In this document: piece after piece, positions 1 through 64,000 of the stretch
Numbering within the stretch: the stretch's first letter is position 1
Layout: every line of letters starts with the position of its first letter
Assembly (NCBI RefSeq): GCF_002251795.1
Contig: NZ_NOXU01000031.1
Span: 124,001-188,000, forward strand
Direction: 5' to 3'
DNA from: Niveispirillum lacus
Lineage (GTDB): Bacteria; Pseudomonadota; Alphaproteobacteria; Azospirillales; Azospirillaceae
DNA length: 64,000 nt
The notes under the pieces: model-generated
Told to the model about the DNA's origin: nothing
The model's database searches: none
What the model saw: only the letters and a program-made list of their open reading frames with translations
Translations under genes and position numbers: made by a program

Positions 1-576
1 GCCGAATATGGTGTGATGGAGCGCTTCTCCAACAAGATCGCCATTGCGCCGACGGCCAGCATCTCCATCATCACCGGTGGCGCGTCGCCGGGGATTGAGC
101 CAGTGGCCGCCAACGCCTATACGCACAAGACCCTGTCGGGCAGCCATTCGGTGCGCAACCCGTACCTGGAACGGTTGCTGGCAGAGAAGGGCCGCAATGA
201 TGAGGACACCTGGTCGGAAATCACGCTCAACAGCGGATCTGTCCAGCATCTGGACTTCCTGACCCAAGATGAGAAGGACGTCTTCAAGACGGCGTTCGAA
301 CTGGATCAGCGCTGGCTGATCGAACACGCTGCCGACCGCACGCCGTTCGTCTGCCAGAGCCAGTCGCTGAATGTCTTCCTAACGGCCGATGTGCATAAGC
401 GCGACCTGCACCAGATCCACATGATGGCCTGGAAGAAGGGCGTGAAGAGCCTGTACTACCTGCGTTCCATGTCGGTGCAGCGCGCCGAAAGCAACGCCAC
501 CAAGGAGATTGGCAAGGCCAAGGCTGCGCCGATCGCGGAGACAAACAAGTACGAGGAGTGCCTGGCCTGCCAGTAA
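1..576 (+). CDS. nrdA: Ribonucleoside-diphosphate reductase large (alpha) subunit, C-terminal part
   Basis: Reduces ribonucleotides to deoxyribonucleotides. Only the last 191 codons are present; the open frame runs through base 1, so the 5' part lies outside the window. Visible class I features are the APTASIS loop, the tyrosine pair in SLYYLRS that belongs to the radical-transfer path, and a C-terminal cysteine pair (ECLACQ) of the kind that re-reduces the active site with thioredoxin or glutaredoxin. The ATG at 13 is an internal methionine (GVMERF), not a start. No nrdB follows, so the small subunit must be upstream or elsewhere. A weak hairpin follows the stop. Confidence 0.93.
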   Translation, partial: AEYGVMERFSNKIAIAPTASISIITGGASPGIEPVAANAYTHKTLSGSHSVRNPYLERLLAEKGRNDEDTWSEITLNSGSVQHLDFLTQDEKDVFKTAFELDQRWLIEHAADRTPFVCQSQSLNVFLTADVHKRDLHQIHMMAWKKGVKSLYYLRSMSVQRAESNATKEIGKAKAAPIAETNKYEECLACQ

Positions 577-587
577 CACCCCCCTAT

Positions 588-617
588 CCATGGCCCCCAA
601 TCGTTTGAGGGCCATGG
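588..617 (+). terminator. Possible terminator after nrdA
   Basis: Inverted repeat CCATGGCCC (588-596) / GGGCCATGG (609-617) with a 12-base loop, 11 bases after the nrdA stop. No strong T-run follows, so it may only be a partial or factor-assisted terminator. Confidence 0.45.
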
Positions 618-658
618 TCGAGGTTTGGACGGTGGAAGATTGTTGGCGATGCTTGGTT

Positions 659-685
659 GACGCCCCCTGACAGTCAGGGGGCGTC
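659..685 (-). terminator. Hairpin overlapping the stop codon of the first DUF6265 gene
   Basis: Perfect 12-bp stem GACGCCCCCTGA (659-670) / TCAGGGGGCGTC (674-685) with a 3-base loop. The right arm contains the TGA stop of the minus-strand gene. It may terminate both that gene and read-through from nrdA. There is no T-tract. Confidence 0.5.
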
Positions 686-1171
686 GCCAGCCCTCTGCCA
701 AGTCCACCGGAAGCGGCGAATACCGCCATTGCCGTCCGGTCCCTCCAGGGCCGCCACGACATTGCCGCCATAGCGGTTAAAGACGATCCGTTGCGGATAG
801 GCAATTTCGGTGTTGGAGAACACCGCCATATTGTTGCCTGACTCGATCAGCTTGTACGGGATCACGGCGTCGCTGCCCAAAGGCTGGCCGTAATAGACCA
901 CAGAGCCGTCAGGTTCAGCGACGATGCGCATGAATTCAGTATCAGCGCCGCGCACCGGCGACATGGATCGCCGCATCCCCAGCATGACACCGTCGCCGGG
1001 CCGCATGAAGTGCTGCTCCGTGCGGGTTGGTCCTTCACGTCCCACCCACTGGCCCGCCAGCCAGTCGAGGGATCGCAGGGGGTCGTTAGATGCCTGACTG
1101 CCCGTGGGCAGGGCCAAGAACAAGCCCAGCAGCAACAGGCCAGAGAGGCGGGTGACAGAGAAGGTGGACAT
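674..1171 (-). CDS. Exported DUF6265-type protein (copy 1)
   Basis: A 165-residue protein with an N-terminal signal peptide (hydrophobic run LSGLLLLGLFLALPTG, cleavage probably near GSQA). The mature part opens with SLDWLAGQWVG and contains MRPGDGVMLGM and a late GGIRRFRWTW segment, the pattern I associate with the DUF6265 family. That family is probably a small beta-barrel of unknown function. The ATG at 1171 was chosen because GGAGGAG lies just upstream; a GTG two codons earlier is possible. The next minus-strand gene encodes a clear paralogue, so the pair looks like a tandem duplication. Confidence 0.8.
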   Translation of the reverse strand: MSTFSVTRLSGLLLLGLFLALPTGSQASNDPLRSLDWLAGQWVGREGPTRTEQHFMRPGDGVMLGMRRSMSPVRGADTEFMRIVAEPDGSVVYYGQPLGSDAVIPYKLIESGNNMAVFSNTEIAYPQRIVFNRYGGNVVAALEGPDGNGGIRRFRWTWQRAGDAP

Positions 1172-1280
1172 GGGCACTCCTCCGTTTGGTTTTTGTTTTG
1201 AACAGGCTACGCCTTATTTGCCCCGCCGTCCCGACTGCTGATGATTTTGACGATTTTGCAGCACGCCGAAGAGGCGTTGC

Positions 1281-1751
1281 CTATGGCGCCGACCCGGCCA
1301 GTCGCCAAGACCAGCCGAAACGCTTCACACCGCCGCCTTTGACCGGCCCTTCGATGGTCGCGGTCAGGCTGTCGCCTGTGCGGCGATAGGTGATCTTCTG
1401 CGGAAAATCATGGTGTGGATTGGCGAATATCGCCAGACCCGGCATAGACTCGATAAGCGCAAAGCTGGCTGGAGCCTGGCCCAATGGATGCGCATGATAG
1501 GCCAGTTGGCCCGCGGCATCGGGGCCGATGCGAATAAACTCTGCTTCCGGCGCCTTGCCCGGTCGCACGGTTCGGCTCATGCCCAGGATGATGCCACCGG
1601 CGGGACGCATGTAATGTTCCTCGATCCGCCGGTCACCATCCTGGCCAACCCATTGGCCTGCCAGCCAGGAAAGGTCGTCGATCACGGGTTCCGCCGACAG
1701 AGCAGTGGGGGCGGCCAGCAACAGCAGGCCAGCCAGGAAAAGGGCGCGCAT
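1281..1751 (-). CDS. Exported DUF6265-type protein (copy 2)
   Basis: A 156-residue paralogue of the gene next to it. It has a short signal peptide (MRALFLAGLLLLAAPTALSA) followed by DLSWLAGQWVGQDG, a HYMRPAGGIILGMSR block and a C-terminal GGGVKRFGWSW segment, each matching copy 1. The start at 1751 is supported by GAAGG about 8 bases upstream; an earlier in-frame ATG (1787) would put 12 residues ahead of the signal peptide. Both copies are read leftwards. Function unknown; probably periplasmic. Confidence 0.8.
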   Translation of the reverse strand: MRALFLAGLLLLAAPTALSAEPVIDDLSWLAGQWVGQDGDRRIEEHYMRPAGGIILGMSRTVRPGKAPEAEFIRIGPDAAGQLAYHAHPLGQAPASFALIESMPGLAIFANPHHDFPQKITYRRTGDSLTATIEGPVKGGGVKRFGWSWRLAGSAP

Positions 1752-1834
1752 GGGGAAGCCTTCGGCAGTAGAGTAGCCAGGATACACCCGTAGACGGGGA
1801 TCGTTTCAATTGATCGCGTCAAGCCGATCAGCGG

Positions 1835-2437
1835 TTAACGTGGGTCTGTCGCACGCAGCGATGGCCGGTCGATGATACCCGCGAGCCAGTTGGCCAGGTC
1901 CGGATGGTCAGTCCGCCAGTCCAGATCGCCATGGCGTAGATCCAGATAATCCAGCGCACAGGCCACAGACAAAGCGCCCAGACCGGCATTGTCTGCATAG
2001 AGATCGGGCACAGCCGTTTCCATGGCTGGCAGGGACCGGGCGATGGCGGCTATTTGCCGGTCAACCCAGCCGGGAGACTGTTCACCCAGTGGCCGCCGCC
2101 TCTCCACCACTGCGCTGAAGGCTGCATCCAACAGGCCCTGGGCCAAGGCAGACAGTCGCAATGACCGCCAGCGGTCAGGCCCGGCATCCGGCAGCAATCG
2201 ACGGCCAGGCAGAATATTGTCCAGATAGTCCGCAATGGCCCAACTCTCGCCCAGACACCAACCTTCGTCCGTGACCAGGGCCGGGACCTTGCCAGAGGGT
2301 ATGGCTGATAACAGGTCGGCGGGATCGGACCAGGGGTCGATGGTCACAACCTGGAGCCGGTCCAACGCCTGCTTCTCCATGGCCAGGGCCAGCACCTTGC
2401 GGGCATAGGGGGAGGTTTTAGCGACATATAGTTTCAT
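1835..2437 (-). CDS. Glutathione S-transferase family protein
   Basis: A 200-residue two-domain GST. The N-terminal thioredoxin-like part reads MKLYVAKTSPYARKVLALAM and includes the cis-proline region KVPALVTDEGW and the E-S pair GESWAIADYL that binds the glutathione glutamyl group. An all-helical C-terminal domain follows. The start overlaps the stop of the upstream MFS gene by four bases (ATGA), so the two are co-transcribed and probably coupled. Together with the divergent LysR gene this looks like a small detoxification or efflux unit, but the substrate cannot be read from sequence. An upstream extension of this frame is only the shadow of the MFS gene. Confidence 0.9.
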   Translation of the reverse strand: MKLYVAKTSPYARKVLALAMEKQALDRLQVVTIDPWSDPADLLSAIPSGKVPALVTDEGWCLGESWAIADYLDNILPGRRLLPDAGPDRWRSLRLSALAQGLLDAAFSAVVERRRPLGEQSPGWVDRQIAAIARSLPAMETAVPDLYADNAGLGALSVACALDYLDLRHGDLDWRTDHPDLANWLAGIIDRPSLRATDPR

Positions 2438-3591
2438 GGCAGTTTTTCCTTTTGCAACTGTAACAGGCCGGCCATCCCTGCCAGGGTGCCCAATACCAGT
2501 ATGGTGGCGCCGGCCGCGAACAGAGGCAGGTGATGGCCGGTATCCGCGAACAGCAAGGTCAGCCCATAGCCCCCCGCAGCCTGGAACAGGGCGTATATTG
2601 CGGTCATCCGGCCCCACGCAGCCGTATGACCGCGCGCCCCCGCCAATTGTCCAGCCACGCCCGATGCCAACGCTACGCAGCCCGGTGTCAGGGCGCCGAC
2701 CAGCAGGGCTGACAGACCCAGCGGCAGCGGGGCCGAGGACAGGAGCGGCAGGGCCACCGCCCCGGCCTTCAAGCCCAATGCCAGGGTCAAGGCGGGTGCA
2801 AAGCCCAGTAATCGGGCCAGACGAGCCGCCAGGAGCGGCCCCGTTAGGGCACCAACCCCGAACACGAACCAGTAGGCCCCACCCATGGCGATGCCCTGGC
2901 CCAGTCCGCGCGCCACGTAATCGGCCAGGAACAATGTGTGTGGCACGAACCCCATACCGTCGGTGGCATAGGCCAGCGTGAACAGTAGAAGTGCCCAAGA
3001 CCGGGTCAAGGTTGGTTCTGGTGCCGGGGGCGCGTGGGCGGTGACGGGCCAGTGTCCCCAGGAGGCGATGGTCAGCAGCAGCGCCAGCAGCCCGATTCCG
3101 GCCCAGGCCCAGGCCGCGCCGCCACCGGCCAGCCAGGGCAGAAGGGTGCCACTGACCATCACCCCAGCCCCGATCCCGGAAAAAACAATGCCTGCGACCA
3201 GTGGCCTTTGATCCGGTGGCACCTGGGCCATCAGCACCGGGGCCGCCAGGATCATCAGCAAGGCCCCGCCGATCCCAGCCAGAAAGCGCCACGCCGCCAG
3301 CCATTCGGTTCCGCCATTCCACGCGCAGGCCGCCAAGGACAGTGTCACCAGCAGCATGGCGGCGCGCAGCACGCAGGCAGGGCGACACAGGCGACCAAGG
3401 TGCGCAGCGCCGATGGCCCCCAACAGATAACCGAACAGGTTGGCGGCGCCCAGCAACGCCCCACCCCCGGCATCCACCCAACCCTCATCAATCAGAGCCG
3501 GCAGCAGCGGGGTGTAAGCAAAACGACCCAGCCCAACGCCCAGAAGCGTACCCGCCAGTCCCGCCGATGCCGATTGCCAGACCTTCCCCAT
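2434..3591 (-). CDS. YbfB/YjiJ-type MFS transporter
   Basis: A 385-residue inner-membrane protein with about 12 hydrophobic segments. The N-terminal signature GVGLGRFAYTPLLPALIDEG is typical of YbfB/YjiJ-like major facilitator proteins. There is a second-half hinge around the LTRSWALLLFTLAYATDGMG segment. The ATG at 3591 was preferred, since the alternative at 3603 is GTG. It is the first gene of a two-gene unit with the GST and is divergent from the LysR regulator at 3695, which probably controls it. The transported compound is unknown. Confidence 0.88.
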   Translation of the reverse strand: MGKVWQSASAGLAGTLLGVGLGRFAYTPLLPALIDEGWVDAGGGALLGAANLFGYLLGAIGAAHLGRLCRPACVLRAAMLLVTLSLAACAWNGGTEWLAAWRFLAGIGGALLMILAAPVLMAQVPPDQRPLVAGIVFSGIGAGVMVSGTLLPWLAGGGAAWAWAGIGLLALLLTIASWGHWPVTAHAPPAPEPTLTRSWALLLFTLAYATDGMGFVPHTLFLADYVARGLGQGIAMGGAYWFVFGVGALTGPLLAARLARLLGFAPALTLALGLKAGAVALPLLSSAPLPLGLSALLVGALTPGCVALASGVAGQLAGARGHTAAWGRMTAIYALFQAAGGYGLTLLFADTGHHLPLFAAGATILVLGTLAGMAGLLQLQKEKLP

Positions 3592-3694
3592 CACGCGCCC
3601 CACCCGATCTCAGGCGCAGATGGTGTCATGGCCTTGACATCAAGAAAAATGAATTGTCAGGATAACTAAATTCACGTCAGTTGATGGGTGGGCG
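3592..3694. promoter_or_regulatory. Divergent LysR / MFS-GST control region
   Basis: About 100 bases between two divergent genes, AT-rich relative to the surroundings. It contains the inverted repeat TGACA (3635-3639) / TGTCA (3655-3659) and a TTGACA at 3634. LysR proteins usually bind such dyads between themselves and a divergent target. No unambiguous -10 box with correct spacing could be assigned. Confidence 0.4.
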
Positions 3695-4579
3695 ATGGAC
3701 AGCACTGATCTTTCCTACTTTCTGGCGGTGGTGGAAGAGGGGGGGATCACGGCGGCGGCACGTCGGCTGAATTGTGTACAGTCGAACGTGACGGCCCGTA
3801 TTCGATCGCTGGAGGCAGCGCTGGGCGTAACGCTGTTTCACCGCAACGGCCGTGGCGTAGTACCAACGCGCGCTGGCGAGCGACTGCTGCCGCATGCACG
3901 GCAAGTGGTTGCGGCCTTGCGGGCAGCGCGCGACAGTCTAAGGGATCTGTTGCATCCGGACCGGCCCGGTGGGCGCCTCGCCATTGGCAGCATGGAGACA
4001 ACAGCCGCCTGTCGCCTGCCACCGGTTCTGGCCGCCTATCACGCTGCCTTCCCGGATGTGGAGTTGAGCCTGCGGACCGGGCCGACCATTACGCTGACGG
4101 AGGAGGTCCTGTCCTACCGACTGGACATGGCCCTGGTCAGCGGCCCTGTCGACCATCCGGACCTGATGGTCGCCGATGTCGGGGTTGAGCAGATGGTGAT
4201 GGTGGCGGGCGTGCAGGCGACGGACGAGTGGCCAGCAATGCTCTACAAGCCGGGCCTCTCTGCCCTCTGCTTCCGACGGGGCTGTGCCTATCGTGAACGG
4301 CTGGAAAGCCTGTTGGCCGGGCTGGGGGCGCGGCAGCCCCGCCTCCACGAGTTCGGGACGCTTGAAGGCATCATTGGGGGCGTGGCGGCCGGGATTGGTG
4401 TTTCGCTGTTGCCACTGGCGGCCGTCGACCGATCACCATTGCGTTCGTCTTTGTCGATACAGACGGTGCCCGCGCCTTGGGCCGTGGCGCCGACGCAGTT
4501 GATCCATCGTCGTGATGCGATCATGACGGCCGCGCTGGCCCGCTTTATCGACTATGCCCGATTGGGATGGCAGTGCTGA
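3695..4579 (+). CDS. LysR-family transcriptional regulator
   Basis: A 294-residue regulator with an N-terminal winged helix-turn-helix (MDSTDLSYFLAVVEEGGITA followed by the RRLNCVQSNVTARIRSLE recognition region) and a periplasmic-binding-like effector domain from about residue 90. It starts with ATG and is transcribed away from the MFS-GST unit, the usual LysR arrangement, so it most likely controls that unit in response to an unidentified ligand. The protein has typical family length. The stop codon sits inside the left arm of a perfect 15-bp inverted repeat that separates it from the convergent small gene. Confidence 0.92.
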   Translation: MDSTDLSYFLAVVEEGGITAAARRLNCVQSNVTARIRSLEAALGVTLFHRNGRGVVPTRAGERLLPHARQVVAALRAARDSLRDLLHPDRPGGRLAIGSMETTAACRLPPVLAAYHAAFPDVELSLRTGPTITLTEEVLSYRLDMALVSGPVDHPDLMVADVGVEQMVMVAGVQATDEWPAMLYKPGLSALCFRRGCAYRERLESLLAGLGARQPRLHEFGTLEGIIGGVAAGIGVSLLPLAAVDRSPLRSSLSIQTVPAPWAVAPTQLIHRRDAIMTAALARFIDYARLGWQC

Positions 4580-4612
4580 TTTGCATTATGCAATTACTGC
4601 ATAATGCAAATC
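4578..4612. terminator. Perfect 15-bp inverted repeat between convergent genes
   Basis: GATTTGCATTATGCA (4578-4592), loop ATTAC, then the exact reverse complement (4598-4612). It lies between the ends of the LysR gene and the small minus-strand gene, where a bidirectional terminator is expected. The stem is AT-rich and lacks a flanking T-run, so a protein-binding role is also possible. Confidence 0.55.
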
Positions 4613-4615
4613 ACT

Positions 4616-4870
4616 TTACCAGACCAGTGAAACGGCGGGGCGATAAGGTGCCTGCTCGAACATGCCGTTGATCAGGCCCTGAAGCTGGACACGGGCGGCC
4701 TCGCGTTCGCTGGACGGGACACTGGCTTTTGACAGCGCCTTGATGACGAAACCGCTGCCACGCAGACGCTTCAAGGTCACCCGAGCATCATCGGCACGGG
4801 ATGGATGGATAGCGGCCACGGTGGCCACCCCCTGCGGCGGGCGAACAATGAAAAGGCCGAACTCGGTCAT
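4616..4870 (-). CDS. Small protein of unknown function (84 residues)
   Basis: The reading frame opens at an ATG preceded by AGGGGG with 5-base spacing, a good ribosome-binding site. The protein begins MTEFGLFIVRPPQGVATVAA and has a basic middle (LKRLRGSGFVIKAL). It has no signal peptide, membrane segment or recognisable motif. It is bounded by a convergent hairpin on the left and an EF-hand lipoprotein gene, also minus strand, on the right. I do not recognise the family; the good start region and codon pattern make it a likely real gene. Confidence 0.6.
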   Translation of the reverse strand: MTEFGLFIVRPPQGVATVAAIHPSRADDARVTLKRLRGSGFVIKALSKASVPSSEREAARVQLQGLINGMFEQAPYRPAVSLVW

Positions 4871-4949
4871 GGGAACCCCCTATGCCAATGGATAGGGGGA
4901 ACACAGCAAGCGGGGTGCCAATACCCGCCCTGTACTTAAGCGTTAGGGA

Positions 4950-5591
4950 TCAGTCTTCCACGGCCCAGGCGCGCATCGGACCCTCTGCCTGTTCCATGAA
5001 TTCAGGCCGTGAGACAGTGCCGTCGCCATTTTGGTCCATGATGGCATGCCGGCGGGTTGCTTCTGCCCGCAACTCCTCTGGTGTGACGCGGAAATCAGCG
5101 TTGCTGTCGGCTGACATCACAGGGTCAATCCCCATGCGGTAATCGGCCCGGCCTCGGCCATCTACGCGGGCGGTCGCGGCCTCGTCCGGTGTCATGTCGA
5201 TGCGGCCGGGCCGCAGGCGGCGCCCGGTATCCGCCGGCGCGCTGTGGGTGGGCAAGTTGACCCGATACTGGGTTAACTCATAAGACGTGACGTATCCATC
5301 GCGGTTGAGGTCATAAAGCGGGAAGACACGCCCTGCCTCTGCCGTCAATTCCAGCAGGGACAGCGTACCGTTGCGGTCAGTATCAGCGCGCGTGAACCAG
5401 TCACGCATCGCGGCGCGATAGGCCTCTGCATCGCGGGTGGGGGCTGCCAGCGGTTCCCCGACGGGACTGACCGGACTGTAGCGGATACCGGGCCGGAATG
5501 TGTCCCGTCCCCCCCCGCATGATGCCAGGGCCAAAGCCATGGCCACCAGTCCTAAGCCGAGACCTGCCTGCCGCCAAACCGTCCGCCGCAT
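4950..5591 (-). CDS. EF-hand calcium-binding lipoprotein
   Basis: A 213-residue protein with a lipoprotein signal ending LALASC, lipidated Cys about residue 25. It is followed by four EF-hand-like loops: DTDRNGTLSLLE, DLNRDGYVTSYE, the degenerate SADSNADFRVTPEE and DQNGDGTVSRPE. The loops are arranged as two pairs, the usual layout of calcium-responsive proteins. The residue after the lipidated Cys is Gly rather than Asp, suggesting outer-membrane sorting. The gene stands alone and its partner is unknown. Confidence 0.86.
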   Translation of the reverse strand: MRRTVWRQAGLGLGLVAMALALASCGGGRDTFRPGIRYSPVSPVGEPLAAPTRDAEAYRAAMRDWFTRADTDRNGTLSLLELTAEAGRVFPLYDLNRDGYVTSYELTQYRVNLPTHSAPADTGRRLRPGRIDMTPDEAATARVDGRGRADYRMGIDPVMSADSNADFRVTPEELRAEATRRHAIMDQNGDGTVSRPEFMEQAEGPMRAWAVED

Positions 5592-5765
5592 CCGCCGCTC
5601 CGTTCGCTGTTCCGCTTCTGCTTAACGGGCTCGCAGGGTGGGGGCCAGCAGATAAATCTCGCTACCGCTTCTGTAAGGCTTTGGTGGACCCAAGGACCCG
5701 CTTGGCCAAAACCTTTGGAGCTTCTGATGACACGCGTCCGGGCGGGGCGTCCTGTCGGGTGTGGA

Positions 5766-6920
5766 TCAGGCGGGGTCCGCTATTGCGCTGGCGCCATCGG
5801 GCAGGGTGCAGTCCCGCAATTTCAAGCCCTTAAACCGATCCCCCGGTATCATGGCCTGGCTGAAATCCACCCATTCGATGGCGGCATCCCGCAACCGAAC
5901 GGGCAGTGCCCCACCGCCGCGCAGTTGCAGGTCTTCCATATTGGCTGCTTCCAGCACGGTGTTCCGCAGGGTCGCGCCTTCGAACCCGGCGCCACGCAAA
6001 TCACATCCCGACAGGTCGACATAGGAAAGGTTGGCGCCGCTGAAATCGCTGGCCGCCAGTTTGGCGTGGCTCAATTGCGCACCCGACAGGTCAGCCCCTC
6101 GGAACGACATGGCCGATAATTCGCGCCCGCGCAGATCCACACCCTTCATCTTGCGGCCCGTGAAGTCGGCGCGGGTGCCGGTCTTGCCACCGCTTTCCAC
6201 CCATTCCTCGTGCTGTCCTACAATGCGGTCAATTTCCGCAAGGTTCTGCAGGTGTTCGGTAAAGGCCGGCAATCCCTGGAACAGGCGACGTGTCGTGTTG
6301 TCGATCGTAAAGGTGGCGTCCTTGATATCGGCATGCAGGAAGTTGGCACCTTCCATCTTGGCGCCCAGCAGAACGACCCCCTGCAGATCACTTTCACTGA
6401 AATCCGCATTTGACAGGTTGGCGTTGCGCATATTCACGCCGCGCAACCGTACTTTGCGCACCACCGCATCCTCAAGCGATGCATCCTCCAGATTGCAGAA
6501 GGACAGATCGGTAATGAATTCACGGCTGACCACGTCTTCACCCTTGCGATGCAGGGTCAGGTTGCCCATACGCATGTCACTGCCATCCAATTTGGCCTGT
6601 GCCAGATCGGATTTGTAGAAACGGGCCCCACGCAAATTCGCACGGGTGAAATCGCAATGTTTCAGATTGGCACCGATGAACAGGCTGTTGGCCAGGTCGG
6701 TTTCCCGGAACTTGCAGCCTTCCAGATTTGTCTGTGACAGGTTGCAGGCCAGCATTGTTGCCTGCGACAGATTAAAGCCTTTAAGTTGAAGCCCCTCGAT
6801 GCTTGCCAGCCGAAGTTCAAGTCGCCGTCCACCCTTGCCCTTCAGAAAAAGGGAGTGCATCGCCAGGTGGGTGGTCAGGTCTGTTCGTGCAGAACCGGTA
6901 TCGGGCGCCTGAATTGCCAT
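5766..6920 (-). CDS. Pentapeptide-repeat protein (copy 1)
   Basis: About 384 residues with two blocks of A(D/N)LXX repeats forming a right-handed quadrilateral beta-helix, for example NLKHCDFTRANLRGARFYK and DLSGAQLSHAKLAASDF. A helical insert of roughly 50 residues (LFQGLPAFTEHLQNLAEIDR to GKTGTRADF) splits the blocks. The start at 6920 gives MAIQAPDTG; further in-frame ATGs occur upstream at 6926 and 6968. There is no signal peptide, so it is cytoplasmic. A close paralogue lies immediately upstream on the same strand. Family members can mimic DNA or act as scaffolds, but no specific role can be assigned. Confidence 0.87.
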   Translation of the reverse strand: MAIQAPDTGSARTDLTTHLAMHSLFLKGKGGRRLELRLASIEGLQLKGFNLSQATMLACNLSQTNLEGCKFRETDLANSLFIGANLKHCDFTRANLRGARFYKSDLAQAKLDGSDMRMGNLTLHRKGEDVVSREFITDLSFCNLEDASLEDAVVRKVRLRGVNMRNANLSNADFSESDLQGVVLLGAKMEGANFLHADIKDATFTIDNTTRRLFQGLPAFTEHLQNLAEIDRIVGQHEEWVESGGKTGTRADFTGRKMKGVDLRGRELSAMSFRGADLSGAQLSHAKLAASDFSGANLSYVDLSGCDLRGAGFEGATLRNTVLEAANMEDLQLRGGGALPVRLRDAAIEWVDFSQAMIPGDRFKGLKLRDCTLPDGASAIADPA

Positions 6921-7049
6921 AAACATCCAACCGTATGTTTTTTTTATTTCAAGAGAGCAGAGCAGCACTGATTGCGTACCCGCTTACGGATACTGACTTG
7001 TTTAATACCAAAAGAAAATGATTAATAAGTTAATGCTGCTGAATCTGGG

Positions 7050-8180
7050 TCACGGCTCTTCCGGCATACGGCATTCACGTAGGACCGCACCGGATAGCTG
7101 TTCGGGTGTGATCACGCATTGGGCAAAGCTGGTCCATTCGATTGAGGCGCCGGCAAAACGGATCGCCAATTTGCCGCCCCCCCGCAAATCCAGATCACCG
7201 AAATCAGCGCCGTCGACAAGGGTGTGCAGCAACCGGGCATTCTCCATCCCGGCCCCGCGGAGATCGGCGTTCGAGAGTTCGGCATAGGCGAGTGTTGCCC
7301 CGTTGAAATCAGCCGCCGCCAGTCGGGCATGCGCCAGTTTGGCCCCCGTCAGGTCCGCGCCCCGGAAGGATACGGCGGACAGTTCCCGTCCGCGCAGATC
7401 GACCCCGCGCAAGGCCATACCGGCAAAATCCGCCCGTGACCCGGACCGCCCCCCAGAATTCACCCATTCCTCATGTGCGGCAACGATCCGGTCTGTTTCC
7501 CGCAGGTTGGACAGATGTTCCTCAAATGCCGGGTTGCCGGCAAACAGGCGGCGGGTGTCGTCATTCACCGTAAACACGGCATTCTTGATATTGGCACCCG
7601 TGAACTTCGCTCGCTCCATCTGTGCGCCCAGCAGCACGACACCCTGCATATCGGCGCCTGACAGATCGGCGCCCGACAGGTCGGCATTGCGCATATTGAC
7701 CCCGCGCAGGCGGACATTATGCAGCACCGCGTCCTGCAAAGTTGCTTCCTCCATGTTGCAGAAGGACAAGTCGGTGGTGAACTCCCGCTGTTTGGCGACG
7801 CCACCGCTGTTCAGCGTGATGGACCCGACCCGCATGTCTGACCCTGTCATTTTGGCCTGTTGCAGGTCGGACTTGTAAAACCGCGTTCCGCGCAGGTCGG
7901 CGCGGGTGAAATCGCAATGTTTCAGGTTGGCGCCGATAAACAGGCTGTTGGACAGGTTCGCCGCTTGAAAGCTGCATCCTTCCAAATCCGTGTAGGAAAG
8001 GTTGCAGGCCAGCAGCAGGCATTGCGACAGATCAAAATTATTCAGCTTGATGCCCGACAGGTTTTGCAGGCGCATCTCCAACCGCTTGCCCGCATGACCA
8101 CGGGCAAAAAGCGTGTGCTGGGCCAGCATGACCTGCATGTCATGCGACGGCAAGGTGTGGGCGCTCTGCGGTTTGTTCAT
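7050..8180 (-). CDS. Pentapeptide-repeat protein (copy 2)
   Basis: About 376 residues, similar to copy 1 over its whole length: an N-terminal segment with HTLFARGHAGKRLEMRLQN, a first beta-helix block, the same helical insert (LFAGNPAFEEHLSNLRETDR, then HEEWVNSGG), and a second block containing GVDLRGRELSAVSFRGADL. The ATG at 8180 (MNKPQSAHT) was chosen by alignment with copy 1; no strong ribosome-binding site is visible, so the start is uncertain. The two genes read in the same direction with about 130 bases between them and are an ancient duplication. Function unknown. Confidence 0.85.
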   Translation of the reverse strand: MNKPQSAHTLPSHDMQVMLAQHTLFARGHAGKRLEMRLQNLSGIKLNNFDLSQCLLLACNLSYTDLEGCSFQAANLSNSLFIGANLKHCDFTRADLRGTRFYKSDLQQAKMTGSDMRVGSITLNSGGVAKQREFTTDLSFCNMEEATLQDAVLHNVRLRGVNMRNADLSGADLSGADMQGVVLLGAQMERAKFTGANIKNAVFTVNDDTRRLFAGNPAFEEHLSNLRETDRIVAAHEEWVNSGGRSGSRADFAGMALRGVDLRGRELSAVSFRGADLTGAKLAHARLAAADFNGATLAYAELSNADLRGAGMENARLLHTLVDGADFGDLDLRGGGKLAIRFAGASIEWTSFAQCVITPEQLSGAVLRECRMPEEP

Positions 8181-8379
8181 CGGGCTGCTGCTTGATCCAA
8201 CGTCCAGTTCAACTATGCCATACACGCAGACATGGGTAATCCACCAACATCTCCATGATGTCCTGGCCAAAAGACATATCCCGGCCTCCCAGGCGACACA
8301 GAGTTGGGAAGTCTCTTGACCTTGATTGTAGGTTTGTGATCCGATGCATTAGGAATATAAACCATAACCAGGCAGCAGC

Positions 8380-8904
8380 ATGAACAGAATCAACATTGCC
8401 ACTGTCGAATTGATCAAACGGTTTGAGGGGTTGGGTGACGGAGACCGGGACCGGCCAGGCTTGCAACCCTATCTCTGTCCCGCCGGATTTTGGACCATCG
8501 GTTATGGCCGTCTGGTGCTCGGGCTTGAGGGCCGCCTGCTGAAGGGAGAGGTGGATCGTGCCCGCGCCCATGCCGTATATCCCGATGGGATTGATGAGGC
8601 CCGTGCCCTGACGTTCTTGATGGATGATCTGGGCAAGGTCGGGCGGCAGGTGGCAGTGCGGGTCCGCACCTTGCTGACCGATAACCAGTTCGGCGCCTGC
8701 CTGTCCTTTGTCTATAATGTCGGGATTACGGCTTTTGCCGCCAGCACCCTGCTGAAACGGCTGAATGCCGGGGACCGGGTGGGGGCGTCGGATCAGTTCC
8801 TGGGCTGGAACAAGGCGACCGATCCGCATACCGGCCGCAAGGTGGAACTGCCGGGCCTGACCCGGCGGCGTGTGGCGGAACGGGCCTTGTTCTTATCGGC
8901 ATAA
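8380..8904 (+). CDS. GH24-family lysozyme (phage-type muramidase)
   Basis: A 174-residue T4/endolysin-type lysozyme that cleaves the MurNAc-GlcNAc bond. The catalytic Glu is E16 in LIKRFEG. The second catalytic block reads YLCPAGFWTIGYG, where Cys33 occupies the position of T4 Asp20 and Thr39 that of Thr26; Cys there is seen in many endolysins. The usual GYGH is GYGR here. There is no signal peptide or signal-anchor, and no holin, spanin or other phage gene is nearby. It could be a domesticated phage gene or a type-VI or contact-dependent effector; nothing local decides between these. Confidence 0.82.
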   Translation: MNRINIATVELIKRFEGLGDGDRDRPGLQPYLCPAGFWTIGYGRLVLGLEGRLLKGEVDRARAHAVYPDGIDEARALTFLMDDLGKVGRQVAVRVRTLLTDNQFGACLSFVYNVGITAFAASTLLKRLNAGDRVGASDQFLGWNKATDPHTGRKVELPGLTRRRVAERALFLSA

Positions 8905-8909
8905 AGCGG

Positions 8910-8943
8910 CGGGCCCATCGCTTCCGGCGGAAGGACGGGCCCG
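8910..8943. terminator. Bidirectional hairpin between lysozyme and pal
   Basis: Outer arms CGGGCCC (8910-8916) and GGGCCCG (8937-8943) enclose an inner stem CTTCC-GGC-GGAAG (8921-8933). It sits between convergent stops and can form on either strand. Confidence 0.5.
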
Positions 8944-8949
8944 TCGGCA

Positions 8950-9474
8950 TCAGTTCACGACACTAACAGCACGGCGGTTCTGTGCCCAGACATCGGCGGA
9001 TGACCCGGCCACGGCCGGGCGTTCTTTACCGAAGGATAGAACCTGAAGGCGATTAGCATCGACGCCGTTGGCAGTCAGGTAACGCCTTACGCTGTCAGCG
9101 CGCTTCTGACCCAGCGCCAAATTGTACTCACGCGTGCCGCGTTCGTCGCAGTGGCCTTCGATGGTCAAGGTGATGGCAGGGTTGGCCCGCAGCCATTCTG
9201 CCTGCTTATCCAGAGTGGCGGCCGCTTCTGGCGACACCTCGAACTGGTCCAGGGCGAAGAAGACCCGATCACCGATCTGCGCCAGTTGCTGCTGCGGTGT
9301 CAGGTTGGCCGTCAAGTTCGACTGTTCCACGCCGGTGGTTCCGGCGCCAGAACCGGGGAAGGGCGTTGTGTAACCACCGCCAGTATTGCTCGCTTGCTGA
9401 TCGCTGTCGCGGACGGAGGAACAGGCCGCCAGCAGCAGCAGGGGGGCCAGCAGCAGAGGATTGGTGCGCTTCAT
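8950..9474 (-). CDS. pal: Peptidoglycan-associated lipoprotein Pal
   Basis: Outer-membrane lipoprotein that tethers the envelope to peptidoglycan within the Tol-Pal system. A lipobox LLLLAAC puts the lipidated Cys at residue 18. A Gly/Thr/Ser-rich linker follows, then an OmpA-like C-terminal domain with the peptidoglycan-binding signature IEGHCDERGTREYNLALGQK and RAVSV at the end. The ATG at 9474 is preceded by GAGAG at good spacing; an ATG five codons earlier is possible. The usual tolQRAB neighbours are absent, so this is an isolated pal, either detached from its operon or a second copy. Confidence 0.93.
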   Translation of the reverse strand: MKRTNPLLLAPLLLLAACSSVRDSDQQASNTGGGYTTPFPGSGAGTTGVEQSNLTANLTPQQQLAQIGDRVFFALDQFEVSPEAAATLDKQAEWLRANPAITLTIEGHCDERGTREYNLALGQKRADSVRRYLTANGVDANRLQVLSFGKERPAVAGSSADVWAQNRRAVSVVN

Positions 9475-9629
9475 CTTTTGATCTCTCATTCCCAGATGTT
9501 TCCACCGGCATGCAGTGCCGGCAGCCCCCCATCATCCAAGCCTGTGATTACGGCGGGACTTGGACCAAAGCCGGGCCTGTGTTGGGCAGGCGCTGCATGG
9601 CACGGATTAGGGATGGGGTGGCGGCCAGA

Positions 9630-10208
9630 TCAGGCGTGGCCGATATCCGATGATAGCATGGAGAGGTTGATGCCCAGCTTGGCCAGCGCCCGCTCCCATT
9701 TGCCGTCCAGATCGCTGTCGAACAGGATGGCGCTATCGGCAGGTGCGTGCAGCCAGCCATTCTGCTGCATCTCCTGGTCCAACTGTCCGGGGCCCCAGCC
9801 GGCATAACCCAGGGCCAGAATAGCTTTTTCGGGCCCGTGCCCTTCGGCCACAGCCCTCAGAATGTCGACTGTTGCCGTCAGCACCACCTGATCGCCCACC
9901 GGCATACTGCCGTCCTGGTGATAGTCGGGGCTGTGCAGGACAAAACCCCGCCCCGATTCGACCGGTCCGCCAAAATGGACGCGCAGTTCCCGCGCCGGGC
10001 GGGTCACATCAATGTCCAACTGTTGGAGCAGGCTGGTAAAGCTGATCCCGTCGAACAACCGGTTCACCACCAGCCCCATCGCACCATCTGCATTATGCAC
10101 GCATATGTAGATCACGGTCTTCTCGAACCGTGGGTCCGGCATCTGCGGCATGGCGATCAGCAGATGGCCGGTAAGCGATGTCAGGGGCTTCTTCTGGGGC
10201 TGCGGCAT
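9630..10208 (-). CDS. YqgE/AlgH family protein
   Basis: About 192 residues of the UPF0301 (YqgE/AlgH) family, recognisable from LTGHLLIAMPQMPDPRFEKT, GAMGLVVNRLFDG, the VHFGGPVESGRGFVLHS block and GYAGWGPGQLDQE. The biochemical role of the family is not established, though it has been linked to regulation in pseudomonads. The start at 10208 is inferred from the usual short N-terminus before the LTGHLLIAMP block; the frame stays open much further upstream only because it lies antisense to the peroxiredoxin gene. The two genes are divergent with about 160 bases between them. Confidence 0.9.
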   Translation of the reverse strand: MPQPQKKPLTSLTGHLLIAMPQMPDPRFEKTVIYICVHNADGAMGLVVNRLFDGISFTSLLQQLDIDVTRPARELRVHFGGPVESGRGFVLHSPDYHQDGSMPVGDQVVLTATVDILRAVAEGHGPEKAILALGYAGWGPGQLDQEMQQNGWLHAPADSAILFDSDLDGKWERALAKLGINLSMLSSDIGHA

Positions 10209-10368
10209 GGCGATGCGGGTCTGTTTTGACGGGAGACAATCATAGCAGTCGCCAACCGTAACGGGGGTGTTTTTCGACACCTGACCCTTTTGCTTGTCGC
10301 GGGGCCGGGTGTGGCCTAGAAACGGGCCATATGTTTTCGTCAACAACCCCCCAGGGGAGGACAAGCAG

Positions 10369-10851
10369 ATGAGCGTGAAGGTTGGCGACCGTGTCCCGTC
10401 GGTCACCCTGAAGCACCTGACCGAATCCGGCATGCAGGAGGTCAGCACCGACGATCTGTTCAAGGGCAAGAAGGTCGTGCTGTTCTCAGTACCGGGCGCC
10501 TTCACCCCCACCTGTTCGGCCAAGCATCTGCCGGGCTTCGTGGACAATGCCGAGGCGATCAAGGCCAAGGGTGTTGAGGATATCGTCTGCATGGCCGTGA
10601 ACGACCCGTTCGTCATGCAGGCCTGGGGCAAGGCCAACAATGTGGCCGGCAAGGTGACCATGCTGCCCGATGGCAACGGCACCCTGACCAAAGCCCTGGG
10701 GCTGGAGATGGACGGCACCGCCTATAATCTGGGTCATCGCGGCCAGCGCTTCGCCCTGGTGGCCGAGGATGGCGTGATCACCCGCCTGGAAGTGGAAAAG
10801 CCCGGCGCATTTGAAGTGTCGAGCGCTGAGTATGTTCTGAAAGTGCTGTGA
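10369..10851 (+). CDS. Prx5-type peroxiredoxin
   Basis: A 160-residue cytoplasmic thiol peroxidase of the Prx5/redoxin class that reduces hydrogen peroxide and alkyl hydroperoxides. The active-site loop VPGAFTPTCS carries the peroxidatic Cys49 with the conserved Pro and Thr. A second Cys in DIVCMAVND is the only other one apparent, so resolution may be by glutathione or glutaredoxin. Start at 10369 with AGGGGAGG upstream. A clear terminator follows. It is divergent from the YqgE gene. Confidence 0.93.
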   Translation: MSVKVGDRVPSVTLKHLTESGMQEVSTDDLFKGKKVVLFSVPGAFTPTCSAKHLPGFVDNAEAIKAKGVEDIVCMAVNDPFVMQAWGKANNVAGKVTMLPDGNGTLTKALGLEMDGTAYNLGHRGQRFALVAEDGVITRLEVEKPGAFEVSSAEYVLKVL

Positions 10852-10880
10852 TCGGCCAGCAGGCTGGTTCGCAGAAAGGA

Positions 10881-10920
10881 ACGGGCCGGAGCGGAGACGC
10901 ATCCGGCCCGTTGTCTTTGT
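10881..10920 (+). terminator. Terminator of the peroxiredoxin gene
   Basis: Stem ACGGGCCGGA (10881-10890) / TCCGGCCCGT (10902-10911), loop of 11 bases, then TGTCTTTGTT. It begins 29 bases after the stop codon and has the expected position and T-rich tail. Confidence 0.75.
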
Positions 10921-11160
10921 TGAAGATGCCGGCCTTGAGGGGACGTCTGGCGGGCGGGTGTGAACCCCCGGGCGGCGCGTAAAAGCGGCCCGGATACACC
11001 CAAATCCGGGTACCCGCCCGGCTGTTGAGACCTGTTTCCGCGCCCACATCATATCCCGACCGCGCTTAGATCAGACAGGGGTGCTGTTCACGCCCAGGCG
11101 GCCTCGGGATGTGGAAAACGCCAGATGTGGGGGAAAAGCGCAGGGCGCTGGTCACCCGTC

Positions 11161-12837
11161 TCACCCACGTCCGGCCAGCAAACTTTCTGCCGCTGCCCTG
11201 GCGGCCTGCGTGATCTCCGCGCCCGACAACATGCGGGCCACTTCTTCCAGCCGTTCTTCTAGCGTCAGGGCCACCACTTCGGTTGCGGTACGACCGGCGC
11301 TGACCTTCTTACGGACGTTCCAGTGATGCGCGCCGCGGGCGGCCACCTGCGGGCTGTGGGTCACCACCAGGACCTGCAAATCATGCTGGCCCAGCTTGGC
11401 CAGTCGCTCGCCGATGGCATCGGCCACCGCACCGCCAACGCCCGTATCAACCTCGTCGAACACCAGGGTTGGCACCGTGCCCACCTGGGCCAGGACCACC
11501 TTCAGCGCCAACATAAAGCGCGCAAGCTCACCACCCGACGCGATCTTGGCCAGCGGGCCAGGCGGGGTGCCGGGATTGGTGGCCACCTGGAAGGCGATGT
11601 CGTCGATGCCCGCCGCACTCCATCCTCCTTCGCCCAGTTGTTCCACCTTGGTGGCAAACCGGGCTTTTTCCAGGCGCAGGGGCTTCAGTTCCACCGCCAC
11701 TGCCTGATCCAGCTTGCCCGCCGCCTTCACCCGCGCCGCCGACAGGACCCTGGCGGCCTCCAGATAGGCGGCCTTGGCCGCCTCTGCCTGCGATGCCAGC
11801 TTCGATAGCAGGTCTCCCTGATCCTCAATCAGGTTCAGCTTGGTGGCCATTGCGGCGCGCAGGGTCACCAAGCCATCGACGTCAGTGCCGTGTTTACGGG
11901 CGGCGGCGCGCAAGGCGAACAGCCGTTCCTCTATCTTGTCCAGATTGCCGCCATCGCCGTCCATATCGGCGGCGAAACCCTGGATGGCGCGCGATGCCTC
12001 GCCCACCTCACTGGCCGCCTGATCCAGGACGGAGATGATGGGGTCCAGCTTGCCGCCAGCCTTATCGGCGATGCGCGACAGTGTACGCAGCGCCGAGGCC
12101 AGGGCCCGTTCCGCTCCACGCTCGCCCGACAGTTCGGTCGACGCCTGGGTCAGGCTCTCAATCAGCTTCTCACGGTGCTGCAGCACGACCCGCTGTTCGG
12201 CCAGCGACTTCTCCTCACCCTCCTCTGGGGAGAGTTGATCCAACTCCTCCACCGCGTGGCGTAAGTAATCCTCCTCGGCGCGGGCGCGGGAGGCGTCCTC
12301 GGCTGCGGAGAGGCGCGCCTGTTCCACCTGGCGCCAGGCACGCCAGGCGGTCGCGACTTTCTGCCCTTGCGCTGATAATTGGGCGTAATCGTCCAGCAGG
12401 TCGCGGTGTGTGCGCGGGTCCAGCAAGCCATGGGTGTCGAACTGGCCATGCACCTCGACCAGGGTTTCGCCCAGCCGACGCAGCAGGGTGACGCCCACCG
12501 GCTGATCATTCACGAAACAGCGGGAGCGGCCGTCATTGGTCAGGGTGCGGCGGATGACCAGCGTGTCTTCCACCTCCAGTTCCTGCTCGCGCAGAATGGC
12601 GAAGGCTGGATGGTCACCCCGCTTACCCAGGTCGAATTCGGCGGTGACGCTCGCCTGATCGCAACCATGACGGACCAGGGAACTATCGCCACGCGCGCCA
12701 AGCGCCAACCCCAGCGCGTCCAGTAGGATTGATTTGCCGGCCCCCGTCTCGCCCGTCAGCACACAAAGCCCCGGCTGGAACGCCAGCGTCAGGCGTTCGA
12801 TCAGGACGACGTCGCGGATCGACAGGGTGACAAGCAT
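11161..12837 (-). CDS. recN: DNA repair protein RecN
   Basis: A 558-residue SMC-like ATPase of double-strand-break repair. The N-terminal Walker A GETGAGKSILLDAL lies near residue 35. Long coiled-coil arms follow (about residues 155-360, rich in E, R, A and Q). The C-terminal part holds the signature ASGGELARFMLAL and Walker B TLVFDEVDTGVGG. Length is normal for RecN. Start MLVTLSIRDVVLIERLTLAF at 12837. The gene is the last of the minus-strand run and follows bamD by 43 bases, an arrangement common in Alphaproteobacteria. Confidence 0.96.
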   Translation of the reverse strand: MLVTLSIRDVVLIERLTLAFQPGLCVLTGETGAGKSILLDALGLALGARGDSSLVRHGCDQASVTAEFDLGKRGDHPAFAILREQELEVEDTLVIRRTLTNDGRSRCFVNDQPVGVTLLRRLGETLVEVHGQFDTHGLLDPRTHRDLLDDYAQLSAQGQKVATAWRAWRQVEQARLSAAEDASRARAEEDYLRHAVEELDQLSPEEGEEKSLAEQRVVLQHREKLIESLTQASTELSGERGAERALASALRTLSRIADKAGGKLDPIISVLDQAASEVGEASRAIQGFAADMDGDGGNLDKIEERLFALRAAARKHGTDVDGLVTLRAAMATKLNLIEDQGDLLSKLASQAEAAKAAYLEAARVLSAARVKAAGKLDQAVAVELKPLRLEKARFATKVEQLGEGGWSAAGIDDIAFQVATNPGTPPGPLAKIASGGELARFMLALKVVLAQVGTVPTLVFDEVDTGVGGAVADAIGERLAKLGQHDLQVLVVTHSPQVAARGAHHWNVRKKVSAGRTATEVVALTLEERLEEVARMLSGAEITQAARAAAESLLAGRG

Positions 12838-12880
12838 GGCACAGCCGGGGCGGTAGGAAGGGGGAATCGAAACAGCCGGA

Positions 12881-13708
12881 TCAGAACAGCCAGTCGACGG
12901 CCCGCTGGAACAAGGACGGCTTCTCGCCACGTTCGCTGCGGTTCATCAGGGCATAGGTGTCCTGGTACCAGACGGAACCAGGATAATTATGGCTCAGCAG
13001 GGCCGCATTGGCCTGCGCTTCTTCGCGGATACCCAGGGCCAGATAGGCCTCGACCATGCGATGCAGGGCTTCGGGAACATGGCTGGTCGCCTGATATTCA
13101 TCAATCACGCGCCGGAAGCGCTTGATGGCGCCCATATATTCGCCCGTTGCCAAGTAAAAACGGCCGACCTCCATATCCTTGCCCGCCAGATGGTCGCGGG
13201 TAAGGTCAATCTTCAGCCGTGCGTCACGGGCATAAGGGCTGGTGGGGAAGCGGCGGACCACTTCCTGCAAATTTTTCAACGCCTCGTATGTCGTGCTCTG
13301 GTCACGACGGACATCGCTGATCCGTTCGTAATTGCACAAGGCCTTGAGATAGAAGGCGTAAGCCGCATTGCGGTTGCCAGGATGCAACGCGATGAACCGA
13401 TCCAACGTCGTAATCGCATCATCATAGCGCAGCGCCTGATAGTGCGAATAGGCCGCCATCAACTGCGCCCGTACCGCCCATTGGCTGTACGGGTGCTGGC
13501 GCTCGACCTCGTCGAACAGCAGCGCTGCCTTGGTGTAGTTGCGATTGTCGATGGCGTTGGACGCCTCGGAATAGATCTGCTCAACCGGCCGCTCCACATA
13601 AGGAAGCTCGTCCTTCTTGCCCGAGCAGGCGGCGAGGAACAGGAGGGCGACCGGCGCCAGATGGCGGAGGACACGGGCGCGGCGGTTCAGACGTTCGGTG
13701 CGGAGCAT
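12881..13708 (-). CDS. bamD: Outer membrane assembly lipoprotein BamD (ComL)
   Basis: Lipoprotein subunit of the Bam machine that inserts beta-barrel proteins into the outer membrane. From the ATG at 13708 the lipobox LLFLAAC gives Cys28. The remaining sequence is five TPR-like helical pairs, beginning VEQIYSEASNAIDNRNYTKA and including the family-typical QLMAAYSHYQALRYDDAI and FPTSPYARDARLKID. Total 275 residues, as expected. An ATG nine codons upstream is possible but less typical. It lies between a periplasmic binding protein gene and recN. Confidence 0.94.
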   Translation of the reverse strand: MLRTERLNRRARVLRHLAPVALLFLAACSGKKDELPYVERPVEQIYSEASNAIDNRNYTKAALLFDEVERQHPYSQWAVRAQLMAAYSHYQALRYDDAITTLDRFIALHPGNRNAAYAFYLKALCNYERISDVRRDQSTTYEALKNLQEVVRRFPTSPYARDARLKIDLTRDHLAGKDMEVGRFYLATGEYMGAIKRFRRVIDEYQATSHVPEALHRMVEAYLALGIREEAQANAALLSHNYPGSVWYQDTYALMNRSERGEKPSLFQRAVDWLF

Positions 13709-13870
13709 CGGCAAGGACAACCAAGCAGCAAGCATGAATGCGGGATGCCTTATAGCACGCACGGGACCGCCACCGCCAAGCGGCAAACGTCACGGCCACG
13801 CACCGAAAGGCGCTTTTCAGCGAAGATGGCGTTGAATCCTGGCGGAACCATGGCGGGCATGCCGGGGAAA

Positions 13871-14680
13871 TCACTGTTTGAAGGCCGACCGAGCGGCCAG
13901 CAGACTGGAATCCGGTTGTTCAGCCAGGAGCGCTTCGTCGGAACGCTGCCGCAATACCCTTCCGACAACATCCGGGCGAAAACAGACATGCAGGCTTTTG
14001 TCTTCCAACAACCGATCATTAAAGCGCAGGCCCGTGCGCAGGGAGCGCAGATCGGGATCGGTGGCAAGAAGATGCGACAGGACATTGCCATCAATCACCG
14101 CCATGTCCAGCCGCCCCGCCGCCAGCTTGCGCAGATTTGTGGCGTCATCGACGGCTGGCTCCACGGTCAGGATGCCATCGGCAGCCGCCCGATCAAAAGC
14201 ATCGGTATTCACATAACCACGCACTGTGCCGATGCGGCGGCCAGCAAGGTCTGACAGGCTGCGCCAGGAAACCGGTGCGCCCACCCGTTCGGCAAAGCCA
14301 AGGGGGCTGCTGCCGATCGGGGTTGAGAGCAGGCATTTAGCCTCACTGGCGGCTGTCTGATATTCCGGAAAATACCCGGCATATCCCGGCGTCCGCAAAC
14401 CCGTATTGACCGCACGTTGCCAGGGCATGAACTCTACAGCCAAGGCGAGACCTGCCCGTTTCAGGGTACGTTCTACGATGGCTGTGGACAGGCCACGGTT
14501 AGGCAGACTTTCTCCACTGAAGGGCGGCCAATCCAGACTGGACAGTCGAACGGTATGGCCCGCACCGTCAGGGGCGGTGTCGGCGCGAGCCACCGTTACG
14601 GCTGCCACAGGCATCAACAAGACTGCGGCCAGGCCCCAGAGGGTGGCAAGAAGCAGGCTGGGAAGAGGCCAATGCAACAT
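13871..14680 (-). CDS. Periplasmic substrate-binding protein (SBP family 3-like)
   Basis: A 269-residue exported protein with a signal peptide (LLLATLWGLAAVLLMPVAA, cleavage near ARADT). The mature part has the family-3 layout: LSSLDWPPFSGESLPNRG at the ligand pocket, PWQRAVNTGL, a DLAGRRIGTVRGYVN hinge region, and LAAGRLDMAVIDGNVL. No ABC permease or ATPase is adjacent, so it may be a stand-alone sensor or scavenger of amino-acid-like ligands. It interrupts the lpxC-bamD order often seen in related genomes. An lpxC terminator precedes it, so it probably has its own promoter. Confidence 0.82.
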   Translation of the reverse strand: MLHWPLPSLLLATLWGLAAVLLMPVAAVTVARADTAPDGAGHTVRLSSLDWPPFSGESLPNRGLSTAIVERTLKRAGLALAVEFMPWQRAVNTGLRTPGYAGYFPEYQTAASEAKCLLSTPIGSSPLGFAERVGAPVSWRSLSDLAGRRIGTVRGYVNTDAFDRAAADGILTVEPAVDDATNLRKLAAGRLDMAVIDGNVLSHLLATDPDLRSLRTGLRFNDRLLEDKSLHVCFRPDVVGRVLRQRSDEALLAEQPDSSLLAARSAFKQ

Positions 14681-14744
14681 CGCTCACCCTTGGAACGACG
14701 GTGACTATGCCTGATGATGACGCAAAGGCCAGTGACAGTCCCAT

Positions 14745-14780
14745 GAAAAAAGGGGGCGCCGGCCTGGCCGACGCCCCCTT
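14745..14780 (-). terminator. Terminator of lpxC
   Basis: On the minus strand AAGGGGGCG (plus 14780-14772) pairs with CGCCCCCTT (14758-14750) around a 13-base loop, followed by a run of six T. It is about 30 bases past the lpxC stop and is the best intrinsic terminator in this part of the window. Confidence 0.85.
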
Positions 14781-14810
14781 ATCCGTAAGGGTGGACAATG
14801 CCTCCCCCCA

Positions 14811-15704
14811 TCAGGCGACCGCGGCGCGGTTGTCCCACATCTCCGCATCTTCCCGACGCCAAGCGGTATTGTCCGCGAACAGGGCGCGCAGGAGCGCATT
14901 ATTCATGGCGTGCCCAGGACGCAGCCCTTGGTAATGACCGAGGATCGCACCACCAGCCAGATACAGATCGCCCACAGCGTCCAGGATTTTATGGCGAATA
15001 AACTCATCTGTGTGGCGCAGTCCACCGGGATTAAGGACATGATCACCATCAATGACCACGGCATTGTCCAATGAGCCGCCCAGACCCAGCCCGGCATGGC
15101 GCATGGCTTCCACCTCATGCGCAAAACCGAAGGTCCGACAGTCCGCGACTTCCGTCTTGAAGGCGTTGTCCGTCAGGCGCAGGAAACCTTCCTGGCGGCG
15201 GATCAGCGCCGTATTCTCATAAACGATCTCGGCGCGGAAGCTGCTGACCGGGGCGGGCGACAGGCTGACCAGCTTGTCCCCATCCTGCACCCGCACCTCC
15301 CGCAGGACACGGATCACGCGGCGCGGTTGGTCTTGCTGTTGAATGCCAGCACATTCGATCAAGAAGACAAAGGGTGCGGCACTACCATCCATGATGGGCA
15401 GTTCCGGCGCATCCACTTCGACCACAACATTATCAATGTTCAGCCCACGCAGGGCCGCCATCAGATGCTCGATGGTGCCGATGGTGGTGCCATGCTCATT
15501 CTTCAGCAGGGTACAGAGACGGGTATCCGCCACCAGATCCCACCGGGCCGGGATTACGGCGCGATCAGCCGGGACGTCAGTGCGGACAAAGCTGATGCCA
15601 TGGTCAACCGGGGCAGGCCGTAAGGTCATGCGGACGCGGCGCCCCGAATGGAGACCGATGCCGGCGCAGTTGATGGTGCTCTTGAGCGTCTGTTGCCAGG
15701 ACAT
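14811..15704 (-). CDS. lpxC: UDP-3-O-acyl-N-acetylglucosamine deacetylase LpxC
   Basis: A 297-residue zinc enzyme that catalyses the committed step of lipid A synthesis in the cytoplasm. The N-terminus MSWQQTLKSTINCAGIGLHS is classic. Zinc ligands are His80 in GTIEHLMAAL and the later HKILDAVGDL pair near residue 240; catalytic Glu/Asp residues lie in ELPIMDGSA. Start at 15704 with an AGGGAC region upstream. It follows ftsZ but each has its own terminator, and an operator-like palindrome lies about 70 bases upstream, so it is probably a separate transcription unit. Confidence 0.97.
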   Translation of the reverse strand: MSWQQTLKSTINCAGIGLHSGRRVRMTLRPAPVDHGISFVRTDVPADRAVIPARWDLVADTRLCTLLKNEHGTTIGTIEHLMAALRGLNIDNVVVEVDAPELPIMDGSAAPFVFLIECAGIQQQDQPRRVIRVLREVRVQDGDKLVSLSPAPVSSFRAEIVYENTALIRRQEGFLRLTDNAFKTEVADCRTFGFAHEVEAMRHAGLGLGGSLDNAVVIDGDHVLNPGGLRHTDEFIRHKILDAVGDLYLAGGAILGHYQGLRPGHAMNNALLRALFADNTAWRREDAEMWDNRAAVA

Positions 15705-15770
15705 GGATTTGTCCCTTTCCCTAAAATCGACAGTAACGCCCCCTGGTGCGAAAAGCCAGCGGCTGTCCCT

Positions 15771-15806
15771 TCGTGATGGCTCCAATTTAGTATGGGTCCA
15801 TCACGA
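15771..15806. promoter_or_regulatory. Palindrome in the lpxC leader
   Basis: TCGTGATGG (15771-15779) and its exact reverse complement CCATCACGA (15798-15806), separated by 18 AT-rich bases. It lies 67-102 bases upstream of lpxC within a 390-base gap (15705-16094) that otherwise holds only the ftsZ terminator. It looks like an operator overlapping a promoter; no regulator can be named. Confidence 0.45.
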
Positions 15807-15974
15807 TGTGCAGTGCCATCCCACCTGCGCTGCAATGCGGTACCGCTGATCTCCGCACTGTGAAAATGCCAGAGCTTTCGTCCAGGCTCAAATCACTCTT
15901 TGTTACCGATTGTTACGGCATACGCCCGTAAGTATCTGAAACCTCTTCACAATTTTGTCGCAATTGTGGCGAAG

Positions 15975-16014
15975 GTAAAATGAAAGGGGCCGGTCCCCGC
16001 CGGACCGGCCCCTT
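15975..16014 (-). terminator. Terminator of ftsZ
   Basis: A 13-bp perfect stem, AAGGGGCCGGTCC (15984-15996) / GGACCGGCCCCTT (16002-16014), with a 5-base loop. On the minus strand it is followed by TCATTTTACC. It lies about 80 bases beyond the ftsZ stop. Confidence 0.8.
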
Positions 16015-16094
16015 GTGCACTGCGATAAGTGATTGAAAATGAACAGAGTTCACCGGGCAGGTCCACCGCCAGGGCTGCCCGGATTCCCGTCGGG

Positions 16095-17789
16095 TCAGTT
16101 CGCCTGACGACGCAGGAAAGCCGGAATATCCAGCATTTCTTCATCGCTCGGCGTGGCCTTCGGTCGCGGCGCAGGTTCGGGCTGCACGACCGGCTGCGGG
16201 GCCGGGGCGGCCTGACGGGCCTGGGCGTGGAACTGCGGGGCCGGCGACTGCGGGGCCGGTGCCGGCATGCGCGGCGCCGCCGGGGCCGGTTGGGGGCTGC
16301 CGCCGCCGAACAGTTTGTTGAAGAAGCCGCGCTTCTCCGGCTGCGGCGCCGGCGGCACAAATCTTTCCGGCGCCGTCGGCTGGGTGGCACGGGGGGCGCC
16401 TTCAGCCGCACGGGGCGGAATGAACGCGTCGTCGCGGCGGGCCGGAGCAGCCGGGCGCATGTCGGACGGGCGCAGTTCGTGGCTGGTCGGCGCGCTGACC
16501 ATCGGCGCAGTGGCGACCGCCATGGCGGCCGTGGCCTGGGCCTCGATTGCGGGCTGTTCTTCGCCCATCGCGGTGGCGGCGGCCGGTGCCTCGGCCAGGG
16601 TGGCACCGGGCATGGGGGCCGGCGTCATCGGGGCAAAGGCCGGGGCGGCCGCACCCGGGATGGCAGCGGGCTGCAGGGCCGGGCGCACCGGGATGGGGTT
16701 GGACGGGACCGCCGGAATGCTGGCCACCGCGCTGGCAGGCGCGGCCGCCGGAGTCGGGGCGACACGGCGGCCCGACACGACCTGCAACTGCGGTTGACCG
16801 ACCGGCGGGCGCTGCTGGACGGCATTATCAATGCCGGTGGCCACCACAGAGACCCGCATTTTGCCCGACATGCTTTCATCGAAGGTGGAACCGAAGATGA
16901 TGTTGGCTTCGGGATCGACCTCGTCGCGGATGCGATTAGCGGCTTCGTCCACCTCAAACAGGGTCATGTCATGACCGCCCGTGATGTTGATCAGCACACC
17001 ACGCGCCCCCTTCATGCTGATATCATCCAGCAGCGGGTTGTTGATGGCGGCCTCGGCGGCGTCAATGGCGCGGCGGTCGCTGTCGGACTCGCCGGTACCC
17101 ATCATGGCCTTGCCCATCTCGCTCATCACTGTGCGGATATCGGCGAAGTCCAGATTAATCAGGCCGGGCATGACCATCAGGTCGGTCACGCCGCGCACGC
17201 CTGCATGCAGAACATCGTCGGCCATCTTGAAGGCGTCGGCAAAGGTCGTCTTCTCGTTGGCGATGCGGAACAGATTCTGGTTCGGGATGATCAGCAGCGT
17301 ATCGACATACTGAGCCAGTTCGGCGATGCCGCTTTCGGCCGTGCGCATACGGTGTGCGCCTTCAAAATTGAAGGGCTTGGTGACCACACCCACCGTCAGG
17401 ATGCCCTGCTCACGCGCTGCACGGGCAATGACGGGGGCGGCACCCGTGCCGGTCCCGCCGCCCATACCGGCGGTGATGAAGCACATGTTGGTGCCCGACA
17501 GATGGCCCAGAATCTCTTCGAGCTGCTCCTCGGCAGCAGCACGACCCACATCGGGGCGTGACCCGGCACCTAGGCCACGGGTGATGGTGGAGCCAAGTTG
17601 CACCCGCTTGGAGGCCAGGTTGCCCTGCAGGGCCTGGGCGTCGGTGTTGGCCACCACGAACTCGACCCCTTCCAGGGCCGAACGGATCATGTTGTTGACG
17701 GCGTTGCCACCAGCACCGCCGACACCGAACACGGTGATGCGGGGCTTGGTCTGCACTTCGACGCTGGGGATACCGAGTTTAATGCTCAT
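16095..17789 (-). CDS. ftsZ: Cell division protein FtsZ
   Basis: A 564-residue tubulin-like GTPase that forms the Z ring. The nucleotide-binding glycine-rich loop [13 protein letters not shown] is at about residues 108-120, with N-terminal [13 protein letters not shown] and the T7-loop NLDFADIR. The globular core ends near residue 320. A roughly 220-residue linker follows, very rich in Ala and Pro, then the conserved C-terminal peptide [10 protein letters not shown], which binds FtsA and other partners. Long linkers are usual in Alphaproteobacteria. It is 120 bases downstream of ftsA. Two GANTC sites lie within 33 bases upstream of its ATG. Confidence 0.98.
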
Positions 17790-17909
17790 CTGGCGGGACT
17801 CCTCTGGCGGGGGGAGGGATTCTGGAAAGGGCGCGGATCGGAAAGGTGGGATCAGGCTTTGGCTGCCGTTATCGGCGGGCGCTGGGCCTGCGGCCGGGTC
17901 TTCGGGTCA
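17790..17909 (-). promoter_or_regulatory. ftsA-ftsZ spacer with GANTC sites
   Basis: The 120-base gap before ftsZ contains GACTC (17797-17801) and GATTC (17818-17822); another GATTC (17915-17919) lies in the ftsA 3' end. GANTC is the alphaproteobacterial CcrM methylation site. The ribosome-binding site of ftsZ is GGAGG-like, close to the ATG. A separate ftsZ promoter here is plausible but not proven. Confidence 0.4.
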
Positions 17910-19190
17910 TCAAAGATTCTCCCGCAGCCAGCCATTGACGCGACCCCACCAGCCGGCTGATTTCTCAGGAGCGGGGGCCAGCGCCGGCATTTCATGGTTC
18001 TGCTGCATGGCATAGGCCAGCAACCCGGCGGCGGACGCAAAGGCGGGACCGGAAACATTGGTCGCCAGCCCCCCGATACGCAGCGGGCGGCCAAGGCGCA
18101 CCTGCTTGTCCAAAACATTGGCGGCCAGTTCGCGGACACCTGACAACTGGCTGGCGCCGCCCGTCAGGACCACGCGCCGGCCAGCGGCCTTGGCGAAGCC
18201 GGACTGATCCAGGCGACCATGCACCAGTTCAAAAATCTCCTCCATACGCGGCTGGATGATGCCAACCAGAAGAGATTTCGGCACATGGTTGGTCTGGCCA
18301 CGCTCTTCTTCGCCCACCTGGGGCACATCGATCATCTCGCGCTCATCCGATACGGCGGACACGGCGGAACCGTAAAGGGTCTTCAACCGCTCCGCCTGGG
18401 CCACCGGCGTGGTCAGGCCGCGGGCGATATCATTGGTGACATGGCCGCCGCCCAGGGGAATGCTGTCACACCAGACCATCTTGCCGTCATTGAAGACGGC
18501 CATGCTGGTGGTGCCGCCGCCCATGTCGATGACGGTGACGCCCAGTTCCATCTCGTCTTCCACCAGACAGGACAGCCCGGCGGCGTAGGGGCTCATCACA
18601 AAACCTTCCACCCCCAGATGGCAGCGGCCGACGCAAGTGGACAGGTTGCGAACGGGGCCGGCGGCAGCCGTCACCACATTCATGCGCACGCCCAGCCGTT
18701 CCCCCACCATGCCACGCGGATCCCGGATGCCCTTTGTCCCGTCGATGGCGTAACCGACCGGAATGGAGTGGATCAGTTCGGCATCCGGTGACACGTCGAG
18801 CTTGCGTGCTTCGGCCAGGGCGCGGCGGACATCCCCATCGCCGATTTCCGCACCCATCACGGCAGTTTCGGCCGTCAGTGTCTGGCTTTCCGGCTGGCCG
18901 CCGGACAGGCTGACCAAGACCTCGCGGATCTGTTCACCGGCCATGGTTTCGGCGGCATGCACCGTTGTACCGATGGCGGTTTCGGCGGCTTCCATATCGA
19001 CGATGCCGCCCGAGCGCACACCGCGGCTGATCTGGTGGCCGATGCCGACCACGCGGATGCTACCAGGATCATCCACCTTGGCGATGAAGCAGACAACCTT
19101 GCTGGAGCCTACATCCAAGGCGGCGATTGTGCCGCCACGGGGCACCTTACGGGACTTGTTTCGGGTGTTGAGGGCGCCGGGAAATGCCAT
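17910..19190 (-). CDS. ftsA: Cell division protein FtsA
   Basis: A 426-residue actin-like ATPase that anchors FtsZ filaments to the inner membrane. Phosphate-binding motifs include ALDVGSSKVVCFIAKV near residue 25 and VIDMGGGTTSMAVF; adenosine-binding VLTGGASQLSG is near the end. The C-terminal segment GWWGRVNGWLRENL is the amphipathic membrane-targeting helix. Start at 19190 with GAGGAAG upstream. It begins 13 bases after the ftsQ stop and precedes ftsZ. Confidence 0.98.
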   Translation of the reverse strand: MAFPGALNTRNKSRKVPRGGTIAALDVGSSKVVCFIAKVDDPGSIRVVGIGHQISRGVRSGGIVDMEAAETAIGTTVHAAETMAGEQIREVLVSLSGGQPESQTLTAETAVMGAEIGDGDVRRALAEARKLDVSPDAELIHSIPVGYAIDGTKGIRDPRGMVGERLGVRMNVVTAAAGPVRNLSTCVGRCHLGVEGFVMSPYAAGLSCLVEDEMELGVTVIDMGGGTTSMAVFNDGKMVWCDSIPLGGGHVTNDIARGLTTPVAQAERLKTLYGSAVSAVSDEREMIDVPQVGEEERGQTNHVPKSLLVGIIQPRMEEIFELVHGRLDQSGFAKAAGRRVVLTGGASQLSGVRELAANVLDKQVRLGRPLRIGGLATNVSGPAFASAAGLLAYAMQQNHEMPALAPAPEKSAGWWGRVNGWLRENL

Positions 19191-19203
19191 GTTCGCCACT
19201 TCC

Positions 19204-20121
19204 TCAGGTCTTCTGCTTCTTTTCAGGGGGCTTGCGGCGCAGATCGGCCGCAGCGGCGGAGGTCTGGATCGACAGTCGATCACGGATGCGTAGATCGATG
19301 GCGACCACATCCTTGTTCAACACGTCATTTGTCTGCTGAACCATGGCCAACTGGTGCAGGGCTTCGGCCACATCATGTTCCGGCAACTTGATGTCCACGC
19401 CATTCTTCAGGCGCAGATCCCAGCGACGGCCACCGACCAGAACGGCCGCTTCCACCAACTGGCCAATGCTCGGTTCCTTGGCCAAACTGTTCAACAGAGC
19501 CGGGCCGCGCTTGGGCGCGTCCTGGCCGACCAGCAGCGGTAGGTTGGGCCATTTGGACAGGTCACTGGCTGTCAGCACAATGCCGTCGGCATCAATCAGG
19601 CGCATTTGCCGGTCATGCTGCCACAGCGCCATGGGTTCACGCTCGACAATGGTCAGGGCGATCGTATCGGGTAGCCGGCGCTCGACCCGGGCCTGACGTA
19701 CCCAAGGGATCTGCTCAACGGCTTCGCGCGCCTGATGCGGATCGAAGGCCAGGATCGGAGCACCACGATGCACCGCCAATGCGGCCAGAAGGTCGGCGGG
19801 TGCCGTCTTCTCCCGGCCCACAACCGTTATATCCTGGACGGACAGGCCGGCCTCTACACTCGCTGCCAGTACCTTCTCCGTCACCGTATGCGTCAGCATC
19901 TGGGCGTAGCCGGTTCCCCAAGCCCAGGCGCCGGCCAGCACCAGAACCAGCACTGGGGCCAGGCGCCGGCCAATCTTCATGGCCGGTTCGGCCCACCGGG
20001 GCAGGGCGCGGCGACGGTTGGCCTCCTGTGCGGCGCGCAGGGTGGCGCGTTTCTGCGTTTCGGCGAAACGGGCGCGGGGATTGTCAGTGGTCACCGGGGC
20101 GGTGGGCGTCACGCGTGGCAT
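19204..20121 (-). CDS. ftsQ: Cell division protein FtsQ
   Basis: A 305-residue bitopic division protein linking cytoplasmic and periplasmic parts of the divisome. A basic cytoplasmic N-terminus of about 50 residues precedes one membrane helix (APVLVLVLAGAWAWGTGYA). A POTRA domain follows (LSVQDITVVGREKTAPADLL, IPWVRQARVERRLPDTI), then the beta domain with EREPMALWQHD. The start overlaps the ddl stop by 13 bases, indicating coupling. The C-terminus is lysine-rich. Confidence 0.95.
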   Translation of the reverse strand: MPRVTPTAPVTTDNPRARFAETQKRATLRAAQEANRRRALPRWAEPAMKIGRRLAPVLVLVLAGAWAWGTGYAQMLTHTVTEKVLAASVEAGLSVQDITVVGREKTAPADLLAALAVHRGAPILAFDPHQAREAVEQIPWVRQARVERRLPDTIALTIVEREPMALWQHDRQMRLIDADGIVLTASDLSKWPNLPLLVGQDAPKRGPALLNSLAKEPSIGQLVEAAVLVGGRRWDLRLKNGVDIKLPEHDVAEALHQLAMVQQTNDVLNKDVVAIDLRIRDRLSIQTSAAAADLRRKPPEKKQKT

Positions 20122-21044
20122 CTTGCATGCTCCACTATCCAGGCGCAGAGATCAGCATAGCTGATGCCCAGCGAGGCGGCCTGTTCCGGCAGCAGGGATG
20201 TCGGCGTGAATCCGGGTTGGGTATTGGTCTCCAGGAAGCAGAGTCCGGCTGTACCGGGCTTTGAGTCGTCCCAGCGGAAGTCAGTGCGCGACACACCTGA
20301 ACAGCCCAGCACCTGATGGGCCAGCAGCGCCAGACGCTTGGCCTCCTCCGCGACATCGGCCGGAATCTCGGCCGGGCAGACATGGATCGATCCACCATCG
20401 GCATATTTGGCTTCGTAATCGTAAAAGGCGGTGCGGGGCACGATTTCAGTCACGGTCAGGGCGCGGTCACCCATGACGCCGACGGTCAACTCACGGCCGG
20501 GAATAAACTTCTCCACCAGCACGCGTCGGCCATACACCCAGCTATCTTCTTCCAGCACCGTGAAATTGTCGTTTTCGCGCACGATGCGCACGCCGACGCT
20601 GGAGCCTTCATCCACCGGCTTCACCACATAGGGCGGGGGCAGGACATGGCCGGCCAGAACCTGTTCCTTGGTGGCGATCACGCCGTCGGCCACCGGCATG
20701 CCAACGGTTGCCAGGATGCGTTTCGTCAGGGCCTTGTCCATCGCGACAGCCGATGCCATCACCCCGGAATGGGTATAGGGCACGCCCAGATATTCAAGCA
20801 CACCCTGAATCAGCCCATCCTCACCACCCTTGCCATGCAGGGCGTTAAAAATGACGTCAGGGTGAGGGGTGAGTGCCGCAACCAGACCCGCCAGATCGCG
20901 CTGCACATCAATGCAGGTGACCTTGTAGCCTTTGCTTTCCAGGGCCTCGGCGATACGGGCACCGCTGACCAGGGACACTTCCCGCTCGGCAGACCAACCG
21001 CCCAGGAGGACGGCGACATGCTTCGACCGGTTTTCCATGCCCAT
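20109..21044 (-). CDS. ddl: D-alanine--D-alanine ligase
   Basis: A 311-residue ATP-grasp ligase that makes the D-Ala-D-Ala dipeptide for MurF. N-terminal VAVLLGGWSAEREVSL is the first substrate loop; ALHGKGGEDGLIQGVLEYL, PYVVKPVDEGSSVGV and the metal-binding FLETNTQPG follow. The start at 21044 (MGMENRS) has GGGGGAA upstream; the frame extends further but only into non-conserved sequence. It overlaps ftsQ and is separated from murB by a 239-base gap that may hold a promoter. Confidence 0.96.
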   Translation of the reverse strand: MGMENRSKHVAVLLGGWSAEREVSLVSGARIAEALESKGYKVTCIDVQRDLAGLVAALTPHPDVIFNALHGKGGEDGLIQGVLEYLGVPYTHSGVMASAVAMDKALTKRILATVGMPVADGVIATKEQVLAGHVLPPPYVVKPVDEGSSVGVRIVRENDNFTVLEEDSWVYGRRVLVEKFIPGRELTVGVMGDRALTVTEIVPRTAFYDYEAKYADGGSIHVCPAEIPADVAEEAKRLALLAHQVLGCSGVSRTDFRWDDSKPGTAGLCFLETNTQPGFTPTSLLPEQAASLGISYADLCAWIVEHARCHA

Positions 21045-21292
21045 CACAACAGTTCCCCCATTGGCGGACGCGCGGTGACGCGTCGCCATTTCTGCCGGCC
21101 CGTCCGGCAACTTTCGCGATAACGCAAGATATGGTGTGAGGCGGCCCCAGCTTTCCCACAAGATTCGGTGTAAGCGACGGATTAAGGGGCCGCAAGCGTC
21201 AAAATGGACGCCATTTAAAAAAGCGACTCGGGGCGCTGCGACCTGTTGCAGCGGAGACTCACATTTGAAAGCGGCGGTGACATTCATGACTC
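21045..21292 (-). promoter_or_regulatory. Gap upstream of ddl-ftsQ-ftsA-ftsZ with four GANTC sites
   Basis: One of only three long gaps in the division cluster. GANTC sites occur at 21162-21166 (GATTC), 21225-21229 (GACTC), 21256-21260 (GACTC) and 21288-21292 (GACTC, just inside the murB 3' end). A TTAA followed by seven bases and CTTA occurs on the minus strand, a poor match to a CtrA box. It is a likely internal promoter for the ftsQAZ part. Confidence 0.45.
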
Positions 21293-22231
21293 ACCCCCGT
21301 TCGAACGGGGTAGTCCGATCCGGCGTATTTCCCAGTGCAGATCGACGCCGCTTCTGGCTTTGACGCGCGCGCGAACCTCTTCCCCCAGCGATTCGATATC
21401 GTGGGCGGTGGCGTCACCTAAGTTCAGCAGGAAGTTGCAGTGTTTCTCGCTGATCTGCGCGCCGCCGATGGTCAACCCGCGGCAACCCGCCGCATCGATC
21501 AACTGCCATGCCTTGTGGCCGTCGGGATTGGCGAAGGTGGAACCGCCGGTTCGGGCACGCACAGGCTGGCTGTCGGCACGGGCCTGCTGGATGGCGTCGA
21601 TACGCGCCTGAATGGCGGTCGGATCATCGGGCCGGCCCTGGAAGCGGGCACTGGTGAAGATCACGTCTTCGGGAACGCCGCAATGCCGGTAGGTCAGGTG
21701 CAGGTCATCACGGCTGTAGTGGCGCCTCACCCCCCGCCGGTCGATGCCGTCGGCAGACAGAATGACATCGACCGTCTCTGCCCCGTAAGCGCCGCCATTC
21801 ATGCGCACGGCCCCGCCGATGGTCCCCGGAATACCCGACAGGAACTCCAGCCCGGCCAGTCCCGCACCTTGCGCTGTCAGCGCGACATTCAGGTCCAGGG
21901 CACCAGCACCGGCGATAATCCGGTCCCCCTCCACGGCTACGTCCGCGAACGGCCCGCCCAAGCGGATGACCACGCCGGGGACCCCGCCGTCGCGGACCAG
22001 CAGATTACTGGCCACGCCCATCACGGTGACGGGCACGTCGTCTGGGCAATGGGCGAGGAAGTAGGACAGGTCATCGGCATCCGCCGGACGGAAAAGCATC
22101 TCGGCCTTGCCGCCGACCCGGAACCAGGTGCTGGGGCCCAGCGGCGCGTCCGGCGTCAACCGTCCCCGAATATCGGGAGCGGCCGCCCGTAGCCGGCCGG
22201 CGAGCGCCTGCCCATCCAGCACCCGTTCCAT
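21284..22231 (-). CDS. murB: UDP-N-acetylenolpyruvoylglucosamine reductase MurB
   Basis: A 315-residue FAD enzyme producing UDP-MurNAc. The FAD domain shows [18 protein letters not shown] and [40 protein letters not shown] is the pyrophosphate loop. The catalytic Ser is in GSTFANP and the late Glu in [12 protein letters not shown]. Start at 22231, two bases after murC ends, so the pair is almost certainly coupled. Length and motifs are normal. Confidence 0.97.
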
Positions 22232-22233
22232 GG

Positions 22234-23658
22234 TCAGTCGCCTCCCTTGTTCAGGGTGGCCAGCTTATCCAGCTCGCCTGGCAGGGCATTGGCCCATTGT
22301 GTAATGGTCCCAGCCCCCAAGCAGACCACCATGTCGCCAGGCTTGGCCATCTCTGAGATCAGGCTGGGCAGAGCTGCGGGACTGGCCAGGGCCGTCACGT
22401 TGCGGTGGCCACGCACGCGCAAGCCTTCAACCAGATCATCCCTGGACGCGCCGTCAATGGGCTGTTCTCCGGCCGCGTAGACATCGGCTACGACCACGGC
22501 ATCGGCATCGTTGAAGCAGGTGCAGAATTCCGCGAACAGGCTTTGCAACCGGGTGTAGCGATGGGGTTGCACCACGGCGATGGTGCGGCCTGTCCCGGCC
22601 ATGCGCGCCGCCTTCAGGACCGCGGAAATCTCCACCGGATGGTGACCGTAATCATCAATGACGACCACACCATTGCTTTCACCTGTCTTGGTGAAGCGGC
22701 GCTTCACGCCCGTGAACTTGGCGTAAGAGGCGCGGATACTGTCATCGCTAATGCCCAGGCTAATGGCGACGGCGATAGCGGCCAGGGAATTCTGCACATT
22801 ATGCAGACCGTACATGGGCAGGTGGATGCCGGTAATGGTCCGCGCCTCGCTGGCGGCCCGTTCGGTCAGTTCCACGTCGTAATAGCAGCCGGATGTGCTG
22901 GTTGCGATATTGACGGCACGCACATCGGCCTGCGGGCTGAACCCATAGGTCACGACCCGGCGATCGACGCGGCCCAGCATAGCCTGGACCTCGGGATGGT
23001 CGATACAGAGTGCAGCAAAGCCATAGAAGGGGATATTCTCGACAAACCGGTCGAAGGCCTTTCGTTCCTCCTCGAACGTCCCGTAATGGTCCAGGTGTTC
23101 GGGGTCCATATTGGTGACGATACCGATGGTGGAGGGCAGCTTGGTGAAGGTGCCATCGCTCTCATCGGCCTCCACCACCATCCAATCGCCGCTGCCCAGC
23201 TTGGCGTTGGTGCCCAGCGAATTGATGATGCCGCCATTGATGATGGTCGGGTCCATGGCCCCGCCTTCCAGCAGAGCCGCGACCATGCTGGTCGTTGTGG
23301 TCTTGCCATGCGTGCCGGCCACCGCGATGGACCATTTCAGGCGCATGAGTTCGGCCAGCATCTCTGCCCGGCGGACCACCGGAATCATACCGGCGCGTGC
23401 GGCCACGACCTCCGGATTATCTTTCTTCACGGCGGACGAGATCACCAGAACAGCAGCGTCACCCAGGTTCTCCCCCCTGTGGCCGATCTCCACCTTGATG
23501 CCCAGCTTGCGCAGGCGCTGAACATTGTAATTGTCGGCCATATCGCTGCCCTGAACGGCATAGCCCAGATTGTGCAGCACCTCCGCGATGCCGGACATGC
23601 CGATACCGCCGATGCCGACGAAATGCAGGGTTCCGATATTCAGCGGCAAAGCCCGCAT
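22234..23658 (-). CDS. murC: UDP-N-acetylmuramate--L-alanine ligase MurC
   Basis: A 474-residue Mur ligase adding L-Ala to UDP-MurNAc. The Rossmann-like N-domain starts [17 protein letters not shown]. The ATP loop is [17 protein letters not shown]. Central domain motifs [10 protein letters not shown] and PEHLDHYG and the C-domain [10 protein letters not shown] are all present. GGAG lies nine bases before the ATG, inside the 3' end of the preceding small gene. The downstream murB follows after two bases. Confidence 0.97.
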
Positions 23659-23661
23659 GTC

Positions 23662-23865
23662 TCAAACTCCAAGGCGACGGGTAATGGTGGAATAATCATG
23701 GTGGAGGCGGGGAGCGATTTTCTGTTCCTGACGTGAAACAACGTCCCTGCCTGGGAGATTCTGTGGTTGCGGCAGGCTGAAGCGTCGACGGGTAAGCCCC
23801 CCCAGTAACTGCGGGAATTCGCGCTCCAGTTCCGCCAATGTCCGTTCGGTCAGGACCATGCTCAT
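23662..23865 (-). CDS. Small protein encoded between murG and murC (67 residues)
   Basis: The ATG (23865-23863) overlaps the murG TGA in an ATGA junction, the same coupling used by neighbouring division genes. The stop is three bases before murC, and its 3' end carries the murC ribosome-binding site. The product is MSMVLTERTLAELEREFPQL followed by a basic, proline-containing tail ending TITRRLGV. It has no signal peptide, membrane helix or motif I recognise. An internal ATG at 23859 could also serve. Position and coupling make it a credible division or wall-related small protein; function unknown. Confidence 0.62.
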   Translation of the reverse strand: MSMVLTERTLAELEREFPQLLGGLTRRRFSLPQPQNLPGRDVVSRQEQKIAPRLHHDYSTITRRLGV

Positions 23866-24968
23866 ACGGTTTCTCCCCTTACCAATCGGTCAACAGCATC
23901 GGCCAGAAGTTCGGCAGCATCCGGTATGGCCCAGGCCGCCGCAGCCTTCGCAGCCTGGGTCAGGCGGGCTGGATCGGCCAGAAAAGCAGACAATTGTTCC
24001 GCTACCGCAATTGGTGTGAATTCCTGCTGCGGTAACAGCCAAGCACCCCCGGCATCCACCAGCGACAAGGCGTTCGCAGTTTGGTGATCATCCATGGCAT
24101 ACTGGTACGGCACGAGCAGGGAAGGTCGTCCAACCACAGAGAGTTCGGCAACTGTTCCGGCACCGGAACGGGCGATCATCATGTGGCACCCTGCCAACTT
24201 GGCAGGCATGTCCTTGAAGAAGGTGGCCAGTTCCGCCTCCACGCCCATCACGGCATAGGCGTTGCGGGCGTCTTCGATATTCTCCGACCGGGCCTGCTGT
24301 ACGATCTTCAGGCGGTAGCGCACATCCTCGGGCAGCATTTCCACCGCACGCGGCAGCACGGCGCCAAAAATCGCTGCACCCTGGCTGCCGCCGGTCACCA
24401 GCAGATTGAGCGGCCCGCCCGCATAGGGTGACGGGTAGGGCGCATCACGCAGGGCCAGGATCTCGGCGCGGACGGGGTTGCCGGTACGGATGATACGCTT
24501 GCCATCCACCGGTGGCAGGCCGGCGACGGTGGGGAAGCTGGTGCAAATCATCCGCGCCTTGGCGGCCAGCAACCGATTGGCCCGCCCTAACACGGCATTC
24601 TGTTCATGCAGCAGGGTGGGTATGCCCGCCGACTGCGCGGCGAAGACCGTCGGCAGCGAGGGGTAGCCGCCAAACCCAACCACCAGCGCCGGATTCAGAT
24701 CACGCAACAGAGACCGCGCCTGAGCGGTGCCCACCACCAGTTCCACCACCATGCGCAGCTTGCCCATGATACCGGGCGCTGATGTCGCGGCGCGAATACG
24801 TTCCACCCGCACATCGGGGAGATTGTCGCCAAAGGCCTTGCCACGTTTGTCGGTGACCAGAATGACCGAATGCCCGCGCGCGATCAGCGTGCGGGCAAGC
24901 GCCTCTGCCGGGAACATGTGGCCGCCGGTGCCGCCAGCCGCCAGGATGATAGGGCGCCGTCCGGTCAT
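23862..24968 (-). CDS. murG: MurG, lipid II-forming N-acetylglucosaminyltransferase
   Basis: A 368-residue GT28 glycosyltransferase on the inner face of the membrane that adds GlcNAc to lipid I. The glycine-rich loop AAGGTGGHMFPAEALA opens the protein. GFGGYPSLPTVFAA, LVTGGSQGAAIFG and the acceptor/donor region IARSGAGTVAELSVVGRPS are present. The start overlaps the ftsW stop and the stop overlaps the small downstream gene, both as ATGA. Confidence 0.97.
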   Translation of the reverse strand: MTGRRPIILAAGGTGGHMFPAEALARTLIARGHSVILVTDKRGKAFGDNLPDVRVERIRAATSAPGIMGKLRMVVELVVGTAQARSLLRDLNPALVVGFGGYPSLPTVFAAQSAGIPTLLHEQNAVLGRANRLLAAKARMICTSFPTVAGLPPVDGKRIIRTGNPVRAEILALRDAPYPSPYAGGPLNLLVTGGSQGAAIFGAVLPRAVEMLPEDVRYRLKIVQQARSENIEDARNAYAVMGVEAELATFFKDMPAKLAGCHMMIARSGAGTVAELSVVGRPSLLVPYQYAMDDHQTANALSLVDAGGAWLLPQQEFTPIAVAEQLSAFLADPARLTQAAKAAAAWAIPDAAELLADAVDRLVRGETV

Positions 24969-26089
24969 AGCGCCTCTCCCGGTCCGAAACGCTTGCGGGT
25001 CAAGGCCAGGACCATGCCCATACCGATACCCAAGGCGATCAGCGAGGAGCCGCCGTAGGAGATGAAGGGTAGGGTCATGCCCTTGGTCGGCATCAGGTGC
25101 AGGGCGGACCCCATATTGATCAGCGCCTGCAGCCCGAACTGCATGGTCAAGCCACTGGCCGCCAGCATCACAAACAGGCTGTGGTCGTTGGCAGCGCGGG
25201 CAAAGCTGCGCAGGACCACAAAGCCGAACAGGCAGATGATGATCATGCAGGTGATCATCCCCATTTCTTCGCCTGCGACCGAAAAGATGAAGTCGGCATG
25301 GCTATCGGGGATGGACATCTTGACCGTACCTTGGCCCGGCCCGGTGCCCCAGATGCCCCCCTTCTCGAACGCTTCCAGGGAGCGGGCGACCTGATAATTG
25401 TCACCGGCGGCCGGATCCAGGAACCGGTCAATTCGGCTTTGCACATGCGGGAACAGGAAGTAAGCGCTGACCAGGCCGCCGATACCCATCACCACGCAGG
25501 AGGCCACGAAGACAATAGGCAGGCCCGCCAGGAAGAACTGGCCGAAGAAGATACAGGTGATGACAAACGTTTGACCAAGGTCGGGCTGGCTCATCAGCAG
25601 CAGGACGATCAGAGCATACAGGCCCACAACGACCGGAATACCCGGCACATTTTCCTGCGTGCGGTGCAGGGCGAACAGCCAGGCAGCGACGACGGCAAAG
25701 GCCGGCTTGAGGAATTCTGACGGCTGAACTGACAGACCCGGCAATTGCAACCAGCGGGTGGCACCCTTGATCTCCATGCCGATGAACAAGGTCAAGAACA
25801 CGCCCAATGTCGCCGCCAGGAACATGCCGACGGCCAAGCGCCGTACCCCGCGCGGTGACAGCAGCGAGACGCCGACCATCAAGCCCAGCGACGGCACCAG
25901 CACCAGCAGATGTTTTTCAATGAAGTGGAAACTGTCGGTGCCGATGCGCGTGGCGACAGCCGGGCTGGCTGCCTGTACCAGGACAACACCAATTGTGGCG
26001 ATCAGGATCACCGCGGCCAATGTCCAGCGGTCAACCGTCCACCACCAGCGGCCGAGAACTGAATGATCAGTGCGGGAGAAAGACACCAT
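24965..26089 (-). CDS. ftsW: SEDS peptidoglycan polymerase FtsW
   Basis: A 374-residue polytopic membrane protein that polymerises lipid II at the septum with FtsI. About ten hydrophobic segments are visible. The family signatures are KGATRWLQLPGLSVQPSEFL around residues 110-130, QPDLGQTFVITCIFF and PTKGMTLPFISYGGSSLIAL near the end. It lies two bases after murD and overlaps murG by four bases. Confidence 0.97.
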   Translation of the reverse strand: MVSFSRTDHSVLGRWWWTVDRWTLAAVILIATIGVVLVQAASPAVATRIGTDSFHFIEKHLLVLVPSLGLMVGVSLLSPRGVRRLAVGMFLAATLGVFLTLFIGMEIKGATRWLQLPGLSVQPSEFLKPAFAVVAAWLFALHRTQENVPGIPVVVGLYALIVLLLMSQPDLGQTFVITCIFFGQFFLAGLPIVFVASCVVMGIGGLVSAYFLFPHVQSRIDRFLDPAAGDNYQVARSLEAFEKGGIWGTGPGQGTVKMSIPDSHADFIFSVAGEEMGMITCMIIICLFGFVVLRSFARAANDHSLFVMLAASGLTMQFGLQALINMGSALHLMPTKGMTLPFISYGGSSLIALGIGMGMVLALTRKRFGPGEAL

Positions 26090-26091
26090 GA

Positions 26092-27489
26092 TCAGACCGT
26101 CTCCCCTGTGCTTAAGGCCCTGACATGGCCTGTGAAATCGTCACCGCGGACTTCAAAGTTCGGATACTGGTCAAAACTGGCGCAGGCCGGGGAAAGCAGG
26201 ACAACCGGATGGTCGCGCTTTTCCAGCCTTGCATGAGCAAAGGCTTCCTTGACGGCCACGTCCATTGTGCCGCAACGCATATGTGGCACCCCCCGCGCGC
26301 TCAGCCATCGGGCGAAATCCTCGGTCGCGTCGCCGATCAGGAAGGCATAGGCGATCGAGGCCATGAAATCGTCCAGCCCGTCCAGGCCCGTATCTTTGGC
26401 CTTGCCGCCCAAGATCCAGTAGATGGGCTGGTAACAGGCCAGCGCTTTGGCTGCGGCGTCGGCATTGGTGGCCTTGCTGTCATTAATGAAGCGGACGCCG
26501 TCAATGGTGGCGACCAGGCTCTGGCGATGGGCCAAGCCGGGGAAGGTGCGCAAGCCATCCAGAATGTCAGCATGGCTGATCCCGACAGCCCGTGACAGGG
26601 CATAGGCAGCGGCAGCATTCTGCCAGTTGTGACGGCCCGGCAGGGCCGGCAGGGTCCGCAGGTCGGTAACGGGATGATGATGCCCGCCCCGGTCATCGAC
26701 CAGGATGCCATTCTCCACCCCGATGCCGCCACTAACGGGACCTTCGGCACTGATCCGGATCACCTTGCCGGGGAAGTCGCTGTCCAGTTCCAGGGCCATT
26801 CTGGCACAACGCGGATCGTCGATGCCGATCACAGCGACCTGGGTGCCCGTTGCCATTCCCTTCTGGAAGATCCTCTTCTTGGCAGCGATATAGCCATCCA
26901 TGCCGCCATGGCGGTCGAGATGGTCCGGCGTGATGTTCAGCAGGACCGCCGCGTCAAAGCCCAGCGAGGGCGTGAGTTCCAACTGATAGCTGGACATTTC
27001 CAGCACATAGACCCCGTCGGCGCCCAAGGGCTCGAACGACAGGGCCGGAATGCCGAGATTGCCGCCCACCTGCGTCGGCCGGCCCGTGCCGGCGATGATG
27101 TGGGCCACCAGCGAGGTGGTGGTGGATTTGCCGTTGGTGCCGGTGATGCCAAGATAGGTCGCGTTGGTCTGGGCCTGCCGCAGCAGTTCAATGTCGCTGA
27201 TGATCGGTACAGCTGCGGCCTTGGCTTTGGCGGCGACGGGATTGGGCGTCGGATGGGTGTGGGGGATGCCAGGCGACAGAACCAAGGCGTCAATGCCGGC
27301 AAAGTCGGTGTCGTGCAGGTTCGTCAGGTCGATCCCGGCTTCCGCAGCGGCCTTCTGCCCGCCGACACCATCGTCCCAAGCCAGAAGCACGGCCCCGGCC
27401 GCCTTCAAGGCGCGGGCCGCCATCAGGCCTGACCTGGCCAGACCCATCACCGCGATCCTGCGACCTTTCAGATGGCCAAGATCAATCAT
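26092..27489 (-). CDS. murD: UDP-N-acetylmuramoylalanine--D-glutamate ligase MurD
   Basis: A 465-residue Mur ligase adding D-Glu. Motifs are VMGLARSGLMAARAL (N-domain), ITGTNGKSTTTSLVAHI (ATP loop), LNITPDHLDRHGGMDGYIAAK and NDSKATNADAAAKAL, with LSPACASFDQYPNFEVRGDDF close to the C-terminus. The ATG at 27489 was chosen because GAGGG precedes it by six bases; a TTG four codons earlier is less likely. It begins eight bases after mraY. Confidence 0.97.
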   Translation of the reverse strand: MIDLGHLKGRRIAVMGLARSGLMAARALKAAGAVLLAWDDGVGGQKAAAEAGIDLTNLHDTDFAGIDALVLSPGIPHTHPTPNPVAAKAKAAAVPIISDIELLRQAQTNATYLGITGTNGKSTTTSLVAHIIAGTGRPTQVGGNLGIPALSFEPLGADGVYVLEMSSYQLELTPSLGFDAAVLLNITPDHLDRHGGMDGYIAAKKRIFQKGMATGTQVAVIGIDDPRCARMALELDSDFPGKVIRISAEGPVSGGIGVENGILVDDRGGHHHPVTDLRTLPALPGRHNWQNAAAAYALSRAVGISHADILDGLRTFPGLAHRQSLVATIDGVRFINDSKATNADAAAKALACYQPIYWILGGKAKDTGLDGLDDFMASIAYAFLIGDATEDFARWLSARGVPHMRCGTMDVAVKEAFAHARLEKRDHPVVLLSPACASFDQYPNFEVRGDDFTGHVRALSTGETV

Positions 27490-27497
27490 CGACGCCC

Positions 27498-28583
27498 TCA
27501 ACGCAGCTTCAAGGTGGACAGGCCGATCAGTGCCAGGATGACGGCAATGATCCAGAACCGGATGACGACGGTCGGTTCAGACCAGCCTTTCTTTTCAAAG
27601 TGATGGTGGATGGGCGCCATTCGGAACACCCGTTTGCCCGTCAGCTTGAACGATGCGACCTGGATCATGACCGATAGGGCCTCCAGCACGAACAGGCCGC
27701 CGACGATGGCCAATACCAGTTCATGCTTGGTGATGACCGAGATTGCACCCAGGGCTCCGCCGACCGAGAGCGAGCCTGTGTCGCCCATGAACACCATGGC
27801 GGGTGGTGCGTTGAACCACAGGAAGCCCAGGCCCGCCCCGACCAGCGCGCCGCAGAACACCGCCAACTCGCCCGTACCCGGTACGTGGTGGATACCCAGA
27901 TAGTTGGAAAAGATGGCATTGCCTGACAGATACGCAATCAGGCCAAAACAGGCAGCCGCGATCATGATCGGTACGGTTGCCAGCCCATCCAGCCCGTCCG
28001 TCAGGTTGACGGCGTGGCTGGACCCGATGATGACGACGATGGCAAATGGCACATAGAACCAGCCGAGCTGGATCAGCAGATCTTTGAAGAAGGGCAGGGC
28101 CAGGCCCGTCCCCATCTGCCAGGGCGTGACCATCAGGTACCAGGCGGTCGCAACTGCGGCCACGACCAGGGTCGCCACCAGTTTCACCTTCGACGACAGG
28201 CCCTTGGTGTTGCGCTTGGTCAGCTTCAGATAATCATCGCCGAACCCGACCAAACCAAACCCTACCGTGACCAGCAGCACGATCCAGGTATAGGTGTTGG
28301 TCAAATCGACCCACAGCAGCGTGGAGACGATCAATGCGATCATGATCATCAGGCCGCCCATGGTGGGCGTACCCTTCTTTTTCAGATGCGTTTCCGGGCC
28401 GTCCGTGCGGATTGGCTGACCCTCGCCCTGCTTGGATTTCAGCCAGCGGATGACGCGCGGCCCGATGACGAAGCTGATGATCAGCGCCGTCATCACGGCC
28501 CCGCCCGTCCGGAACGTGATGTACCGGAACAGGTTGAAGATCTGGAATTCGTCCGCCAGAGGGTAGAGCAGGTTATACAGCAT
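27498..28583 (-). CDS. mraY: Phospho-N-acetylmuramoyl-pentapeptide transferase MraY
   Basis: A 361-residue membrane enzyme that transfers phospho-MurNAc-pentapeptide to undecaprenyl phosphate, giving lipid I. Ten membrane segments are expected and seen. Signatures are [24 protein letters not shown] (Asp pair), [12 protein letters not shown] and the late [15 protein letters not shown] histidine motif. The start overlaps murF by 11 bases. Confidence 0.98.
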
Positions 28584-30054
28584 CGTTATCTCTCGGTTGC
28601 TCTGCCGCCTTATGCCCGGCGGCGTTCCCTTGCGGGTTATTATTCTGTTGTGTGCGGTCCAACGCCCTCAACGCCTCCACCACCAGCGCCATGCGGCTGC
28701 CGGCGGACCCTTTGACCATCAAGGCGTCGCCGGGTTTCACAGCGGCGATGACCAACGGGGCCAGGGTGGCGCTGTTGGGTGTATGCGCGCCGCGCTTGTC
28801 GGCGGGCAATGCGTCAAACAGATGGCGCATATGGGGACCGCAGCAGAAAATCAGATCGGTACCGGCCTTCACGAACGGTTCCGCAAGACCGGCATGCATC
28901 GAAGGCGCGTGCTCGCCCAGTTCGCGCATGTCGCCCAGAACGGCGATGCGCCGGCCCCCGGTCCCCAGTTCTGCCGCTCCCAGAACGCCCGCGGCGGCGG
29001 CCACGGAGACGGGCGAGGCGTTATAGCTTTCATCGATCAGCGTGAAGGCGCCGCCAGCAATCTCAATAGCCCGGCGCTGCCCGCGCCCCTTGATCGGGGC
29101 CAGACCGGCCAGCGCTTCCGCCGCCTCTGCGACATCCCCGCCTGCTGCCTTCACGGCCAGCAGGACGGCCAGCGAGTTCACCGCATGGTGTTTGCCGGGC
29201 AGGGGGATGGTGTAGGTGAGGTCGATCCCATCAATGCGGGCCGTCACCACGCCATGGTCGGCATAGCCCCGATAATCCAGCAACCGCCCATCCGCACCTT
29301 CATGCGTGCCAAACGACTGAATACGCGTCAGGCCCTGCGTGCGGGCAGCAGCCAGAAGGCGTGCATAATGGGCATTGTCACGCGGCAAGATGGCGGTGCC
29401 GGCAGTATCCATGCCCTCGAAGATCTCGGCCTTGGCATCGGCGATATGCTCGACACTGGCGAAGAATTCGATATGGACGGCTTCAACCGTCGTAATGATG
29501 GCGATATCGGGCCGCACCATGCGCGACAAGGGACCGATCTCCCCGGCATGGTTCATGCCCAGTTCGAACACCCCGAACTGGCTGTCAGCGGGAAAGCGCG
29601 ACAGGGACAGGGGCACGCCCCAATGATTGTTCAAGGACCCGACGGTCGCAAAGGTTTTGCCCTGGCTGTCCAGGGCAACCTTCAGCGCCTCCTTGGTGCC
29701 CGTCTTGCCGACCGACCCGGTGACAGCGATGATCCTGCCGCCGGCGCGTACCCGGCCCATCCGGCCCAGGTCCTGCAGGGCCAGCATCGTGTCATCCACC
29801 TTGATCAGGCGGGCATCACCTTCCAAGCCCTTGGGGATCTCAGCCACGATAGCGCCGGCCGCCCCCAGGCTCAGGGCGTGCGCAACAAAGGCATGGCCGT
29901 CGAAATTCGGTCCCTTCAGGGGGATGAACAGATCACCCTTGGCAATGGTGCGGCTGTCAATGGACACGCCTGTAACGGTCCAGGCAGCATCGCCCAGCGC
30001 CTTGCCATTGCAGGCCGCCGCCACTTCATTGCCAGTCCACAGGATGTCTGACAT
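28573..30054 (-). CDS. murF: UDP-MurNAc-tripeptide--D-Ala-D-Ala ligase MurF
   Basis: A 493-residue Mur ligase completing the UDP-MurNAc-pentapeptide. It begins [17 protein letters not shown]. The ATP loop is [38 protein letters not shown] and [14 protein letters not shown] are the conserved central and C-domain motifs. The C-terminus has a 30-residue Asn/Gln/Ala-rich tail not typical of the core. The ATG at 30054 follows GAAGGGTGGG. A 188-base gap separates it from murE with nothing obvious in it. Confidence 0.97.
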
Positions 30055-30242
30055 CCCACACCCACCCTTCAAAAGGCACCAGACCCAAACTCACGCCGTC
30101 GGCATAGAGGAACGACCTTCTGCCAGTCCTTTAAGCCCCTCAGTCGCCAGCGCCCCCACCCGTGGGCTTTGGCTTACGCGGCACGGGCCCGCGCGGCGGC
30201 GGTCGCCGCCATGCCATCGGTCAGACATTCCGACCGCTGGCA

Positions 30243-31712
30243 TCACAGACCCGCCACGACCTGACGTGCCACGCTGGCATCATCGAAGGGACGGACCTCC
30301 GTCCCCACGATCTGCCCCTGCTCATGCCCCTTGCCGGCGATGATCAGCACGTCGCCTGGCCCCAGTTCGCCGATGGCTACCGCAATGGCCTTGGCCCGGT
30401 CATCCACTTCCAGGGCGCCAGGACAGGCCGCCATGATCGCGGCCCGGATTGTGGCCGGGACCTCACTGCGCGGATTGTCGTCGGTAACGATGCAGCGGTC
30501 GGCCAGCTTGGCCGCGATGGCGCCCATCATGGGCCGCTTGCCCGTATCCCGGTCGCCGCCGCAGCCAAACACGACCGACAGCTTGCCATGCGTATGCGGT
30601 CGGGCCGCGCGCAAAACCGTCTCCAACCCGTCCGGCGTGTGAGCGTAATCCACATAGACCGCCGCACCGTTCTTGGGGGTTGCAACCCTCTCAAGCCGGC
30701 CGCGCACGCCCGTCAGTATGGCAAGCTGGTCAGCGGCCTTGTCCGCATCCTCACCGGTGCCGATAGCCAGACCCAGGGCGCACAGCGCGTTCCACACCTG
30801 GAACCGCCCGACCAGCGGCATTTCCACGGTCCGACGCTTCCCGAAAATCTCCAACTCCAGACGCTGCCCATGGGGCAGGGGCGTCACGTTGATGACGCGC
30901 AGTTCCCGGCCCGCCTCGCCAAAGCTGATAACCGTTTGCTTGCGGGCATGGGCACAGGCGGCGATCTGGTCGAATTCCGGGATGTCGGCATTGATGACGG
31001 CGGTCGCCCCCTTGGGCATCACGCGGTCGAACAGCATCAGCTTGGCCTTCAGATAGGCCTCCATGGTGCCGTGATAATCCAGATGGTCGCGTGTCAGATT
31101 GGTGAAACCGGCCGCGGACACCAGCACCCCGTCCAGCCGGAACTGATCCAGCCCATGGCTGGAGGCTTCCAGCGCCAGATGGGTGACGCCAGCCCTGGCG
31201 ACATCGGCCAGGGTCGCGTGCAGCGCCACCGGGTCGGGTGTGGTCAGGCTGTCGGTTTGCGGGAAGCCAGGGGCGACAAGACCCAGCGTACCCATGGCGC
31301 CGGCCTTATGGCCTATACCGGCCCAGATCTGGCGCGTGAACTGCGCCGTACTGGTCTTCCCATTGGTGCCGGTTACGGCGGCGATCCGTGAAGGCTGCTC
31401 CCCGGAAAAGGAGGCCGCCAGCAGGGCCAGACGCCGGCGGGGATTGGCATCTTCGATCAGGGTCACATGTTCGGCACCGGCGGGCAGGCTGGTGCCCTTG
31501 GGCGCCAGAATGGCAACGGCCCCAGCGGCGACGGCGTGCGGAATGAAATCACGCCCATCACGCAGTGTGCCCGGCAACGCGGCGAACAGCGTTCCGGGCA
31601 CGACCTTGCGGCTATCCGCCGTCAGGTTGGTGATGGGTGGGTCGCGTTCCAGCGCCAGCGCCGATACCGCCAGTTCTGTGCGTGATGCCATGATCTCCGA
31701 CAGCCTTTTCAT
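30243..31712 (-). CDS. murE: UDP-MurNAc-L-Ala-D-Glu--2,6-diaminopimelate ligase MurE
   Basis: A 489-residue Mur ligase. The ATP loop is VTGTNGKTSTAQFTRQIW. EASSHGLDQFRLDGV and TRDHLDYHGTMEAYL follow. The motif DDNPRSE matches the DNPR signature for meso-diaminopimelate rather than lysine, as expected for a Gram-negative wall. The ATG at 31712 shares a base with the ftsI stop (TGATG), so translation is coupled. Confidence 0.97.
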   Translation of the reverse strand: MKRLSEIMASRTELAVSALALERDPPITNLTADSRKVVPGTLFAALPGTLRDGRDFIPHAVAAGAVAILAPKGTSLPAGAEHVTLIEDANPRRRLALLAASFSGEQPSRIAAVTGTNGKTSTAQFTRQIWAGIGHKAGAMGTLGLVAPGFPQTDSLTTPDPVALHATLADVARAGVTHLALEASSHGLDQFRLDGVLVSAAGFTNLTRDHLDYHGTMEAYLKAKLMLFDRVMPKGATAVINADIPEFDQIAACAHARKQTVISFGEAGRELRVINVTPLPHGQRLELEIFGKRRTVEMPLVGRFQVWNALCALGLAIGTGEDADKAADQLAILTGVRGRLERVATPKNGAAVYVDYAHTPDGLETVLRAARPHTHGKLSVVFGCGGDRDTGKRPMMGAIAAKLADRCIVTDDNPRSEVPATIRAAIMAACPGALEVDDRAKAIAVAIGELGPGDVLIIAGKGHEQGQIVGTEVRPFDDASVARQVVAGL

Positions 31713-33532
31713 CAATCGCGATCTTCCCCGGAAGTCATGGTGACGGGGATTGCCGCCACTTGGGCACCCGTGCCGCTGCCGGGCGCCGGCGGGGGACGGA
31801 TGGCCAGGGCCTGAATGATCTCCGGTGCATTGGCGTCCTGCGGCTTCACACCCAGCAGCGGGCCGATCTGCGCCACGATATTGCCCACGGTCGGCGCGGC
31901 GACCCAGCCCCCGGTGGCAAAACCGAAGGTCTTCTTGGTGCCCTTAGGCTCATCCACCATCACATAGATGGCGTAGCGCGGATCATTCATGGGGAACGCG
32001 CCAGCAAAGCTGGAGATGCGGGCATTGGCAGCGTAGGAGCGACCTTTGACCTTATCAGCCGTACCCGTCTTTCCCCCCACAAGATAGCCGGCGGCATCAG
32101 CCTTGGTGGCGGTCCCTTCGGTGACCACCAGGCGCATCAGCTTGCGAACCTGGTCCGACGTCTTTTCGGAAATGATACGCGTGCCGGGAATCTCGTTGAC
32201 ATTATCCCGCACCAGCAATGTGGCCGGATGCATGACGCCGCCATTAACGGTACCGCCGACGGCGGCCATCAGGTGAACCGGGCTGACCGACATGCCATGA
32301 CCAAAGCTGATGGTCATCATGTTCACTTCACGCCACGGGTTGGGCACCATGGGCCAACCGCGTTCAGGGACTTCCAGGTTGGCCTGGCGCAGGAAGCCCA
32401 GCTTGGCCATGAAGTCCTTCTGCGCCTGCGGGCCAACCTCCATTGCCATCTTCACCGAACCGATATTCGACGAGTGCTTGAACACGTCGGCCACATCCAT
32501 CCACTTATTCTCCGGATGGAAGTCGCTGATGGTGAAGCGACCGATGCGGATGGGCCGTGTCGCATCGAACATGTCGTTCATATGGACCTGGCCGGATTCC
32601 AGGGCCATGGCCGTGTTAAAGATCTTGAAGGTGGACCCCATTTCATACACGCCCAGCGTGTTGCGGTTGAACCGGGGATCCGTATCCTGTTCTTCCTGCG
32701 GCGGCGGCGGGGCATGCGGGTCGAAGTCGGGAACAGACACCATGCCCAGGATTTCACCGGTCTTCACATCCATGACCATGCCGGCGGCACCGATGGCGCG
32801 GAACTCCTCCACCGCGTTCACCAGTTCCTTGCGCAGCACATGCTGCAACCGTACATCGATGGACAGGCGCAGCGGCTCGTCGTTTTCCTTCAGACGGGTG
32901 TCAAAGGCCTGCTCGATACCCATCAGACCGTTATTGTCCACGCCGCTGAACCCGACGACATGGGCGGCCAGATTACCCTGCGGATAGACGCGGCGCTCCT
33001 CGCGCTGGAAATTCAGGCCGGGAATGCCCAGACGGAAAATCTCCTGCTGCTGGCGGGGGCTGAGATTGCGTTTGATCCAGACAAAGCGCTTGTCCGACTT
33101 CAGGTCAGCCATCAGCGCGACCGGGTCGAGTTCCGGCAGGACCCGGGTCAGATGCTGCACCGCTTCGTTGGCGTCCAGGATCAGCTTGGGATCGGCGAAC
33201 AGGGACGCGGTGTGCAGGGACGTGGCCAGCAAAACGCCGTTGCGATCCACAATGTCGGCGCGGACCTGCGGCATGGTCCGCGCCGCAGCCCGCGCGACCG
33301 AGGGTTCCTTGGCTCCGCCGAAGCTCACGGTCGCATCCACCAGTTTCGCCCCGACGGCACCGAAACCGACCGTGAAAGCGGCCATCATGACAACCAGACG
33401 GGACTTGCCCATCGCCAGCGCCCCAGCGGCCCGACCATTGACGCGGATGCGGGGTTCCGGGCGACCGCTCTGACCGTGCCGGTCCCCGCCGGCCAGATCA
33501 AATCCCGTCAGGCTGTAATTGATCTCGGTCAT
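31712..33532 (-). CDS. ftsI: Septal peptidoglycan transpeptidase FtsI (PBP3)
   Basis: A 606-residue class B penicillin-binding protein that crosslinks septal wall with FtsW. A short cytoplasmic part precedes one membrane helix (LVVMMAAFTVGFGAVGA, about residues 46-62). A pedestal domain follows, then the transpeptidase with the active-site motif STFK (Ser300, Lys303), SSN (354-356) and KTGT (from 488). It overlaps ftsL by four bases and murE by one. The C-terminus has a short Pro-rich extension. Confidence 0.97.
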   Translation of the reverse strand: MTEINYSLTGFDLAGGDRHGQSGRPEPRIRVNGRAAGALAMGKSRLVVMMAAFTVGFGAVGAKLVDATVSFGGAKEPSVARAAARTMPQVRADIVDRNGVLLATSLHTASLFADPKLILDANEAVQHLTRVLPELDPVALMADLKSDKRFVWIKRNLSPRQQQEIFRLGIPGLNFQREERRVYPQGNLAAHVVGFSGVDNNGLMGIEQAFDTRLKENDEPLRLSIDVRLQHVLRKELVNAVEEFRAIGAAGMVMDVKTGEILGMVSVPDFDPHAPPPPQEEQDTDPRFNRNTLGVYEMGSTFKIFNTAMALESGQVHMNDMFDATRPIRIGRFTISDFHPENKWMDVADVFKHSSNIGSVKMAMEVGPQAQKDFMAKLGFLRQANLEVPERGWPMVPNPWREVNMMTISFGHGMSVSPVHLMAAVGGTVNGGVMHPATLLVRDNVNEIPGTRIISEKTSDQVRKLMRLVVTEGTATKADAAGYLVGGKTGTADKVKGRSYAANARISSFAGAFPMNDPRYAIYVMVDEPKGTKKTFGFATGGWVAAPTVGNIVAQIGPLLGVKPQDANAPEIIQALAIRPPPAPGSGTGAQVAAIPVTMTSGEDRD

Positions 33533-33975
33533 CGCGTGGCTCCATACTTCGCCAGGATCACCGGCCCTTCGGGCTGACGGCGTGACGGGGCGGAAGGAAC
33601 GGGGGGCGCCTTTGGCATCGGCGCGCGGTCGATCATGTCGGGCGCACGGCTGCCGGGTTTGCGGCTAGGGATCGGGGTGAAGGGCGGCGGCTGGTTCGGG
33701 TCCTTGTCTGGCAAACCAGCCAGATTGGCGATCTGGGCAGCGTTGGTCGCCTGTAAAAGAAGATGTTCAGCGGACAGTTTTTCCAGACGGGTCGGGTCGT
33801 TGAGATAAGCCCATTCCGCCTTGAGCACCTGAATGGCCTCCTGCTCCGACACGATGGCGCGGTTCAGGCGAGACAGTTCCTGCTCCTGCTCCTGTGCCTT
33901 GTAGCTGGTCTGGTACAGGATGCCGCTGGCGGCACAGGACACGGCGATCCAGACGATGGTGGACTTCCCGATCAT
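33529..33975 (-). CDS. ftsL: Cell division protein FtsL
   Basis: A 148-residue bitopic protein of the FtsQLB subcomplex. One membrane helix near the N-terminus ([20 protein letters not shown]) leads into a coiled coil ([20 protein letters not shown]) and the typical [20 protein letters not shown] segment. A Pro-rich tail of about 60 residues is longer than in enteric FtsL but common in Alphaproteobacteria. It overlaps rsmH and ftsI by four bases each (ATGA). Confidence 0.92.
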
Positions 33976-34940
33976 GCGGCTTCTCCCTGTGCCCAGGCTG
34001 GCGCCTCGGTACGGATGGCGGTGCGCAGCCGGGCGGACCGGGCGCGCGGGTTGCGGGCCTGCTCTTCGGCACCCGGACCGGTGCCGGATTTGGACAACAG
34101 GCGGAAGGTGGGGGCAGGGCCGGTTGCGGCCGGGCCGGGCATATGGCGCGACGGGCCCGGCAAATTGCCTGACCGTTCACGCATGAAGTCCTTGACCAAC
34201 CGGTCTTCCAGCGAATGGAAGGTGACAACGCACAACCGACCGCCCGGCGACAGCAGCCGTTCAGCAGCAGCCAGCGCGCGTTCCAACTCGCCCAGTTCGT
34301 CATTCACATGAATACGCAGTCCCTGGAAACTGCGGGTCGCCGGGTCGATCCCGTCCTTGGATTTCGGCACGCAGGACCGGATGACATCAGCCAGGTCGCT
34401 GGTGCGCTCAAACTTCTGTTCCGCGCGGCGCAGGACGATGGCGCGGGCCACCCGCCGGGACAGCCGTTCCTCGCCATATCGATAAAAGATATCGGCTAGC
34501 TCCGTCTCATCTGCGCTATTCACGACATCGGCCGCAGTCGGGCCGGTATTGCCCATGCGCATGTCCAGCGGCCCATCGAAGCGGAAGCTGAACCCGCGTT
34601 CCGGTGTATCAATCTGTGGTGAAGACACACCGATATCCAGAACGATGGCATCGACCTTGGTTACGCCGACCATCGCCAACAGTGCTTCCATGTCCCCGAA
34701 ACAGCCATTCAGCAGGGTCAGGCGCGGTGCATAGGCCTGAATCAGTGGCTGGGCGCGTTCATGGGCAGCCGGGTCACGGTCGATCGCGAACAGGCGAATT
34801 GCGGCACTGTCCAGCAGGGCGCGGCTGTACCCCCCCGCCCCAAAGGTGCCGTCTACCACCGTCTCCCCGGTACGGACGGCCATGTCATGGACGATTTCGT
34901 TCAAAAGTACGGGGATATGGACGGGCTGGTGGCTCATCAT
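33972..34940 (-). CDS. rsmH: 16S rRNA (cytosine-1402 N4) methyltransferase RsmH (MraW)
   Basis: A 322-residue SAM-dependent methyltransferase acting on the ribosomal P site. [13 protein letters not shown], the SAM loop [34 protein letters not shown] and the C-terminal [18 protein letters not shown] motif are all present. Two in-frame ATGs (34940 and 34937) overlap the mraZ stop in slightly different ways; either implies coupling with mraZ. Confidence 0.97.
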
Positions 34941-35428
34941 TCCCCCTTCGCCAGGCCCTTGGCCTTGGCCAGCACAGTTGAAAGGGAGATGTTGTTGGTC
35001 CGGGCCTGTTCACGCACCGCCTGTTCGTGGGCGGCAAACGCGACCGGGTCCCACAATTGGAACGTATTGCGCCGACCGATGAAGGTTACATTCTCGGTGA
35101 TTCCGGCGAAATTCATCAGGTGGTCAGGCAGGACCACACGACCCTCGGGATCCAGCGTCAATTGTGCCGACTGACCATAGACTGTGGTCTCGATCAGTTC
35201 GCGCTCATCATCCGGCATGTTCGGATTGTCCAGCGCCTCTGACAGCTTCTCCAGGTAAGACAGCGGAGCCGCATCCAGGGCGAGTGCCTTCAGCGAGGGG
35301 AAGACCACCATTTCCGTGGGCGCACCGGCTTCCAGCCCTGCCGACAAGGTCGAGCGGAAGGGAGCGGGGATAGATACCCGACCCTTCTTGTCAACCTTGT
35401 TGACATATGTGGACAGGAACAAGCCCAT
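34937..35428 (-). CDS. mraZ: Division and cell wall cluster repressor MraZ
   Basis: A 163-residue AbrB-like DNA-binding protein forming ring-shaped oligomers; it represses its own cluster in studied bacteria. Two SpoVT/AbrB-like repeats are seen: [17 protein letters not shown] near the N-terminus and [19 protein letters not shown] in the second half, each with the DXXGR core. The ATG at 35428 follows AAGGTGGGG; an in-frame GTG sits just before it. A 10-bp-phased TGGG array about 105 bases upstream is its likely operator. Confidence 0.96.
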
Positions 35429-35532
35429 CACGCCCCACCTTGCTGGTGCCGCCCCGGCACCGGATTTCCCGCCGACCCCTTCAACGCCCTGTCGATCACC
35501 CCTTCCGATACGGCCATGTCGGCGGCATCATC

Positions 35533-35607
35533 TGGGCATGAATGGGCTGATGGTCCCTGTCATTGGGTAGGTATGGGATATCATGGGAAATCGTGGGCGG
35601 TAAAGGG
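35533..35607 (-). promoter_or_regulatory. MraZ operator array (phased TGGG repeats)
   Basis: TGGG occurs at 35533, 35543, 35564, 35574, 35584 and 35594, with a degenerate AGGG at 35604. The last run is spaced exactly 10 bases, that is TGGGN-N5 repeats, the arrangement described for MraZ-binding repeats in Escherichia coli. It lies 105-180 bases upstream of mraZ. The TGGG strand is the one opposite to the mraZ coding strand. Confidence 0.8.
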
Positions 35608-35628
35608 GGGATAATAATCTTTCCCGCC

Positions 35629-35857
35629 GATTCAGCATTTTTCCACAGCCGACGACTCGATCTGTGGATAAATTGCTGAACAAGAAGATAAAGAAGTTGA
35701 TTGCTCAAGATATTCTTTGTTTTTCTTGTTGAACATCGATTCGATGCCGCTGACAGATTGCAGGATATAGATTCTGGATAAGGATCAATACTTACGATTA
35801 AGCCGAACGGACAGGTTGTTTTTCTGATATTTAGAAATTTGAAATAATCCCAGATTC
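35629..35857. promoter_or_regulatory. Five GANTC sites in the mraZ leader
   Basis: GATTC 35629-35633, GACTC 35654-35658, GATTC 35738-35742, GATTC 35770-35774 and GATTC 35853-35857. GANTC is methylated by CcrM in most Alphaproteobacteria, and clustered sites in division-gene promoters can make expression depend on the replication state. Confidence 0.5.
35639..35671. promoter_or_regulatory. Inverted pair of DnaA-box-like sequences
   Basis: TTTTCCACA (35639-35647, one mismatch to TTATCCACA) and a perfect DnaA box on the minus strand (TGTGGATAA at 35663-35671), arranged as an inverted repeat. A third near match, TCTGGATAA, is at 35773-35781. DnaA acts as a transcription factor on some division genes; an actual origin is unlikely here. 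Confidence 0.5.
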
Positions 35858-35921
35858 ACGGAAGATAGATCGAATTCCGTGATATTTAAATTTCAAAGAG
35901 GCAAGCCGCGCCTATATATAG

Positions 35922-35960
35922 TGGGAAAAATCCCGAATATGCCCCCAAATATAGGGGGCA
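35922..35960 (-). terminator. Possible rnpB terminator
   Basis: TGCCCCC (35940-35946) / GGGGGCA (35954-35960) with a 7-base loop. On the minus strand it is followed within 15 bases by a second small stem with TTTTT. It lies about 110 bases downstream of the mature RNase P RNA end, so assignment to rnpB is tentative. Confidence 0.45.
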
Positions 35961-36071
35961 AGCGGACTAATCCGGTTAATTTGCTGGGGTTGTGGCTGTG
36001 ATGCTGCTCACACCCTCTTTATGTTTTGTAAATATATTCACCCGAACTCGTGCGGTGCAGCAAGATAAAGA

Positions 36072-36497
36072 GCCAGACGGTCTGTAAGCCGGGTTCTGTC
36101 CACCGGACCATATCCCACCTGTGGATGGTATCCGGGGGATGGTCATTCCTCTGGGATGCCCATTGCTGGACACCTCGCGCAACCCACCCGGACGACAGCG
36201 CGGAAGTGCGCCTGGGCGTTGCCGCCCATGCCGTCCCTATTCGGTTTTGCTCCCGGTGGGGTTTACCATGCCAACCCTGTCGCCAGGGTCGCGGTGCGCT
36301 TTTACCGCACCCTTTCACCCTTACCGAAATCCAGTAGTCCCAAGGGGTTACTGGCGTCGGCGGTCTGCTCTCTGTGGCACTTTCCCTGGGGTCGCCCCCG
36401 CCGGGCGTTACCCGGCACCGTACTTCCGTGGAGCCCGGACTTTCCTCCCCCATGCGGGTTTCCCCATTGCATGAGAGCGACCATCCGACCGTCTGGC
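36072..36497 (-). ncRNA. rnpB: RNase P RNA
   Basis: Catalytic RNA of ribonuclease P, which matures tRNA 5' ends. On the minus strand the 5' conserved block GAGGAAAGTCCGGGCTCC (plus 36430-36450 region) and the 3' block CAGAACCCGGCTTACAGAC (plus 36079-36097) are both diagnostic of bacterial type A. The ends were set by the P1 helix: GCCAGACGGTC at the 5' end pairs perfectly with GACCGTCTGGC at the 3' end (36487-36497 with 36072-36082). Length about 426 bases. Several long open frames cross it on both strands and are not genes. Confidence 0.95.
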
Positions 36498-36538
36498 CGG
36501 CGGGTTGTAGGCGCTCACAGCCGGGAAAGCAACCGGGA

Positions 36539-37288
36539 TCAGATGCCCGAGTCTCTGACCAGCGCGCGCAATGCGGCGACCGTATTGTGGTCGATGCCCT
36601 TGCCCATGCTGGTCGGCATCCAATGGCGCTGAAAGGCGGACAAGGCGGCTTCGGCGCTGTCGTCCCATGTTTTCCCATCGGCGATGTGCGCGTCCCATGA
36701 AATCCCATCCGGGGCCACGCAATAACCGAACCGCTCCAGCAATCGGGCGATCTCGTCTTTTTCCCATGCCATCCCATCGGCCGGGCGGGGGTCGGGCCAC
36801 AATCCCACGCCCGCCATGGCCAGGCCCAGCCAGTCGAACAGCTCGCCCGGGTCCTGTTTGCGCGAGGGGGCAATATCGGAATGGCCGAGCACCCGATGGG
36901 CCGGTATGGGATACAGCGACAAAAGGTGCGTCGCCAGATTGACCAGGGCACGCATCTGCGCCTCCGGAAAGGGCCGGTATCCCCATTCATGGCCGGGATT
37001 GACCAGTTCGATCCCGAGGGACCGGCTGTTGATATCGCTCTCGCCGGCCCAACGGGAGGCGCCGGCATGCCAGGCACGGCGATCATCGGGAACCAGTTGG
37101 AAGATGCGGCCATCCTCCTCGATCATGTAATGGGCGCTGACCTGTGCCGCCGGATCGCACATGCGTGCCAGCGCCGATGGCCCGTCCTGCATGCCCGTAT
37201 AATGGATGACCAGCATATCCGGCGGCCCCTCTATCCGGCGGGGGCCATGGTTGGGGCTGGGATGGGGGATGAGATCGCGTATCGACAT
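36539..37288 (-). CDS. N-acetylmuramoyl-L-alanine amidase (AmiD/AmpD type) with C-terminal binding domain
   Basis: A 249-residue zinc amidase_2 protein cutting the MurNAc-L-Ala bond. Zinc ligands are His29 in LVIHYTG, His in RVLGHSDIAPSRKQDPG, and the following Asp. SRSLGIELVNPGHEW is the conserved core. A C-terminal peptidoglycan-binding-like segment (AALSAFQRHWMP) follows a region with three DGxxW motifs: DGMAWEKDE, DGISWDAH and DGKTWDDS. There is no signal peptide, which favours a cytoplasmic recycling role (AmpD-like). The DNA encoding the DGxxW motifs repeats the MraZ-type operator sequence. Confidence 0.9.
   Translation of the reverse strand: MSIRDLIPHPSPNHGPRRIEGPPDMLVIHYTGMQDGPSALARMCDPAAQVSAHYMIEEDGRIFQLVPDDRRAWHAGASRWAGESDINSRSLGIELVNPGHEWGYRPFPEAQMRALVNLATHLLSLYPIPAHRVLGHSDIAPSRKQDPGELFDWLGLAMAGVGLWPDPRPADGMAWEKDEIARLLERFGYCVAPDGISWDAHIADGKTWDDSAEAALSAFQRHWMPTSMGKGIDHNTVAALRALVRDSGI
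36662..36807 (-). promoter_or_regulatory. Three MraZ-box-like pairs inside the amidase gene
   Basis: On the minus strand, ATGGGA-NNN-CATGGGA occurs three times. The plus-strand TCCCA starts are 36663/36673, 36693/36703 and 36762/36772; a single TCCCA lies at 36803. Each pair has the exact 10-base period seen in the mraZ leader, where the same 16-base pattern occurs once. It is upstream of rnpB and mraZ in the direction of transcription. Confidence 0.5.
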
Positions 37289-37302
37289 CCGCTTAGGCTA
37301 CC

Positions 37303-38178
37303 TCACACGGTGTTGCGTGCCACCACGATCTTCGGACGACGGATCAGGATGATACCGACACCGGTGATGACCAGCGCACCGCCAGCGATCAAGGCCCAGC
37401 TCATCGCCTCGCCCAACCACAGCACGCCCGACGCAACCCCGAACACCGGCACCAGCATCAGGAAAGGCACTGTCTGGTTCACGTCATATTTGCGTACCAT
37501 CGGCTGCCAGATAGCGTAGGCGATGATGGTAGAGGCGATCACCATATAGGCAAGGCCGCCCCAGGCGCCCCAACTGGCACTCCGGATCTGCGCTACCTGT
37601 CCTGTCTCCAGCAGCAGAGAATAGAGCAGGAGCTGCGGTACCGCGAACAGCGCCATATAGGCGTTAAGCTGAAACGGATCGACCGTGCCCATCCATTTCA
37701 CCTGGATGTTGGAGAAGCTGAACGCGGCGGCTGCCAGGACGATAAGCGCGAGATGGAAGGGATCACTTTCGCCGCCGCCGCCGCGCAGCGCAATAACCGC
37801 CACCCCGACAAAGGCAATGGCCATGCCGATCCCGCGCCGCCAGCCCAGTGTATCCTTAAAAAAATAGGCCGCCAGAAGGCTGGCAAACGGTACTTGCAGT
37901 TGGATCACGATGCTGGCCGTTGATGCCTCCGCCCCGACCATGCCATGCAGCATGAGTGGGAAATGCACGCCTCCCAGGACAAAGGAATAGGCCAGGATCT
38001 GCTTGATCTGTCCGCGCGGAAACTTAACGAAGGGCAGCAGGATGAGGGCGACAGCGGCAAAGCGCAGGGCCATCATGATCATCGGCGAAAATTCACGTAA
38101 CGTGTAACGCGATACTGCGAAGTTTGTGCCCCACAGGGCCATCACGAACAACGCACCCAGCACGTGAACCGGTCTCAT
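37303..38178 (-). CDS. EamA-family (DMT) permease
   Basis: A 291-residue inner-membrane transporter with two EamA repeats of five helices each. The first begins LGALFVMALWGTNFAVSRY; the second contains GLAYMVIASTIIAYAIWQPM and PVFGVASGVLWLGEAM. This matches drug/metabolite exporters such as cysteine-pathway metabolite efflux proteins, but the substrate is not deducible. The ATG at 38178 has GAGGAAG upstream. It is 14 bases upstream of the amidase gene and could share its transcript. Confidence 0.9.
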   Translation of the reverse strand: MRPVHVLGALFVMALWGTNFAVSRYTLREFSPMIMMALRFAAVALILLPFVKFPRGQIKQILAYSFVLGGVHFPLMLHGMVGAEASTASIVIQLQVPFASLLAAYFFKDTLGWRRGIGMAIAFVGVAVIALRGGGGESDPFHLALIVLAAAAFSFSNIQVKWMGTVDPFQLNAYMALFAVPQLLLYSLLLETGQVAQIRSASWGAWGGLAYMVIASTIIAYAIWQPMVRKYDVNQTVPFLMLVPVFGVASGVLWLGEAMSWALIAGGALVITGVGIILIRRPKIVVARNTV

Positions 38179-38373
38179 CTGCCGCTTCCTCAACAGGTTG
38201 GCCGCTGACCCTATCGTTTCATTGACAACCAAGGCGAACGCGCTGCCTGCCACCCTGCATTGCGCGGTGGGGATATACCCTTTGTCTGGCGCTTGTCACA
38301 CCGATCACCCAAAAGAGCCATTGTGTCCCCAGCGCGCTTTCCTCTCCAATTAGGGCCAGTGAGGAGACGAGTG

Positions 38374-39684
38374 ATGGCAGAGTTTGACGCGTACGAACTG
38401 TACATGCTGACCCTGATTAACCGTGCGCGGGCAGATCCTGTGGCGGCCGCGGCGGCATTTGGTATCGAGCTGAATCAGGGGTTGGCCGCTGGCACCATTT
38501 CCGCTGCGCCGAAGCAACCACTGGCCCCCAACAATCTGCTGGCGGCGGCTGCCGAGGCGCATAGCGACTGGATGCTGGCCACAGACAGTTTCAGCCATAC
38601 CGGCGTGAATGGCTCCACCCCCGGCGACCGTATGACTGCGGCCGGCTACCGGTTTACTGGTGCCTTTACCTGGGGAGAAAATATCTCGTGGAGCGGGACG
38701 ACCGGCACCATCCGCACCAGCCAGCTTGCCTCCTATATCGAACAGCAGCATCGCGGCCTGTTCCTCAGCCCCGGCCACCGTACCAATATTCTGGGTGATA
38801 ACTACCGGGAGATCGGGATCAGCCAGCAATTGGGGGAAATGACCGGCTTCAACGCCTCTATGATCACCCAGAATTTTGCGGCCACGGGACAGGCCCGCTA
38901 TGCGACCGGCGTGGTCTTTAATGATCTGAACGGCGATGGCTATTACAATCCTGGCGAAGGGGTCGGAGGCGTATCGATTGCGGTGAATGGCAATATCGTG
39001 GGGCAGACGAGTGCCGCCGGGGGCTATGCGGTCAGCATGACCAATGGCACCTGGACCCTGGGGTTCAGCGGCGGCGGACTGACCGGTGCCTATTACCAGA
39101 CCGTGACCATGAGTGGTCTGAATGTCGGGGTGGATGCCAAGGCTGCGCTGTTCACGCCCGTGACATTCCAGTCCTGGAACAGCACGACAAACAGCTTCGT
39201 CGTCACCACGCCGACAGCCTATGCCGGCCCCGTGGCCCATCTGGACTGGCAGATGCTGGGCAGCGGCGGCGCCGATAACGTGGCCGGCAGCGATCAGGAT
39301 GATTTCATGAACCTGGGCGGCGGCAATGATGCCGCCAATGGCGGTGCCGGCAATGACGTACTGGATGGTGGCACCGGGTCCAACTTCCTGATCGGTGGCG
39401 CTGGCCAGGACACTTTCTTCGCCGATGGCCGCGGTGGTCAGGCGGCCTGGACCACCATTGTTGATTTTGAAAAGGGGGAGCAGGTGAATATCTGGGGCTG
39501 GCGCCCTGGCACCAGTCGCTTCACCTGGGCCGCCGATGACGGCACCGCCGGCTATAAGGGCGCGACCCTGCATGCCGATCTGGACGCAGACGGACGCATC
39601 GATATTTCCGTCACCTTCGCCGGCCTTGCCCTGTCGGCGCTGGGCACGCCACAGGAAAGTGACGGTCTGCTGTTGCTGGTGTGA
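38374..39684 (+). CDS. CAP-domain protein with RTX repeats, probable type I secretion substrate
   Basis: A 436-residue protein without a Sec signal. Residues about 8-170 form a CAP/SCP domain (LTLINRARADPVAAAAAFG, AEAHSDWMLATDSFSHTG, WGENISWSG, HRTNILGDNYREIGI). A carboxypeptidase-regulatory/SdrD-like beta domain follows (VFNDLNGDGYYNPGEGVGGV). RTX calcium repeats come next (GGGNDAANGGAGNDVLDGG), then a tail ending in hydrophobic residues (GLLLLV). That layout suits export by a type I system, none of which lies in the window. The start at 38374 has GAGGAG upstream. CAP proteins can be nucleases, proteases or lipid binders. Confidence 0.88.
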   Translation: MAEFDAYELYMLTLINRARADPVAAAAAFGIELNQGLAAGTISAAPKQPLAPNNLLAAAAEAHSDWMLATDSFSHTGVNGSTPGDRMTAAGYRFTGAFTWGENISWSGTTGTIRTSQLASYIEQQHRGLFLSPGHRTNILGDNYREIGISQQLGEMTGFNASMITQNFAATGQARYATGVVFNDLNGDGYYNPGEGVGGVSIAVNGNIVGQTSAAGGYAVSMTNGTWTLGFSGGGLTGAYYQTVTMSGLNVGVDAKAALFTPVTFQSWNSTTNSFVVTTPTAYAGPVAHLDWQMLGSGGADNVAGSDQDDFMNLGGGNDAANGGAGNDVLDGGTGSNFLIGGAGQDTFFADGRGGQAAWTTIVDFEKGEQVNIWGWRPGTSRFTWAADDGTAGYKGATLHADLDADGRIDISVTFAGLALSALGTPQESDGLLLLV

Positions 39685-39703
39685 CCGGGTTCAGGATCAC
39701 GGT

Positions 39704-39739
39704 GCCCATGAAGGATGAGGGCTCTCATCCTTCATGGGC
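39704..39739 (+). terminator. 16-bp perfect hairpin after the CAP-RTX gene
   Basis: GCCCATGAAGGATGAG (39704-39719), loop GGCT, exact reverse complement (39724-39739). It starts 19 bases after the stop. No T-run follows, but stability is very high. A second imperfect GC-rich structure extends to about 39820. The rest of the 333-base gap to guaB shows no gene. Confidence 0.65.
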
Positions 39740-39741
39740 TG

Positions 39742-41487
<1,746 letters not shown>

Positions 41488-41497
41488 GGTTTTACGG

Positions 41498-41529
41498 CAC
41501 CCCTCTTCCGCCTACGCGGGCGGGGGGTG
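41498..41529 (+). terminator. Weak hairpin after guaB
   Basis: Outer arms CACCCC / GGGGTG with an inner CCGCC / GGGCGG stem in the 55-base gap between guaB and the next gene. Poor tail; partial termination at most. Confidence 0.35.
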
Positions 41530-41542
41530 TAACGGATGATCC

Positions 41543-42295
41543 ATGTTCCACCACATTGACAGCCCCCAGAACCCGCAATTCAAGTCCTGGTCCGGGCTGC
41601 TGGAAAGCCGTGGCATCCGTAAACAGGGGCAATTCCTGCTGGCGGGGTTGAAGACCGTACCCGAAGCGCTGACGCGCTGGCCGCAGCACTTTACGCGCAT
41701 CCTGATCCGCCATCCCGAATGGATCACGGACTGGCCGTTGCCCGACCATATTCAGCCTGTGGTGCTGGCTGGTCCCCTTTTCCGGGAACTGGATGTGTCG
41801 GGCACGGATTACCCGATCCTGGTGGGCACCCTGCCACCCATTGCGCAGGCCGACCTGTCCGCCCCGCCAAAGGGCCTGGAACTGGTCTGTGCCCTGGGGG
41901 ACCCCGCCAATCTGGGGGCGCTGCTGCGCAGTGCGGCGGCCTTTGGCGCGTCCAAGGTCATCCTGCTGGAAGAAGCGGCCCACCCGTTCCACCCGAAATG
42001 CCTGCGCGCGGCCAGCAATGCCGTCTTTACGCTGGATATTGTGCGCGGTGGGCGCTGGGCGGCGCTGGATCAGGCGGCGGGGCCGCTGCTGGCGCTGGAT
42101 GCCGGCGGCGATGATCTGGCCACCTTCCCCTGGCCCGAAGATGCCCGCCTGATCCTGGGTGAGGAAGGGCAGGGCGTGCCGCCGCAGGTCCCAGCGCAGC
42201 GTCTGACCATCGGCAGCACCGGCAATGTCGAAAGTTTGAACGCCACCGTTGCCGCGTCCATCGCGCTCTTCACCTATTACGCGGGCGGGCAATGA
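41543..42295 (+). CDS. TrmH/SpoU-family RNA 2'-O-methyltransferase
   Basis: A 250-residue SPOUT enzyme. An N-terminal substrate-binding part (NPQFKSWSGLLESRGIRKQG, GLKTVPEAL) precedes the knot domain. The three SpoU motifs are GDPANLGALLRSAAAFGAS, LILGEEGQGVPP and VESLNATVAASIALF. The substrate, a ribose in 23S rRNA or tRNA, cannot be decided from sequence. It is followed in the same operon by a 64-codon gene overlapping its stop. Confidence 0.92.
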   Translation: MFHHIDSPQNPQFKSWSGLLESRGIRKQGQFLLAGLKTVPEALTRWPQHFTRILIRHPEWITDWPLPDHIQPVVLAGPLFRELDVSGTDYPILVGTLPPIAQADLSAPPKGLELVCALGDPANLGALLRSAAAFGASKVILLEEAAHPFHPKCLRAASNAVFTLDIVRGGRWAALDQAAGPLLALDAGGDDLATFPWPEDARLILGEEGQGVPPQVPAQRLTIGSTGNVESLNATVAASIALFTYYAGGQ

Positions 42296-42486
42296 CCAGC
42301 GGCCCCGGCGACACGCCCGAACCCGATCTGGCCGCCATCGCCGCCGATCTGTCGGAAAGTGTGGCTGCTTTGTCCACCGCCAGCGCGCTGGGCCTGCCCG
42401 ATTTGCTGGCCCGCATCGATGCCCTGAAAGCACGGATTGGCAATCTGGAAACGAAGCTGCGGGCAGAGATTGAATTATCAGACTAA
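42292..42486 (+). CDS. Small acidic coiled-coil protein coupled to the SpoU gene (64 residues)
   Basis: It starts within the ATGA overlap of the SpoU-type methyltransferase, so translation is coupled. The protein is MTSGPGDTPEPDLAAIAADL followed by a Leu-heptad-like helix (LPDLLARIDALKARIGNLET) and an acidic end. It is predicted to be one or two alpha-helices, with no known motif. It may be a partner of the methyltransferase; that is only positional inference. A short hairpin lies about 145 bases downstream. Confidence 0.62.
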   Translation: MTSGPGDTPEPDLAAIAADLSESVAALSTASALGLPDLLARIDALKARIGNLETKLRAEIELSD

Positions 42487-42631
42487 TCGGCAAGGGACGG
42501 CATGGTATAGACCATTTGGCATGCTGTTGTTATTGGCCATAACCGACCTGTGACGATCAGGTTGGCGTTCCCGGCAGAATATCCACGCCTTAAGCATACC
42601 TTCATCATTTTGATGCACTATTGCATAGTTG

Positions 42632-42654
42632 AGGCGCCTTAGGGGCGCCTTTGT
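42632..42654 (+). terminator. Hairpin before the 78-residue gene
   Basis: AGGCGCC (42632-42638) / GGCGCCT (42644-42650) followed by TTGTG. It can end the SpoU operon transcript or act as a leader structure, since the next start codon is about 30 bases away. Confidence 0.5.
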
Positions 42655-42682
42655 GCCATCGTGGTTGGAAGGCGGATGCATT

Positions 42683-42919
42683 ATGGGTGTCATGATGTCG
42701 ATCCAGGATTTGAACGATCTACGCCGTGACATTCTGTTCAAGGCGGACGAGATGCAGGCTGAGGCAGCACGGCTGGAAGCGACCAAGCCCGAAGAAGCGG
42801 CCAATCTGCGCCGCATTGCAGACCGTCTCGCCGTCTACATGCGCGACTATCTGGATGTGTCGAATGTCGAATGGATGCCGCCGATGAGCAGCCGTTCCCC
42901 TCATACCGGCCCGGCGTGA
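42683..42919 (+). CDS. Small helical protein of unknown function (78 residues)
   Basis: Predicted cytoplasmic alpha-helical hairpin: SIQDLNDLRRDILFKADEMQ, then AEAARLEATKPEEAANLRRI, and a conserved-looking tail DYLDVSNVEWMPP. The start at 42683 follows a GGAAGG about 11 bases upstream; ATGs at 42692 and 42695 are alternatives. It has its own gap on both sides. I do not recognise the family, but codon use and an uninterrupted amphipathic pattern support a real gene. Confidence 0.6.
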   Translation: MGVMMSIQDLNDLRRDILFKADEMQAEAARLEATKPEEAANLRRIADRLAVYMRDYLDVSNVEWMPPMSSRSPHTGPA

Positions 42920-43311
42920 CCAACCAGACGCTGCGGGACGCCCGCCCGCCGCATGACGCCAGATTGGCGGGGGTGATCCCTTTAACTGCTGCCCAGCAGA
43001 CCGCCGACACTGTGTTTGTTTCGGCCGTCAATCCGGCTTAACCATCAGGCCCGCAGATAAAGTCCGTCAGGAAGCGGAACGAACCATTACCGATTCGTCC
43101 AGCCCGCTCACCCACCCACTGCGTCCTGTGCTTGGCCGTCAACGCCACAGAAACCATGTCCACCTGTCACCCCCCACGACCAGTGAGCGCATGTGATGGG
43201 CGTGGCTGACCTGAGCTGGAAACTCGTCACAAGGACAATCCGTCGGTTGACCCGACTAGGCTGGCTCCCTGAATGCTGGTGGCCCCTCCTCTGCGGCCAA
43301 CCTGGTGCTTT
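42920..43311. other. Gene-free gap before the GNAT gene
   Basis: About 390 bases with no convincing frame, hairpin or repeat. The minus-strand frame that crosses it (43108-43659) runs antisense into the acetyltransferase gene and is a shadow. Promoter elements for the acetyltransferase could not be fixed. Confidence 0.6.
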
Positions 43312-43932
43312 ATGTCCGACCGTCCCTTTCCGCTTTATGGCTTCAACCGCATTGATACGGCGCCGGTGACCCTGAGCGGTAAAGCCGCCAGGCTGGAACC
43401 GCTGGGATTGGAACATCTGGACGCGCTGTGTGCAGTGGGGCTGGTGGGGGAGATTTTCCGTTGGTATCCCAAGCCGGTGGCTAGCCGGGACGAAATGGCG
43501 GCCTGGATCGGCTTCGCCCTGGATGAGCAGCGGGCAGGGCGCATGCTGCCATTTGTGACCATTGATCAGGCAAGCGGTCGTATCGCCGGATCCACCCGCT
43601 TCCTGGCCATCGACCGGGCCAACCGGCATGTAGAGATCGGCTATACGTGGCTGGGTCAAGGGTTCCAGCGGTCAGGCCTGAATCGGAATGCCAAATACCT
43701 GATGCTGCGCCACGCGTTTGAGGAATGGGGCTGTATCCGGGTGGAGTTCAAAACCGATAGCAATAACCACCAGTCCCGCACCGCCCTGGCCGGTATTGGC
43801 GCAGTGGAGGAGGGCACTTTCCGCAACCATGTCGTTCGGGCAGACGGCAGCTTGCGCCATTCCGTTTATTTCTCCATCACAGACCGCGAATGGGCGGCGG
43901 TGGAGGAGCGGCTTAGGCCGCGCGGCCCGTGA
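43312..43932 (+). CDS. RimJ/RimL-like GNAT acetyltransferase
   Basis: A 206-residue N-acetyltransferase. ARLEPLGLEHLDALCAVG is the N-terminal strand-helix, RIAGSTRFLAIDRANRHVEI and GYTWLGQGFQRSGLNRNAKY the acetyl-CoA-binding middle, and VEFKTDSNNHQSRTALAGIG the RimJ/RimL signature with a late Asn. Targets could be a ribosomal protein N-terminus or a small molecule. The start at 43312 was preferred over an ATG 13 codons upstream; neither has a good ribosome-binding site. Its end overlaps the convergent acyltransferase gene by 20 bases. Confidence 0.88.
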   Translation: MSDRPFPLYGFNRIDTAPVTLSGKAARLEPLGLEHLDALCAVGLVGEIFRWYPKPVASRDEMAAWIGFALDEQRAGRMLPFVTIDQASGRIAGSTRFLAIDRANRHVEIGYTWLGQGFQRSGLNRNAKYLMLRHAFEEWGCIRVEFKTDSNNHQSRTALAGIGAVEEGTFRNHVVRADGSLRHSVYFSITDREWAAVEERLRPRGP

Positions 43933-44710
43933 TGGCGCGTTCGACACCGCCAGCGACCGATTGCCAGCAGATATCGGCCAACGCTTTGCGCGACGGCACG
44001 GTTTCCAAAGATTGTGGTGGGTGGAACTCAACGGTCACTTGCAGCCGCCCGGCCCGGACCATCCGCCAGAGATGCGGGGGCAGTTCCATATCGCCATACC
44101 ACGCATAGAGCTGCCGCCAAACATGGCCAAGGGGAATTCCGTCAAGGTGGGTGGCGGCCACGCTGACGGGCTGCACTGTCAGCGGCTTATCCCCAATCCG
44201 GGTCGCGGCAACCGCGAACAGGGCCGTCTTAAAGGGCAGAGTGCGGTTGCCGTCGCTGCTGGTACCTTCCGGGAACAGCACCAGACTATCGCCCGCCTGT
44301 AGACGCCCCTGGATCGTGTCGCGTTGTTCATCGGCCTTGTGCCGGGCCGTCCTGTCCACGAACACGGTGCGTTGCAGACGCGCCAGCAAGCCGAAGACCG
44401 GCCAGCCATCCACTTCCGACTTGGCGATGAAACTGACCGGAAGAACAGAGGTGAGGACCGGAATGTCCAGATACGATGAATGATTGGCGATGAACAGCAC
44501 CGGCCCTTTGTCGGACGCCGGAGTACCCTTCACCACCACCTGCAAACCCAACATGCGGCAACAGACGCGATGGTAAAAGCGCGGGAACCGGGCCGCAGCG
44601 TCCCGCCTTGACAGGCGCAACAGCGCGACCTGCACTGGAATGCAGGCCAGGGTCCAGAGGCCGTAGAGGACCAGACGCGACAACCCCAGCATGGTCGAGC
44701 CGATATTCAT
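43913..44710 (-). CDS. olsA: Lysophospholipid acyltransferase, probable OlsA
   Basis: A 265-residue PlsC-type membrane-associated acyltransferase. The N-terminal hydrophobic segment is LVLYGLWTLACIPVQVALL. The catalytic HX4D motif is NHSSYLD (His77, Asp82), and the acyl-acceptor motif is VLFPEGTSSDG. Because it follows an OlsB-type gene by 29 bases on the same strand, it is most likely the O-acyltransferase that turns lyso-ornithine lipid into ornithine lipid. A general 1-acylglycerol-3-phosphate acyltransferase (PlsC) is the alternative. Confidence 0.82.
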   Translation of the reverse strand: MNIGSTMLGLSRLVLYGLWTLACIPVQVALLRLSRRDAAARFPRFYHRVCCRMLGLQVVVKGTPASDKGPVLFIANHSSYLDIPVLTSVLPVSFIAKSEVDGWPVFGLLARLQRTVFVDRTARHKADEQRDTIQGRLQAGDSLVLFPEGTSSDGNRTLPFKTALFAVAATRIGDKPLTVQPVSVAATHLDGIPLGHVWRQLYAWYGDMELPPHLWRMVRAGRLQVTVEFHPPQSLETVPSRKALADICWQSVAGGVERAITGRAA

Positions 44711-44739
44711 GCCAGTGTGCCCGCCGCCTCTATCCTGGA

Positions 44740-45558
44740 TCAGATCAGCGACGAGCCCCTGCGCTCATAATGGCGCAGGTACTTGTCGGTCATCATGTCC
44801 GTCTTCACGACGATGGAGACATCTGTGGTGTTGAACTGATGGTCCACGACCGCGCCTTCGCCCACAAAACCACCCAGCCGCAGATAGCCCTTGATCAGAG
44901 CCGGCACTTCATTGATGCCCCGGCGCGGGTCGATCTCATGCTCTTCCATCATCGCCATTTCGACATAGCGGTGGGGCAGGGCCACCGGGCGCAGCGCCGG
45001 CGGGGCCAGATGATGGTAGTAGAGGTAAGATAATGGCAGAGCCAGCGCCTTAGGATCGGTTCCTGGCAAGCTGGCACAGCCAAACATCAGCTTGATGTCA
45101 TAATGGGCTGAATAGGCGGCGATACCACGCCAGAGCAACTGCATGGTGCCGCGGCTACGGTAATTCAGGTCCACGCAGGAGCGGCCCAGTTCCAACACTT
45201 CGCCGGGATATTCCTCAATCCGCGAGATGTCATATTCATCGGACGAGTAGAAGGACCCGGCGCGCGCCGCCGTGGCCCGGCGGATCAGCCGGTAAGTGCC
45301 GACCACGGCGTCACTGCTGCTGCCAAGGCTGCGGTCGATGACCAGCAGATGGTCGCACAGCGTATCGAACATGTCGAAGTCACGCCGTTGCGCGGCCATG
45401 TCCGCCGATGGCTTTGCCGCCATCTCCTCATAGAAGACGCGGTAGCGCAGGCGCTGGGCTGCTGTGACCTCGGCGGCGGTCTCCGCCAGACGAACCTCGA
45501 GATTGCCAGCGCGCAGTTCGCCGGAAATCAGGGCATCGGTGGAAATGATGTCAGCCAT
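44740..45558 (-). CDS. olsB: L-ornithine N-alpha-acyltransferase OlsB
   Basis: A 272-residue GNAT-fold acyltransferase of the OlsB/hemolysin-like family that makes lyso-ornithine lipid from ornithine and a 3-hydroxyacyl-ACP. Typical blocks are AAQRLRYRVFYEEMAAKPS, VGTYRLIRRATAARAGSFYS, EVLELGRSCVDLNYRSRGTM and MFGCASLPGTDPKALALPLS. The start at 45558 (MADIIST) has GAGAG close by; the frame is open 23 codons further. The next gene is the PlsC-like partner, so the pair forms olsBA. Ornithine lipids replace phospholipids under phosphate stress in many bacteria. Confidence 0.88.
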   Translation of the reverse strand: MADIISTDALISGELRAGNLEVRLAETAAEVTAAQRLRYRVFYEEMAAKPSADMAAQRRDFDMFDTLCDHLLVIDRSLGSSSDAVVGTYRLIRRATAARAGSFYSSDEYDISRIEEYPGEVLELGRSCVDLNYRSRGTMQLLWRGIAAYSAHYDIKLMFGCASLPGTDPKALALPLSYLYYHHLAPPALRPVALPHRYVEMAMMEEHEIDPRRGINEVPALIKGYLRLGGFVGEGAVVDHQFNTTDVSIVVKTDMMTDKYLRHYERRGSSLI

Positions 45559-45876
45559 GCTCTCACATATTCTGGGTAGCCGGCACGAGACGGAAACGAC
45601 CATCCTTGCCATCTGTCCCGCTTTCACGGGCAGCGGGCGCCGCAGTCACCGCCGTCATGCATTGGCATAACACGAACTGCGGCAAGCCGGTCAACCCACT
45701 GTGTCACAGGGCAGGGGCCGATCACGAAAGTTTCATGCCCCTGTCCCGCAACTATCAAAGATCTGCGGGGGTATGCGGGTAGGTGCGGCACGGTGCCATG
45801 CACAAATCACATTGGTAAAAGCGGTCATAGCCCGCGTTTCGACACATGATCCGCAGCCAGCAACGGGCCCGGAACG
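45559..45876 (-). other. Gap upstream of olsB
   Basis: About 320 bases between the olsB start and the mucR terminator. It should contain the olsB promoter. I see no obvious PHO box, dyad or small gene. Confidence 0.5.
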
Positions 45877-45906
45877 AGAAAGGGGCGACCCGGCAGGCCG
45901 CCCCTC
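45877..45906 (-). terminator. Terminator of mucR
   Basis: On the minus strand AGGGGCG (plus 45906-45900) pairs with CGCCCCT (45887-45881), followed by TTCTCGTT. It begins about 40 bases past the mucR stop. Confidence 0.65.
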
Positions 45907-45945
45907 TTCCCCTCGACCCGTCCGCCCGGTGGCGGGAACGGGACT

Positions 45946-46368
45946 TTACTCGTCGTCGCCAGCGCGGCGGGCGCGGGTGCCCAGACCAATCTGCTTGGCC
46001 AAGCGCGAACGCTGCTTGGCATAGTTCGGGGCGACCATCGGATAGTCGGGGGGGAGGCCCCAACGGTCACGATATTCTTCCGGTGACATATTGTAGGCCG
46101 TCTTCAGATGGCGCTTCAGCATCTTCAGCTTCTTGCCGTCTTCAAGACAGACGATGTATTCCGGCGTCACCGACTTCTTGATGGCAACGGCCGGCTGCGG
46201 CTTCTCGCTCTGTACCACGGGCTCTGTGCCGATGTTGGCCAGAGTCCTGTAAACTTGGTCAATCAGCGCCGGAAGATCGGTGATTGCGACTGTATTGTTC
46301 GAGACATGGGCCGCGACGATTTCCGTCGTGAGAGACAAAAGTTCGGGCGAGGAGGATGCGTTGGTCAT
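45946..46368 (-). CDS. mucR: MucR/Ros family transcriptional regulator
   Basis: A 140-residue zinc-finger-type DNA-binding protein found mainly in Alphaproteobacteria, with a histone-like silencing role in studied members. The N-terminal oligomerisation part is LLSLTTEIVAAHVSNN. The conserved DNA-binding block is EYIVCLEDGKKLKMLKRHLK with TAYNMSPEEYRDRWGLPPDY after it, holding the Cys/His metal ligands. The basic C-terminus is GLGTRARRAGDDE. MucR proteins usually repress their own AT-rich promoter, and the 91-base spacer upstream is strongly AT-rich. Confidence 0.94.
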   Translation of the reverse strand: MTNASSSPELLSLTTEIVAAHVSNNTVAITDLPALIDQVYRTLANIGTEPVVQSEKPQPAVAIKKSVTPEYIVCLEDGKKLKMLKRHLKTAYNMSPEEYRDRWGLPPDYPMVAPNYAKQRSRLAKQIGLGTRARRAGDDE

Positions 46369-46459
46369 GTATCATTGCTCCAACCAAAAAACTCGTTCGT
46401 GATATAAGTCTTATCTCAATATCATGCAATATCGATTTGGCAGAATATCAAAGGAATCG
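46369..46459. promoter_or_regulatory. AT-rich divergent mucR / tusA-like control region
   Basis: A 91-base AT-rich spacer with the short dyad ATAAG-T-CTTAT (46404-46414) and repeated ATATC/GATAT elements. MucR binds AT-rich targets with TpA steps, so autoregulation and control of the divergent gene are plausible. Confidence 0.45.
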
Positions 46460-46714
46460 ATGCTCGTGACAACCGTACCAGACCAGTTTCTCGACATAAC
46501 CGCGCTTGTATGTCCGATGACATTCGTCAGGACGAAACTTGCCGTGGAACGGCTTGAGCCTGGTCAAGTCCTTGAAGTGCGTATGAATTTCGGCGAACCA
46601 TCGCGCAATGTTCCGGCCAGTCTACGCGAACACGGCTATGTCGTTGCGGATCCGCAACCGGAGAATCCCGCGAGTCCGGACGGGGTTCAGCGGCTTTTGG
46701 TCAAGAAGCCTTAA
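46460..46714 (+). CDS. TusA/SirA-like sulfur carrier family protein
   Basis: An 84-residue two-layer alpha/beta protein. The key segment is LDITALVCPMTFVRTKLAVE, where Cys18 matches the sulfur-carrying cysteine. The family motif is CPxP; the second proline is Thr here. LEPGQVLEVRMNFGEPSRNV and a closing GVQRLLVKK fit the family. The start at 46460 has AAAGGA five bases upstream. It may transfer sulfur for tRNA thiolation or metabolism, or be a divergent family member. It is divergent from mucR. Confidence 0.85.
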   Translation: MLVTTVPDQFLDITALVCPMTFVRTKLAVERLEPGQVLEVRMNFGEPSRNVPASLREHGYVVADPQPENPASPDGVQRLLVKKP

Positions 46715-46719
46715 CCAAC

Positions 46720-47199
46720 TCACTCTAGATCCAGGTCAATGGCCATGACGTTTGCGTCAATCGATTGGCCGCCATGCTGATAATAACCGCGCCGCTGGCC
46801 GGCACTTTGAAAGCCACACAAAGCATAAAGGCCGATTGCCGCTGTATTTGTGACAGCCACTTCTAGGAAACAGCGCGTCACACCCTGTTGCGCCAGATAG
46901 GACAGGCCCTGGCGCAGCAGCGCCTTGCCCCCCCCCTTGCCCTGCGCGGCGGGATCGGTGCCCAGGGTCAACAGCTCCCCTTCATCCAGAACATGCCGCC
47001 AGAGTGAAAGGGCCAGCGGTGTTCCTTGCACCGTCAGGATAAAGCCGGCTGTTCCGGGGGTGGCCAGCAATGACGCAAAGGCGCTCGCCGGCCATGCCGG
47101 GCCCGACAAGGCGGGATCGGCAAAGGCCCGTGCATGCAACTCCGCAAGTATTTCCGCATGGACCAGACCCGCAGGCACAATCATCGGATTGTCCAGCAT
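46720..47199 (-). CDS. rimI: RimI-like ribosomal/protein N-acetyltransferase
   Basis: A 159-residue GNAT enzyme. ELLTLGTDPAAQGKGGGKAL is the acetyl-CoA pyrophosphate loop, and FLEVAVTNTAAIGLYALCGF the RimI-type strand-helix with a conserved Asn and Tyr. In many bacteria rimI follows tsaB, as it does here with three bases between them. RimI acetylates the ribosomal protein S18 N-terminus in enterics; the substrate here is inferred from synteny. Confidence 0.87.
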   Translation of the reverse strand: MLDNPMIVPAGLVHAEILAELHARAFADPALSGPAWPASAFASLLATPGTAGFILTVQGTPLALSLWRHVLDEGELLTLGTDPAAQGKGGGKALLRQGLSYLAQQGVTRCFLEVAVTNTAAIGLYALCGFQSAGQRRGYYQHGGQSIDANVMAIDLDLE

Positions 47200-47202
47200 G
47201 GC

Positions 47203-47895
47203 TCAGCCCTGCTTCGACAAGGTCACGTCGGGTGGACGCAGATAGAATGGATCGGCGACACGGTTGGCAATGCCAACCGCGTTTTGCCCGGCGGCGATCC
47301 GGGCCGTGGCAATGGCTTCTGCCGCACCTGTCGTCTCCACCACGGCCACATGGCCCGCCCATGGCCCCAGGGCCGCAGCCGCCCGCGCCGCTGCATCGCC
47401 CACGATCAGCAGCGGCGCGGGCGGAAGGTGGGCGGCCGCATAGGCCGCAAGGTCGGCTGGCAGCACGTCCGCCGGCGCGTCAAGGGGAGCGAGGTCGTCG
47501 GCAAAAGGCTGCAAAAAAAGGTCCTCACGCCGGCTCTCGATCGCGGCCAGCAGCGTGTATCTCTGCCGGACAGCGGGGTCCAGTCCGTGGACCGCAGCCT
47601 CCAATGTCGTCACCCCGACCAGCGGACAGCCGGCAGCCAATGCGAAGCCCCGCGCAGCGGCCAGCCCGACCCGCAGGCCCGTGAAGGTCCCAGGCCCCAC
47701 GGTCACCCCGATACGCGACAGGTCGGAAAAGCTCTTTCCGGCATCGGCCAGTACGGTCTGAACCATGGGTACCAGCTTTTCTGCCAGCCCACGCTGCATG
47801 GTTTCCGCTCGTACAGCCAGGGTCTGCTGCGACCTTTGATCCCACAAGGCGACCGCGCAGGCGCTTGTTGCCGTATCCAGGCCAAGCGTGATCAT
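47203..47895 (-). CDS. tsaB: tRNA threonylcarbamoyladenosine synthesis protein TsaB
   Basis: A 230-residue actin-like ASKHA protein that supports TsaD in making t6A at position 37 of ANN-decoding tRNAs. The opening MITLGLDTATSACAVALWDQ and VTVGPGTFTGLRVGLAAARG are the family signatures. It lacks the metal-binding residues of TsaD, as expected. It precedes rimI by three bases. Confidence 0.95.
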   Translation of the reverse strand: MITLGLDTATSACAVALWDQRSQQTLAVRAETMQRGLAEKLVPMVQTVLADAGKSFSDLSRIGVTVGPGTFTGLRVGLAAARGFALAAGCPLVGVTTLEAAVHGLDPAVRQRYTLLAAIESRREDLFLQPFADDLAPLDAPADVLPADLAAYAAAHLPPAPLLIVGDAAARAAAALGPWAGHVAVVETTGAAEAIATARIAAGQNAVGIANRVADPFYLRPPDVTLSKQG

Positions 47896-48005
47896 GTGCT
47901 GCTGCTATGTTTCATCTGTTCCCTCACCCGCCGGCCCTTCAACAGCATGTGCCTAAGTGAAGAGTTGTTGGTGTAAGGTTGTCACCGCAATCACAAAGGG
48001 CACGC

Positions 48006-48581
48006 ATGTTTTTCGTTACCATTGCCCCACCGGCATTTGATGTCGATCTTGATCTTCGCTATGCCACGGCGGACAATCTGACGGGAAGGCCGATCTTTGC
48101 GCGGCCGCTCTGCCTGCTGCATCCGGACGCCGCAGTGGCGCTGGGCCGTTCCATTCGCCTCGCCTCCGCCCAGGGACTGAGGTTGAGGATCTTTGATGGC
48201 TACCGCCCGCCTTCTGCGCAATGGGCATTGTGGACGGCGTTGCCTGACCCGACCTTCATTGCCGATCCGCGCACGGGGTCCAGCCATGGGCGCGGCGTGG
48301 CCATCGACCTGACCCTGGCCACACCCGATGGCACAGTGCTGGAGATGGGGACCGATTTCGACGATATGCGACCCCTTGCCTATCACGCTGATACCAGTAT
48401 CAGTGTGGTGGCCCAGCGTAATCGGGCCTTGCTGCTGGGCATCATGGCGGCGGCGGGGTGGCAGCATTACGCCTATGAATGGTGGCATTACCAGTTGCCC
48501 GCCGCGGCCGCTTATCCGTTGGTTGAAGACGGGGCGCTGGGGCCGCCGCTTATGGGTTCGGGGAAGTCATCACCAGGGTAA
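48006..48581 (+). CDS. VanX/DdpX-type D-Ala-D-Ala dipeptidase
   Basis: A 191-residue zinc peptidase_M15[17 protein letters not shown] contains the catalytic-site Arg67. [13 protein letters not shown] gives zinc ligands His94 and Asp101. YEWWHYQLP gives the catalytic Glu and third zinc-ligand His near residue 163. There is no signal peptide, so it is cytoplasmic and probably recycles D-Ala-D-Ala from wall turnover rather than conferring glycopeptide resistance. The start at 48006 follows AAAGGG. Its 3' end overlaps the convergent truA by about 70 bases. Confidence 0.9.
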
Positions 48582-49315
48582 TAGGCGCGGGTGAAATAAA
48601 GTCCGTCGGCCGGGGCTGTTTGCCCTGCCGCCGACCGATCGCGCGCTGCCAACGCTGCCGATACATCGTCCGCATCCCAGCGGCCTTCACCCACCATTTT
48701 CAGTGTGCCGACCATGTTGCGCACCTGGTGATGCAAAAACGACCGGGCACGCGCCACGATCCTCACCTCTTCTCCCATCCGGCTGACCGTCAGTTCCGCC
48801 AGGGTTTTAACGGGACTGGCCGCCTGGCAGAGCGAGGCGCGGAAACTGCTGAAATCATGCCGGCCAATCAGGCGCTGGGCTGCCATATGCATGGCTTTTT
48901 CATCCAGCGGGTGGCTGATCAGCCAAGACCGTCCTGCATCCAGCGCCAACGGCGCTCGCCGGTTGGTGATACGGTACAGGTAGGATCGACCGATGCAGGT
49001 GAATCGGGCGTGGAAATCAGGTTCCACTGCCTCTGCTTTCAGGACGGCAATGGGATTGGGTTTCAGATGGAAATTCAAGGCGTCCCGCACCTTGTCTGCG
49101 CTGACCGGCTTTTCCAGATCAAAACTGGCGACCATGCCAGTGGCATGCACACCGCTGTCGGTGCGCCCGGCGGCATGCACGGTCACCACCTCCTGTGAGA
49201 ACCGGGTCACTGCCTCTTCCAGACAACCCTGGACGGAGGGGCCATGGTCCTGTCGCTGCCATCCCAGAAAGGATGTGCCATTGAACTCGACCGTGATTTT
49301 CCAGCGTTGGGACAT
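48512..49315 (-). CDS. truA: tRNA pseudouridine(38-40) synthase TruA
   Basis: A 267-residue pseudouridine synthase acting on the tRNA anticodon stem. [20 protein letters not shown] opens the protein. The catalytic Asp lies in [32 protein letters not shown] and [14 protein letters not shown] are conserved C-terminal blocks. The last 16 residues extend past the conserved end and overlap the convergent dipeptidase gene. The start at 49315 was chosen because upstream codons are not conserved-looking. Confidence 0.95.
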
Positions 49316-49470
49316 GGGTGCGGAGGCCTTCACTGACAAACGGCCCCAGCGATGCAACCGGTAGCGGCCTCCGTCAACAGGCTTTTCTTTCCCATGATGG
49401 CGGTCACAGTGGTAAACAGAAATACCGGATATAAATATCGCCCATACCATCGGAAGGGGAAACCGCGATC

Positions 49471-50130
49471 ATGGCGAGAATTGAAGCTTTTTCCGAGGCG
49501 GTGGGGCAGGGTTTTGCACAAGCGTTGCTGGAGGTGACCGTCAAGAGCCTGGGCGACCTGTTTGTGGGACTGGGTAAGGCGGCGGTGGATGGCGTGCGCA
49601 ACCTCAATCTGCAGCCGCAGATGGGCACCTTATTCGCCGACCGGCTGAACGGGACTGATGGCAATGATGTGATCAGCGCCGGATGGGGTAATGATACCGT
49701 GCGCGGTGGCGCCGGCACAGATCTTATCGACGGCGGCAAGGGCGATGATGTGCTGGATGGCGGGGCCGGGTCCGACATCTTGACCGGCGGGTCGGGTCGT
49801 GATCGCTTTACCTTTGCACTGTCCGATCTGCGCGCCGGCGACCGCGATGTACTGATCGATATCGGCAAGGGCGAGCGGGTGGATTTCGACGTTGCCGGCG
49901 AAACGGCCCTGCGCATCAATGGCACGGCCCTGTCGGCCCTAACGGCGGATACGGCGCTGCCGACCTTTTTGCTGGCGGGCACCACCAACATTGCCCAGAT
50001 CAATGGCCATATTGTCATCGATCTGAATAATGATGGCCGCTACGATGCCGCGCAGGACCATACGATCATCATTCCGGACGGGCTGTCGGTCCGCTATGAC
50101 GCAGGGGCTGACTGGTTCGTCATTGCCTGA
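49471..50130 (+). CDS. Small RTX calcium-binding protein
   Basis: A 219-residue protein without a Sec signal. An amphipathic N-terminal helix (FAQALLEVTVKSLGDLFVGL) precedes about four nonapeptide repeats (DGNDVISAGWGNDTVRGGAG, then DLIDGGKGDDVLDGGAG). A C-terminal domain contains LIDIGKGERVDFDVAG and ends WFVIA. It is a probable type I secretion substrate like the CAP-RTX protein 10 kb to the left. It has no enzymatic domain; it could be an adhesin, surface-layer piece or calcium-buffering extracellular protein. The gene stands alone. Confidence 0.83.
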   Translation: MARIEAFSEAVGQGFAQALLEVTVKSLGDLFVGLGKAAVDGVRNLNLQPQMGTLFADRLNGTDGNDVISAGWGNDTVRGGAGTDLIDGGKGDDVLDGGAGSDILTGGSGRDRFTFALSDLRAGDRDVLIDIGKGERVDFDVAGETALRINGTALSALTADTALPTFLLAGTTNIAQINGHIVIDLNNDGRYDAAQDHTIIIPDGLSVRYDAGADWFVIA

Positions 50131-50147
50131 GCAGCGGGGCGCCGCCG

Positions 50148-50981
50148 TTAAGGTCCCGTGAAGCGGCGGTCATGAAGCAGGCTGGGCACCATACGCCGTG
50201 CCTCTTCCACCTTGGAGAGGTCTAAGTCGGCCAGGATCACGCCGGGTTCTTCGCCCGCATCGGCCAGTACCTCTCCCCACGGGCTGATGATGACGGAATG
50301 GCCATAGGTCCCGCGCCCGCCATCATGGGTGCCGGTCTGGGCCGGCGCCAGAACGAAGCACCCTGTCTCAATTGCACGAGCCCGCAGCAGCACATGCCAA
50401 TGGGCACGGCCCGTAGGCACGGTAAAGGCGGCGGGCACGGTGATGATGCTGGCGCCAGCCTTGGCCAGGGCGCGGTAAAGATAGGCAAAGCGAACATCGT
50501 AGCAGATGGACAGGCCCAGCCCACCCCAGGGTGTGGCCGCCACGACCGCCTGTTCACCGGGGCGGTAGGTGGCGCTTTCGCGATAGCTCTCACCCCCCGC
50601 CAGATCCACATCGAACATGTGGATTTTGTCGTACCGTGCCGTGATCTCGCCGTCGGGGTTGATCACAAAGGCGCGGTTGGCCACGCGCCCGTCGGGCAGC
50701 AGACAGCCCAGCGTGCCGGTCATGATCCAGGCCCCGGTTTCACGTGCCAGATCGCGGAAATGCCGAACGCCAGGATGGTCTTCCTCCGGCTTCACGCGGG
50801 CCAGGATATTCTCCCGCCCCTGCACCATCAGGGACACATTCTCCGGCAGGCAGACAAGCTGCGCGCCCTGGGCCACTGCCTGATGCACAAAGGCGCCCGC
50901 CTGTTCCAGGTTCGGCAGGATTTCCGGCCCGGCATTTACCTGAACCAGGGCGACACGGACGCTGGTGGGGCTGTCACGCAT
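50148..50981 (-). CDS. Carbon-nitrogen hydrolase (nitrilase superfamily, Nit1-like)
   Basis: A 277-residue amidase with the Glu-Lys-Cys triad: Glu47 in VCLPENVS, Lys119 in RYDKIHMFDVD and Cys160 in SICYDVRFAYLYRAL. The sequence pattern is that of Nit1/Nit2 proteins, which hydrolyse deaminated glutathione or omega-amidase substrates. Its gene follows grxC with a 5-base gap, and that glutathione-linked neighbour fits a deaminated-glutathione amidase role; this is inference. Confidence 0.92.
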   Translation of the reverse strand: MRDSPTSVRVALVQVNAGPEILPNLEQAGAFVHQAVAQGAQLVCLPENVSLMVQGRENILARVKPEEDHPGVRHFRDLARETGAWIMTGTLGCLLPDGRVANRAFVINPDGEITARYDKIHMFDVDLAGGESYRESATYRPGEQAVVAATPWGGLGLSICYDVRFAYLYRALAKAGASIITVPAAFTVPTGRAHWHVLLRARAIETGCFVLAPAQTGTHDGGRGTYGHSVIISPWGEVLADAGEEPGVILADLDLSKVEEARRMVPSLLHDRRFTGP

Positions 50982-50986
50982 GCCGA

Positions 50987-51256
50987 TCAGGCCCCGATGC
51001 CCAGCAGCGGGTCCAGTTTGCCTGCCTTGTCCAGCGCATGGGTATCATCGCAGCCGCCAATATGCTGCCCGTCAATGAAGACCTGCGGCACGCTGGTGCG
51101 GCCGCCGGCACGGTCTGTCATTTCCGAGCGGCGGGCCGGTTCGGCCATCACATCAATCTCGATATACTGGACGCCCTTGCTGTCCAGCAGGCGCTTGGCA
51201 CGGGTGCAATAGCCACACCAGGGGCTGGTATAAATCTCGACCTTGGGCGCGCTCAT
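50987..51256 (-). CDS. grxC: Glutaredoxin 3
   Basis: An 89-residue thiol oxidoreductase with active-site CGYC (Cys14, Cys17) in YTSPWCGYCTRAKRLL, cis-Pro motif TSVPQVFIDGQHIGGCDD and normal length. The start is MSAPKVEIYT at 51256; the frame continues upstream without conservation. It lies between comF and the nitrilase-family gene in a compact minus-strand run. Confidence 0.95.
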   Translation of the reverse strand: MSAPKVEIYTSPWCGYCTRAKRLLDSKGVQYIEIDVMAEPARRSEMTDRAGGRTSVPQVFIDGQHIGGCDDTHALDKAGKLDPLLGIGA

Positions 51257-51359
51257 CGTGACACTGATCCTGCATTCATGAAGATTTGCTGACGATACTA
51301 TGAAGGTGCCGGGACCGCCGGCAAAGGGCAAGGTCTTGCAAGGCACCCTTGTTGAAGAC

Positions 51360-52175
51360 TCAGCCTGCTTGTTCCCCTGCCTCTTCCAGGGTCACGGGTT
51401 TCACGACCCGCGACAGGGTCAGCACATCCACCGCACGTGCCCCCGCCCGGCGCAGGGTGCGGGCGCATTCGCCTACCGTGGCCCCTGTGGTGAACACATC
51501 GTCGATCAGCAGGATACGGGCATCCTTAACGCGGCCCGCACAGCGCGGGTTGATGGCGAAGGCGCTCTGCACGTTGCGGGCCCGGCCCTTTGCCGTCAGA
51601 CCGCCCTGGCTAGGCGTGGCGCGGCGACGGATCAGCAGGTCGGGAATGGCCGTTCGTCCGGTCAGCCGTCCCAGTTCCAGGGCCAGCAGTGCCGACTGGT
51701 TGTAGCGGCGCTTCAGCAATCGCCATCGGTGCAACGGCACCGGAACAATGATGACATCTGATTCGAGCAGAAGAACCGCCCCCGCCCGTGCTAGCCATTG
51801 CGCAAAGGCCGGGGCGCAGTCGGTCCGATCCCCATGCTTGAAACCTAATACCAGTGACCGGCTGGCATTATCGTACACGAAGACTGATCGGCAACGGTCG
51901 AACAGGGGTGGGCGGGCGAGGCAGGCGCCGCAGACCAGATTGGTTGCGCCGTCACCTGTGAGATCATAGTCGAAGGGCAGGCCGCAGCGGGCGCAATGCG
52001 GGGCTGAAATGAAACCGATCCCCTGCCAGCAGGTGGGGCAAAGCGCGCCCGCCACACCCACCTCCACCCCGCAGCACAGGCAGCGGGGCGGCAGGACAAG
52101 GTCCAGCAACCGGGCCATACCGCTGCGCAGATGCGGCCACATGTCACCCAGACGTGTAGAAGCAGTATGAAACAT
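51360..52175 (-). CDS. comF: ComF-family phosphoribosyltransferase-like protein
   Basis: A 271-residue protein. An N-terminal double zinc ribbon (CLCCGVEVGVAGALCPTCW, then HCARCGLPF and VCGACLARPP) precedes a PRTase domain with the PRPP-binding signature ARILLIDDVFTTGATVGE. PVPLHRWRLLKRRYNQSALL is the family-typical basic block. ComF proteins are needed for DNA uptake in transformable bacteria and are widespread without known substrate. No other competence gene is nearby. Confidence 0.93.
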   Translation of the reverse strand: MFHTASTRLGDMWPHLRSGMARLLDLVLPPRCLCCGVEVGVAGALCPTCWQGIGFISAPHCARCGLPFDYDLTGDGATNLVCGACLARPPLFDRCRSVFVYDNASRSLVLGFKHGDRTDCAPAFAQWLARAGAVLLLESDVIIVPVPLHRWRLLKRRYNQSALLALELGRLTGRTAIPDLLIRRRATPSQGGLTAKGRARNVQSAFAINPRCAGRVKDARILLIDDVFTTGATVGECARTLRRAGARAVDVLTLSRVVKPVTLEEAGEQAG

Positions 52176-52349
52176 GCCTTCAGGTTAACAGCCCCGCCGC
52201 CCGGCGGCAAGAAGACGAGTTTGGCAGCACTTAGCTGACCCGGCTGCTAATTCATTGATAATAAACATACTATTCACAAATCTGAAAAATGATGGCAGCC
52301 TCTTTTTGTGGGGCGGCTTGACCGCTCCGGATGTGCGGAAGGAGGTCGC

Positions 52350-52625
52350 ATGATCATTTCCCAGTCCACCCTATCGCGGCAGTTGCAGGATTACCGCCTG
52401 ACCACGGCTGAAATCCTTTATCATATGCCCGATCACCCCGGCCTGTTGCAGACCTATGTCTGGCAGGAACTTGATTTAGCGCCGCGCTACCCTGTGCTGC
52501 GCCAATTCCTAGATTTCTGGAGCCGCAATCTGGATGGCAAGCTGCATTCGGTGCGCGTGGCCAACCTGGACCTGATCAGCCCCGGCAGCCTGCGCCATGT
52601 GGACGCGCTGATGACCCTGCAATAG
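52350..52625 (+). CDS. usg: Usg family protein
   Basis: A 91-residue protein typical of Alphaproteobacteria, often found near tryptophan or aspartate-semialdehyde genes. The recognisable stretch is LTTAEILYHMPDHPGLLQTY followed by WQELDLAPRYPVLRQFLDFW and LDGKLHSVRVAN. Function unknown. The start at 52350 is set by GGAAGGAGGT, one of the strongest ribosome-binding sites in the window. It is convergent with the secreted protein gene that ends two bases later. Confidence 0.88.
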   Translation: MIISQSTLSRQLQDYRLTTAEILYHMPDHPGLLQTYVWQELDLAPRYPVLRQFLDFWSRNLDGKLHSVRVANLDLISPGSLRHVDALMTLQ

Positions 52626-52627
52626 GA

Positions 52628-53503
52628 TCAGGGCTGTGCGGCGGCTGTGTCGGTCAGGCGGCGGGCGATCATGCGGCGTTGCCGGTTCATATGGGTATCT
52701 ACCGGCGCCTGATAGAGGCCGCGCAGCAGGGATTTATCCCATTCCGTTAGGGTCAGGGTGGCCTTCTGTCCAGATTGGAACAGGTTCAGGATGCTGGGCA
52801 ATGGGGTTTCAGCATCGGCAGCGAAGCCCCCCATCACCCGCAGGCCAACATGGTCCGCCACGGCGGAAAGCGGGAGGCCACGCAGCGCGCCGGCGTCCAG
52901 AACGATCATGGTCCGGAACAGCTCGATCCGCGTCTGCTTGCCCAGTCGCGAAAGGCTGCCGGGTGCTGCGCGAATGGAACTGGCACTGGAGAGGGGGCCG
53001 GCCATGTCCAACGCATCGGGCGTATTCCCATACTTACCGTTTATCACGGTCACATGCCACATCCGAACGGCCCTATCCTGGACCAGTGCCTTGCGAACCT
53101 GGGCGATTGGTGTGGGCTTAAACAGCCGTTCCTGGCGTTCCAGCATCAGATCGACCAGCCGGTCGGGCTGGTCGGTCAGCAGCACGACGACATTGGGCCG
53201 GCAATCCGATGGTGGTGCGGGCATTTCAACCAGCTCGCTCACTGTCTGCATATGGCGGTGGAATACCCGCTCCTGCGCCGCGCTGAAGCCGCGATAGGCG
53301 ACACAGATCGGGTGGTGCCAGCGGGCCAGTTGCCGTTCGCGCGTATCCGGCAAGGCTTGCCCCACAAAGGCCGCGATCTCCATTTCGTCGGGGGCCTCCA
53401 CGATGATCTCGGGCAACAGTTCGGGCGATGGTGCCTGTGTTATGGCCAAGGCCGTCGCCGGCAGCAGCAGGGCAAAGCAAAGCGAGAGCCAGCGACCGAC
53501 CAT
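52628..53503 (-). CDS. Secreted protein of unknown function, tandem paralogue A
   Basis: A 291-residue exported protein. The signal peptide is MVGRWLSLCFALLLPATALA. The mature N-terminus has ELLPEIIVEAPDEMEIAAFV and GQALPDTRERQLARWHHPIC. A central region carries two Cys (C in HHPICV and PSDCRPNVVV), probably a disulfide. The C-terminus is [20 protein letters not shown] precedes the start at 53503. The next minus-strand gene upstream encodes a paralogue with the same blocks. I recognise no catalytic motif; a lone DUF-type periplasmic protein is the best description. Confidence 0.78.
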   Translation of the reverse strand: MVGRWLSLCFALLLPATALAITQAPSPELLPEIIVEAPDEMEIAAFVGQALPDTRERQLARWHHPICVAYRGFSAAQERVFHRHMQTVSELVEMPAPPSDCRPNVVVLLTDQPDRLVDLMLERQERLFKPTPIAQVRKALVQDRAVRMWHVTVINGKYGNTPDALDMAGPLSSASSIRAAPGSLSRLGKQTRIELFRTMIVLDAGALRGLPLSAVADHVGLRVMGGFAADAETPLPSILNLFQSGQKATLTLTEWDKSLLRGLYQAPVDTHMNRQRRMIARRLTDTAAAQP

Positions 53504-53561
53504 GTGTGATCTCCTTAAGCGGGAAATAATTTGGTATTTGTACAATTATCAGGATATATAG

Positions 53562-53578
53562 ACCTGTCTGATCGGCGG
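53562..53578 (-). promoter_or_regulatory. Conserved 17-base element upstream of paralogue A
   Basis: ACCTGTCTGATCGGCGG, 59 bases before the start of paralogue A. A copy with one mismatch lies 59 bases before paralogue B. On the minus strand it is followed by CTATATATCC, a possible -10 region. Confidence 0.5.
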
Positions 53579-53584
53579 GGCCGG

Positions 53585-54454
53585 TCAGGGCTGTGCAGCG
53601 GCTGTGTCGGTCAGACGGCGGGCGATTTGCCGGCGCTGGGGATCGATATGGCCAGAGACGGGAGCAGCATAGAGTTCGCGCAGCAGGGCACGGTCCCAAT
53701 CTGTCAGGTTCACCGGCTGCGGACGCTCACCCTGAAACAGATTCAGGATGGTTGGAATCGTCGCCTGCTGGGTATCGGCCGCGAAGGCTCCCATCAACCG
53801 CATCCCGACATGACTGGCCACGCTTTCCACCGACTTGCCAGCCAAGGCCGGACGGTCCATTACCACCATAGCCCAAAGCAGGTCGGTGCGCATGATCTTG
53901 CCGAGCCGTGAGTTCTCGGGTGGACCGCGACGTTGCTCCACGATGGGATTGCCATATTCGTCCTGTTTCTGTGGGCCATTGTTCAGCGCCCCCGTCTTGA
54001 TCGTCGTATACCAGATGCGGACGGCATGCTGCTCTCCCAACGCGGCGCGGACATCGTCGGTGGAGGCTGGCCGGAACATATAGCCATAGCGCTTCATCAT
54101 CCTGTCGACCAACAGGTCCGGGTCATCGATCAGGATGATGATGACATTGGGCCGGCAACCAGAAACCGGTGCTTCGAGGCCGCCAATGGCCGCTATGGAC
54201 TGTATCTGTTGCTGGAAACGCTCTGCCATGGTTGGGCTAAAGCCGCGCATGGCAACGCATAATGGGTTATGCCAGCGCGCCAGCTGGCGATTGCGGTTTT
54301 CCGGTAAAACCTGTCCCACGAAGGCGACAATCTCCTCCTCTCCCGGAGCCTCCACCACAATTTCAGGCAGCAGGTCGGGCCGTCCGTCCTGCGCCCGTGT
54401 CGGCAGTGCCAGCAGGGAAAGAAGAAGCAGGGACACACAGCGGCGGCTTGGCAT
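53585..54454 (-). CDS. Secreted protein of unknown function, tandem paralogue B
   Basis: A 289-residue exported protein, signal peptide [15 protein letters not shown]. It matches paralogue A in [40 protein letters not shown], the second Cys block [12 protein letters not shown], and the same last 12 residues [11 protein letters not shown] with one more Ala-rich position. [20 protein letters not shown] and [20 protein letters not shown] are further shared segments. The two genes read in the same direction 81 bases apart. Function unknown. Confidence 0.78.
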
Positions 54455-54482
54455 GTGGGTGTATCCATTAAGGTTATCTTTA

Positions 54483-54529
54483 TTATAGTCCTACAACCCA
54501 GTGCACCTGTAAACCTGTCCGATCGGCGG
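54483..54529 (-). promoter_or_regulatory. Promoter region of paralogue B with shared 17-base element
   Basis: ACCTGTCCGATCGGCGG (54513-54529) differs at one base from the element before paralogue A and has the same 59-base distance to the start codon. On the minus strand a perfect TATAAT follows (plus 54482-54487), a good -10 candidate; the -35 spacing is not ideal. Confidence 0.5.
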
Positions 54530-54604
54530 AGGCGGGGTGCCGCGATGCTTTCCCGCCGGCTTCCAGCGGCGCATGATGGGACAAAGCCATCAGAAGGAAG
54601 CGCC

Positions 54605-55264
54605 ATGATCGATCTCTACACCGCCGCCACGCCTAACGGGCACAAGGTCTCCTGCACGCTGGAGGAACTGGGCCTGCCCTACACGCTGCATGTTGTGTCG
54701 CTCGCGAAGAACGAGCAGAAGGAACCCTGGTTCCTGGCCATGAACCCCAATGGCCGCATCCCGGTGATTGTGGACCGGGCGGAAGAGCATACGGTGTTCG
54801 AATCGGGTGCAATTATGATCTGGCTGGCGGAAAAGACAGGTCGCCTGATGCCCACCGACGCCAAAGGCCGTTCACGCGTTCTGCAATGGCTGATGTTTCA
54901 GATGGGCGGGGTAGGGCCGATGATGGGGCAGGCCAACGTCTTCCACCGCTATTTCCCGGAAAAGATCCCCGCCGCCATCGACCGTTACCAGAAAGAAGCC
55001 AAGCGGCTGCTGACCGTGCTGGACGGAAGGCTGAAGGATCATGAATTCCTGGCCGGTGATTTCTCCATCGCCGATATCGCCAATTGGTGCTGGGCCCGGA
55101 CGCATGACTGGTCAGGCGTGGCCATTGATGACTTGCCGCACCTGTCACGTTGGATCGCCCAAATTGATGCCCGACCTGGCTGTGCTGCTGGTCTGCAAAA
55201 GCCGCCCAAGAATGTGACGGCGGCGGAACTGGTGCAGTCGGCGCAGAACATCGTCGTGCGCTGA
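54605..55264 (+). CDS. Glutathione S-transferase, YfcG/Nu-like
   Basis: A 219-residue GST. The N-terminal thioredoxin fold reads [20 protein letters not shown], with the Asn/Ser-type catalytic region of Ure2p-like enzymes (TPNGHK). [11 protein letters not shown] holds the cis-Pro and [15 protein letters not shown] the Glu-Ser pair. The C-domain shows [20 protein letters not shown], typical of YfcG-like disulfide reductases. GAAGGAAG precedes the start at 54605. It is convergent with the Smr gene. Confidence 0.93.
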
Positions 55265-55268
55265 AGGC

Positions 55269-55892
55269 TCACCCCTCGCGGCGGCGCTTCAACAACACAT
55301 AATAGGCGCCGCCGCCGCCATGTTGCGGTTGGGCTTGATGCACGGACAGAATCAGCGGGCTGATGTCCGCCTCGCGAAGCCAGCGCGGCACCGACAGGCG
55401 CAGCACCCCTTCTCCCCGGGGCATCTGGCCCTTGCCGGTGATGACCAGTACCATGCGCCGGCCCATCACATGCGACCGGCGGACAAATCCGATCAGGGCT
55501 TGGTGGGCCTCGCTCTGTGTCAGGCCATGCAGGTCGATGCGTCCATCAATGCCCATCCGGCCCTTGCGCACCTTTTCGTCGGTGCGCTTATCAACCCCGG
55601 CGACACGGCCCAGGGTTGACGGTGCCAGTTGGACACTAACCTTGCCCTTTTCCTTCACCGGCACCTTGCGCAACAGTTCTGCCAGACGGTCGGCTGGCGC
55701 CTGGACCGGGGCCGCGGGCAGGGGCGGAAGGGTGCGCACTGCGGTTACGGCCGGCGCCGCTGTAACCGGTCGGGACGGCTTCGCCGGGGTGGGGCGGCGT
55801 TTGCCGGCAATTGGCGTGGCATCGCGCACCACCAGCCGCCATAATTCCAACTCGGCGTCGGTTGGGGCCTTGGGACGACGGTGATCATTCAT
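55269..55892 (-). CDS. Smr-domain protein
   Basis: A 207-residue protein with a C-terminal Smr domain. The signature is IDLHGLTQSEAHQALIGFVR and VLVITGKGQMPRGEGVLRLS. The N-terminal half is basic and Pro/Ala-rich (KRRPTPAKPSRPVTAAPAV), probably unstructured. Stand-alone Smr proteins are nicking nucleases or bind nucleic acids in translation quality control. The start overlaps the lutC stop as ATGA, so it is co-translated with the lut-like genes, although no functional link is known. Confidence 0.9.
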   Translation of the reverse strand: MNDHRRPKAPTDAELELWRLVVRDATPIAGKRRPTPAKPSRPVTAAPAVTAVRTLPPLPAAPVQAPADRLAELLRKVPVKEKGKVSVQLAPSTLGRVAGVDKRTDEKVRKGRMGIDGRIDLHGLTQSEAHQALIGFVRRSHVMGRRMVLVITGKGQMPRGEGVLRLSVPRWLREADISPLILSVHQAQPQHGGGGAYYVLLKRRREG

Positions 55893-56515
55893 GGAAGGGC
55901 GGCGTCCGGTTCGCCCACCAGGATGACATGCAACTGTCCGTCGCCGGCCCCTGTGGCCAGACACACACGGGATGGCATGCCAAGCCCTCTGGCCTGCTGG
56001 CGGATCGCCATGCCATGCCAAGCATCGTCAAGCGTGCCAACAATATGGTGCAAGGGCAGGATCACGATCTGTAGGGGCGGCAGGAGCAGCAGGCCAGCGG
56101 CCTGATCGGACCCGCTGGGTATCACCAGCGTCCCTGTCTCCGCAACGCCGGCCAGCGCCGCACTGACGCCGACCTGATCCCCGGTTCGCGCAACGCCGAA
56201 GCTCAGCGTCAGACGCGGCCGCCGGTCCCAGGGGATCGCCCGAAGCCAGGGACTACCGGCTACCCGCACGGTTGCGGGCATCCCAAGGGCCTTCAGATGG
56301 TCGGCCACCGCATGGGGCACGCGGGCTGTGTCGGCCACCCGCTCGACACTGGCACCGGCGGCGATGGCACGCTTTCCGAACTGCTCAATCAGGCCCAGGT
56401 TGGTCAAACCACCAGCCATGCTGACCAATGGGCGGCTGTCGGCCACCGGCCCCATACCCGCCACGGCTGTGCATACCCGCGTCAGGATCTGTTTTCGGCT
56501 ATCCATGACCGGCAT
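55889..56515 (-). CDS. lutC: LutC/YkgG-type LUD-domain protein
   Basis: A 208-residue LUD-domain protein of the lactate-utilisation system. Visible features are PATVRVAGSPWLRAIPWDRR, the glycine-rich VGVSAALAGVAETGTLVIPS motif, and a final PSRVCLATGAGDGQLHVILV. It overlaps the upstream lutA/lutB fusion by 17 bases. The start could be 56515 (MPVMDS) or 56506 (MDSRKQ). LutC partners LutA and LutB in an iron-sulfur enzyme that oxidises L-lactate, but that partner here lacks cluster motifs. Confidence 0.85.
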   Translation of the reverse strand: MPVMDSRKQILTRVCTAVAGMGPVADSRPLVSMAGGLTNLGLIEQFGKRAIAAGASVERVADTARVPHAVADHLKALGMPATVRVAGSPWLRAIPWDRRPRLTLSFGVARTGDQVGVSAALAGVAETGTLVIPSGSDQAAGLLLLPPLQIVILPLHHIVGTLDDAWHGMAIRQQARGLGMPSRVCLATGAGDGQLHVILVGEPDAALP

Positions 56516-57620
56516 CCCGCCACCGCGCCTGAAAGCTGCCCCCACGCCGCTGCAAACGGCACAGCATGGAGGTTGCCCGGCGATACAGAACCGGGAAACG
56601 CGATAGGGTCCGCCAGATCCAACCGGCACGCTGAGCCAGGCCGGGAAGTGCTGCCATACTAGCGTCCAGCAGATCAGTCCGACCATTGTCCAGCAGGACC
56701 AGATGGAAATGATCCGGTCCGTCCGCCTCGTCGGTGGCGCGCGGGCCCGTAGCGAACAGTACCCGGCTTGGTCCATCAGACCCTTGCGGCAAAACCTGAA
56801 GAATCTGCCCGGCATCGGACAAGGTGGCTGCGATCTGGTCGATGGCCGCCACCACGATCTGGCAGCGGGCCAAAAGAAGATGCGCCTTGCCATCGCTGGG
56901 AAGAATGACGGCACTGCCGGTTTCTGCCACAAGAAAAAGGGCGCCGGAAATGCCGATCAGCGGAACGGACATCATTCCCGACCCGGTCATCCCATCGCGC
57001 GCCAGGGCCTCCTCCAGCCCGATCTCTATCAGCAGGGGGGAATGGTCCAGCATGGCAGGGCCAATTCCATGGTCCAGGCAGAGCTGCCGGATGAGGGATA
57101 CAGCGTCTGGACCGTCACTGGCCCAATGGACCCGCCCGCCACTCTCAGTCAGTTGCGCCTCAACCGAGCGCAAATGCTGATCCAAGTGGCGCAGCGTGCG
57201 GTCCCGCGTGCGGGTCACCTGCAGTCCCGGCCTGTCCGGGCATGGTTCAGCGTGAGGGGCCAGCAGATCGGCCAGATCATGGCAGCGGGCGGCCATGTGG
57301 CGCGCCCGGTCCGCCCAGACGGGATCAACAGACAGCAATGCAGGATAGTGGTCGCGGACCATGGCCGCACAGGCACGATGGGGCACGGCGATGGACGCGC
57401 AGCCAGCGAAGGCGTTAATCATGCCCCGTGCCAGGATGGCAGCGCCCTGCCGATCCCCCCGTTCCAGCATGGTACGGCCACAGCATCCCTGCGCCGGAAC
57501 AGTCACCGTATGGCCTTTCACCCGCAGTTTCTCTGCTGCTGTGAACCCGGCTTCCGGGCAGCACAGATCCACCGGACAAGTGACCAGCAGGCCGGTCGGG
57601 TGCGGGTGGGAGGATGGCAT
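56499..57620 (-). CDS. LutA-LutB fusion lacking the iron-sulfur motifs
   Basis: A 373-residue protein with two parts. Residues 1-120 match the first half of LutA/GlpC-type CCG proteins: LVTCPVDLCCPEAGFTAAEK, GCCGRTMLERGDRQGA (Cys46-Cys47) and AVPHRACAAM (Cys84). The second CCG domain is missing. From about residue 130 it is a LutB-type LUD domain: VHWASDGPDAVSLIRQLCLD, GISGALFLVAETGSAVI and FHLVLLDNGRTDLL. LutB normally ends in ferredoxin-like CxxCxxC clusters; none are present. lutC and an Smr gene follow in the same unit. It may be a reduced lactate dehydrogenase, a decaying copy or a new function. Confidence 0.8.
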   Translation of the reverse strand: MPSSHPHPTGLLVTCPVDLCCPEAGFTAAEKLRVKGHTVTVPAQGCCGRTMLERGDRQGAAILARGMINAFAGCASIAVPHRACAAMVRDHYPALLSVDPVWADRARHMAARCHDLADLLAPHAEPCPDRPGLQVTRTRDRTLRHLDQHLRSVEAQLTESGGRVHWASDGPDAVSLIRQLCLDHGIGPAMLDHSPLLIEIGLEEALARDGMTGSGMMSVPLIGISGALFLVAETGSAVILPSDGKAHLLLARCQIVVAAIDQIAATLSDAGQILQVLPQGSDGPSRVLFATGPRATDEADGPDHFHLVLLDNGRTDLLDASMAALPGLAQRAGWIWRTLSRFPVLYRRATSMLCRLQRRGGSFQARWRDAGHG

Positions 57621-57741
57621 AAGTGCAAGGGTTCCGGCTGGTGTCGAAGCCGCCCCAGACTACATGATCCGATACCCGTCCGGGGCGGAAATTACGGCGG
57701 GAACAAGCCATTGATCCGCCCTGGGGGCCACCAGAACGGTG

Positions 57742-60174
57742 TCAGGAAGGCATCTGTGCCGGCAGGCGGCAGCGGATCGTGCTGCCGTTCTGTCCGTCGC
57801 TGTCGATCTCCACGCTGCCGCCATGCAGCTCGATGAAACTTTTCACCAGCGAAAGACCGAGACCGGCCCCGGCAGAGCCGCTATTGCCCGCACTGCCGCG
57901 TTCAAAACGTTCGAAGACCCGGCTCTGTTCTTCGTTGCCAATGCCAAGGCCTGTATCGGAAACGGCCAGCACCACCTGCTCCGCGTGACGCTCGGCTGAC
58001 AGGGTTATGCGGCCGCCAGCGGGCGTAAATTTGATGGCGTTGGAGACAAGGTTAAACAACGCCTGCTTCAACCGCTTTTCATCGCCTTGCATGCTGCCGG
58101 TCTGGTCTGAGACCTCGACCCGCAGATCCAGCCCCTGTTTACGGGCCCAGTCGCGTGTCAGGCCGGCGACCGAATGCAGGAGTTGCGGGATGTCGAATGT
58201 CTCATGTTCCAACACCATGAAGCCGGCTTCGATGGTTGCCAGGTCCAGAATGTCATTCACCAGAGACAGAAGCCGGCGGCTGGCCTCCAGCACACCCTTG
58301 GCATATTCCTGCTGCCGGTTGTTGAGTGGGCCGAAATACTGGTTATGCAGTATCTCGGCGAAACCCATGATGGCGTTCAGGGGCGTGCGTAACTGGTAGG
58401 AGACATTGGCAATGAATTCCGCCTTAAGCCTGTCGGCAGCTTCCAGTGCCTCGTTGGAAGATCGCAGCGCGGTTTCCACTTTATCGCTGTCGGTCACATC
58501 CAGGCAGGAGAACAGCACAGCGCCGTCGGGAAGCGGCACCAGGGCGTAACGCAATACAGATCCGTCCATACGGCGCATGATCCCGGCATCGGCCGCCCGT
58601 TCCAGTAAACGGCCAACCAGTCGGTCCCGCTCCGCCGGCCAATCGCCGCCCGGGTCCAGGAAAGGTCGGATCAGTTCGGCCAACCGGGTGGCGTGGGGTT
58701 CGCCGCGTACCTGCTCGGCGTCCACCGACCAGACACGCTGGAACGCCGGATTGCAGAGTTTCAGGCGGCCGTCGCCGCCGAAGACGGCGACCCCTTCGGC
58801 CAGATTGTCCAGCGTCTCCTGCTGTACCGCCATCAACGTGTTGTAAGAGCTTTCCAAGGCCAGCGTGTGGGTCACATCCTCGGCTACGAACATCAGGCCG
58901 CCGAAGGGATGGGGCACAACCAGGGAGCGCAGCGTCCGCCCGTCAGGCAGATGCATCAGTTCTTCCATCGGTTCGATCAGGGAGGTGAACAGACCCACCT
59001 GTTGCTTTTTCCACCGCGGGAAATCCGCTTCCTCGGTCAGTTTGCGCCGCGCCCGCAGATCCTCCAGCACCTCCCCAAAAGTCGGTTCATCGGCCAGCCA
59101 GCCCGTATCCATGTCCCACAGCCGTGCATAGGCGTGGTTGTGGAACTTGATCCGCATGTCCGGGCCGTAAATGGCTATAGCGGACCCCAATTGGTGCAGC
59201 ACCTCGCCATGCGCATCAATATGGCGGGTCAGTTCGTCCTTCAGTCCACGTTCGTGGGTGCGGTCTACGGCCATGCCGATCATGCCGCCCTGGGGTAGTG
59301 GGATCTCGGTCAGATGATACAACCGGCGATCCCCATCGACGACCAGGAACCGATCCTCGCCCTGGGCTGCGCCCACCTCTTTTGCGCGCATGGCCAGGTC
59401 GCGCGGGCCCCCGAAAAGCCCACCACCTGGCAATTCCCGCCCCGTCTCCAGCACCTGCTCCGGCGTGCTGTCCAGAAGATGGGCAAAGGCCGCGTTGCAC
59501 CAGTCCAGGTCCAGCGCCGCGCCACGCCGCCACAAGGGCAAGGGTAGGGCGGACAGCAAGGTGCGCAGCCGGTCCAGTTCGGCCCCCTGCGCCGCATAGA
59601 TTTCCTGTCGCCGAACCTGTTCCTGGCCCTGGACCGTGATGTCGCGCAACCAGAGGACATGCAAGGTGACCCCATTCGCCGCTTTTCCGCGCCGGCCGCT
59701 TGCCTGGAAAAATTTAGACCCATCGGCCAGCCGCACATTGATCTGAAATGCCTGACCGCTGTCCCGCAGGTGGCGAAAGGAGCCGTGCAGCGCGGCGGCA
59801 TCGCTGGGCGCCAGCGCATGTTCCACATCATCCAGGCGGCGGACCTGCTCAAGGCCGAGGCACGCTGCAAATCCAGTGGAAATGGCCAGATCGCCGGCCC
59901 CACCGATGGCGAACCACGGATCGGGCGAGGCGTCCAGCAGGGCCAGCAGTCGGGCGTTTTCGCCTTCTGCCTCCAGCAGGTCCAGGTCCCGCCCACGGCC
60001 CCAGGCCAGCAGGCGAAGGAACATGGCCGCGATGGTGAGCAGCAGTGCCACGGCCATCAGGGCAAGCACCGGCGATTGCGCCTCCCACAGGGGGAGCAGC
60101 ATCCAACCGATCCCTGCCAGCCCCAGCAGGGCCGCAGCGGCAATCGCGATAACGGGGGCGACAGCGGGCTTCAC
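57742..60174 (-). CDS. divL: DivL-like PAS-domain pseudo-histidine kinase
   Basis: An 810-residue membrane protein. Two N-terminal helices (about 8-28 and 35-58) precede several PAS modules up to about residue 560, then DHp and HATPase domains. The H-box reads FIANVSYQLRTPLN, with Tyr593 where kinases have the phospho-accepting His. The ATPase side is intact: N-box FNLVSNAIKFTP, G1 SDTGLGIG and G2 GAGLGLSLVK. DivL of Caulobacter has the same His-to-Tyr change and controls CckA-CtrA signalling, so this is most likely its homologue. Start is GTG. Symbol assigned by this feature and architecture. Confidence 0.8.
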   Translation of the reverse strand: MKPAVAPVIAIAAAALLGLAGIGWMLLPLWEAQSPVLALMAVALLLTIAAMFLRLLAWGRGRDLDLLEAEGENARLLALLDASPDPWFAIGGAGDLAISTGFAACLGLEQVRRLDDVEHALAPSDAAALHGSFRHLRDSGQAFQINVRLADGSKFFQASGRRGKAANGVTLHVLWLRDITVQGQEQVRRQEIYAAQGAELDRLRTLLSALPLPLWRRGAALDLDWCNAAFAHLLDSTPEQVLETGRELPGGGLFGGPRDLAMRAKEVGAAQGEDRFLVVDGDRRLYHLTEIPLPQGGMIGMAVDRTHERGLKDELTRHIDAHGEVLHQLGSAIAIYGPDMRIKFHNHAYARLWDMDTGWLADEPTFGEVLEDLRARRKLTEEADFPRWKKQQVGLFTSLIEPMEELMHLPDGRTLRSLVVPHPFGGLMFVAEDVTHTLALESSYNTLMAVQQETLDNLAEGVAVFGGDGRLKLCNPAFQRVWSVDAEQVRGEPHATRLAELIRPFLDPGGDWPAERDRLVGRLLERAADAGIMRRMDGSVLRYALVPLPDGAVLFSCLDVTDSDKVETALRSSNEALEAADRLKAEFIANVSYQLRTPLNAIMGFAEILHNQYFGPLNNRQQEYAKGVLEASRRLLSLVNDILDLATIEAGFMVLEHETFDIPQLLHSVAGLTRDWARKQGLDLRVEVSDQTGSMQGDEKRLKQALFNLVSNAIKFTPAGGRITLSAERHAEQVVLAVSDTGLGIGNEEQSRVFERFERGSAGNSGSAGAGLGLSLVKSFIELHGGSVEIDSDGQNGSTIRCRLPAQMPS

Positions 60175-60320
60175 AAGGACGCAGTTTAGGGGGTGAAATC
60201 ATTGAAATGCAAGCGGCAGCCGCAGCATCGCCCGCAGGGTGCCACCCCGTCGCGCTTGACTGCGCCCCCGGCCTCCCCACATAGCAGGCAGCGTTTGTAT
60301 GTCCTTCCAAGTGAGCGGTG

Positions 60321-60881
60321 ATGAGCAGTAATTCAAATCCCCACGACCCGATCCAATGGCATGGCACAACGATCCTATCCGTGCGTAAGGGGGGGCATGT
60401 GGTGATCGCCGGCGATGGGCAGGTGTCAATGGGGCCGACGGTGATGAAGTCGAATGCCCGCAAAGTACGCCGTTTGGCCGGTGGGTCTGTCATGGCCGGC
60501 TTTGCCGGGGCCACCGCCGATGCCTTCGCGCTGTTTGAACGGTTGGAGGCCAAACTGGAGCAGCATCCGGGTCAGTTGACCCGTGCGGCCGTGGAAATGG
60601 CCAAGGACTGGCGCACTGACCGTTACCTGCGCCGTCTGGAGGCGCTGATGGCTGTCGCCGACAAGGATGTTTCGCTGGTTATCACCGGTAACGGCGATGT
60701 TCTGGAACCGGAAGACGGCATTATTGGCATTGGATCGGGTGGTTCATACGCATTGGCCGCTGCGCGCGCGCTGATTGATATTGAAAGTTTCGATGCCGAA
60801 ATGATAGCGCGGCGCGCAATGAAAGTGGCAGCCGACATCTGTGTTTATACCAACCATTCTGTCACGTTGGAGAAGATGTGA
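60321..60881 (+). CDS. hslV: ATP-dependent protease peptidase subunit HslV
   Basis: A 186-residue N-terminal threonine peptidase of the HslUV (ClpQY) complex. The pro-peptide ends at HG and mature protein begins with Thr16 in [30 protein letters not shown] and [17 protein letters not shown] are conserved. The start at 60321 is the ATG after an in-frame GTG. The stop shares a base with the hslU start (TGATG). Confidence 0.97.
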
Positions 60882-62203
60882 TGAGTGCCGCCGCTTTCTC
60901 CCCGCGTGAGATCGTTTCGGAGCTGGATCGATACATTATCGGCCAGAATGAAGCCAAACGTGCCGTCGCCATCGCACTGCGTAATCGCTGGCGCCGGCAG
61001 CAGTTGACGGGCCAGATGCGCGAGGAAGTCTATCCCAAGAACATCTTGATGATCGGTCCTACCGGCGTCGGCAAGACAGAGATTGCGCGCCGCCTCGCCA
61101 AGCTATCCCAGGCGCCCTTCGTGAAGGTGGAAGCCACCAAGTTCACCGAAGTCGGCTATGTCGGCCGCGATGTGGAACAGATCATCCGCGATCTGGTTGA
61201 AGCCGCCATTGTGATGACCCGCACCCGTCTGCGCCAGGAAGTGGCGGCCAAGGCCGAGTTGCATGCCGAGGAACGGGTACTGGATGCGCTCGTTGGCGAA
61301 CAGGCATCGTCTGAAACACGAGCGAAGTTCCGTAAACAGTTGCGTGAAGGGACCTTGAACGAGCGGGAAATCGAAATCCAGGTCGCCGACAATGCTGTTC
61401 CTGGCCTGCCGACCTTTGATGTACCCGGCATGCCGGGTGCACAGATGGGCATGGTCAATCTGGGTGATATTTTCGGCAAGGCCTTTGGCGGCGGTCGTAC
61501 CAAGACCCGCAAGATGAGTGTGGCTGAAAGCTACGATCTGCTGATGGCTGAGGAGAGCGACAAGCTTCTCGACAATGAGAAGGTTGTCGCCGATGCCATC
61601 CATGCGGTGGAGCAGAACGGCATTGTCTTCCTGGACGAAATCGACAAGATCTGCGCCCGCAGCGAACATCGCGGCGGCGGCGACGTCTCACGCGAAGGGG
61701 TACAACGTGATCTGCTGCCCCTGATCGAAGGCACGGTTGTCTCCACAAAGCATGGGGCGGTAAAGACCGACCATATCCTGTTCATCGCCAGTGGCGCCTT
61801 TCATGTCGCCAAGCCCAGCGATCTTCTGCCTGAGCTGCAGGGGCGCCTGCCTATCCGGGTGAATTTGCAACCGCTGTCCCAGGCCGATTTCCGTCGTATC
61901 CTGACGGAGCCGGAATGCAGCCTGATCAAGCAATACATCGCCTTGTTGAAGACCGAGGAGGTGGACCTGGTGTTCACCGACGATGCGATCGACGAACTGG
62001 CACGGCTTGCGGCGGAAATCAACCGCACGGTGGAGAACATTGGCGCCCGTCGGCTGCACACTGTCATGGAACGGCTGTTGGAAGAGATCAGTTTCGCGGC
62101 GACCGAGAAAAGCGGCGAGGTGATCACGGTAGATGCCGATTACGTGAAGCGGCAACTTGACGGCCTGTCGCAGAACATGGACTTGTCGAAGTTCATTCTT
62201 TGA
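60881..62203 (+). CDS. hslU: ATP-dependent protease ATPase subunit HslU
   Basis: A 440-residue AAA+ unfoldase that feeds HslV. Walker A is [16 protein letters not shown] near residue 58. The intermediate domain follows (about residues 110-240), including [20 protein letters not shown]. Walker B is [13 protein letters not shown]; sensor and arginine-finger regions are normal. The C-terminal LSKFIL docks into HslV. Translation is coupled to hslV. Confidence 0.97.
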
Positions 62204-62209
62204 TGGCTT

Positions 62210-62258
62210 GCTGTCTTGACAGCAGGCGCCGGCGTGCGACCGTGCCCGTCAAGACAGC
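62210..62258 (+). terminator. Inverted repeat downstream of hslU
   Basis: GCTGTCTTGAC (62210-62220) and its exact reverse complement GTCAAGACAGC (62248-62258) with a 27-base loop. It lies between hslU and the convergent flavoprotein gene. The long loop and lack of a T-run make termination uncertain. Confidence 0.45.
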
Positions 62259-62306
62259 CTCCTCAAGGTCCGATCCAAGGTCGGTGTGGCTCCACGCAGC
62301 CCGACC

Positions 62307-63911
62307 CTACACTTTGCGTGCATGGATATCAGCGATGATCTCCCGCGCGGCATTGTGGCCGGGTGCGCCGGTGACGCCACCACCGGGATGGGTGCCCGAC
62401 CCGCACTGGTATAGAGCCTTGATCGGCGTGCGGTAATCGGCATGGCCCAGCATGGGGCGGGCAGAGAAAATCTGGTTAAGGTCAAGGGCACCGTGGAAGA
62501 TATCGCCGCCGACCAGGCCAAAGGTGCGCTCCAGGTCAAGCGGGCTGTTGATCTGCCGGCCGATCACCGCTGCCTTGAAGTTGGGGGCATAACGGGTAAC
62601 GGTCTCGATCATCAGATCGGCCACTTCCTCTCGATGGTCATCCCATGATCGCCCGTCAGGCAGGTCCGGGGCCACATGCTGACAAAACAGGCTCGCCACA
62701 TGTTGGCCCTTGGGCGCCAAGCTGTCATCCAGGGTGGAAGGGATCAGCACCTCCACAATTGGCCGCTGTGACCAGCCATCGCGCCGGGCATCCATGTAGG
62801 CGCGGTCCATGTAGTCCAGGCCAGGTGCGATGATGATGCCCGCCGTGTGGTGGGGGGCGCGTGCCTTGCCAGGTAGGGCGGTGAAGTCGGGTAACTCCGA
62901 AAGAGCCACATTCATCCGGAAGGTCCCAGACCCGCAGCGCCAGTTGGTGATGCGGCGATGGAACTCCGCCGGCTGGTCATTCGCTGACACCAGTTGCCCG
63001 AACAGCAGCCGTGGGTTCAGGTTGGAGACCACCAGCCGGGCGCGCACAGCCTCACCTTTGTCCGTCACCACGCCAGTGGCCCGGCCCTTTTCGACAATCA
63101 CTTCATTCACGGCGGCGTCGGTGATGATCTCGACCCCTGCCGCCGTGGCAGCCTTTGCCATGGCCTGGGTGATGGCGCCCATGCCGCCGATGGCATGACC
63201 CCAAGCCCCTTTTTTACCATTCACCTCGCCGAAAACATGGTGCAACAGCACATAGGCGGAGCCCGGTGTATAGGGGCTGGCAAAATTGCCGACGATGCTG
63301 TCAAAGCCGAAGGCGGCCTTGATGGGCATGCTGTCAAACCATCGGTCCAGATAATGGCCCGCCGACATGGCGAACAGGTCCAGCAACTCCCGCTGCAGGT
63401 CGATATCCAGCCGGTTCAACCGTCCGCCGACCTTGGCCAGTTTCAGCATTTCCGGTAAGGCCGCGAAGACGCCGCCCTGCACCAGATTGGGCGGGGTCTG
63501 CAGGACCATGTCGCGCAACACATCGGCAATAGCGCCCGTCACCCGGTCGTAATCATCCAGCCGGTCGGCATCGCGGGTGGAAAACCGGGCCACTTCCCGC
63601 TTTGTCAGGCCGTTGCCACCGGTTTGCAGGCAGCTACCGTCGTCAAATGGCAGGAAATTCGACACTTCCCGTTCCACAACCCGCAGCCCGTGCGCCGTCA
63701 ACCCCATATCAGCGATGACCTTCGGGTTCAGCAGCGAGACGGTGTAGGAGGCGACCGAATTGCGAAAGCCGGGATGGAATTCCTCGGTCACAGCAGCACC
63801 ACCCACCACATGCCGGCGCTCCAGCACCGTCACCTTCAGGCCGGCCTGGGCCAAATAAAAGGCGCAGACCAATCCGTTATGGCCGCCACCGATGATTACG
63901 ACATCGCGCAT
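62307..63911 (-). CDS. FAD-dependent oxidoreductase of the phytoene desaturase / PYROXD2 type
   Basis: A 534-residue flavoprotein. The N-terminal dinucleotide-binding motif is VVIIGGGHNGLVCAFYLAQA, followed by VVGGAAVTEEFHPGFRNSV. A second FAD contact lies at GGMGAITQAMAKAATAAGVE, and the C-terminal signature is YQCGSGTHPGGGVTGAPGHN. This is the CrtI-related PYROXD2 group, whose substrates are mostly unknown; no carotenoid genes are nearby, so carotenoid synthesis is not implied. The ATG at 63911 has AGGAGG upstream. The last 89 bases of the window contain no gene. Confidence 0.9.
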   Translation of the reverse strand: MRDVVIIGGGHNGLVCAFYLAQAGLKVTVLERRHVVGGAAVTEEFHPGFRNSVASYTVSLLNPKVIADMGLTAHGLRVVEREVSNFLPFDDGSCLQTGGNGLTKREVARFSTRDADRLDDYDRVTGAIADVLRDMVLQTPPNLVQGGVFAALPEMLKLAKVGGRLNRLDIDLQRELLDLFAMSAGHYLDRWFDSMPIKAAFGFDSIVGNFASPYTPGSAYVLLHHVFGEVNGKKGAWGHAIGGMGAITQAMAKAATAAGVEIITDAAVNEVIVEKGRATGVVTDKGEAVRARLVVSNLNPRLLFGQLVSANDQPAEFHRRITNWRCGSGTFRMNVALSELPDFTALPGKARAPHHTAGIIIAPGLDYMDRAYMDARRDGWSQRPIVEVLIPSTLDDSLAPKGQHVASLFCQHVAPDLPDGRSWDDHREEVADLMIETVTRYAPNFKAAVIGRQINSPLDLERTFGLVGGDIFHGALDLNQIFSARPMLGHADYRTPIKALYQCGSGTHPGGGVTGAPGHNAAREIIADIHARKV

Positions 63912-64000
63912 CAACCCTGTCCTCCTGAATGTCTTCCGCTCCATCCCGGTGGCGGCGCCTGGGGAAGCCTGCTTTCGGGGATCAATGACCGCATGCGTCG

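Follow-up and report, generated by a model that had tools for sequence, protein, structure and literature searches.

Two-box sites resembling MraZ operators inside the amidase gene near mraZ in Niveispirillum lacus: candidate auxiliary operators of the division operon

MraZ is among the most widespread regulators of bacterial cell division and is known as a repressor that binds beside its own promoter. Control from additional sites is familiar from other systems: lac, gal and similar repressors, which are multimeric, use auxiliary operators near the main operator, some of them in coding DNA. MraZ binds repeats with a 10-base period in Burkholderia cenocepacia (PMC7761207) and in mycoplasmas (PMC5282649), and boxes before mraZ are already known (PMC7761207, PMC5282649, PMC8475190). 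The titles of solved Mycoplasma genitalium complexes (PDB 9r4j, 9sz7) place MraZ on the promoter, including a four-box promoter.

The window considered here is the whole analysed stretch of 64,000 nucleotides of N. lacus DNA. Its minus strand carries, in order, genes for an EamA-type transporter and an amidase, then rnpB, mraZ and rsmH (Table 1); the open reading frames beyond rsmH are putatively ftsL and ftsI, as judged from their position and sequence. The word ATGGGA-NNN-CATGGGA occurs in three minus-strand copies in the amidase gene and in one plus-strand copy in the mraZ leader (35573-35588, spacer TAT). All of these pairs have a 10-base period, and the leader TGGG boxes lie in register at 35564, 35574, 35584 and 35594.

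Table 1 Features of the N. lacus mraZ locus (positions within the window).
Feature	Positions	Strand	Remarks
Pair 1 (distal, operator-like)	36762..36777	-	ATGGGATGGCATGGGA, encodes DGMAWE in amidase; spacer TGG
Pair 2 (distal, operator-like)	36693..36708	-	ATGGGATTTCATGGGA, encodes DGISWD in amidase; spacer TTT
Pair 3 (distal, operator-like)	36663..36678	-	ATGGGAAAACATGGGA, encodes DGKTWD in amidase; spacer AAA
Weaker amidase pair	36897..36910	+	TGGGCCGGTATGGG; strand opposite to pairs 1-3
Leader array (putative proximal operator)	35564..35597	+	Four TGGG boxes, 10-base period; overlaps inferred mraZ promoter
Inferred mraZ -10 element	35575..35580	-	TATCCC, within leader pair; from leader alignment of related loci
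Inferred mraZ -35 element	35599..35604	-	TTTACC, 18 bases upstream of -10; from leader alignment
mraZ	34937..35428	-	PF02381 in two stretches; GTG 35431 is an alternative possible start
N-acetylmuramoyl-L-alanine amidase gene	36539..37288	-	PF01510; distal pairs in its C-terminal part
rnpB	36069..36496	-	Class A RNase P RNA; lies between the amidase gene and mraZ
rsmH (mraW)	33972..34940	-	Distal pair present in the gene of several other genera, none in the N. lacus genome

An earlier sequence-only reading of this DNA had reported the three amidase repeats, the leader copy in opposite orientation and the peptides that the repeats encode, and all of these (words, coordinates, period and peptides) were verified. 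The pattern exceeds chance and the observation is real: the 13-base word had four matches in the 4,971,122-base genome, all at the mraZ locus, and its reversed control had none. The weaker word TGGGA-N5-TGGGA is not specific on its own, with seven genome matches (three of them elsewhere) and six for the reversed control. A whole-genome query with a three-box TGGGA array found no match in N. lacus because only two of the four leader boxes read TGGGA. Counterparts of the amidase pairs exist in related genomes: pair 1 at the equivalent position in G003, G005 and G006, and also in G010 with a CGG spacer; an ISW pair, as in pair 2, in G001, G002 and G009; and a pair similar to the weaker one in G003, G005, G006 and G010.

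Across relatives, the word stays close to mraZ. Among 59 genomes (N. lacus included) it occurred in 37, in 72 copies, and all controls gave none; 69 copies shared a contig with mraZ and lay within -2,258 to +582 bp of the MraZ domain; the remaining three were on a split G003 contig that also bears the amidase and part of rnpB. The larger family set (82 genomes) held 135 copies in 74 genomes against one control match, with 134 at the mraZ locus or on the split-off G003 piece and one elsewhere (G079). Copies on the mraZ contig numbered 131, between -3,745 and +583, of which 95 were distal and 36 within leader range. A distal copy was present on the mraZ contig in 69 of the 82 genomes (70 with G003) and in 10 of 13 genera; 12 genomes had no exact distal word, G003 being counted as having one. 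Relaxed pairs outside the leader numbered 95 in 35 family genomes, compared with 1.77 on average and at most 6 in 200 dinucleotide shuffles, and were found in 32 of the 35, being absent from G015, G016 and G032; the genomes in all of these sets are mutually related, so that counts are not independent and p-values should not be taken literally. In 38 loci (35 from the family, three from other families), ATGGG-N5-ATGGG occurred neither beyond -3.5 kb or +1 kb nor in the first 500 bases of mraZ. A dispersed genomic repeat was also considered and is rejected, since almost every copy in the family lies at the mraZ locus. A looser pattern, TGGG-N6-TGGG, had 18 copies (0.20 per kb) in the stretch from 2.5 to 5 kb downstream of mraZ, spread over 16 of the 38 loci, a density above that of most other far stretches; none of these copies fits ATGGG-N5-ATGGG.

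The distal pairs change place between lineages, occurring in the amidase gene, in rnpB, in the gap upstream of mraZ or in rsmH, mostly 0.2-1.3 kb from the mraZ promoter. The genus of N. lacus and genera g3, g10 and g13 have pairs in the amidase gene, some of them also in rnpB or rsmH; g2 (Nitrospirillum-type) and g12 (Azospirillum-type) carry theirs chiefly in the gap that precedes mraZ, and G017 (g8, Skermanella-type) has one pair within the initial 40 bases of rnpB and another in rsmH. In several genomes the locus carries two or three pairs. The orientation of the boxes and their exact distance differ, with no fixed loop geometry seen, and some pairs lie far off, at 1.9 kb (G004) and about 3.4 kb (G085). 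The mainly conserved feature is nearness to the mraZ promoter and not the host gene. Amidase genes about 3-4 kb from mraZ carry a pair in G085 (exact) and in G013 and G031 (weak), and a pattern scan found no such pair in the amidase genes of G011 and G028, which lie about 6 and 10 kb from mraZ. The sequence-only reading had proposed that an operator in the amidase gene links wall recycling and rnpB with division; this link does not fit the amidases without a pair, nor the genera in which the upstream gap, rnpB or rsmH is the host. In rnpB itself, TGGG-N6-TGGG pairs were seen in some genera (loci L078, L084, L092 and L087) at RNA position ~153-161, or 27-36 in the Skermanella type, and N. lacus rnpB has AGGGACGGCATGGG at position 259.

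In rsmH the exact word falls at the MRMGxxGP motif, where it is incompatible with the proline codon. GP was present in 25 of 38 genes; of the 13 without it, five (from g3, g4 and g8) have the exact word and eight do not, so that the proline change may be permitted and not driven by the site. Where the exact word is present (L084, L085, L087, L095 and L100), GP is replaced by GT, GK or GM. The word also occurs at a similar distance within rsmH in two other families (G134 and G114).

The word might simply follow from the amidase protein, a repeated DGxxW[DE] peptide coming to resemble an operator through chance codon choice: the peptide is repeated, its tryptophan codon fixes TGG, and about 0.3 relaxed pairs per gene are expected here from resampling with the same protein, or 0.46 from shuffling the gene's own codons. 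We therefore compared 30 amidase orthologues, of which 17 carry xGxxW[D/E] peptides at varying positions, one to three per gene, giving 38 sites chosen by peptide alone. At these sites the glycine codon was GGG in 37 of 38 cases (vs 86/368 in the rest of these genes); where glycine was preceded by D, H, Y or N, the codon of that residue ended in T in 31/33 (vs 301/641); and where the fourth residue was A, T, S or P, its codon ended in A in 30/34 (vs 54/1,196). Synonymous resampling, in which codons were redrawn with local usage and the protein was held constant, gave 0.27 expected exact words over 29 amidase regions (26 observed) and 0.02 over 38 rsmH regions (5 observed); for relaxed TGGGA-N5-TGGG the values were 3.87 (40 observed) in the amidase and 0.12 (10 observed) in rsmH. 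Shuffling the N. lacus amidase's own codons 2,000 times, which yields higher expectations than local-usage resampling, gave 0.06 exact words (P 0) and the 0.46 relaxed pairs cited above (P 0.001). Some pairs in single genes were not significant, such as relaxed pairs in the G019 and G031 amidases (P 0.06-0.13).

Chance mimicry by the peptide is rejected on these codon counts and resampling results and is scarcely credible: the same word also occurs in non-coding gaps and in rsmH, and descent of a shared set of codons fits poorly with pair positions and copy numbers that differ between genera, which indicate that the pairs are not one frozen event. The sequence-only reading had itself named an adverse outcome, namely orthologues that keep the DGxxW peptide and lose the TGGGA bases. 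This was not found in the 30 orthologues, the 17 peptide-bearing amidases keeping the synonymous bases at nearly all 38 sites. That bases are kept where the protein does not need them suggests that distant sites may help to control the operon, in addition to those at its promoter.

Leader and distal sites differ in form. Of 68 leaders, 49 fit a pattern that includes TA[C/T]CCC (this part of the consensus being preselected by the pattern), and 38 of these 49 have TTGAC upstream of it by 17 or 18 bases; the inferred -10 element begins with the TAN spacer of the leader pair. Across 40 loci plus G085, three of them from other families, 31 of 35 leader pairs belonged to arrays of at least three boxes and 22 of 35 had a TAN spacer, while distal pairs had two boxes only in 55/55 cases and a TAN spacer in 0/55. 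The class loci selected for follow-up behaved similarly (leader pairs in arrays of at least three boxes in 22/29, distal pairs two-box only in 17/17). With arrays and TAN spacers on one side and bare two-box pairs on the other, the leader looks like an operator over a promoter and the distal pairs look like bare binding sites. A second promoter or duplicated leader at the distal sites is unlikely, given that these lack both the TAN spacer of the -10 element and the extra boxes.

The protein encoded at the locus has the expected form of MraZ. N. lacus MraZ matches PF02381 with 62 bits in two stretches, and its fold, predicted with high confidence, matches solved MraZ structures. Both DxxGR motifs are present, with D13, G16, R17 and D93, G96, R97 invariant in 28 sequences; these motifs have a role in DNA contact.

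We consider it likely that the three amidase pairs are auxiliary (distal) MraZ operators serving the mraZ/dcw promoter, with MraZ binding and looping as the proposed means. A ring-forming MraZ would bind the leader array lying over the mraZ promoter and would also contact one or more of the two-box sites, mostly 0.2-1.3 kb away; the second contact would raise promoter occupancy through local concentration or close a repression loop, tightening autorepression of the division operon. Help in repression would probably come through looping, and the location inside the amidase gene would be incidental. Our data point this way through near-confinement to the locus within the family, retention at the level of bases, recurrence of two-box pairs in different hosts, and a box and period like those of the promoter array: TGGG boxes with a 10-base period stand before mraZ, the same box and period recur at the distal sites, and the extra site is near the main operator and conserved with it. 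Evidence on the other side consists of varying orientation and distance, far pairs (1.9-3.4 kb), three of 35 genomes without a relaxed distal pair, and E. coli, whose mraZ locus has no distal pair. The distal operator that the sequence-only reading had suggested within the amidase is thus well supported at the DNA level by codons and near-confinement; its proposed tie to wall recycling and rnpB is not supported.

Other roles for the distal pairs must be weighed against auxiliary operators. The pairs might be MraZ sites that regulate a neighbouring gene (the amidase or rnpB) or block read-through into mraZ without serving the mraZ promoter. The N. lacus pairs lie inside the amidase gene, 167-281 bases upstream of rnpB, a bound protein could act as a roadblock, and amidases as far as ~3-4 kb from mraZ keep a pair; against this, other genera have their pairs in the gap before mraZ or beyond it in rsmH, and the two more distant amidase genes have none, so we regard such a role as unlikely. 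Distinctly less probable is binding of the word by another regulator of dcw promoters in place of MraZ. The leader boxes are oriented opposite to those of E. coli, and MraZ binding to the word is deduced from sequence; however, box and period resemble published MraZ sites, and the word, present in 37 of the 54 genomes with an MraZ match, is absent from the five of the 59 without one, which is weak support as four of the five are smaller than 2 Mb. Decoys that titrate MraZ would suit the several genomes that have two or three pairs at the locus, yet decoys could sit anywhere in the genome and 134 of 135 copies map to the locus or to the piece split from it; we give this role very little credence.

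Beyond the family, the word was found in 123 of 387 class genomes (reversed control, two copies) and in 40 of 397 phylum genomes, class members included (49 copies vs nine control copies). A follow-up sample comprised 37 regions from 36 class genomes, mostly with non-TAN spacers, and three family regions (40 in total). Eight of the 37 class regions had no mraZ or rsmH match, so that the word is off-locus there or the genes were missed; of the three family regions, two gave no such match either: G079, which holds the off-locus copy, and G103, represented by a 107-base fragment. Pairs outside the leader and less than 1 kb from mraZ, exact or one base short, occurred in 13 of the 36 class genomes, from nine other families, a sample that was selected and yields no frequency. 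In another family, G767 and G683 have a word with a TAT spacer and, ~236 bases away on the other strand, one with an AAA spacer.

For the family as a whole, we propose with moderate confidence that two-box auxiliary operators are spread across the locus in protein-coding DNA and, in some genera, also in the RNase P RNA gene, and are bridged by the MraZ ring to the promoter array, and that selection for these sites dictates amidase codons and may have replaced the usual RsmH proline. Conserved distal sites, if real, would mean that remote sites act on the head of the division operon, would point to a function for the many DNA-binding faces of the ring, and would offer an example of one regulatory site written into several different genes. 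MraZ boxes before mraZ and auxiliary operators as a kind are already known; the open-licence literature that we searched, which omits most subscription journals, yielded no description of distal MraZ operators.

Compared with known MraZ operators (E. coli; B. cenocepacia, PMC7761207; mycoplasmas, PMC5282649 and PMC8475190), this locus likewise has TGGG/GTG boxes with a 10-base period ahead of mraZ. The sites described there are at the promoter, whereas here there are also two-box pairs, mostly 0.2-1.3 kb off and many of them intragenic; similarly, the titles of the M. genitalium MraZ-promoter complexes (PDB 9r4j, 9sz7) name no distal site. The leader boxes point away from mraZ here (35564-35597) and towards it in E. 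coli (L110). The arrangement also resembles the auxiliary operators of lac, gal and similar repressors, which are likewise secondary sites near a main operator, in some cases inside coding DNA, and are bound by a multimeric repressor; looping is our proposal for the locus described here. It differs from them in the protein involved, and in that the host gene here varies from genus to genus and codon choice maintains the sites.
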